Below, in pieces: positions 1-64,000 of a stretch of DNA of 64,000 nucleotides (position 1 is the stretch's first letter; each line of letters starts with the position of its first letter). Under the pieces are notes generated by a model. The model saw only the letters and a list, made by a program, of their open reading frames with translations, had not been told where the DNA came from and did no database searches. The DNA lies in the NCBI RefSeq assembly GCF_002234675.1, contig NC_019866.2, forward strand, positions 8,771,261 through 8,835,260, given 5' to 3'. Source of the stretch: Oryzias latipes (taxonomy: Eukaryota; Chordata; Actinopteri; Beloniformes; Adrianichthyidae). Both the position numbers and the translations under genes were made by a program.

Positions 1-2731
<2,731 letters not shown>

Positions 2732-2798
2732 GAAGAATCGTGCAGTTGAGCCTCTGAAACCAAGTTTATAAAATATGAATTTATGGTTTTGGGCTCAC

Positions 2799-2804
2799 AA
2801 TAAA
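2799..2804 (+). promoter_or_regulatory. Poly(A) signal of gene A
   Basis: AATAAA lies 68 bases after the TAA stop of gene A, giving a short 3' UTR. It is followed by GT-rich sequence, as expected for a cleavage region. Confidence 0.8.
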
Positions 2805-2831
2805 GTTCTGCAACATAATGGCTTTACTGTA

Positions 2832-5800
2832 TCATTGTTTTTTTTTTAATTCATAACTAATTAAAGTATCTTGTAAGTCTGTTAACAAGCTGCAGGGAAA
2901 GGCAGGTAAAATATTAAAAAGGACTGTTAAAAAGTCAGTATTTAATTTGAAAGTCAAATAACTATTGTATGTGCTCTGTTATTCAATCTTTCACGGATGG
3001 AATATATATCTGTCAGAAGTCATAAACCTTGCATTCAAATGTGTATCCTTCAAATATGTTTAAGATCTTTTTACAAGTCTTAGTTTATGAGGCCAAAAAT
3101 ACACTTAACTACCACTACAAAGGGAAAACAGAAGTCCAAAAACATCAGTAACACAGTTTTTATTGTATTTTTGGGCTTTACATGAATACATTTATAGAAA
3201 TCATTTCTGCTTAGCAACACATGTTTAGAAGCTGGTCTGCATCCTTGCAATGTTCTGTTGGACATGTAACAGTCCGTTGCCAAGTTATGGAAGTCTGTGT
3301 CTCCGGGGACAAAAACTAATCTTTGACATATTTTCTTGGAGCAGAGAGAAGGGTGCACTTAAGCTGCAAATGACCCTTCCTCTTCTCACCCTTGGGCTTT
3401 TATGCGGTATGCCTCTCGAGTTTGCCACTGCATTTCTGTCATTCTAAAACGAACATTGTGAAAGAAGAGACGTTCCATCTAACGTGGCTTGTAAAGGAAA
3501 TGCATGCCACTGTTTCTTCTGGCTCCCTTGTTTGTTCTTAAAGTTTGTACTTTTACATTTCATTGAATAGTTTACAGGATATACAAAAAGGCTAATACTT
3601 ACTGGGATTGTCCAAACAGTCCTTTTGCTGCTTTTCAGTGTGTCAGCTGGAGAAAGTTCATTTTGTCTTGTGTCTAACTTATTTTAGGCCTGATGTCAGG
3701 CAAATTGTTGAGCGAGTACATGCCCATGTGGGGAGATATATAATTGGCAGTTGAACCTTTATGGGCAATATCTCATATTTAATTTTATTACAGGAATATG
3801 AGATGTGTCAGCATCATGTAACTAAAGTCCCAAAACATTTGGACACTTTTCCAAGCTGAAGCTCCCATCAGCTTAGATAGCCTGTGTAGACATGACTATG
3901 ATGTAATGCCTAATATTAAGGTGATTTAATTTATATCTATTTACAGAGGGTACAAGACTGTAAGCTACAGCAAAGACTTGCATTTATTTTTCATTTCCTT
4001 AAAGTAAGAGAAGAGTTGTATCATTTAGTTAGCAAATGTCGAGCCTACTTTATAAGGTTTTTTGTCAACGTTACTTGATTTTCCCCAGTTCTCAATACAA
4101 CAATCCCAAGATTTTTTATGTGTACAGTGCTACTCACTTCAATCATTTCTAGAATCAAGAACAATGTTCTCTGGAATCCTGTCCAAAACCCATTTATGCT
4201 ATTCTGACAACATTCCTACAAAATAGAATAGACTTTCCTGGTCCCATGATGGGAATTCATAATGCTTTTCGAATAGATGCTCACGCGTTACTTGAAGGCA
4301 ACAGCAGACCAGATCTTGGACCAAGAAGTGTGTAAAGTTTATATCCTTTTGCTGCATTGGAGTGTTTCTGTCAATTGACAAAATCAGATTTAGTAACTTG
4401 TAAATAAATGATATAAAAAACTATGTTCTTATCAAAAAATAATCAAATCTGAAAAGCAAAAGAAAAATCCGCGAAGTATTTGATGAGTCCAATTCTGCAC
4501 AATGGAATTCACAAATGAGTCTTCTCCTACACTTCTACAGCGTTGTATTTTGGATATTATAAGCCTACGTACCAATTTGTTGCCAAGTCATGCAAGTCTG
4601 AGTTTCTTGGAAGGAACTGAAGTTTGATGTGGAATCTTGGAGCAGACTACGGTTTCTACTGTAGCAGTGTGATCCTTCATCTTCACACTCTATCTGTGGA
4701 CTTTTATGTATGTGTGTGGTTCTGGGAGGTTACTTGGATTTCAAATGACATTGGTACCATCCTAAGAGAAAATGCTGACACTAAAAGAAACAAAATTAAC
4801 TCCCTTGTATAAAAGACACATGTTGATGGACTACCCCTCTCCAACTTATCTAAAAAATATATTAAAGAAGTCATCCATTGAATAAAATACTTACACAATC
4901 TGTATTACAATGTGTTCCTTTAGATATTGTCTTATTAGAAACTAAGAACCCATCATTGCTGTTGCCCTAACTCATACTTTATCAGCTGGCATCCTTTTTG
5001 GTTTTTGTGCCGGCAGTTTTGAACCCAAATACGAGACACTTTGTTTATCTAAATGTAGTAAGACACGTAACATATACATAATCTTAAATTTAGTCAATCA
5101 TATGCAATCCTTCTAAGCAGGATAACTTTGACCACAAATATTTTTATGCTCAAATGTCATTCACTCATCTGGCATTGACTAAAAAAGGTTAATGAAGGGT
5201 TTTGATTACCAAAAAAGTTACAGATTTTGATTTAAAACATAGAAGACAACATTATATATTTTAGGCATTGAAAGATATAATTACACTTTTTAGTATATTT
5301 ATGGACTTTTTTTTATTGAGACCTTTCCGTTAGATGTGCAGTCAGATTATAATGTAACCTTATCATTGATAGTGGTTACTATAGTGACGCTTCTTGCTCA
5401 ATGGTAAACCATCCATCTGTCATTGAAGGGATTTCAAGTGTGCAAGTGTTCTACAACTGAACACCCATGGAATTCAAACGACTTTCTGTAGCCTTGCTAC
5501 CAACATTTTAAAAAGATTTTCGTTAATCGCAGAACATCTTAATTTGAACACCTTTGATTAACATTTGATTAAAATTTTTCTAAGGACAAACCATGCAATG
5601 CAAAATTCAGCAAACTGTTACTTGGTCATCCTTTTATAAGCTTGCAAGTGGTGATATTGGATATGTGAGAAGATCAGAGGCAGTAACTTCAAAGTTAAAT
5701 GTATTTGTTTAGAATTGAGCATCATTTTCCTCACCATAAAAAAAACATATATTTAAAAATATAAAAATAACTTCAATAGTTAATAGGAACTTGTCCAAAA

Positions 5801-6050
5801 ACTGTAATATAATTTCTTGTTTTTGTTTGACAATGTTTGTACAGTACTTTAGTTTTACCATTCAAATTTAAAGCTAAATGAACTTCAATTACAAGCTACA
5901 TGGTCATATCAAAATACAATTTATAGTGGTAGTAACTAAGAATTATGAGTATCTCTTCCAAGAACATCGCTAACACAAAAAAAGCAACAGGATCATGAGA
6001 GTTCATGACCAAAACAAGGGAGCTGCTCCTGCTGACCAGGCACTCCCACC
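2832..6050. other. Intergenic spacer between genes A and B
   Basis: This is AT-rich DNA with no convincing coding exon, RNA gene or recognisable transposon. Two stretches about 1.3 kb apart (3276-3345 and 4579-4650) share a diverged motif set, starting with gttgccaagt and including tcttggagcaga. They may be an old local duplication. The proximal promoter of gene B must lie at the right-hand end. Confidence 0.5.
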
Positions 6051-6053
6051 CTC

Positions 6054-6106
6054 TATAAATGAGGCAGCTTTGCATGTCTGCTTGAACTGATAGGCTCCCA
6101 TCACAG
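6054..6106 (+). promoter_or_regulatory. TATA box and non-coding exon 1 of gene B
   Basis: A TATAAA box sits at 6054-6059. About 30 bases downstream a short leader ends at 6106 in a strong donor (cacag, then gtgagt at 6107). The next exon with the start codon begins at 6641. This arrangement fits sarcomeric MYH genes, which begin with short non-coding exons. The promoter sequence is unlike that of genes C and D, which share a nearly identical one. A second non-coding exon, as in gene C, was not identified. Confidence 0.65.
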
Positions 6107-6654
6107 GTGAGTGTATCCAGTGTGACTTCAGGTTGTTTTTTTTGGTGCCCTTCTATATCAGGTACTTGACTGAATTACCCAAACACTCCCAAATCCATGA
6201 AGTTTAAACTAAAGTATTTTAGATGGAGAAAATTCTCCCAAAAAGATTTAGAAAACTTATTTTCCTTTTTTGCTGTTCTTGTTGGTGCAATTTCAGAAAA
6301 GTTCTTACATCAGCATCACTTACACCATGAAATAGTTTAATGTTTTCCTAATGGTGAAAATAAGCCAGAAAATGTAATTTAAAAGACAGAGCAGAATAAT
6401 GTAACAAAGAAAAGTGTCACTTGCTATTCTCAGTACTTTCTTATCTCTGATTGACTGGTTTAGGCATATTAAGTTATTGAAATTGTGTGTTTTATTTATG
6501 TAGCATCTAAGGAAACCAACCAGGACTGCATAATTTATTTTCTCCTAGGGTGGTCTGAGGTAACAATAAACAATATGAACAAAAATAGAAAAAAAAATGT
6601 GTTTTACATTTCCTAACCATTTTGATATTTTCTTCTTTAGTCAAAAGTGCCATC

Positions 6655-16970
<10,316 letters not shown>

Positions 16971-17024
16971 GAGACAACATCTGTTTGGAACACTTTGGCA
17001 GAGGTCATAAAATATGAACCAGCT

Positions 17025-17261
17025 GTTGATTTGTCCTCAAACATTGTCTTTTAATAAATAGTTAGCTAACTAAAAAATCTTTCTGCCTCATGTTGTTGTT
17101 GTGGTTTTTCATGGATTTTAAACATTCCCTTTTTGAAAAAAAATAGAACTTTATTCAAAATTATGTTCATTCATTAAAAAACACATGACTTCCAGCTCCA
17201 GGACAAGATCGACTTCTTTTTGGCTGAAACTATTTCACACCTCATATCTTGTCTTGGTAGA
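17025..17261 (+). repeat. Left arm of host-derived inverted duplication (gene B 3' flank)
   Basis: This stretch holds the end of the gene B 3' UTR and about 200 bases of flank. Its reverse complement is found at 25363-25611 with only a few differences, on the other side of the Tc1 element. A direct-orientation relative without the Tc1 insertion is at 57618-57880, so this is the native orientation. Confidence 0.9.
17053..17058 (+). promoter_or_regulatory. Poly(A) signal of gene B
   Basis: AATAAA lies 82 bases after the TGA stop of gene B. The 3' UTR sequence around it is also present as an inverted copy near 25565-25611, and as orphan direct copies near 52286 and 57618. Confidence 0.8.
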
Positions 17262-17534
17262 TACAGTGGTATGAGAAAGTTTGGGCACCCCTGATAATTT
17301 TCAAGATTTTTCTTCATAAATCATTGATTGTTCAGATCATCAATTTCAGTTAAATATATCATATAGCAGATGAACACAGTGATATTTGAGAAGTGAAATG
17401 AAGTTTATTGGATGTAAAGAAACTGTGCAATAATTTTTCAAACACAAATAAGAAGGTGCTTAAATTTGGGCACCCCAACAGAAACATGCCATCAATATTT
17501 AGTAGATCCTCTTTTTGCAGAAATGACAGCCTCC

Positions 17535-18425
17535 TAAAATATTATTTCACAACCCCAATGCATCAGTCAGAACTAATAGACAGACTTCCAACAGGTTTTT
17601 TCCTTGGAAGAGGAACCAGACAGGGTTGCCTACTCTTTTCCTCTTTTTTTTGCTATATTTATTGAGCCTCTAGCTGCAGCAATACGACAGAATGAGAGCA
17701 TTAAAGGAATTAAAACCAAACACAGCCATCATAAAATTAGTCTCTATGCAGATGACATATTACTGTTTTTAAACAATTCCCATTCTGTAAATGAAACAGC
17801 AACAATTATTAATGAATTCTCCTCCATGTCTGACTACTCAATTAATTGGAATAAATCTGTTTTATTACCACTGAACTGTAATGCGGAGCAAAAACTCATA
17901 ATACCAGTCAAATCAGGCAATGTCAAATATTTAGGTATTTAGTTTTCCCCCAAATGAACCCAGAATTTTTGCCCAGAACTGCTGCAGCTAAACCACACCG
18001 CATTACTTAAAAAGCCTACAGGACGATCTAACCCGCTGGGTCAACCTGCCTCTGTCCCTCAAGGGAAAGGTAGCCACGGTTTAAATGAAAATCTTTCCCA
18101 AAGTTAATTGTCTTTTCTCAATGATCCCCACACAACCGCCACTAAAATGGTTCAAAACATTAGACTCATCCATTATAGGCTTTTTATGGAACAATAAACC
18201 TGCAAGAATTAGTCTAAAATCTTTATAAACTGCAAAAAGGTGTGGAGGCTTTGAATGACCTAACTCCTACAAATACTTTCTTGCAAATAGATTACAATAC
18301 ATCTTAAAATGCTTAAAAAAATAATTCAGAAACCAACTCACGGTTAGACTGAGAACAGATGTTATGTGGAAAGATCAACCTGTCAGATATGCCTTTTATT
18401 AGCCAATCATTTAAAAAACAGGACT
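17535..18425 (+). pseudogene. LINE reverse transcriptase fragment
   Basis: About 300 codons of reverse transcriptase resemblance, spread over two frames (a shift near 17640). Seen are the GTRQGC motif at about 17610-17635 and the catalytic YADDILLF motif at about 17745-17770, followed by SDYSINWNKS and KYLGI, all typical of non-LTR reverse transcriptases. An in-frame stop follows near 17940. The reading then decays until the nested insertion. Confidence 0.8.
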
Positions 18426-20267
18426 TACCCCCTTCCTCATATGACCTCATATTAGGGTGAGGGGGTGGGGGGTCTAGCCTGCGATGCGCCTTGGGGGGGG
18501 GCTACTTGGCAGTGGCCCCCCTCCTATGGTTGCCGTATGGAGTGGGCCCCCCCTCTTTCGGTTTTATTTGCACCTTAGACATGTAGGGTCCTTGGTAGGG
18601 GGGGTGCTTGGACATCACTGCAAGCAAGCAGCAGATGTCCTCCTGGCACCCTACCCGCCAATTTTAACCGCACCTTAGACATTTAGGGCCCCTTGGTGTG
18701 GAGGGTGAGGGGACATCACTGTGAGTAATCAGGAGATGTCCCCTTAGTGCCCTACTCGCCAATTTTAACTGCACCCCCCTTAGTACACACACCCCTCCCC
18801 CTTCAATATATACATTCAAACATAAACACACACACATGCACACAAACACCCTCTCAAACACCCATACACGCACACACATTTTACAAGGAAGGTGGGACCT
18901 GGGTCCATCTGTCCCCTACCCCTTCCCTGGTGGGGGGTGCGGGCCCCTTGGCGATGGCGGCCGTGTCCCTTGGGTGCCGGCTCCCTGGGCCCGGCGGTGC
19001 TCTCTCCGCACGGTGGGGGGGTTCATATTACACCTGAGCCGGGGGTGTTCGTGTCCCTGGGGGGAGGGTCCTGGTCCTTGCCCCTGGGCGCTGGGCCCCG
19101 CCAAACTTCCAACATGGCCGAGCATGGTCGGGCCATATTTATAACACCCCTTGTGGGCCGCCCTTTTTTCCCCGGGGTTCCCCCCTCCTGGGCGGGGGCG
19201 GCGGGCCCCTGCCTTGCTCCTACCTGGACCAACCGTGGGCCGGGTGGGTGGCTGCCTGGAGTGCGGAGCGGGTCTCCCTTGGGGGGTCCTGGCTCGTACC
19301 TGGGGTCGGGGCGGGGGGATGCCCGGAACTCCTGGGTGGTGGTGGGGTGCTCGTCTGGGGCTGTGGGCGTCCCTCTCCGGTGGGGCCCTGCGTTGGGCTC
19401 TTCCGGCGCGGCGGGGGGGCTGCTTTCCTGGCTGGGCTGGGGCGGCGCTCTCTTTCCCTCCGCGCCTCCCTGCTCTCTGGCTCTGGGGGCCTCGCGGCGG
19501 TCCTGCTGGCCCTGGCCTGGGTGGCGGTCTTGGTCGCCCGGGGGGCGGTTGTTCCCTGCCTGTTCCCGTATGGCGTTGGGGGAATTCCGGCTGCCGCTGC
19601 TGCTGCGGCGGGGGTCTGGGTGTGGGGGTGGCTGGGCGCTCCTCCTCCTTCTTTTCACATTCCACCATCCATTTTAGAAGAACATAAACACTCACTTGAG
19701 CACAGGTGTTAGCTCACCTTTGCACTAATAGTTTGCATGATTGAATGAATGAAAGATTTCACACTAGTTGGTTTAAAGGCATAGGTATGCGTTCGTGAAC
19801 ACTATCTGTTTTGTGTACATGTTGACATGTGGACATTCTTGCAGCTAGCAGGTGTGTTTATAATATTTGAGTGTGTGTGAACAGGCCCCGCCCTTTTTGT
19901 ACTACATTTGAACCGTACCATAATGATTAACAACCAGTAAACTTGTTGCTTTATGCTGCTTCATGGTCTTACCCCCCTTCCCCTCCTATTATCACCCTCC
20001 TACCCCCCCCTCTCTCTAACGTCCCTCTCTCTTCTTTCCCTCTTTCCTTTTCCGTCCGGTCCAACACCAAAGATTTTCAAACATGATTGAAATGAATAAA
20101 GTTTGGCCTCAATTACAAAAGGGGGTTATTCAGACATACCTTTGGTTTGTCTGAAGATTAATAACCCCTCTTGTTAAAATAAAATATGTCCAACACAAGA
20201 GGCCCTCAGCTCTCATCTGTTTGCCTAGCTGTTGGACAGGACAAGTTTAAAAAAACAAAAAACAAAA
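18426..20267 (+). mobile_element. Second LINE 3' end nested in the first
   Basis: The insert is flanked by a perfect 13-bp duplication (aaaaaacaggact at 18413-18425 and 20268-20280) and ends in an A-rich tail. Its 3' 600 bases closely match the 3' end of the host LINE (compare 19675-20245 with 22425-23000). Its 5' part is a G-rich or C-rich low-complexity tract (18455-19640). It is therefore a 5'-truncated copy of the same or a sister LINE family. Confidence 0.85.
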
Positions 20268-20280
20268 AAAAAACAGGACT

Positions 20281-21720
20281 GCTTCCAAAGTATTAATATA
20301 AACGCCACTTTAACAGCCTGGTGGGAATGTCTCAAAATATCAAACCGTGCAAAATTACACCCATCTGGAACAAACCCGACATCCTCATAAACAAAAAAAT
20401 TGATACACTTCCTAGCTTGTCGAGGTGGGGGCGTAACATTACCTGAGCCCTAAATTATTGATAGAAATTTCATAACACCCCAGGAACTAAAAGACAAACA
20501 TGGAATTAATAACTTCTTGGAATATCAGCAACTTAAATCTGTTATTACTAAAAAGTTCAAATACAAAGACAACTGTCGTTATTTTCGAGACTTCGAGACA
20601 GACCCATATGCTGGAACCCGGAAGGAAAACAGGAGAGATTTATGGTAAGTAATTTGGTTTATTTTCTTGCAGGATGTTTCCCAAGGACATGGGTCTTCGG
20701 CTTGATGCAGCAGGTGAGTAGCTCATGACGTGGCGTGGCTGGAGGGTTTCTCTGTTTGCTGTGAAGGCTGAGCAGGCATGAACAGCAGACGTGGCGAGTG
20801 TGGTTTGTTTGGACAGGTACGGAGGTAATCCCAGGTAACACTCATGGTGAAATAATCCTGGAAGTGAGGTGTAAAACAAAGTTACTTGACAAGAATAATT
20901 CAATGGCTAAAACATGAGTGACCTGACAAGCACCATGGAGGAGCAACAAACTGGCAATGAATGCTGGAGCTGGATCTCCTTAAGACTGCTGGAGGTTGAT
21001 GAGTTGAGTGAATACAGCTGGGAATCCTCAGGAGCAGAGTAGAGAGGGGAGGGGGAGGAGAGCTGCCAGAGGCACCATGACAACAACGATTTAAAGCCAC
21101 CAGAAGTAGTTACCTCTCTGATTCATTTTTCAATGAATAAAACTCTCTCCAAAATATACAAACTCTTGTGCAACCTAGATGATTATATTCCACTTCCGAA
21201 AACAAAATGTGATGCAGATTTGAGCATCAGCACAGATGAAAGCTTCTGGTCAGAACTTTGTCTAAACAAACTTGCAGCTAATCCAGTTCAAAACTCCCCA
21301 CAGGATTTATTAAACTGGACAGATGATGTTCAAGATGGGTCTCAGTAACTCAGACATTTGTGAGCACTGTGATAGTAATCTACCCGACAGTAACATGCAT
21401 GCACTGTGGTTCTGCAAACCTGTCTAGGCTCTCTGGCAACAGGTATGTGCCGATCTATCAGTCTGGCTTAAAGTTTCAATCACGGCTTCACGGTCACTTT
21501 GCGTGCTTGGTGACATGAGTGCCATCAATAAAGAAGGAGGATTAGTATCTATCATTTTCATGACTTTTTGTATTGCTAAAAAAACAATTTTAATAAACTG
21601 GAAAAACAAGAAAAATATTAATGTAAGTCAATCTGCTGTTTGATCATATCAGCTTGGAAAAAAATGTCAGCCCAAAGTTCAAGTAACCTTGAAAGAATTC
21701 AGTCTCTCTGGTCTCCCAAC
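20281..21720 (+). pseudogene. LINE ORF2 C-terminal remnants
   Basis: After the nested copy, resemblance to the L1-type ORF2 C-terminus resumes (around 20400-20580, 21133-21348 and 21345-21640) in changing frames with stops. Short conserved pieces include FITPQELKDK near 20468 and NWKNK near 21597. The stretch 20620-21100 does not look like ORF2 and may be a further insertion that I cannot name. Confidence 0.6.
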
Positions 21721-24087
21721 TCCATGACTTCGGGGGTGGGGGGCCTGGTCGTCGCTGCTTCTTGTCTGTCTGCCGTGGTTAGGGGGTGGGGGTCGGGGCC
21801 TTCCGGTGCCTTATGGGGGGCAGTGGGGACTCCGTTAGTTGGGTGGTCGGGTCCTGTGCCGGGGTGGGGCGGGCTGGGATGATGCGCGGTCTTCCGGGCT
21901 TGGTGTGTGTGTGTGTGTGTGTGTGTGTGGGGGGGTGTTGAGTGGTGGTCTGGCTTGGCTTGGGGGGTGGTCTTTTTGACTGTCCTGGGGGGTTGGCGTG
22001 GGGCCCTGCTTGGGGGGGGGGGGGGGGGTCCCAGTGGTGCTGTATGGGCTGCACCTGGGGCTGGGGTCACCCCTTAGCCAGGGAAGGAGTGTATTGTATT
22101 GGTGTGTATCAGTACGGGACCTTGGAGGTTTGACGGGTCGGGGTCTCCTCTGAGGCAACCAGCGGTCGCCCCGGCTGGTTGGCTGCCTCGGTCCCCTCGT
22201 GGCCTGACCAGAGCTCTCCCACGGGTGGCGCCTGGGGGCTGGGTCCTGGACTTGCTCCGGGGGGGTGGCGCTTTCTGGCTCCTCTTTCTATGTGTGGGGT
22301 GGGTGGTGTGGGGCCTGGGGGGTCGGCGCTTCGGGGGATGGGACCCCTGGGCTGGGGGGAACTGGGCCCTATGCTGGGGGGGCTGGGGGACGGCGGGGAC
22401 AGTCTACCAGCTGTCATCCGTTTTAGAGGAACATGGACACTCACTTTAGCACAGGTGTTAGCTCACCTTTGCACTAATATTTTGCGTGATTGAATGAAAT
22501 ATTTCACACTAGTTGGTTTGAAGGCATAAGTATGCGTGTGAGAACAATATTTGTATTGTGTACATGTTGACATGTGAACATTTTTGGAGCCAACAGGTAT
22601 GCTTATAGCATTTGAGTGTGTGTGTGGACAGGCCCCGCCCTTATAAACTTGTATTACATCGGAACCTAACTGTAATGATTCTAACCATCCAGACACTTTT
22701 TGCTTCATGCTGCTTCCTGGTTTTACCCCCCCCCCCCCTTTCTATAATCACCCTCCTATCCTCCCCTCTCTAACATCCCCCTATCTTCTTCCCTCCTTTC
22801 CTTTTCCGTCCGGTCCAACACAAAAGATTTTCAAATATGATTTAAAATGAAAAAAGTTTGGCCTCGATTACAAAAGGTGTTTATTCCGATATACCTCTGG
22901 TTTGTCAGAAGGGTCACAACCCCTGTTGTTAAAATAAAATATGTCCAACACAAGAGACCTTCAGCTCTCATCTGTTTGCAAAGCTATTGGACAGGACAAG
23001 TCCAAAAAAAAAATACAAAGAAAAAAGACAAAATAAGAAATGTCAGCCTCCACTCGCTTCCTATAGCTTCCAATAAGAGTCTGGATTCTGGTTGAAGGTA
23101 TTTTGGACCATTTCTCTTTGCAAAACATCTCCAGTTAAGTCAGACTTGATGGCTTCCGAGCATGGACAGCTCGCTTTAAATCACACCACAGATTTTCAAT
23201 AATATTCAGGTCTGGGGACTGAGATGGCCATTCCAGAACATTGTACTTGTTCCCCTGCATGAATGCCTTTGTAGAATTAGAGCAGTGTTTAGGATCATTG
23301 TCTTGTTGAAATATCTAGCCCGTTGCAACTTAAACTTTGTCATTGATTCTTGAACATTGTTTGTAAGAATCTGCTGATACTGACTGGAGTCCATGCAACC
23401 TTCAACTTTGACAAGATTTCCAGTACCTGCACTGGCCACACAGCCCCAAAGCATGATGGAACCGCCACCAAATTTTACTGTGGGTGGTAAATATTTGTCT
23501 TGGAATGCTGTGTTCTTTGTTCGCCAGGCATACCGCCCCTTGTTATGTCCAAAGAACTCCTTTTTAGTTTCACTGGTCCACAGCACCTTATTCCAAAATG
23601 AAGCTGGCTTATCCAAATGTGCTTTAGCATACGTCAAGTGACTCTGTTTGTGGCATGTGCACAGAAAAGGCTTCTTCCACATTACTCTTCCATACAGCAT
23701 CTCTTTGTGCAAAGTGCGCTGAATGGTTAAACGATGCACAGTGACACCATCTACAGCCAGATCACGTTGTAGGTCTTTGGAGCTGGTCTGTGGGTTGAGT
23801 TTGATTGTTCTCACCATCCTTCACCTCTGCCTATCTGAGATTTTTCTGGACCGGCCACTCCGGGGCTTTGCTTGAACTGTGCTTGTGGTCTTCCATTTTC
23901 TCACTATATTCCTCACAGTGGAAATTGTCAGCTGAAATCTCTTAGCAAGCTTTTTGCATCCTTCAACTAAACTATAATGTTGAACAATCTTTGTTTTCAG
24001 GTCATCTGACAGCTGTTTTGAGTTTCCCATGTTGACAGTCATCAGAGAAGATGCAAAGAGGAGAAAAACTTGCTCTTGGCCACCTTA

Positions 24088-25029
24088 CAGTTTTTCTCAG
24101 TCGCTTTGGTACAATTCTCAGATCAGAATTGAAGTTTGCAAAACGTGTGTGCATTTCTCAGAACAATTTGTACAAACAGCAAAACACTATGGATTTCTTG
24201 CAAAAGCCTGTAACTTGCTCAAAATCTTTAGTTCATCTCTCAAAACTAAGTCTTTATGTCATTGAACATGTCAGTGCCATCAGAATGTCAAGTCCTTGTG
24301 TCACTGTCTACGAACAAAACAGTCAAATTACTTAGTCATGTTGTCAATATAACTGTGTACTTTAAAGGGAGGTTCTGATGTAAACTATGGCTAAAGTTTT
24401 GATGACAATTATTGTAAAATGTAAGTTACACCTTTTTTGTTTGATTCCAAGAGACTGGACAAGATTCACATTTACACTTTTATTGTTCATATTGTAATTT
24501 GTTGACAGACCATGTCATACCAACATAGAAAAAACCCACTGCAAACAGTAACACAAAGGGAAAAAAAATATAGGACAATATTCTGTACAACAGTACAGGC
24601 AGTGCAGTAGGAATTGGTGTGGTCTTCCTACACCTCTTGTCGTTCCTGTATGTTAGGCCACAAATTCTCATCCACATCACAGCGAATATCCTCTCTTGCA
24701 ATGCAGTGAAATATGTTTGTCACATTATGACAACTTGGTCAACCATTTTGCTGTTAATGATTTATACGATGAACTAATGACTAGGTGTTTTGAGGATTAA
24801 GACTATTGCACAGTGAACTATATAATACATTTTGATCAACATGACATAAACAATTGATAATGTAGCAAAGAGCAGAGAATTGTACATAATCATTTGCATG
24901 GATGTACCAAAGCAATTGCAACTTGTTCAAAGAAGTGAGAAACTGCTTATATGATGTGAAGATTGAACAAATAGTTTTGGGAATTTCATTCTGATCTGAG
25001 AATTGTACTAAAGCGACTGAGAAAAACTG
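24088..25029. mobile_element. MITE with TA duplication inside the Tc1 element
   Basis: The inverted termini cagtttttctcagtcgcttt (24088 onward) and their reverse complement (ending at 25029) extend for about 40 bases. Both ends are flanked by TA (24086-24087 and 25030-25031). The interior of about 860 bases has no recognisable transposase, so this is a non-autonomous mariner-like element. It sits just upstream of the Tc1 transposase start. Confidence 0.8.
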
Positions 25030-25362
25030 TAAATACCTCTTCTCATGATTGGCTTCACATGTGTATATAGGATAAGGATCAATGAGTTTGTGAAACGAAT
25101 TTTGTGTTTTAATAATTATTGCTAAAGGTAGTCAAATCAATAAAACAGGGGTGCCCAAATTTACGCACCTGCCTATTTTTGTTTAAGTAATTATTGCACA
25201 GTTTCTTTAAATCCAACAAACTTCATTTCCCTTCTTAAATATCATTGTGTTTATATGCTATATGATCTATTTAACTGAAATTGATGATCCGAACAACCAA
25301 TGATTTATGAAGAAAAATCTTGAAAATTATCAGGGGTGCCCAAACTTTCTCATACCACTGTA

Positions 25363-25611
25363 TCTACCAAGACAAGATATGAGGTGTGAAATAGTTTCAG
25401 CCAAAAAGAAGTCGATCTTGTCCTGGAGCTGGAAGTCATGTGTTTTTTAATGAATGAACATAATTTTGAATAAAGTTCTATTTTTTTTTCAAAAAGGGAA
25501 TGTTTAAAATTCATGAAAAACAACAACAACAACTTGAGGCAGAAAGATTTTTTAGTTAGCTAACTGTTTATTAAAAGACAATGTTTGAAGACAAATCAAC
25601 AGCTGGTTCAA
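25363..25611 (-). repeat. Right arm of host-derived inverted duplication
   Basis: Reverse complement of 17025-17261, including the gene B poly(A) region, with only a few mismatches. The arm ends in a short reiterated motif (three copies of an agctggtt-type unit, 25599-25632) that joins an isolated Tc1 terminus. Confidence 0.9.
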
Positions 25612-25632
25612 AGCTGGTTGAACAGCTGGTTC

Positions 25633-25660
25633 GGGGTGCCCAAACATTCTCATACCACTG
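25633..25660 (-). mobile_element. Solo Tc1 terminus
   Basis: 28 bases matching the end of the Tc1 terminal repeat (ggggtgcccaaacattctca, then taccactg), followed by TA at 25661-25662. No other part of an element is attached. Confidence 0.75.
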
Positions 25661-25662
25661 TA

Positions 25663-25838
<176 letters not shown>

Positions 25839-26937
25839 GTCTTTAATGATCCCTGAGGAAATAAAAAAGAGCAATGAATGGATTTGATAGATTAAAAATC
25901 AATGGATTAAATATTTTTTTTAAATCAGTGGGTTACATTAGTTAGAAGGAATTGCTTCTTATATGCTCTGTCAGAGAGTTTTATTGCCTGATGCCATGAG
26001 GAACAAATGATTTCTTCAGTCTGTCTGTGGAGCAGCGCTCGGATAGCAGTAATTCAGGGGATGTAAGTGATTCCTCGTGATGGCCCTACGTCAGAGGTGG
26101 GCAATTCCAGGCCTCGAGGGCCGGTGTGTCTGCACGATTACCAGATTGTTTTGCCTTACTAATGGCTGAATACCTGGTTCAGCTGTGTCCAGCCAATCAG
26201 AACACTCCAGAGCAGGGTATGTTGGAAAACATGCTGGAATGAGGCACTCAGTGCCCACCTGGTCAGAGTTTTCTGTTCTGCCACCTCCTCCACAAGAGCC
26301 AGCTTCAGTCCCACCACAAGCTCTTGATGATCTTGTTACCCAGGCAGATGTTGTTCTTGCTGGCAATGCACCAGCACACAGCAGTGTAGAGGAGAGCACT
26401 CTCCACCACCGACAGATAAAATGCATGCGGGAGTTTTGTGCAGATGTCAAATGAGTGCAGCTTACGGAGAAAGTACAGCCTGGATTGGCCCCTCCTGTAA
26501 AGCTGGTCTATGTTAGTAGTCCTGTCCAGCTTGTGGTCCAACACAACCCCCAGGTACTTGTGGGTCTGTACCATCTCCACGCTTTCTCCCTCTATGTGCA
26601 TGGGGTGAGGTGTTCGAGCTTTCCTTCTGAAGTCCCGAACCATCTCCTTGGTTCTCTAGACGTTCAGCTAAAGCTGGTTCTCCCTCCACCAGGCCAAAAA
26701 GTCCTCCACCAGCCACCTGTACTCCCTCTCCTCTTCCCATTTGATGTAGGCCACAATAGCTGTATCCTCCATGGACTTCTGCATGTGGCAGGTCGCGCAG
26801 CGAAAGTCGGACGTATGCAGAGTGAAGAGAAGAGGAGACGGCACTGACCCCTGCGGTGCCGTACACTGAAGCTGAGGGTACTGGAGAAGTATGCCCCCAT
26901 CTGGGCATATTGCTGCCTGATAGTTGACCATTCTCAT
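25839..26937 (-). pseudogene. CR1/L2/Rex-type LINE reverse transcriptase fragment
   Basis: The minus strand encodes the C-terminal part of a fish non-LTR reverse transcriptase. A PQGSVPSPLLF block lies near 26840, and THKYLGVVLDHKLD near 26530-26570. A segment rich in aromatic residues follows (LYFLRKLHSF). Frames change and stops occur. The 3' end (tctttaatgatccctgagg on the + strand) abuts the GATA/GACA repeat. The matching position in D2 (57881-58040) keeps only the two ends of this LINE, so D2 has an internal deletion. Confidence 0.75.
26092..26240. repeat. Short interspersed repeat inserted in the LINE
   Basis: The stretch starting cagaggtgggcaattccagg resembles a short dispersed fish DNA-transposon end. 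It interrupts the LINE coding resemblance. Its borders are approximate and no target duplication was established. Confidence 0.5.
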
Positions 26938-27174
26938 TTATTAAACAACTGATGTGATTTTATACAGTAAAACTTATTAAATTGAGTCAAGTCAGCCACA
27001 CATTGCATCTAAAATAATTTAATATAAAAATGTCTGCATGAAAATCTTTGCTATTTTACTTCTCAAACTGGTGGTGTCACTGCTTTAACCAGATATTTAT
27101 ATTTAATGTTGCAACATAAAAATCAACACTTGAACCCAGAAAATATGTAATCTTTCTTAAACAAGACACAGAGA

Positions 27175-27741
27175 TATTTTCTTCAACAAGTTTTAATAAG
27201 TAAAAATAGCAATTAATAATCAGGAATGTGACAGATGTTTTCCACACGTTTTTTCTTTCCATCAGACCACTACCCAGAGAATTCAAAAACTTTGAAGAAA
27301 TAGCCTGGGATAGTTTCCTGTGAACAAAAGATAAAAGTGTCATTAAAATGTATTGTTTACAATTGCCAAAACTGCATATTTGACCAAGATTCTTAATTTA
27401 GTTTGTCATAATGTGCAAGCCAACATATTTGTTTATTAATGTTTTAAAGGATCAGTTTTTAAAAATAATATAAAAATGTATTCAAACTGTTAAAGTTGCA
27501 ACAGGTGAGGCAGATATTTTAAATATGTTTGTGTGTTACGCTGTGTCACAGTTAATTGAGCATGCCACATTACATCTCCCAAGGTGAAAATCATTTCAGA
27601 GCTGTCAGCAGGCAACAATTTTACTACAAGACAAACTGCACCAAAAAACAACAAAACAATGTAGGGTCACTTAAAGTCTTCAAACACTTACTTTTCAGGC
27701 ACTAAGGACCTCAAATTCATGAAGTTGTAACAGGACTGCAT
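27175..27741 (-). ncRNA. Putative antisense spliced transcript, D0 copy
   Basis: On the minus strand a 50-base exon (27741-27692) has a good acceptor (ctccatggcag) and a strong donor (gtaagtg). A second exon begins at 27317 after cttttgttcacag and reaches an ATTAAA signal at 27197-27192. D1 and D2 keep the same splice signals and have AATAAA there. Reading frames differ and stop early between copies, so a non-coding RNA is more likely than a protein gene. This is inference; no transcript evidence is available. Confidence 0.3.
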
Positions 27742-27821
27742 CTGCCATGGAGTAAAAGAAGTAGAGCTGTGTTAAAAACTGGGGCAACACATTACTGGAG
27801 AAATTAGCCCAACTACGAGGG

Positions 27822-28090
27822 CTCACAGACCCCTTTCAAATGCTGTGGAAGATCATCTGTCATCATTTTATATCCCTGAAACATACAGCAACACTGGCTG
27901 ACAGTGTCCTACTTTTGATTATGCAGTCAAACTGCCCCAGTCTGAAAAATGTAGATGGTCATCAAATAAATTCAACAGGCAGCTGCAAAACATGATATCT
28001 CCCCCACAGCACTGCTCAATCCTGTTTAGAAGGTTAAGAGGACTGGTGTCCTGTTTCTGTAAATGCCAGCCAATTCTTCTAGTAAACAAC
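27822..28090. other. Conserved block of unknown nature, D0 copy
   Basis: About 270 bases are strongly conserved at 27822-28090, 53262-53540 and 58932-59210. Conservation is greater than in the flanking AT-rich sequence. Open frames exist on both strands, but none resembles a protein I recognise. It may be an upstream exon of the putative antisense transcript or an old transposon piece. Confidence 0.4.
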
Positions 28091-28309
28091 TTACACACAT
28101 ATTTGAAGCACTCTGCTTTCCACTGCTTTTTTTCTTTCTTTCTATACATACATAAATATGCATATATATATATATATACATAGCCTGTACATAAACGTAA
28201 AGTGTAATTTTTACAAATGCTGTTGCAAAACTATTATTTAAAGAAAACAATTGAAAATGTATTATTTTTATCTCTTTTTTTGACTGTACTATGTCACCTA
28301 CTATTTTAA

Positions 28310-28430
28310 AGAGTTGTGTTTGGCCGCGGAACCGCAATCAGTGTGTGAATGTGAATGGGTTAATGGATATGTGACTGTAAAGCGCTTTGGGCCTCCAAGG
28401 AATGTAGAAGGGCCCTATACATTTACCATT
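28310..28430 (+). repeat. Short interspersed repeat, D0 copy
   Basis: Contains the motif gtaaagcgctttgggcct and ends in atttaccatttacc. This is a repeat tail common in fish genomes. Related copies at 53975-54100 and 59645-59820 occupy the same position in D1 and D2, so the insertion predates the segment duplication. Confidence 0.7.
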
Positions 28431-28792
28431 TACCATATCAATGAAAATAATATATTTTATTCAAAGGTGTATTTTTTGGCAACTTTTAATTTCCAGTTAT
28501 AAAAGTATGTAAATCTTGAAAATATTTTACCTTTTCAATGAAAACCTTAACCCTCTGTCAAATATTTACAAGAGTGTAAATATATTCTAAATTTACGAGT
28601 AATATCTATATTCAATGTGCCATCACAAGAATGTCATCTATTACATTGTGCTTGTTGGTCAATAAAAGTGTAATCTTGTGTCAAATTTCAGCATTCTGAA
28701 ATAAAGGAAGAACATTTTGATTAAATCCTTGAAACCCTCTGGATGTGTTCGAGTCTATCCTTCCTGACTAACCGTAACACTAAGCTCCAAAC

Positions 28793-29310
28793 ATGTCAAA
28801 CCCAGCGGGAAGTACGGAGAACAGAGACTTACCGCAACCATCCACAGATCTGGACTCTGCTGCTTTGTCAGCCTTGAACCGAGAACTGCAAGGCTATATG
28901 TCCGGTATGTTACAGTTGCTCCATGATCATCTCACAGCATTGGAACCCATTACTCCATTCTTTCCTAAACAAATCCAACTGGAATCTCCAGAGCCATTTG
29001 GTGGGACTGCTGAGGACTAAGCGTTTCGGTCTTCCTGCTGGCTCTCATTTTGGCCACTCATTTTAAGTTTTATCCAGTGAGGTCCCCTCCGAGCAGAGAA
29101 AAGTGGCCTTTGCTCTGAATTTCCTGACTGGTCGGGGCAAGAACTGGGTTTGGTGGAGAGACACAGTGGAGCCAAGCTCTGCAGTTCATTTCAAGTTTTT
29201 TTCCACTCAACTATTCTCGTGTTCAACCCCACTACGCCCCACCGAGCCACTGCTGCAAAGTTCCTCCGACTCTTGCAACAAGGCCGCAGCGATGGGGATT
29301 ACACTGTAAA
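28793..29310 (+). pseudogene. gypsy gag remnant (D0)
   Basis: The start ATG lies 10 bases after the LTR end. About 75 codons are open to a stop at 29020, and capsid-like sequence resumes at 29103 (AFALNFLTGRGKNW). The CCHC zinc-knuckle region is not recognisable. It is interrupted and non-functional. Confidence 0.7.
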
Positions 29311-29639
29311 ATTATAGACTTTGGCTGCCAGCACCTGCTTTTTTTCTTCAAGGTCCTTCCAGCGCACTAAAAGACAAGCTGGGGGCAAGGGAGGTTCCAG
29401 ACAAGCTGGAGAAAATGATCAATCTGGCTGTCTGCATTGATCGGAGAATGACAGAACGAGGATGACAAGAACGCTACTCGATAGACCTCTCTCTTACACC
29501 GCCCACGTGTGGGTATCCTGCTGAGTGACAAAGGCGCATGGGGGTGGGCCATGTTTGTGCTATTGACAGTCCAGACGTTTCCTCCTTAAGTGTCTGGGAC
29601 GCCCTAAGAATTGGAGCGACTTGGTGAGTCATGTTTCCT

Positions 29640-32600
29640 CCTTTTCCCCACCCTCACAACCATGGATAAAAGTCCTAGTGGTGGACGCAGGAGCGAGGGA
29701 GGACTTTGAGACCCTGATTGATTCTGGTTTTGATTGTAGTGTACAAACTCTGACTGCTGTTGAGTCTCTAACTGCAATGTTGCTAATTCATGCTTTAAAC
29801 GGTTCAGTCACACACCAGTTTTATGTACACACTGTAAATATTAATGTGACTATGTCAGGTAACAACAGTCAAGTCATCTGATTTTATAATAATGGATTGT
29901 ATTTATCTGTGCTTTTCCAGATGCTAAAAGGACTTATAATGTGTTGATTATTCATTACTCCTCATTCATACTTGGTGATGGCAACTACTGATGTAGGCAC
30001 AACTGCCCTGGGGCAGACAGACAGAGGCGTTGCTGCCAGTTCGTGCCCACGGCTCCTCTGACCATTACTGGGACATTTATGCACATTCACACACCAGTGG
30101 AGCTACACTGGAGGCAAGGAGGGTGAAGTGTCTTGCCCAAAGACGCAACAACAGTTGACTGTGGGGAGCGGGTATCTAACCACCGACCCTTCGATCGTTG
30201 GATGACCTGCTTAACCCTAAGCCACTGCCGCCCTTACATTGAGTAATCTTTGAAACCACAGGTAATATTAGGTATTCCTTGGTTGTACAAACATACTCCT
30301 CACATTGACTGGGTTTTCGCACATGTATTGTCCTGGAGTCCTTTTTGCATGTTAAACTGTTTGGTTGCGGCTGCTGAATGTTCCACTGTTACAGTAATAG
30401 GCAACCTTTTACAAAACTCTAGACCTCAGCATTGTCCCCTCTGCGTATCATGACCTGCGTGTAATATTCAGTAAGCTTCGAGCTAAGTCTCTGCCCCCTC
30501 ACTGCCCCTATGACTGTGCTGTAGATCTCCTACCAGGGACTTAACCACCTAAGGGTCACATCTACCCTTTGTCTCTTCCTGAATAGGAGGCCATGGAGGA
30601 GTCCCTATAGGAGAGTCTTCTGGCTGCAATAATCCACCCCTCTTCCTCTCCGGCAGGGGCAGGATTCTTCTACGTGAGCAAGCAGGATGGGGGAATACTG
30701 ACTTGTACTGATTACAGGAGGTTGAACAACATCACTGTCTGGAACACTTATCCCCTCCCTCTTTTACAGACCGCCTTTGATCTGGTTAAGGGGGCCCAGA
30801 TCTTCACCAAATAGAACCTGCTGAGTGCATACTATCTGGTTCACATACAGGAGGGGGATGAGTGGAAGACCACATTTAACACTCCAGAGGTCATTTCGAG
30901 TATCTGGTAATTTCTTTTGGACTCACAAATGCTCCCGCAGAGTTTAATGTGTCTCATCAATGACATCCTCAAGGATATGATAAACAAATTTGTGTTTTTG
31001 TACCTTGAAGACAATTTGATATTCTACCCAGATCTCGACACCCACATGCAGCACATCAGAGCCATTTTACATCACCTTCTCGAGAACCAGCTGGACTGCA
31101 AGCCCAAAAAATGTTAGTTCCACGCCACTCAGACCAAGTTTCTTGGGCATGTGATAACCCCTGGGACTGTCCAGATGGTCAATATCATGGTTAAAGCCGA
31201 TCTTGAGTGGCCTGTCCCTTGTGAACGAAGCTGTTATAGCACTTCCTGGGGTTTGCAAATTTCGACAGGCATTTCAACCGAGGCTTCAGTAGCAAGGCTG
31301 CACCCCTTCACAGACTCACCTTGGCTAAGGTACATTTTGTCTTGGATGAGGGAGCAAATACGGCTTTTAGCGAGCTGAAAAGACGTTCCTCTGAAGCTCC
31401 TTTCCTGACTCTGCCTGACTCCTCCAAACAGTACATTGTGGAGGTGGATGTGTCTGAGTCTGGAGTGGAAGCTGTTTTGTTTCAGAGAGCTCATCCCTGT
31501 GCGTATTTTTCCTGCAAGCTCACTCCTGCTGAGAAAAACTAAAACATAGGGAACAGAAAGCTGCTGGCAGTAAAATTAGCCTCGGAGGAGTGATGTCACT
31601 GGTTGGAGGGGGCCGAAAACTTTTTTCTGGTTTGGATTGATTATTAAAAGCTGGAATACATTTGAATGGCCAAAAGACTTAACCCACGTCGGGTCAGATG
31701 GGGCCTGTTTTTCGACAGGTTCAATTTCTCCCTTTCCCACTGGCCGGGTAGTAAAAATGCCAAGCCGGCTGCTCTTTCACACCAGTTTCAGCGAGAGAAG
31801 GAATCTGAAGATTCAACAGCAGCTGCCACCATTGTTCCTCCTTATTTGGTGCTGGGAGCTTCTTGATGGGCTTTGGAGCGCAGGGTCAAATCTTCCGTCC
31901 CTGATGTGAATACCATTCCTGTGGGATGTCTTTCTAACTGCCTGTTTGTTCCTCCCTCTCTTCGTCCTGCAGTTTTCAAGTGGGGTCACTCCTCTCAGTT
32001 AGCTTGCCATCCTGGAGTGAAAAGGACTGCGTTTCTATTGGCTCAAAGTTTTTGGTGGCCCATCATGACCTCGGACGGTAGGGTTTTTGTGTCCTCTTGC
32101 CCTGTGTATGCAGGGTATCCAGAAATCTACCCACTGATTACCTAAAACCTCTACCTGTGCCCTCCACCTTGGTCCCATATCGCAATTGACTTCATTCCTG
32201 CTCAGAAGATAACACTGTTATCCTAACCATTATAGACAGGTTCTCCAAACTTGTTCATGCTGTGCCTTTGCGGAACATACCATCAGCCAAGAAGTTGGCA
32301 GTTTTATCACCAAGAATGTGTTTTGTTTACGTGGCCTTCCGCAGATATCACTTAGATCAATGACTGCAGCATCCCCATTATAGTGGTTCAAGGTCATTTT
32401 TAAAAAAAATTTTAATTGGTCCATAATTAATCACCCAGATCATTAACCCCATGGCTGTTAAACTGCACCTTACGAACAACTTGCGGATCCACTGGTGTTT
32501 CATGTGTGTAAACTGAAGCTTGTGAACGACGGTCCTCCCCACCCCACTGTACCGTCTCCTCCAGTGCCCTGTTTTGTGGGTAGGGGTTCAGCTTATACTG

Positions 32601-32700
32601 TCAGCCGCTTTTTTGAATCTTGGAGGGTTGGTCGGGGTATCCAGTACCTTGTTGATTGGGAGGGTTATGGCCCTGAAGATCGTCAATAGGTTCCAGAGCG
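29640..32700 (+). pseudogene. gypsy pol remnant with chromodomain (D0)
   Basis: The aspartic protease motif LIDSG lies at about 29728. Reverse transcriptase runs 30580-31130, and the catalytic box is altered to YLED near 31000 where D1 and D2 have YLDD. RNase H-like sequence is at 31350-31500. The integrase zinc-binding and core segments span about 31880-32340. A chromodomain ([12 protein letters not shown]) lies near 32650-32690. Multiple stops and shifts break it, and a SINE-like insert sits at 29888-30237. Confidence 0.8.
29888..30237 (-). mobile_element. Short interspersed element inserted in gypsy pol (D0)
   Basis: The D1 copy reads straight from gttttaca to gtggaatctttgaaaccaca (about 55424-55455), while D0 has about 350 extra bases here. 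The insert ends with a segment common in fish short repeats (gggtgaagtgtcttgcccaa, then ccactgccgccc). The orientation is uncertain. Confidence 0.6.
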
Positions 32701-33237
32701 TCATGTTCTGGGCAAGAACCTGATTGATCGCTTAAACCGGGACGTATGTCGTATGTCCAGGAGCCAGACTTTGTGAGACGGGTTGCCCCCAAGGGATGCT
32801 TTTAGGTCCTGTTTTTTGCTGGCTGGCTGTGGACTCTCCCGAATTGGTCAGAGCTGCCTGCCTTCATACAATCTTTGAAACCTTCTGGATGTGTTAAAGT
32901 CTTCCTGCTCCTGGGTTTATCTTCATTGACTAACCACAACAAATACCTTTAGTAAAAAAAACAGTACCTAAATATTTTGCACAACTGACATTCAACCAAA
33001 GTATCGATTTAAGGGCAGCCTTTTGGTTTTGATTTGTACTATAACCCCAAAACGGATAAAGAAAATAAAAAAATAAAAAATCAAGTTACATGTTTTTTTT
33101 TAAATTTTGGTTTATTTTATTTCTAAAACAAAAAACCTTTTACAGCAATATTGACAAGACAGTGCCAAAGTAATGGAGTAGTTCTGTCATTTTGCCCTTT
33201 TCGTCATTACACAAGTGTTATACTCTGTGCTAATTCG

Positions 33238-33305
33238 GGTCTACTTAGACCTAAATCAAACAATTTGAAGAAATCTGCTCATTTAGGTCTACTTAGACCT
33301 AAATT
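33238..33305. repeat. Repeated palindrome ggtctacttagacc
   Basis: A near-perfect palindrome (aggtctacttagacct core) occurs twice, at 33238-33256 and 33283-33305, about 1.1 kb upstream of the gene C TATA box. The D2 equivalent near 62690 keeps only one degraded half. Protein binding here is speculative. Confidence 0.6.
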
Positions 33306-34297
33306 GGAGTACAACAAATTGTCGATTTCTAAGATATACAAAGAAAAAGAATTCTATTCTTAGAGAGAGAAAAAAGAATATCTTAAATTTCAAAGTCAAA
33401 TTGCAAGCCTCTGTAAAGTTAGGTAATGGGTTAGCAACATTTCTTAATTTGTCCTATAAATAAACAGTTCTCTTGATGACAAACATGACTCAGCGCTCCC
33501 TGCTGAAGGTGGATTTATTTCGAGCACAGTAACACCATCATCGATACCTGCCAGATAGAGAACTATAAGCTAAGTCCACGTTGAACTTTGCAGCCATGGA
33601 CAATTCTTGACCTTTTTCCAGGTTGCCTTCTCATTTGAAATTGATTTGCTGTCCGCATTTTGAAAAATAAATATTCAACACAGTTTATTACTTTGTCTTT
33701 AACTGTGACAAATCATTTTGTCATTTTTTTGCTGGGTGTGAAACTGTCAGCTGCCAATTTTGAATTAAATCTCAGTACACATAGATATACAACACTTATC
33801 CAGTGCAAATGGAAGGACCAACTGGAATAATATTTTAAATGCCATGACCTTTTATGTCCAGTAACTATACACCACTGGTATCCCAATCCTTCTCTTAACC
33901 TGAAACTTTTTTTCTCTGTTGAATTAAAATTAAGAGGACAAAGAAAAAAGAATCTTTAAACATTTGTTTCCCAAAAGGATTCACAAAATAAAGTTACTTA
34001 ACAATGAATCAGGGGGAAAAAATGGTGACATTCAATAACAATAAAAATAATTTATTTCTATATTGAGCAGATAAATAAATCATTTTAAACTTTTTCAAAT
34101 TAAGATTGATCAAATTCATGGGAGATTTATTATTCTTTTAAACTGCTTAAGTATTTAAAAACTGAAATCTAATAATTTTAATAAATCTGTAAAAAAACTG
34201 TGACATTATTTTCATATTGATAAATAAACATTCTTAAAATAAACATGCACTTAAGTGTATTGTATTATATGATGAAACATGAAGCCGAAATATTTGT

Positions 34298-34446
34298 TTA
34301 TTTTTGACTCCTTTGATATCAAGCAGCAAGGTGTCAAGCTTGCATGACCAAATGTAGTGGGGGGCTTTTGCTGATAAAGCAGAGATGCAGTATATAAGAA
34401 CGGCAGTCATGGGGCTTGTGCTCTAATTGAAAGGCATTTCAGACAG
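34298..34446 (+). promoter_or_regulatory. Promoter and non-coding exon 1 of gene C
   Basis: A TATATAA box is at 34391-34397. A leader ends at the donor 34447 (agacag, then gtcagt). A MEF2-like site (ttatttttga) is at 34298-34307. The 140 bases to the donor are nearly identical to those before gene D (63680-63828), more so than the flanking sequence. Transcription probably starts near 34421. This is a muscle promoter by context. Confidence 0.8.
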
Positions 34447-34717
34447 GTCAGTGCAATAAACTCTCCAGATTTTCTGTGCTTCTATATGGTATGAATGAAT
34501 GAATTACAAATGAATGAATTACAAAAAAAAAATGTTTTCAAAATATTTTTTTATCATATTGTATAAATATTGGCATTAATAGATAAAAGTTTTGGTTGTG
34601 AAGTGTGTTTATTTTGCAGTTTATTATTTAAGTAATCATGTTATATGCTGAGAACTTCAGGCAAAAATACGACTTCAAAAATTTAAAACTGAACATTTTC
34701 TTAAATTTTTTTTGCAG

Positions 34718-34766
34718 CATTTTGATATACCGGGACTCATCAAACCAAGGGTTTCCATCGGCTGAG
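34718..34766 (+). other. Non-coding exon 2 of gene C
   Basis: The sequence after tttttgcag (ending 34717) up to the donor gtacac (34767) has good splice signals. It lies between exon 1 and the ATG exon at 34852, matching the two untranslated 5' exons usual in sarcomeric MYH genes. Confidence 0.6.
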
Positions 34767-34871
34767 GTACACTATATCAGACAGAATGTTATTTTTTTCC
34801 TGCTTTGAATGGTGAAAAAGATCTCAAAGAATATTTTTTCCTAATCTGTAGGCCCCACTAAAAGTGCCATC

Positions 34872-46318
<11,447 letters not shown>

Positions 46319-46398
46319 GGGAGAAGATTCAGATGGAACATTTTAACAGTATTTATGAAACATGAAACAACTGTTAAATAGATTTTCTATAAAATGTG

Positions 46399-46404
46399 AA
46401 TAAA
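46399..46404 (+). promoter_or_regulatory. Poly(A) signal of gene C
   Basis: AATAAA lies 81 bases after the TAA stop. The 3' UTR is unlike that of gene B and unlike the orphan 3' UTR pieces at 52286 and 57618. Confidence 0.8.
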
Positions 46405-46749
46405 GTTTGCATTTTATCATAATCTAAGTTTTTCTTTTCATTATTTACTTACTAATTAGTCTTATGTTCATTCAGGAATGTTTAATGTCAACTGTTTATT
46501 TAGGAACTCAGTGAGAGCCGACCAAACAGATTGTAGTTCAGTCATATCAGTGGAAGAAGGTAATAAATTGGCTAAAGAAATGTATTCAAGACACAGGTTT
46601 TTCCACATAGACAAGTTTATGGTGTTCTGTGATTTCCAGGTCATAAATATAGTTTTATTTTTTACTTATTTTTTGCAATGATTATTGCTACAACAAGAAT
46701 AAATATATTCTTAGACTGTTTCAGTAGTGATAGTTCTGAAAGGTATCCT

Positions 46750-47790
46750 CATAGGTCTCCAGTGTGGGTGATAATGAGATGAGAGAGCCCAAGAAGGTAG
46801 ATAAAGTTTGGGTAATTTCTTCCCGAAATTGTTTAATTTGTGTTGTTATGCCCCTTTATATATCCAAGGGGACCTACAGGAGCATAACATAGAAGAAATG
46901 TAATTGTTTTTTTAACAGAAACACCAAAATATTGTCTCCATTAAATAACCAATGTATTTACGAATTAATAAATTGCAACAAACAATAACTAAAACTTGAA
47001 GCAACAAGGCCTCAGGGTAAAATATCATCAGCATATAAACTATTTTTATGGTGGGCTTGAGATGTCTGGATTCCTGTTATGTTGAGGTTCTGTCAAATAG
47101 CTGCTGCTAATGGTTCAGTAAAAAGAATAAATAAAGAAGGAGCGAGTGGGCAACCTTGTCTAGTTCCTCTATGCAACGTAAAGTTCTGTGATGTAATACC
47201 ATTGGTGGTTATTGTGGCTCAAGTGGCATTGTCGAGTCTTGATCCAGTTAATGAATGGCTCCCCAAAACTGATTTTTTCATAGCATTGAAGAGAAAGGTC
47301 CAATTGACTTTATCAAAAGCCTTGTCTGCATCTAAGGTAGCTATAATGGTGCTGCAAAGTTGAATAATGTATTAAATTAAATAATCTGTTTGTGTTACTA
47401 GAGGATTGTCTTCCTTCAATAAAACCAGTTTGATCTGGATGAATTATATTATTGGGTTACTTTTTCAATCCTGTAGGCTATGGCTCTGCAGATGGGAGGG
47501 TTGGATCCTTATTAGGCTTTAGGAGCAGAGAAATGCCTGCTGTGTTCATGTGTTATTGAGATTTGTTTTATTGCTTTATTTTATTTTTTAATTGCTCTAA
47601 TGAATAATGGAGATATGATATTCCAAAAATGTTTGTAGAATTCAGCAGGGAAGCCATCGGGTATTGAATATTTAATATTTTCAATACCATTTGGGCAGCT
47701 ACCAGTTCATTTTCTGTTAAAGATTCATCTTGTCCGCTTTTTCTTAAGTGAGTTGAGGATGCTCAATGCTATTAAAAAGTAAGTTGATGG
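46750..47790 (-). pseudogene. L1-like LINE reverse transcriptase fragment
   Basis: Read on the minus strand, the sequence resembles an L1-type reverse transcriptase. The region 47340-47080 corresponds to the block with D-A-D-K-A-F-D-K-V, followed by a degraded R-G-T-R-Q-G-C equivalent near 47140. Frames are broken throughout. Upstream and downstream ends are approximate. Confidence 0.65.
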
Positions 47791-47797
47791 TTTCCTG

Positions 47798-47895
47798 TGC
47801 ATGGGGGTGGCCGTGGTATAGCGTTAGGGCTGTCGACCCATGATCCTAAGAATGCAGGTTTGACTCCTGCCTTGCATGCCCATGTAGTGTGTTAG
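47798..47895 (+). repeat. tRNA-like SINE head
   Basis: Contains a box-A-like stretch (gtggtatagcgttagggctg) and a B-box-like ggtttgactcc about 45 bases later, as in tRNA-derived SINEs. No target duplication was found. Confidence 0.45.
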
Positions 47896-47899
47896 GGTT

Positions 47900-49300
47900 A
47901 TGAATTTTTCCTTTACAAAGAGAAGAACCACACAGGAGATGAGAACTTTTGCTAGACTTCTTTAGAAGGAGAATCAGTGTGTGACAGCGCGAATTGTCAC
48001 AGAGGAGTTCTGCCTTCCTAGTGCATGGAGCCTCTTTTTATTGAAAACTGAAGGTTGCCAGGTTGCTCAGATCGCTGAGTCCTCTAGCCTATAAGGGTTA
48101 GAGTCCCGAAAAGGCCTAGAATTCTTAAAGAAACTTAAAAGTGTCAAAAAAAATGTTTTTGTGTGTGTGAATGAAAGTGCATGTGTGTCAGATAAATACA
48201 TCTGGGCAGTAAAGAAAAACACAATTAGAAATAACCAACCACAACAAGAGGAAAGCAAGTGTGACAGAAAAAGTCCACCACCCTTCTCTTCTCAAATTGT
48301 CTGCTTCTCCCAGTGCTCCTTTTATTAAGAATTCAAGTAGGAGGTTACAATTTCCAAACAAAGAAAAATGTAAATTAGGGGGTGTCGTATAGTGAACTAT
48401 TTGGGAGGATTCTCAGTTCAAACAGTATTCCTTATTAGCTAAGGACAGTGTGTCGTAAAACCCCCTCATCCTAGCTGGGGAGGAGAAACAGATTAACAAA
48501 CACAGAACTGTTTTCTAAAAAGGTAAAAAGGCCAATCTAAGTTAACATTTAAACATACATTTAACCAAATACATTTAAACAATGATAATAATAAAAAAAT
48601 TTCTTTCACAATGTGTAAATGGAGTGAACTTGTTCGAAGCAGCAGGCAGCTGGAAACCTTGCGGTGTTAACACAAGGCTGCTGATCAGTTAAAATAGAAC
48701 TAGCTTCATCTTATTAGGCTTTAGATTACTGCTGGGAGGACCCTACAACGTGTGACCGGATCAGACAATCAGTCTGTCCTAGAATCTTGTTGCACAGAGA
48801 GTGAAATTCGGTCTAGAGAGGCATTCTCTGTTGGTTCTGATCACACTCTGTGACTAAAATAAATAAATACATAATGGGGAATTCGGACAGAAAACTAGAA
48901 TTAACAGGGGATCCAAAATCCATGGAGAGAGCTCATCCAGGTTCAACTAAATTGTTGAGAAAATGGGATAAAAACTACAGTTTTAAGGGAATCTTGGAGT
49001 ACAGTCATGTACTGAATTAGTTCAACGGTTACAAATAAAAAAAAAAAAATGACCAAAAATATTGAAGAATTAACTTGTGCAAAGCTGTGGTTAAATGAAG
49101 CAACAAAAAGAAAGAATGCCATTTAGAAAAAAAGGTCTATTTAATTTTATACAGATTTCACATCTGACACTGAAGCAAACCCGATAATAAACTCAAAAGG
49201 GGCTACGGGAAACAACTGAAACACCTGCCTAAAATGTAAATGTCCAAACCATTAAAAAATTACACTAAATTAAACTTGCAAACATTTGTGAACACAGGAG
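47900..49300. other. Spacer without recognisable gene
   Basis: AT-rich sequence with several repeat-like stretches but no coding exon, RNA gene or complete transposon that I can support. Confidence 0.4.
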
Positions 49301-49329
49301 TTTGGAATTAACCTCCCTTTCTCTCCTTA

Positions 49330-50498
49330 AACTTCACCAGGCCATCAATGTCAGGATTCAAATCCTGTGCAGCAACACATTTACTGTCATTCAAGTGTGC
49401 AAAACACAGTGGGAACACCTGTCTACATCCTGACCTTTAATGGGGCGCCATCAGTGACCAAACTGACATCTCGTGACCAGTTTACTCCAACATCGTCCAG
49501 CACAGTAACTAGAGAGCTGACTATGTCATCAGCTGTTGTTGTGTCCAACAACTCCAGAAACTTCGCTGTGATGGTCTCTTTAACACCTCTAATAAATATG
49601 CACAGCTGTATATATCTGTGATGTCTGTGCTTTCATCAATAGCAACTGAAAATGCAATAAATGACTGGATTCCTTCATTTGGCGCCCAAGTCTCCTCAGA
49701 GATGTTGGATCTGTAATCGTGATCCTTGACAGACTTTTGCTAGCAAAGGTCGACTGCTTTTTGGGATAAAACCTTTCTGTAGCCTTCAGCATCTTTTAAC
49801 AAGTTTACCATCTAAAAATGGTTAGGATGTTTGCACCAACTTGTTTGCAATAAGGTAACAAGGTGTCACTGCTCCATCTCTGACATCACAGCTTCAGTAA
49901 ATGCAGACAGTTATTTATCAGTCCAGCTAAGAGTTGATAAATCTTATTTTTTCTTAACTGCAAATGGTGTATCTTTTCTATAAGGTGAGTCTCATTGTGG
50001 TGCTGAAAGTTATATTCTCTGAGCACTGTGACCTTTTGATGACATACCAAGCATGCAGGTTTTGAATTCAGCTCTGTGAACAAATAAAACTGTAAATTTT
50101 TCCCAGAAAGCTCAGGACTTCACTTCAACCTTTTTTTTTTTTTGCCAACATTTTGGTCATTAGGGTGTCACTACTGATCATTCTTATAGCAACGTAACAT
50201 TGGTGAGGCTCACAGGGAACCAAACTATTGCCTACCCAGACGCAGAGCTGTTAGGCTTTGCTTTTGTCACATGCAGAGATATGCTGTTTCTCCTGTTCTG
50301 CTTTTCCTTTGCTCCCCCTAGTGGCGGAATTGCACATTTCGATTACTTCTTTAAAAACTCATAATTCGCCACAGGAATGGACTAAAAACGTGCTTTCTTT
50401 TTTAAACATACTTTTAATTTTTACTCTTCATGTCTATGCCAGACTAAAGCACCTGGCGGGCCGGATACGGCCCGCGGGCCCCATGGTTGACACCCCTG
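49330..50498 (-). pseudogene. hAT-type transposon relic
   Basis: The minus strand from about 49760 to 49400 encodes, across shifting frames, a block resembling hAT-type transposases (A-I-D-E-S-T-D-I near 49640). The right end (50447-50498) is a GC-rich hAT-like terminus ending gttgacacccctg. The matching left terminus was not found. The element is fragmentary. Confidence 0.6.
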
Positions 50499-50992
50499 GT
50501 TTAGAGGAAGTGGCGACAGAGGGTCAGAGCAAGATGATGATGGATGTTGGATATGTAGACTGAGAGATCATTGGGTGTGAGATTGTGATGGAAGGCAGAA
50601 ATCAGACTGACTAGATGGTAGAAAAAAAAGAAAAGATTATGAATCTGAACAAGAAATTCAACCAGTTAGTGATGAATATTTAGATCTCAATTTTATATTC
50701 ACTCATATCCAACCAATTTTAATTAATTCCTTCACTCATGCCATTATTGAAAAAGCATAATACGATATGATGACCTGTTGTCACGTTGTTTAGATATTTG
50801 TCCTTACATATATTTAGTACTTTGTATCTTATTCTTAGTATTATTAGAAATACATTGTGGTGGTTCCTCAGCTTGTTGTCAGGAATTGCATTAAAAATAT
50901 ACAGTTTCAATCCCTTGTACCTTGGTATATTTGTCTAAATATTTTGTAAGAATGTTCTATTTTGCCAGTCATATTAGATAAAATATTTGGAA

Positions 50993-51640
50993 GCACCTGC
51001 TGTGGTCCATGCTGATAAAGATGTCCCACAGCCATCTACCTCAGTCATTCAGAAGGAGACGAAGACCACTTCAGAACTTGTTTTAGAGTAGGATGCAGAG
51101 CCAAACATTCGCACAGACGCTGAAGGGCCATTTGCATCTTCTCCACAATGGCAAGAAACATCAGGTTTGCACATTATTGTAAATTACAAGGTGATATGGT
51201 ATATATTTTCATAGTCAGTCAAAGTGTGTACATAATTTCATAAAATGTATGACAGTCCATATTGCCTCAACAAATTACGTAAACACTTATTTATTCACAA
51301 AATATGTGCCTTTTTTAGGATTACAAACACAAAAACATCTCCATCCAGCAGCTTCAGTGGATGAAGAACTGTCCACTGACCCAGCTAACTGGCCCTTATC
51401 CATCACTGGCAGGAATCGAACACATCTGGTTTGCAGAGAACCAATTGAGGAGCTATCCACATTTGTTTTTCCCAGGAATGACAATGATGGAAGAAGCTGC
51501 TATCACCAGTACTTTAAATAAACTTTGGTTAGTGGAGAAGTGCTGAAAATAACATGGTTGGTGTACTCGGAAAAATATGTTCGGCTCTTGTGATTTTTGC
51601 TTCAAACCTTTTTACCAAAATAAAAAATTAGTTTAACAAA
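50993..51640 (+). pseudogene. TTF/ZMYM-type zinc finger (hAT-related) fragment
   Basis: Two coding-like blocks (50993-51164 and 51321-51640) resemble the N-terminal part of TTF-domain hAT-derived proteins: DPANWPLSI, then GRSCYHQYF near 51500, and a W-L-V-Y-S segment near 51565. Stops break the frame at 51519 and 51590. An AT-rich stretch separates the blocks. The host-gene or transposon origin is not resolved. Confidence 0.5.
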
Positions 51641-52285
51641 CCCTGGATTTAATGACTGGTGGCATGCCAGTTCTTTGATCATCTCACATGACAATAGCTC
51701 GGATCATAACCACTGCATGAAAACGTAGAAAGAACTAGTTGTAAGAATAAAAAAGCTTAAGCTTAGCAAAATATTCCTAAGATCATTTATGGCTCAATAT
51801 CAGCTATCTGGTTTAGTAGTGTTATGTATAAACCACACCATTGCTGAGAAACTAACATGAGGATTTGATTGATGACTTTGCCTGCATTAAGGCACATTTT
51901 TGGTTTGCTACTAAGAGAAGCAGACCAATTTTAATTCAATTTTATTTATCTAACCCAATATTACAACAATAGTTGTCTCAATGGGCTTCAAGCTTTAAAT
52001 TGGACTAGTTGGATGTAATTTTTTTTAATCTTATAATGAGGTCATTTTAAACCTCAAGCAAACATGCGTGATGTTATACTTGAAAGAGTTATAGAACATT
52101 CCTACAAGCTTTAAGAATTTACAAGCATCTAGTTGCACTTTTGATCATTTTTATTTGTTGAATATTTGAACAATAAAGTAACCATAATAAGCAATTGTAC
52201 ATTTCAGTGTCGTATTTGGGGAGCAGCGAGGGGCGCAACTGGTGTGGCTCACCCAGGGCGTCATTTCATCCAGAACCACCACTCG

Positions 52286-52405
52286 TCATAAAATATGAAC
52301 CAACTATTGATTTGTCCTCAAAAATTGTCTTTTTAAAAAACAGGTTGCTAACTAAAAATTATTTCTGTGTCATGTTGGTTTGTTCATGAATTTTAAACAT
52401 TCTCA
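52286..52405 (+). pseudogene. Orphan MYH 3' UTR flank, D1
   Basis: From cataaaatatgaacc onward it follows the gene B 3' UTR and flank (17008-17130). No MYH exon stands before it. The AATAAA is lost (tttttaaaaaacag). It reads as the tail end of a deleted MYH copy. Confidence 0.8.
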
Positions 52406-52674
52406 TCTTGGTGTGCTTATAAACAGAAAAACGTATTAAATTTAGTCAACATTTAGATTATAATACGTTGCATTTATGTAAGTACTTCAGCCAGACATTG
52501 CATCTAAAATAATTTAATGTAAAAATGTCTGCATGAAAATGTTTGCAATTTTACTTATCATACTGGTGGTGTAACTGCTTTACCAGACATGTATATTTAA
52601 TGTTGCATCACAAAAATCAACATTTGAACTCAGAAGTATCTAATAAAAACAAAAACACAGAGATGTTTTCCTCA

Positions 52675-53187
52675 ATAACTTTTATTCAGTAAAATAGCAA
52701 ATAAAAATCAGGAATGTGACAGATGTTTTCCATTAGACCAGTTCCCAAAAAAATTCTAAAACTTTGGAGAAATACCCTGGGATAGTTTCTTGAGAACAAG
52801 AGATAGGATATATTGTTAACAATTTTCCAAACTGCATATTTGACCAAGATCCTTAATTTAAGTTGTCATAAATGTTTTTTTAAAAGAGTGGCATGCAATT
52901 TTTCATTTAATTTTTCATTTCATTTATATTAACTGTTAAAGTTACAACAAATGAGGCAGATATTTTAAATATGTTTGTGTGTTATGCTGTGTCACAGTTA
53001 ACTGAGCACGCCACATTACATCCCCCAAGGTGAAAAACATTTTGGAGCTGTCAGCAGGCAACAATTTTACTACAAGACAAACTGCACCAAAAAACAACAA
53101 AACAATGTAGGGTCACTTAAAGTCTTCAAACACTTACTTTTCAGGCACTAAAGACCTCTAACTCATGACGTTGTTATAGGACTGCAT
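52675..53187 (-). ncRNA. Putative antisense spliced transcript, D1 copy
   Basis: The minus-strand exon 53187-53138 keeps the acceptor (actccatagcag) and donor (gtaagtg). The second exon begins near 52788 after ttgttctcaag and reaches AATAAA (complement of 52681-52686). The small open frame stops earlier than in D0 and D2. Confidence 0.3.
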
Positions 53188-54372
53188 CTGCTATGGAGTA
53201 AAAGAGGATGTAAAGATGTGTTAAAAACTGAGTCAACACAGTCCTTAAAAAATGAGCCAACTACGAGGGCTCACAGACCCCTTTCAAATGCTGTGGAAGA
53301 TCATCCGTCATCATTTTATATCCCTGATACATAAAGCAACACTGGTTGATACTGTTCTTCTTTTGATTATGAAGTATACCCTCCCCAAGTCTGAAAAATG
53401 TAGATGGTCATCAAATAAATTCAACAGGCAGCTGCAAAACATGATATCTCCCCCACAGCACTGCTCATTCCTGCTCAAAAGGTTAAGAGGACTGGTGTCT
53501 TGTTTCTGTAAATGCAAGCTAATTCTTCTAGTAAACAACATTACAGACATATTTGAGGCACTCTACTTTCCACTGCTTTTTTTTCTCTTTCTATATATAT
53601 ATATGTATATATATTCATATACTTATAGCCTGTATAAAAACATAAAGAAATGCTTTACAAATGTTGTTCCAAAACAAATTTTTAAAGAAAACAATTGAGA
53701 ATCCAGGATTTTTAGCTCTTTTTTTGACAGACTTCACTCTTTCACCTATTATTTTTAAGAGCTGCACTTTCATATTTTACTCTATATCTTAGCTTTGAAG
53801 TCAACAAGTATTCAGCTTGGAGGGTAGCCAAATATGCATATTTTAACATAGGCTATTTTAATCATGTATCCAAAAGTTTTTGTACTTACACCAAATATAC
53901 CTCATTAAGAGATGTTGGGGAGTCATAAAAGCCCATTTTCTATATGACTAATGACATATATATATATAATTTGCCTCTGGTGGATGGCTGGCGCCAGTGT
54001 TCGGCAGCAGCAGAGCAGCAATCAGTGAAGCACTTTGGGCCTTCGCGGGAAGTAGAAAGGCCCTATACAAGTATTTGCTATTTACCATTTACCAAATCAC
54101 TTATAATAATAGGTTTTATTCAAAGGTGTGTTTTATGTCAACTTTTGAATTCCAATTATAAAATTATGTAAATCTTGTAAACATTTCAACATGACCTTCA
54201 AAACCTTAACCCTCTCTCCAATAGTAACAAGACTGTAAATATACTCTATATTTAAGAGTAATATCTATATTTAATGTGCCACCACAACAATGTCATCAAT
54301 TACATTGTGCTTGTTGGTCAACAAAATTCTCATCCCGAGTTATGTTTCACCATTCTGAAATGGAGGAAGAAC

Positions 54373-55028
54373 AGATTATAGGTTTCAAAGAGATAAGCAT
54401 GAGTTATAAACATAAAATTACAGTTGCGCGATGGCCCCTGTCCTTCATTTAGTAGTCTTTGTCAGGATTAGATGTACTGTAAAAACTGTAAAACCAGTTT
54501 ATCTGACTTTTTTGGTGCCAGAAATAAACACAGTGACACTCTCAGGCAGCACACTGAACTGATAGCATCTGACGATACCCACAGAATTCTATGTGGTGAA
54601 AATGAAGCCTAAAGTGGTTTCGGCATGTCACCGCCACCAAACTCAAATACCTTCAGAAAATGGACAGGACAGGGTAAAATTATAGTTTTAATGAGTCAAC
54701 CCACGGGTCCTGGGTCCTTGCCCTTGATATCAGGAATAGACTGTGGATGCTTGGTATGACACCGACCGGGATCAAGGCCAAAAACAAACCAGAACTAATA
54801 AAAGTAGAGCTAAATAAACTGAAAAGTAATAAGAAAGGAAATTACATTGACTAACCAATAGCACTGAGTTTCTTTGCCCCAATGGAGATCAAAGTGCACT
54901 GATGTCAGAGTCTTTTCCTGCTGCAACAGACAAACTACACCATGAAACAGTAAAGCATACTATTAGAGTTACTAAAGTCTCACATCACTGGTCAATAAGA
55001 AGCTAGTAGGAAATGTATACAAATGCTG
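54373..55028. other. D1-only stretch before the gypsy LTR
   Basis: D0 lacks this sequence: it joins the ggaagaaca motif directly to internal LTR sequence at about 28706. No gene or known repeat was recognised in it. Confidence 0.4.
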
Positions 55029-56621
55029 TTATGGGTTGCCCCTTGGAGATGTTTTAAAGTTCTGTTTTTGCAGGTTTAGCTGTGGTCTCTCCCAAAATGG
55101 TCCCATTTGCCTGCAATTATCTTGTCTAACTTCGTTTTTTAAGGGTTGCATATTCTGTGTTTGGTGTTGAAGCGTCTTCTATGCTGTTGCTTTGTTTGGC
55201 ATTTTGATTAAATCCTTGAAACCTTCTGGACTTTGATACCCTGATTGATTCTGGTTCTGATGACAACCTGATTTCACAAGACGTGGTGAACAAACTCTCT
55301 GTTGAGCCTTTAACTACAATTTTGCTAATTCATGCATTTAACGGTTCAGTCACACACTGGTTTTCTGCACACATTGTAAATATGAATGTGACTGTGTCAG
55401 GTAACCACAATCAACTCATATGGTTTTACATAGTGGAATCTTTGAAACCACAGGTAATATTAGGTTTTCCTTGGTTATGTTAACATCCTCCTTACATTGA
55501 CTGGGTTTCCGGACGTGTATTGTCCTGGAGTTTTTTTTGTATGATGAATTGTTTGGTTGAGGCGGCTGAGCGTTCCACTGTTAATAGACAACCTCCTCCT
55601 GAACCTCTGGACCTCAACAATGTCCCCTCTGCGTATCATGATCTGAGTGCGGTATTCAGTAAGCTTCGAGCTAAGTCTCTGCCCATTCACCGCTCCTATG
55701 ACTGTGCTATAGATCTCCTACCAGGGACTTAACCACCTACAGGTCAAATCTACCCTTTTTCTCTTCCCGAATGGGAGGCCATGGAGGAGTACCTACAGGA
55801 GAGTCTACTGGCTGGAATAATCTATTTCTCTTCCTCTCCGGCAGGGGCAAGCAGGGCAAGCTTCTTCGTAAGCAAGCAGAATAGGGGTCCACTGCCTTGT
55901 ATTGATTACAGGGGGGTTGAATAACATCACTGTCCAGAAAACTTATCCCCTCCCTAGGGACCCTGATCTTCACCAAACTGGACCTGCGGAGTGTATACCA
56001 TCTGGTTCACATACAGGAGGGGTATGACTGGAAGACCACATTTAACATCCCAGTGGTCATTTCGAGTATCTGGTTTCTGGCCTTTTGGTCTCACAAGTGC
56101 TGCTGCAATGTTTCAGAGTCTAATCAATGACCTTCCTTATATGATGTATGATAAACAAATTTGTGTTTTTGTACCTTGATGACATTTTGATATTCTACCC
56201 AGATCTCGACACCCACGTGCAGCACATCAGAGCCATTTTACACAGCCTTCTCAAGACCAGCTGTACTACCCAAAAAATGCAAGTTCCACGCCACTCAGAC
56301 CAAGTTTCTTGTCCACGTGATTACCCCTGGGACAATGCAAATGGTTAAGGTTAAAGCCGTTCTTGCGTGGCCTGTCCCTTCTGGATGTTAACAGTTAAAG
56401 CGCATCCTGGGGTTTGCAAATTTCGACAGGCATTTCATGCGAGGCTTCAATGGCATGGTTGCACCCTTTCACAGACTCACCTTGGCTAAGGTATGTTTTG
56501 TCTGGGTTGAGGGAGCAAATAAGGCGTTTACTGAGGTGAATTGACGTTTTTCTGCAGCTCCTATCCTGACTCGGCCTGACTTCTCCAAACAGTTCATTGT
56601 GGAGGTGGATGCGTCTGAGTA
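55029..56621 (+). mobile_element. gypsy remnant, D1 copy
   Basis: The partial 5' LTR starts tgttatgggttgcccc at 55029 and runs to about 55225. It jumps directly to the protease region (LIDSG near 55245), so gag is deleted. Reverse transcriptase with YLDD near 56175 and RNase H follow, up to the duplication junction at 56621. Many stops are present. Confidence 0.8.
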
Positions 56622-56908
56622 AATTTTATTTATATAACCCAATATTACGACAATAGTTGTTTCAATGGGCTTCAAACTTTAAGTTGGACTAGTTGTATAT
56701 CATTTTTTTAAATCTCATAACGAGGTCATTTTAAACCTCAAGCAAACATGTATGATGTTATCCTTGAAAGAGTTATTCTTACTTTTAGAATAGAACAGTC
56801 CTACAAGCTGTAAGAATTTAGAAGCATCTAGTTGCACTTTTGATCATTTTAATTTGTTAAATGTTTGAACAATAAAGAAACCATAATAAGCAATTTTACA
56901 TTTCAGTG

Positions 56909-57531
56909 ATTCAAAAAGGTTCATTGTGTCTATAAATTATACTGCGTACTTAAATTATTTTTTATCAGACACTGGTTTGTTTGTTTTTTATAAAACGTAC
57001 CGACATGTTTCAGTGGAATACATTCCGCCTTCGTCAGGGTCGTTATCATCTGGTGGTGTGTGACGTCTTTAAAAACAGATGATTGTGACCGAGGCGGAGT
57101 CACCTGTCAAACTTTGACAAGTGACTCCGCCCCTTGATGTCCGTTTTTGCTGGAGGATGTTGCTCCAGGTGTGGAAGAGCAGGAAGGCCCCCTCATCCCG
57201 GTTTATGGAAGTGTGGGCTCGCTTTTGGATCTCCACCGCCTCCATGATCCATCTGTGGAATCTGTTGTATCAGTGTGGAGGACTTTGGCCTTTTCCCAGT
57301 CCATGATGTGGTTTTCTTGTTTGCAGTGGTCCGTTATGGCTGATTTCATGTTTTCTTGTACTGCCGGTTGTCGTCTTGCTCTTGTTACTATTTTATTTGT
57401 TTCCTTTTCGCACTTTTCCTTTTCCCACCCTAACGAAGGCGGAAGGTATTCCACCGAAACGAAACATGTCGGTACCTTTTATAAAAAACAAACAAACCAG
57501 TGTCTCTTAAAAAATAATTTAAGCACGCTAT
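56909..57531 (-). mobile_element. Penelope-like element fragment
   Basis: It is flanked by an 11-bp duplication (acatttcagtg at 56898-56908 and 57532-57542). D1 carries the empty site (one copy at 52199-52209). The minus strand, 57454-57203 and onward, encodes a GIY-YIG endonuclease C-terminal region of Penelope-like retroelements (SAITDHCKQENHIMDW). Inverted copies of an accgacatgtttc motif at both ends (56999 and 57463 regions) recall the inverted terminal structures of this class. Only the 3' part of the ORF is present. Confidence 0.8.
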
Positions 57532-57617
57532 ACATTTCAGTGTCGTAATTGGGGAGCACCGAGGGGCGCTACTGGTGTGGCTCACCCAGGGAGTCATTTG
57601 TGCCAGAACCGCCACTG

Positions 57618-57880
57618 GTCATAAAATATGAACCAACTATTGATTTGTCCTCAAACATTGACTTTTTAATAGACAGGTAGCTAACAAACAATTATTTCTG
57701 TGTCATTTTTTTTGTTCATGATTTTTAAACATTCTCTTTCTTAAAAAAATAGATCTTTAGTCAAGATTATGTTTTTTCATAAAAAAACACAACTTCCAGC
57801 TCCAGGACAAGGTCCCCCCTTGACAAAAATTGACTTCTGCACAACTTTTTTGGTTGAAACAATTTCACACCTAATATCTT
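57618..57880 (+). pseudogene. Orphan MYH 3' UTR flank, D2
   Basis: Follows the gene B 3' UTR and flank (17008-17250) for about 260 bases up to atatcttg, with no coding exon before it. At its end, where gene B's copy has the Tc1 insertion, this copy continues into a GGAT microsatellite and the LINE end. It therefore shows the pre-insertion arrangement. Confidence 0.85.
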
Positions 57881-57939
57881 GGATGGATGGATGGATGGAT
57901 GGATGGATGGATGGATGAATGGATAGATGGATGGATGGA
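57881..57939. repeat. (GGAT)n microsatellite
   Basis: About 59 bases of ggat repeats with few interruptions. It occupies the position of the GATA/GACA repeat in D0. Confidence 0.95.
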
Positions 57940-58344
57940 ACAAAAGATAAAATACGTTTACAAATACGTTGACATGGATGGAGTCTTTAATAGCCCCTTA
58001 AGAAATTTCAATCCCCATCCGGATATGTTGCTGCCTGACAGTTGGCCATTCTCATTTATTAGATACCTGGTGTGCTTATAAACAGAAAAAGTATATAGAG
58101 AAAAACGTATTAAATTTAGTCAACATGTAGATTATAATACGCTGCATTTATGTAAGTATTTTAGCCACAGATTACATCTAAACTAATTTCTTATAAAAAA
58201 TGACTGCATGAAAATGTTTGCAATTTTACTTATCATACTGGTGGTGTAACTGCTTTACCAGACATGTATATTTAATGTTGCATCCCGAAAATCAACATTT
58301 GAACTCAGAAATATCTAATAAAAAAAACACAGAGATGTTTTCCT

Positions 58345-58851
58345 CAACAAGTTTTATTCAGTGAAATAACAAATAAAAATCAGGAATGTGACAGATGTTT
58401 TCCACACGTTTTTCTTTCCATTAGACCAGTTCCCAAAAATTCTAAAACTTTGGAGAAATACCCTGGGATAGTTTCCTAAGAACAAGAGATAAAAGTATCC
58501 TTAAAATATATTGTTTACAATTTTCCAAACTGCATATTTGACCAAGATTTTTAAAAGAGATTAGCAGGCAGTTTTTCATTTAACATCTAAGTAAACTGTT
58601 AAAGTTAATACAGGTGAGGCAAATATTTTAATTAAGTTTGTGTGTCATGCTGTGTCACAGTTAACTGAACACGCCACTTTACATCTCCCAAGGTGAAAAA
58701 CATTTCAGAGCTATCAGCAGGCAACAATTTTACTACAAGACAAACGGCACCAAAAAAACAACAAAACAATGTAAGGTCACTTAAAGTCTTCAAACACTTA
58801 CTTTTCAGGCACTAAGGACCTCAAATTCATGAAGTTGTAACAGGACTGCAT
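58345..58851 (-). ncRNA. Putative antisense spliced transcript, D2 copy
   Basis: The minus-strand exon 58851-58802 is identical to the D0 exon and has the same acceptor and donor. The second exon begins at 58475 after cttgttcttag and reaches AATAAA (complement of 58353-58358). Confidence 0.3.
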
Positions 58852-59596
58852 CTGCCATGGAGTAAAAGAAGTAGAGCTGTGTTAAAAACTGGGGCAACAC
58901 ATTACTGGAGAAATTAGCCCAACTACGAGGGCTCACAGACCCCTTTCAAATGCTGTGGAAGATCATCCGTCATCATTTTATATCCCTGATACATAAAGCA
59001 ACACTGGCTGACACTGTCCTACTTTTGATTATGGAGTATACCCTGCCCCAGTCTGAAAAATGTAGATGGTCATCAAATAAATTCAACAGGCAGCTGCAAA
59101 ACATGATATCTCCCCCACAGCACTGCTTATTCCTGCTCAAAAGGTTAAGAGGACTGGTGTCCTGTTTCTGTAAATGCAAGCTAATTCTTCTAGTAAACAA
59201 CATTACAGACATATTTGAAGGACTCTACTTTCCTATGCTTTTTCTCTATCTCTCAATATATATATAATATATATATATATTCATATAGCCTATTTATTAA
59301 TGTAAAAGAAAATTTTTAAATGTTTTTGAAGAAAACAATTGAGAATGTATGATTTTAAGCTCATTTTTTTGACAGACTCCTTTCATCTATTATTTTAAAG
59401 AGCTGCACTTTCATTTTTTACTCTATATCTTAGCTTTGAAGTCAACAAGTATTCAGTTTGGAGGGTAGCCAAATATGCATATTTTAATGTAGACTATTTT
59501 AATCATGTATCCAAAAGTTTTTGTACTTACACCAAATATACATCATTAAGAGATGTTGGGGAGTCATAAAAGCTCATTTTCCAAATGGCTAATGAC

Positions 59597-59598
<2 letters not shown>

Positions 59599-59647
<49 letters not shown>
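59599..59647. repeat. (TA)n microsatellite
   Basis: About 49 bases of alternating TA with one TACATA interruption. Confidence 0.95.
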
Positions 59648-59899
59648 ACTTGCCTCTGGTGGAAGGTTGGCACCAGTGTTCGGCAGCAGCAGAGCTACAA
59701 TCAGTGTGTGAACGTGTGTGTGAATGGGTGAATTGGACTGTAACTGTAAAGCGCTTTGGGCCTTTGAAGAAAGTAAAAAGGCTCTATACAAGTATTTGCT
59801 GTTTACCATTTACCAAATCACTTATAATAATGTGTTTTTTATAAAAGGTGTGTTTTATGTCGACTTTTAATTTCCAATTGTAAAATTATGTAAATCTTG

Positions 59900-62402
59900 T
59901 GGTCAGTGTTCATTTCGAGTATCTGGTTTCTGGCCTTTTTCAATCACAACTGCTGCTGCGATGTTTCAAAGTCTTATCAATGACCTTCCTTAACGATATG
60001 ATAAACAAATTTGTGGTTTTGTACCTTGATGACATTTTGATATTCTACCCAGATCTCGACACCCACGTGCAGCACATCAGAGCCATTTTACACAGCCTTC
60101 TCGAGAACCAGCTGTACTACCCAAAAAATGCAAGTTCCACGCCACTCAGACCAAGTTTCTTGTCCACGTGATTACCCCTGGGACAATGCAAATGGTTAAG
60201 GTTAAAGCCGTTCTTGCGTTGCCTGTCACTTCTGGATGTTAACAGTTAAAGCGCATCCTGGGGTTTGCAAATTTCGACAGGCATTTCATGCGAGGCTTCA
60301 ATGGCATGGTTGCACCCCTTCACAGACTCACCTTGGCTAAGGTATGTTTTGTCTGGGATGAGGGAGCAAATAAGGCGTTTACTGAGCTGAAAAGACGTTT
60401 TTCTGCAGCTCCTATCCTGACTCGGCCTGACTTCTCCAAACAGCTCATTGTGGAGGTGGATGCGTCTGAGTCTGGAGTGGGGGCAGTTTTGTCTCAGAGA
60501 GCGTCTGTCAATAAAGTTCATCCTGCAAGATCACTCCTGCTGAGAGAAACTACAACATAGGGAACAGAAAGCTGCTGGCAGTAAAATTAGCCTTGGAGGA
60601 GTGGCGTCACTGGTTGGAAGGGGCTAACTAGGTATTTCTGATTTGGAAAAATCATTAAAAGCTGGAATACATTCAAACAGCCAAAAGACTTAACCCAAGC
60701 CAGGCCAGATGGCCCCTGTTTTTCGACAGGTTCAATTTCTCCCTCTTCTACTGGCCGGGCAGTAAAATTTTCAAGCCCGGAGTTTCAGTGAGAGAGGGAA
60801 TCTAAAGATTTTACTGCAGCTGCCACCATTGTTACTCCTCATCTTGTGCTGGGAGCTTCTTGATGGGCCTTGGAACGCAAGGTCAAAGCTTCTGTTCCTG
60901 ATGTGACTACCATTCTTGTAGGATGTCCTTCTGACTGCCTGTTTGTTCCTCCCTCTCTTTGTCCTGCACTTTTCAAGTGGGGTCACTCTTCTCTGTTAGC
61001 TTGCCATCCTCTAGTGCTGAGGACTGCGCTCCTAGTGGCTCAGAGGTTTTGGTGGCCCATCATGTCCTCGTACATTAGGGCTTTTGTGCCCTCATGCCCT
61101 GTGTGTCCAAGTGTCAAGGTATCCAGAAAGCCACCCACTGGTTTCCTATAACCTGTGCCCTACAAACCTCGGTCCCATATTACAATGGACTTTAATACTG
61201 GGTTACCCAACTCAGAAGGTAACACTGTTATCCAAACGATCATAGACAGGTTCTCCAAACTGGTTCATGCTGTGCATTTGCGTAAAATGCCAAGGAGTCA
61301 TCCAAGGAGTTGGCTGTTTTATCACTAAGCATGTGTTTTGTTCACATGGCCTTCCGTGAAATATCACTTTGGATCAAGGATCGCAGTTTTTTGCCACCTT
61401 TTCGAGAGAATTCTGCAAGCACTTTGTCTTTTCAGCAGTCCTGGGCTGAAATTCACATAACACCCTCCAAAATTCTTCAGGATATTCCCCCTTTCAAGCA
61501 GCCTACGGTTATCAGCCACTCCTTTTTCCCCACCAGGAACAATCAGCTTCTACCTCTGGTCCTGCTGCATTTGTGAGGCATTGTTGGTGTACGTGGAGCA
61601 GATATCGACGCCAGCTCTGGAAAACCAGGAGAGATTCAGTGGCATCATAGGTCAACTGTTCCTGAATACAAGGTAAGAGACGAGTGTGGCTCTCTTCCTC
61701 CGATGTGCCGCCGAAAGGGGGAACAAGGAAGCTGCATCCCTGTTATAGTGGTCCATTCTTTTTTTTTTTTTTTTGGTCCACTCTCAATCACTCGGATCAT
61801 TAACCCCATGGCTGTCAAATTGGAACTTCAGAAAAGCTTGTAGATCCACCCGGTCTTTCATGTCTGTAAACTGAGAAAGATGGTCCCCTTAGCCCCACTG
61901 CAAGGTCTTCTCCAGTGCCCTGTTTTGTGGATGCGGGTCAGCTTATTTTGTTAGCCGCCTTTTTGCCTCTAGGAGGGTTGGTCGGAGTGTCCAGGACCTT
62001 GTTGATTGGGAGGGTTATGGCCCTGCAAATCGTCAATGGGTTCCAGAGAGTCATTTTCCGGCCCAGGACCTGATCAATTGATTCCACCCGGACCACTCTG
62101 ACCACCCTCGTATGTCTAGGAGCCAGACTTTGTGAAAGGGGTCATGTTATAGGTTGCCCCCTAGTGATGCTGTTAGGGCCTATTCTTTTGCTGGTTGGCT
62201 GTGGCCTCTCACGAATTGGTCACAGCTGCCTGCAATATCCAGTCTAGCTTCCTTATTTTAAGGACTGTTCATTCTGTGTTTGGTTATGGAGCATCTTTTA
62301 TGCTGTCGCTTATGTTTGGCATTTTGAATAAATCTTTGAAACCTTCTGAATGTGTTATAGTCTTCCTGCTCCTGGGTTTATCCTCCCTGACTAACCACAA
62401 CA
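59900..62402 (+). mobile_element. gypsy remnant, D2 copy with full 3' LTR
   Basis: It begins within reverse transcriptase (YLDD near 60028). RNase H-like sequence (60360-60500), integrase (about 60870-61330) and a chromodomain-like stretch (about 61930-62040) follow. The 3' LTR is 62144-62402 (tgttataggttgcccc to gactaaccacaaca), complete from TG to CA. Internal stops and frame changes make it inactive. Confidence 0.8.
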
Positions 62403-63679
62403 AATACCCTTAATAAAAAGCAGGAACTGAACATTTTACACAACTGACATTCAACCAAAGTATCATTGATGTAAGGGCAGGCATTTGGTTTTGATTTGTG
62501 CTTCAACCCCCAAACTGATGAAGAAAATAAAAAAAACAAAAATTGTGCAAATTTTTTTTTTACTTATGGTGCATTTTTTTCTATTAAAAAAAAGCATTTT
62601 AAAGCAGTGTTTGGAAGACAGTTCCAAGGTAATGGAGTAGTTCTGTCATTTTGCCCTTTTGGTCATTTTTAATTGTTATATTCTGTGCTGACATTTCTAC
62701 TTAGACCTAGATTAAGAGCACTGAAAATTCAGGATTTCTAACAAATAGAAAGAAAAAATATTTCTGATTTATATTTTAAAATTCAAATTCACATTGCCAG
62801 CCTCTGTAAAGTTAGGTAATGGGTTAACAACATTTCTAATTATGTCCTATAAATAAGCAGTTCTCTCTATGACAAACATGACTCAGCTCTCTCTGCTAAA
62901 GGTGGATGTATTTCAAGCACAGGAACACCATCATCGTTACCTGAATTATAGTCCACGCTAAACTTGGCAGTCATAGACAATTTATGACCTTTTCCCAGGT
63001 TGACTGCTCATTAGAAATTGTTATCCTGTCAGTATTTTGAAAAAATAACAATTAGACACAGTTTATTACTTTGTTTTTCACTGTCACAAATTATTTTGTC
63101 ATTTTTTTGCTGGGTGTAAAACTGTCAGCTGCCAATTCTGCATTAACCTCATTCCACAGAGACATGTAACACATACAACACATACAAGACCATCAACTGG
63201 AATATTATTTTCGATGTCATGACCTTTATGTCCAGTAACTATAAACCACGGGTATACCAAATCTTCTTTGAATCTGACACTTTAGTTTTTACTGTTGTAT
63301 TAAAAGTGATAGGACATTGAAAAAGATACATAAACATTTTTCCCCAACACGATTCACAAGATAAAGGTACTTCACAAAGGGGGATAATGTGAATCGGAAA
63401 ATAAAATGTGACACTTATCAACAATAATAATAATGGATTTTTATAATAAACAAATAAATAAATCATGATAAACTTTTTTATACTAAGATTGATTAAAATC
63501 ATGGGAGATGTATTATTTTTTTTAACTTCTAAATTATTCAAAAACTGAAATCTAATAATTTGAGTAAATCTGTAAAAAGCTTTGAAAATATTATTATAAT
63601 GTTAATTAAATATTCTTAAAATAAATATGCACTTAGGTGTATTATATTATCTGATGAAACATGAAACCAAAATATTTGT

Positions 63680-63828
63680 TTATTTTTGACTCCTTTGATA
63701 TCAAGCAGCAAGGTGTCAAGCTTGCATGACCAAATCTAGTGGGGGGCTTTTGCTGATAAAGCAGAGATGCAGTATATAAGAACGGCAGTCATGGGGCTTG
63801 TGCTCTAATTGAAAGGCATTTCAGACAG
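63680..63828 (+). promoter_or_regulatory. Promoter and non-coding exon 1 of gene D
   Basis: TATATAA is at 63773-63779, a MEF2-like ttatttttga at 63680-63689, and exon 1 ends at 63828 before gtcagt. It is nearly identical to the gene C promoter (34298-34446). The remaining 170 bases of the window match gene C intron 1. A further MYH gene is therefore expected just beyond the window. Confidence 0.85.
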
Positions 63829-64000
63829 GTCAGTGCAATAAACTCTCCAGATTTTCAGTGCTTCTATATGGTATGAATGATCTAGTTGTTAATTACAAAA
63901 AAAACTTGTTTTCAAAATAATTTTTTTTATCATTTTGTGTAAATATTGGCATTTATAGGTAAATGTTTTGGTTGTAAATTGTGTTTATTTTGCAGTTTAT

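Follow-up and report, generated by a model that had tools for sequence, protein, structure and literature searches.

An inverted copy of MYH 3′ flank within the boundaries of a Tc1 element in Oryzias latipes, probably formed by fold-back copying between the terminal repeats

In the accessible parts of the literature cited here, several systems in which host DNA is copied beside a break or into a transposon have been described. In animal Pack-TIRs formed by gap filling (PMC8277862), a few hundred host bases lie between pieces of one TcMariner element, the source is nearby and the TA duplications are kept, consistent with repair after insertion; the breakpoints lean to the element interior, and parental copies with a transposable element (TE) within 100 bp were removed from that survey. 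A precedent for copying by fold-back at a break, where end joining closes the other end, is given by the templated inverted insertions of yeast (PMC11724301), which are mostly about 5–34 bp long and primed by microhomology. Where inverted repeats are present, break repair can be diverted to fold-backs or to annealing between sister chromatids (PMC6103520), and the inverted duplications that follow inverted copying or annealing beside a break end dicentric or as large rearrangements in the cases presented (PMC10622511, PMC6103520). In a yeast mutant with long single-stranded DNA, repeats separated by 30 kb are still able to interact (PMC10164571). Inverted capture of its own flank by a Tc1 element was not found described in the literature searched, which consisted mostly of papers outside subscription.

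Such a structure lies in the window (the whole stretch of 64,000 nucleotides that was analysed; NC_019866.2, positions 8,771,261 to 8,835,260). Alignment within the window revealed two inverted arms, 17015–17476 and 25148–25610, over 463 columns (95.03% identity; E 0), a pattern far above chance. In each arm, a Tc1 terminal repeat adjoins ∼247 bases of MYH 3′ flank. The first-pass annotation, which saw a Tc1 element bracketed by inverted copies of the host flank, was thus borne out, with limits corrected at both outer ends: the left arm starts at 17015 (not 17025) and the right arm ends at 25610 (not 25611).

On the left, the upstream MYH gene ends in coding exons at 16683–16970 (plus strand), with the SEE* motif at 16959; its 43-residue tail matches myosin-7 and myosin-4 chains (best E 2.4e-15). 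These exons are followed by the host part of the left arm, that is, the MYH 3′ flank (17015–17261, plus strand; inverted match to 25363–25610), with an AATAAA at 17053–17058, then by a TA target site read directly (17262–17263, plus strand) and the left Tc1 terminal inverted repeat (TIR; 17264–17476, plus strand), made up of an outer (17264–17291) and an inner (to 17476) repeated core. From TA to TA, insertions included, the Tc1 occupies 17264–25360 and closes with the right TIR (25148–25360, minus strand), which is identical to the left one at bases 1–63 and carries 17 differences at 64–213; its outermost 28 nt (25333–25360) would be a copy of the left end. Beyond it stand a TA that is the inverted copy of the left target site (25361–25362, plus strand) and the right arm proper, the inverted copy of the host flank (25363–25610, minus strand), which differs from the left arm by five substitutions and one indel over 252 aligned positions (17015–17266). 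A 22-nt junction insert (25611–25632, plus strand) contains a 12-nt re-copy of the arm end (a match of at least 11 arose in 2 of 3,000 shuffles). It is followed by a detached 28 nt, the outer part of the original right Tc1 end (25633–25660, minus strand), with one mismatch to the left tip (tip position 15), by the original right TA target duplication (25661–25662, plus strand) and by the GATA/GACA microsatellite (25663–25838, plus strand) that adjoined the flank before the insertion. As the inner side of the detached tip faces the arm, it is best read as the split-off right tip of the same element, and not, as had been proposed, a second Tc1 end that caps the duplication.

The element itself is a single Tc1 of net 1,636 bp, swollen by a nested block and a MITE-like insert. 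The nested retroelement block (17519–23051, plus strand; RVT_1 at 17580–17942, E 2e-9) is bounded by a 16-nt target duplication (17519–17534 and 23036–23051, one mismatch), a length of match reached by 1 of ∼2,000 random pairs, and contains repeated pieces (19666–20273 and 22415–23026, 84%). Transposase remnants in two open frames (23206–24084, minus strand) match HTH_Tnp_Tc3_2 (E 4.2e-15) and HTH_SB (Sleeping Beauty; E 2.5e-12), both above cut-off. The next insert (24086–25031, no strand assigned) is bounded by TA and has inverted ends, and is probably MITE-like. Both Tc1 ends carry the core TTTGGGCACCCC twice, at TIR offsets 16 and 201. With TA on both sides (17262–17263 and 25661–25662), a length of ∼1.6 kb, long TIRs with outer and inner repeats, and Tc1-type transposase domains, the element has the make-up of the Sleeping Beauty IR/DR type. 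In common with Sleeping Beauty-type Tc1 as presented in the accessible part of PMC8151067 are the long TIR (213 nt here versus about 230 bp there), the two repeated cores, the TA target, the size of 1.6 kb and the HTH_SB domain; the broken transposase frames, the nested insertions and the split right end are where the element departs from it.

To place the flank, a query of flank plus tip was compared with the genome. At least 33 matches were found, among which at least eight contain the flank, namely both arms and six paralogues, and all eight lie within 150 kb in one MYH cluster on C8. The other 25 consist of the tip plus a few flank bases: 24 of them begin at query position 234 or later (four flank bases at most), and the remaining one, on C7, begins at position 220 with 18 flank bases (87%). 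A dispersed transposon as the origin of the flank, which the first-pass annotation had named as the alternative to be searched for, is therefore ruled out, the flank-containing matches among those found being confined to the C8 MYH cluster.

No match to the Tc1 TIR was found in any of the six paralogous loci (∼3 kb each), and in three of the six the flank runs directly into the microsatellite. One of these empty sites, D2 (57617–57950, plus strand), shows this order over 57617–57881; a second paralogous flank fragment without Tc1 lies at 52285–52410 (plus strand). When the flank was joined to 25661 onward and aligned with D2, identity was 74.6% over 334 columns across the join, the 44 nt past the join being entirely microsatellite. 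Since MYH tail exons were found only at 2495, 16683 and 46020, D2 is a paralogous intergenic unit and not another 3′ UTR; downstream of it lies sequence paralogous to 26992 onward. The order of flank then microsatellite without Tc1, for which D2 had been cited as ancestral, thus stands, yet as that of a paralogue.

The right arm is 97.8% identical to the left over 277 columns, whereas the next-best genome match with most of the flank reaches 76% and the paralogues in the window reach 74–81%. An arm derived from another MYH paralogue was ruled out by this identity to the adjacent flank together with the exact Tc1 joint in common. Because the duplication shares this exact joint, it came after the Tc1 insertion. 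The earlier claim of a host flank duplicated in inverted form is thus supported. The locus was seen here only in its arm-bearing form, with no arm-less allele.

Palindromes are a known hazard in assembly, so that a fold-back read or misjoined haplotypes could in principle produce such arms. Such an artefact would be expected to leave near-identical arms and hardly a templated insert. Each arm has its own substitutions, as polarized by the paralogues (left-derived at 17059 and 17114; right-derived at 17036 and 17091; one substitution and the indel are of unassignable polarity), and an artefact of assembly or library is accordingly very improbable.

The duplication also looks younger than the insertion, since there are 6 differences in 252 positions between the flank arms against 17 in 150 between the inner TIRs (P value=0.0005; Fisher's test). 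On the outer 122 nt of flank alone the contrast is 6 of 122 versus 17 of 150 (P value=0.08). The arm differences are uneven, with none in the 190 nt beside and inside the tip (P value about 0.025), a distribution that hints at later arm-to-arm conversion, in which case the age contrast is less firm. For comparison, 33 other ends were picked for good tips (17 left-type and 16 right-type). Relative to their majority, each of the 17 inner TIR differences is one-sided (10 left, 7 right); 11 of these changes are absent from all 33 ends and six are present in one to three. In the left TIR, none of the 63 outer positions is changed, against 10 of the 150 inner ones. The perfect match between the outer 63 bases of the two TIRs does not by itself prove copying or overwriting, an argument dropped after controls, because one of three control elements (L027), at which no such arm was found, also has no difference in these bases and because outer ends are more conserved generally (pairwise 0.073 versus 0.140 for inner parts among the 33 ends picked for good tips). 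Nor is a copied end distinguishable by family markers, since the left-type and right-type majorities differ at one position only (70, mixed C/T).

The explanation that best accounts for these observations, and probably the correct one, is that the right TIR broke or stalled a fork, that the end folded back to the left TIR and was extended outward, and that error-prone rejoining followed. One Tc1 would have landed at a TA separating the MYH 3′ flank from the GATA microsatellite; later, its right TIR would have broken, or stalled a fork, at a point ∼28 nt from the tip. The 3′ end thus exposed could then have annealed to the left TIR of the same element (the same sequence, inverted), on the same or the sister chromatid, and a polymerase would have copied outward through the left tip (28 nt), the TA and the MYH flank (∼247 nt). 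The released copy may have slipped on its AGCTGGTT-like end, giving the 22-nt templated insert, before being joined to the opposite side of the break, where the original 28-nt tip, the TA and the microsatellite were still in place. Both joints are accounted for without loss, because a single break leaves the TIR from its inner end to base 29 on one side and bases 1–28 on the other. The inverted copy joins within the inverted TIRs, and directly inside the putative break point, where priming is needed, the left and right TIRs are perfectly identical over 35 nt. The junction sequence at the 28-nt tip has no clear microhomology. Among the mechanisms that the first-pass annotation proposed, template switching or hairpin joining is the best supported.

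A stalled fork that jumps from the right TIR to the opposite-strand left TIR, copies the flank and jumps back (FoSTeS/MMBIR) is a sub-form of this fold-back idea, inseparable from it by sequence alone as the identical product is expected; fork switching was proposed by Tan et al. for multicopy Pack-TIRs, in the accessible part of PMC8277862. The templated 22-nt insert, and a return joint at which no clear microhomology is seen, are more reminiscent of end joining, and in this particular form the process is rather unlikely.

Aberrant transposition, by a hybrid element or between sister chromatids, would take element ends on two chromatids and insert next door, leaving inverted flanks. Transposase acting in trans is conceivable because perfect tips are numerous in this Tc1 family (at least 40, two of them this element's own). 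Such a product should, however, carry a complete element end and a target duplication at the far joint, where the locus has a 28-nt tip facing away, hence wrongly oriented for an inserted end, next to a 22-nt insert, and where TA is absent at 25610/25611. In addition, the inner joint falls exactly on the original TA. The duplication also seems more recent than the insertion, a point that weighs less if the arms were converted. Aberrant transposition, also among the earlier proposals, therefore fits poorly and is an improbable origin.

Compared with the described systems, fold-back copying between the TIRs here appears to be a common type of repair accident that has taken an unusual shape. As in the yeast insertions (PMC11724301), an inverted copy of the neighbouring sequence has one end copied and the other end-joined, but the copy is ∼277 nt and TIR priming is proposed. 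Unlike in the inverted duplications of PMC10622511 and PMC6103520, synthesis would have ended once ∼250 nt of flank had been copied, with the chromosome then rejoined in place. With respect to the definition available from PMC8277862 (100–5,000 bp of non-TE sequence enclosed by two pieces of a single element, each spanning 10 bp or more of a terminus, and an unambiguous parent of at least 90% identity), the 270 nt at 25363–25632 are flanked by the right TIR and the 28-nt right tip, and the parent is the left arm. That parental flank, however, abuts the same Tc1, where the definition allows no TE within 100 bp, so the locus is not classed as a Pack-TIR in that sense. Its source is the element's own outer flank, inverted and taken together with the tip, and its breakpoint is 28 nt from the tip. 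By analogy, the mechanism would resemble the gap filling that forms Pack-TIRs, but would draw on a class of source left out of the animal survey.

The genome was also searched for the same pattern. At least 134 Tc1 tips were counted, 100 of which were listed; flanks were compared for 56 distinct tips that had 60 nt of flank or more (57 with the window's inner right tip, removed as identical). Among the tips listed, flank is shared by at least five pairs: in three the shared stretch extends to the tip (an inverted one of 61 nt on C3 and two direct ones on C17, in segmental duplications), and in L020/L024 and L025/L054 it stops short. The window's own arm pair was recovered in a separate comparison. 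A search within 30 loci (1.5 kb per side, with farther arms out of view) gave eight rows from 63 tip instances, overlapping loci being double-counted; only C3 is in register with the tip, the matches at L044 and L045 (24 and 36 nt, respectively) not reaching it. At this second locus the relation is similar: another Tc1 tip and its flank recur in inverted form over 99 nt (C3:32578886–32578984 against 32583090–32583188).

It may thus be proposed, tentatively and with more doubt than confidence, that long IR/DR repeats make Tc1 elements habitual copiers of their own flanks, breaks in one end being repaired from the other. If so, dead elements would repeatedly drag inverted pieces of neighbouring genes into their own boundaries, and surveys that drop TE-linked sources would miss such cases. 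The count of transposon gene capture in PMC8277862, as far as its accessible part goes, may be low because this source class was set aside. At the locus described here, what the sequence suggests to be the MYH poly(A) region has been copied, inverted, inside transposon boundaries. None of the features observed favours the earlier suggestion that the structure might mobilize this region or transcribe it in antisense. The locus preserves, in legible form, the steps by which an ageing DNA transposon can take in host DNA without transposing: insertion and ageing, followed by what would be a break, inverted copying and rejoining.

Self-alignment of the locus revealed a single strong inverted pair, 17015-17476 against 25148-25610 (463 columns, 95.03% identity), bearing out the claim of the first-pass annotation that a Tc1 element is bracketed by inverted copies of a myosin heavy chain (MYH) 3′ flank. 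Each arm consists of MYH flank plus Tc1 terminal repeat (TIR). Reading the plus strand, the last MYH exon with its SEE* stop (16959 by motif search) is followed by flank, TA and the left Tc1 end, and then by the 8-kb element, the right Tc1 end, TA, the inverted flank, 22 nt, a 28-nt Tc1 tip (the solo tip, 25633-25660), TA and a GATA microsatellite. The 43-residue tail of the upstream gene matches myosin-7 and myosin-4 chains in PDB (best E 2.4e-15), a homology that identifies it as a sarcomeric myosin heavy chain gene. Beside the microsatellite, an open frame on the minus strand (26305-26655) resembles a non-LTR reverse transcriptase, and the microsatellite may represent the 3′ tail of this putative element; a further open frame at 60243-60560 is presumably an LTR-retrotransposon fragment.

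Judged from its sequence, the element is a Sleeping Beauty-type Tc1: two distinct minus-strand frames carry HTH_SB and HTH_Tnp_Tc3_2 domains, and its TIRs of 213 nt each repeat a core (offsets 16 and 201). Foreign insertions account for most of the 8 kb of the element, which measures 1636 bp without them. They include a retroelement block with reverse-transcriptase homology (RVT_1, E 2e-9) and a 16-nt target duplication (starts 17519 and 23036, 1 mismatch; a length matched by 1 of about 2000 random pairs), and a MITE-like insert at 24086-25031 with TA at both bounds. The TIR length and net size compare with IR/DRs of about 230 bp and an element of about 1.6 kb for Sleeping Beauty, as given in the review PMC8151067.

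In the genome (734 Mb, 25 contigs; the window being G000:C8:8771261-8835260), a query of flank plus tip returned 33 matches, repeat counts being lower bounds. Eight include the flank (the two arms and six others), all confined to C8 at 8.788-8.933 Mb, while the other 25 cover the tip; 24 of these include at most 4 flank bases, and a single one, on C7, includes 18. Thus, at the sensitivity of this search, the arm is not part of a widespread transposon, an origin that the first-pass annotation had named as contrary to its reading.

The six other flank sites are paralogous loci L003-L008, among which L004 and L007 are the copies at 57.6 and 52.3 kb of the window; none of the six (about 3 kb each) showed a match to the left TIR. 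The flank passes directly into a GATG microsatellite in three (L003, L004 and L006), L005 carries MYH tail and flank without microsatellite, and the matches at L007 and L008 cover a shorter part. A composite of the window flank and the DNA that follows the solo tip on its right aligns with the 57.6-kb copy across the join (74.6%, 334 columns), the 44 nt beyond the join being microsatellite, and further collinear matches occur from 26.9 kb onward. In all six loci, paralogues of parts of 26890-28316 lie downstream of the flank, and from the order of paralogous blocks we infer that this stretch belongs to the next MYH copy, as its upstream or 5′ part. The pre-insertion order ascribed to the 57.6-kb copy stands, and is also seen in the 52-kb copy; in one respect the first-pass annotation needs correcting, as neither copy is preceded by an MYH tail exon. 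Intergenic MYH units lacking preceding tail exons, as partial tandem duplications, occupy 51938-52520 and 56622-58189. Separately, two MYH paralogues are 98.3% identical between 14087-14828 and 43337-44079 (and 99.3% between 1-134 and 43946-44079), with 81-94% in the remaining aligned stretches of that gene pair, which suggests recent gene conversion between myosin genes.

At the joints, the inner right tip (25333-25360) is identical to the left tip (17264-17291), and the solo tip carries one change. Because its inner side adjoins the arm and its outer side adjoins TA and the microsatellite, the solo tip reads as the original right Tc1 end, severed from the rest of its TIR. Directly inside the cut point of the right TIR, the left and right TIRs are identical over 35 nt. 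The right arm ends at 25610, and the following 22 nt include 12 nt identical to its last bases (a match of at least 11 arose in 2 of 3000 shuffles).

A fold-back scheme would need one break, without loss of sequence. If the right TIR broke, or a fork stalled in it, just inside its outer 28 nt, the end left behind would have last 35 nt equal to left TIR sequence in inverted orientation and could anneal to the left TIR; copying outward from there would yield exactly the 28-nt tip, TA and inverted flank, and the remaining structure would arise once the copy was released, slipped and was joined across the break. Steps of the same kind are described for yeast break repair: short inverted insertions in which one end is made by fold-back synthesis and the other by end joining (PMC11724301), fold-backs or sister-chromatid annealing at inverted repeats near a break (PMC6103520; PMC10622511), and, in the long single-stranded DNA of a mutant, interaction between repeats separated by 30 kb (PMC10164571). 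Fork switching would give an identical product, which the sequence here does not tell apart. Sister-chromatid transposition, which for Ac/Ds can yield flanking inverted duplications (PMC3744419), should by our expectation leave a full end and a target duplication at the far joint, and neither is present. Controls weakened the case for reading the identical outer 63 TIR bases as a mark of copying: three further elements whose two ends could both be typed differ there at 5/63, 0/63 and 5/62, and the pairwise difference is 0.073 in outer versus 0.140 in inner TIRs among ends that had been selected for good tips. Moreover, left-type and right-type majorities differ at one mixed position alone, so family markers cannot prove which end was copied.

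Between the two flank arms, 252 aligned positions (17015-17266) show 5 substitutions and 1 indel, and the inner TIRs (TIR positions 64-213) differ at 17 of 150 (Fisher P 0.0005). The fetched loci contain 58 distinct ends, comprising 3 from the window Tc1 (excluded), 17 left-type, 16 right-type and 22 untypable; against the majority of the 33 typed ends, all 17 differences are one-sided changes (10 left, 7 right), 11 absent from all 33 and 6 present in one to three. It thus appears that the Tc1 had already aged when the flank was duplicated, presuming similar mutation rates. Polarised by the paralogues, two flank differences are left-derived and two right-derived (one substitution and the indel were not polarised). 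Thus the arms evolved separately after duplication, which speaks against the inverted arm being an assembly artefact. All six flank differences are confined to the outer 122 nt, with none in the 190 nt adjoining and within the Tc1 end (17137-17326 and 25298-25488; simulated P about 0.025), a weak hint of arm-to-arm conversion after duplication. If such conversion happened, only the outer flank dates the duplication, and the age contrast becomes 6/122 versus 17/150 (P 0.08).

A tip pattern search allowing up to 2 mismatches counted 134 tips, of which 100 were listed. Flank comparison covered 56 distinct tips from the fetched loci (57 if one includes the inner right tip of the window, dropped as an identical row), and among these one inverted shared-flank pair besides that of the window was found, on C3 (L039 2387-2485 and 6591-6689; G000:C3:32578886-32578984 and 32583090-32583188). 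Its copies, 4.1 kb apart, share 61 nt of flank and 38 nt of tip (99 nt, 100% identity). Judged by inspection of its joints, the 99-nt piece resembles a templated insertion for which a Tc1 end with its flank would have been the source. It is kindred in type to the window arm but different in structure, sitting about 1 kb outside the element. On C17, two further tip pairs share flanks in direct orientation, compared along 300 nt (G000:C17:11257084 and 11336258, 99.3%; C17:22034031 and 22044224, 100%), as segmental duplications carrying Tc1 ends, and in two more of the compared pairs the common flank stops short of the tip.

In the literature searched, outside which subscription papers mostly lay, no account was found of a Tc1 element capturing its own flank in inverted form. 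A survey of Pack-TIR elements (PMC8277862) reports 370 cases, 115 of them TcMariner, with sources within 15 kb in 160 of 281, and required, as a control for segmental duplications, a parental copy without a TE within 100 bp. The window structure departs from this rule and agrees with Pack-TIR elements in the structural features tested, and its mechanism would be close to the gap filling described there.
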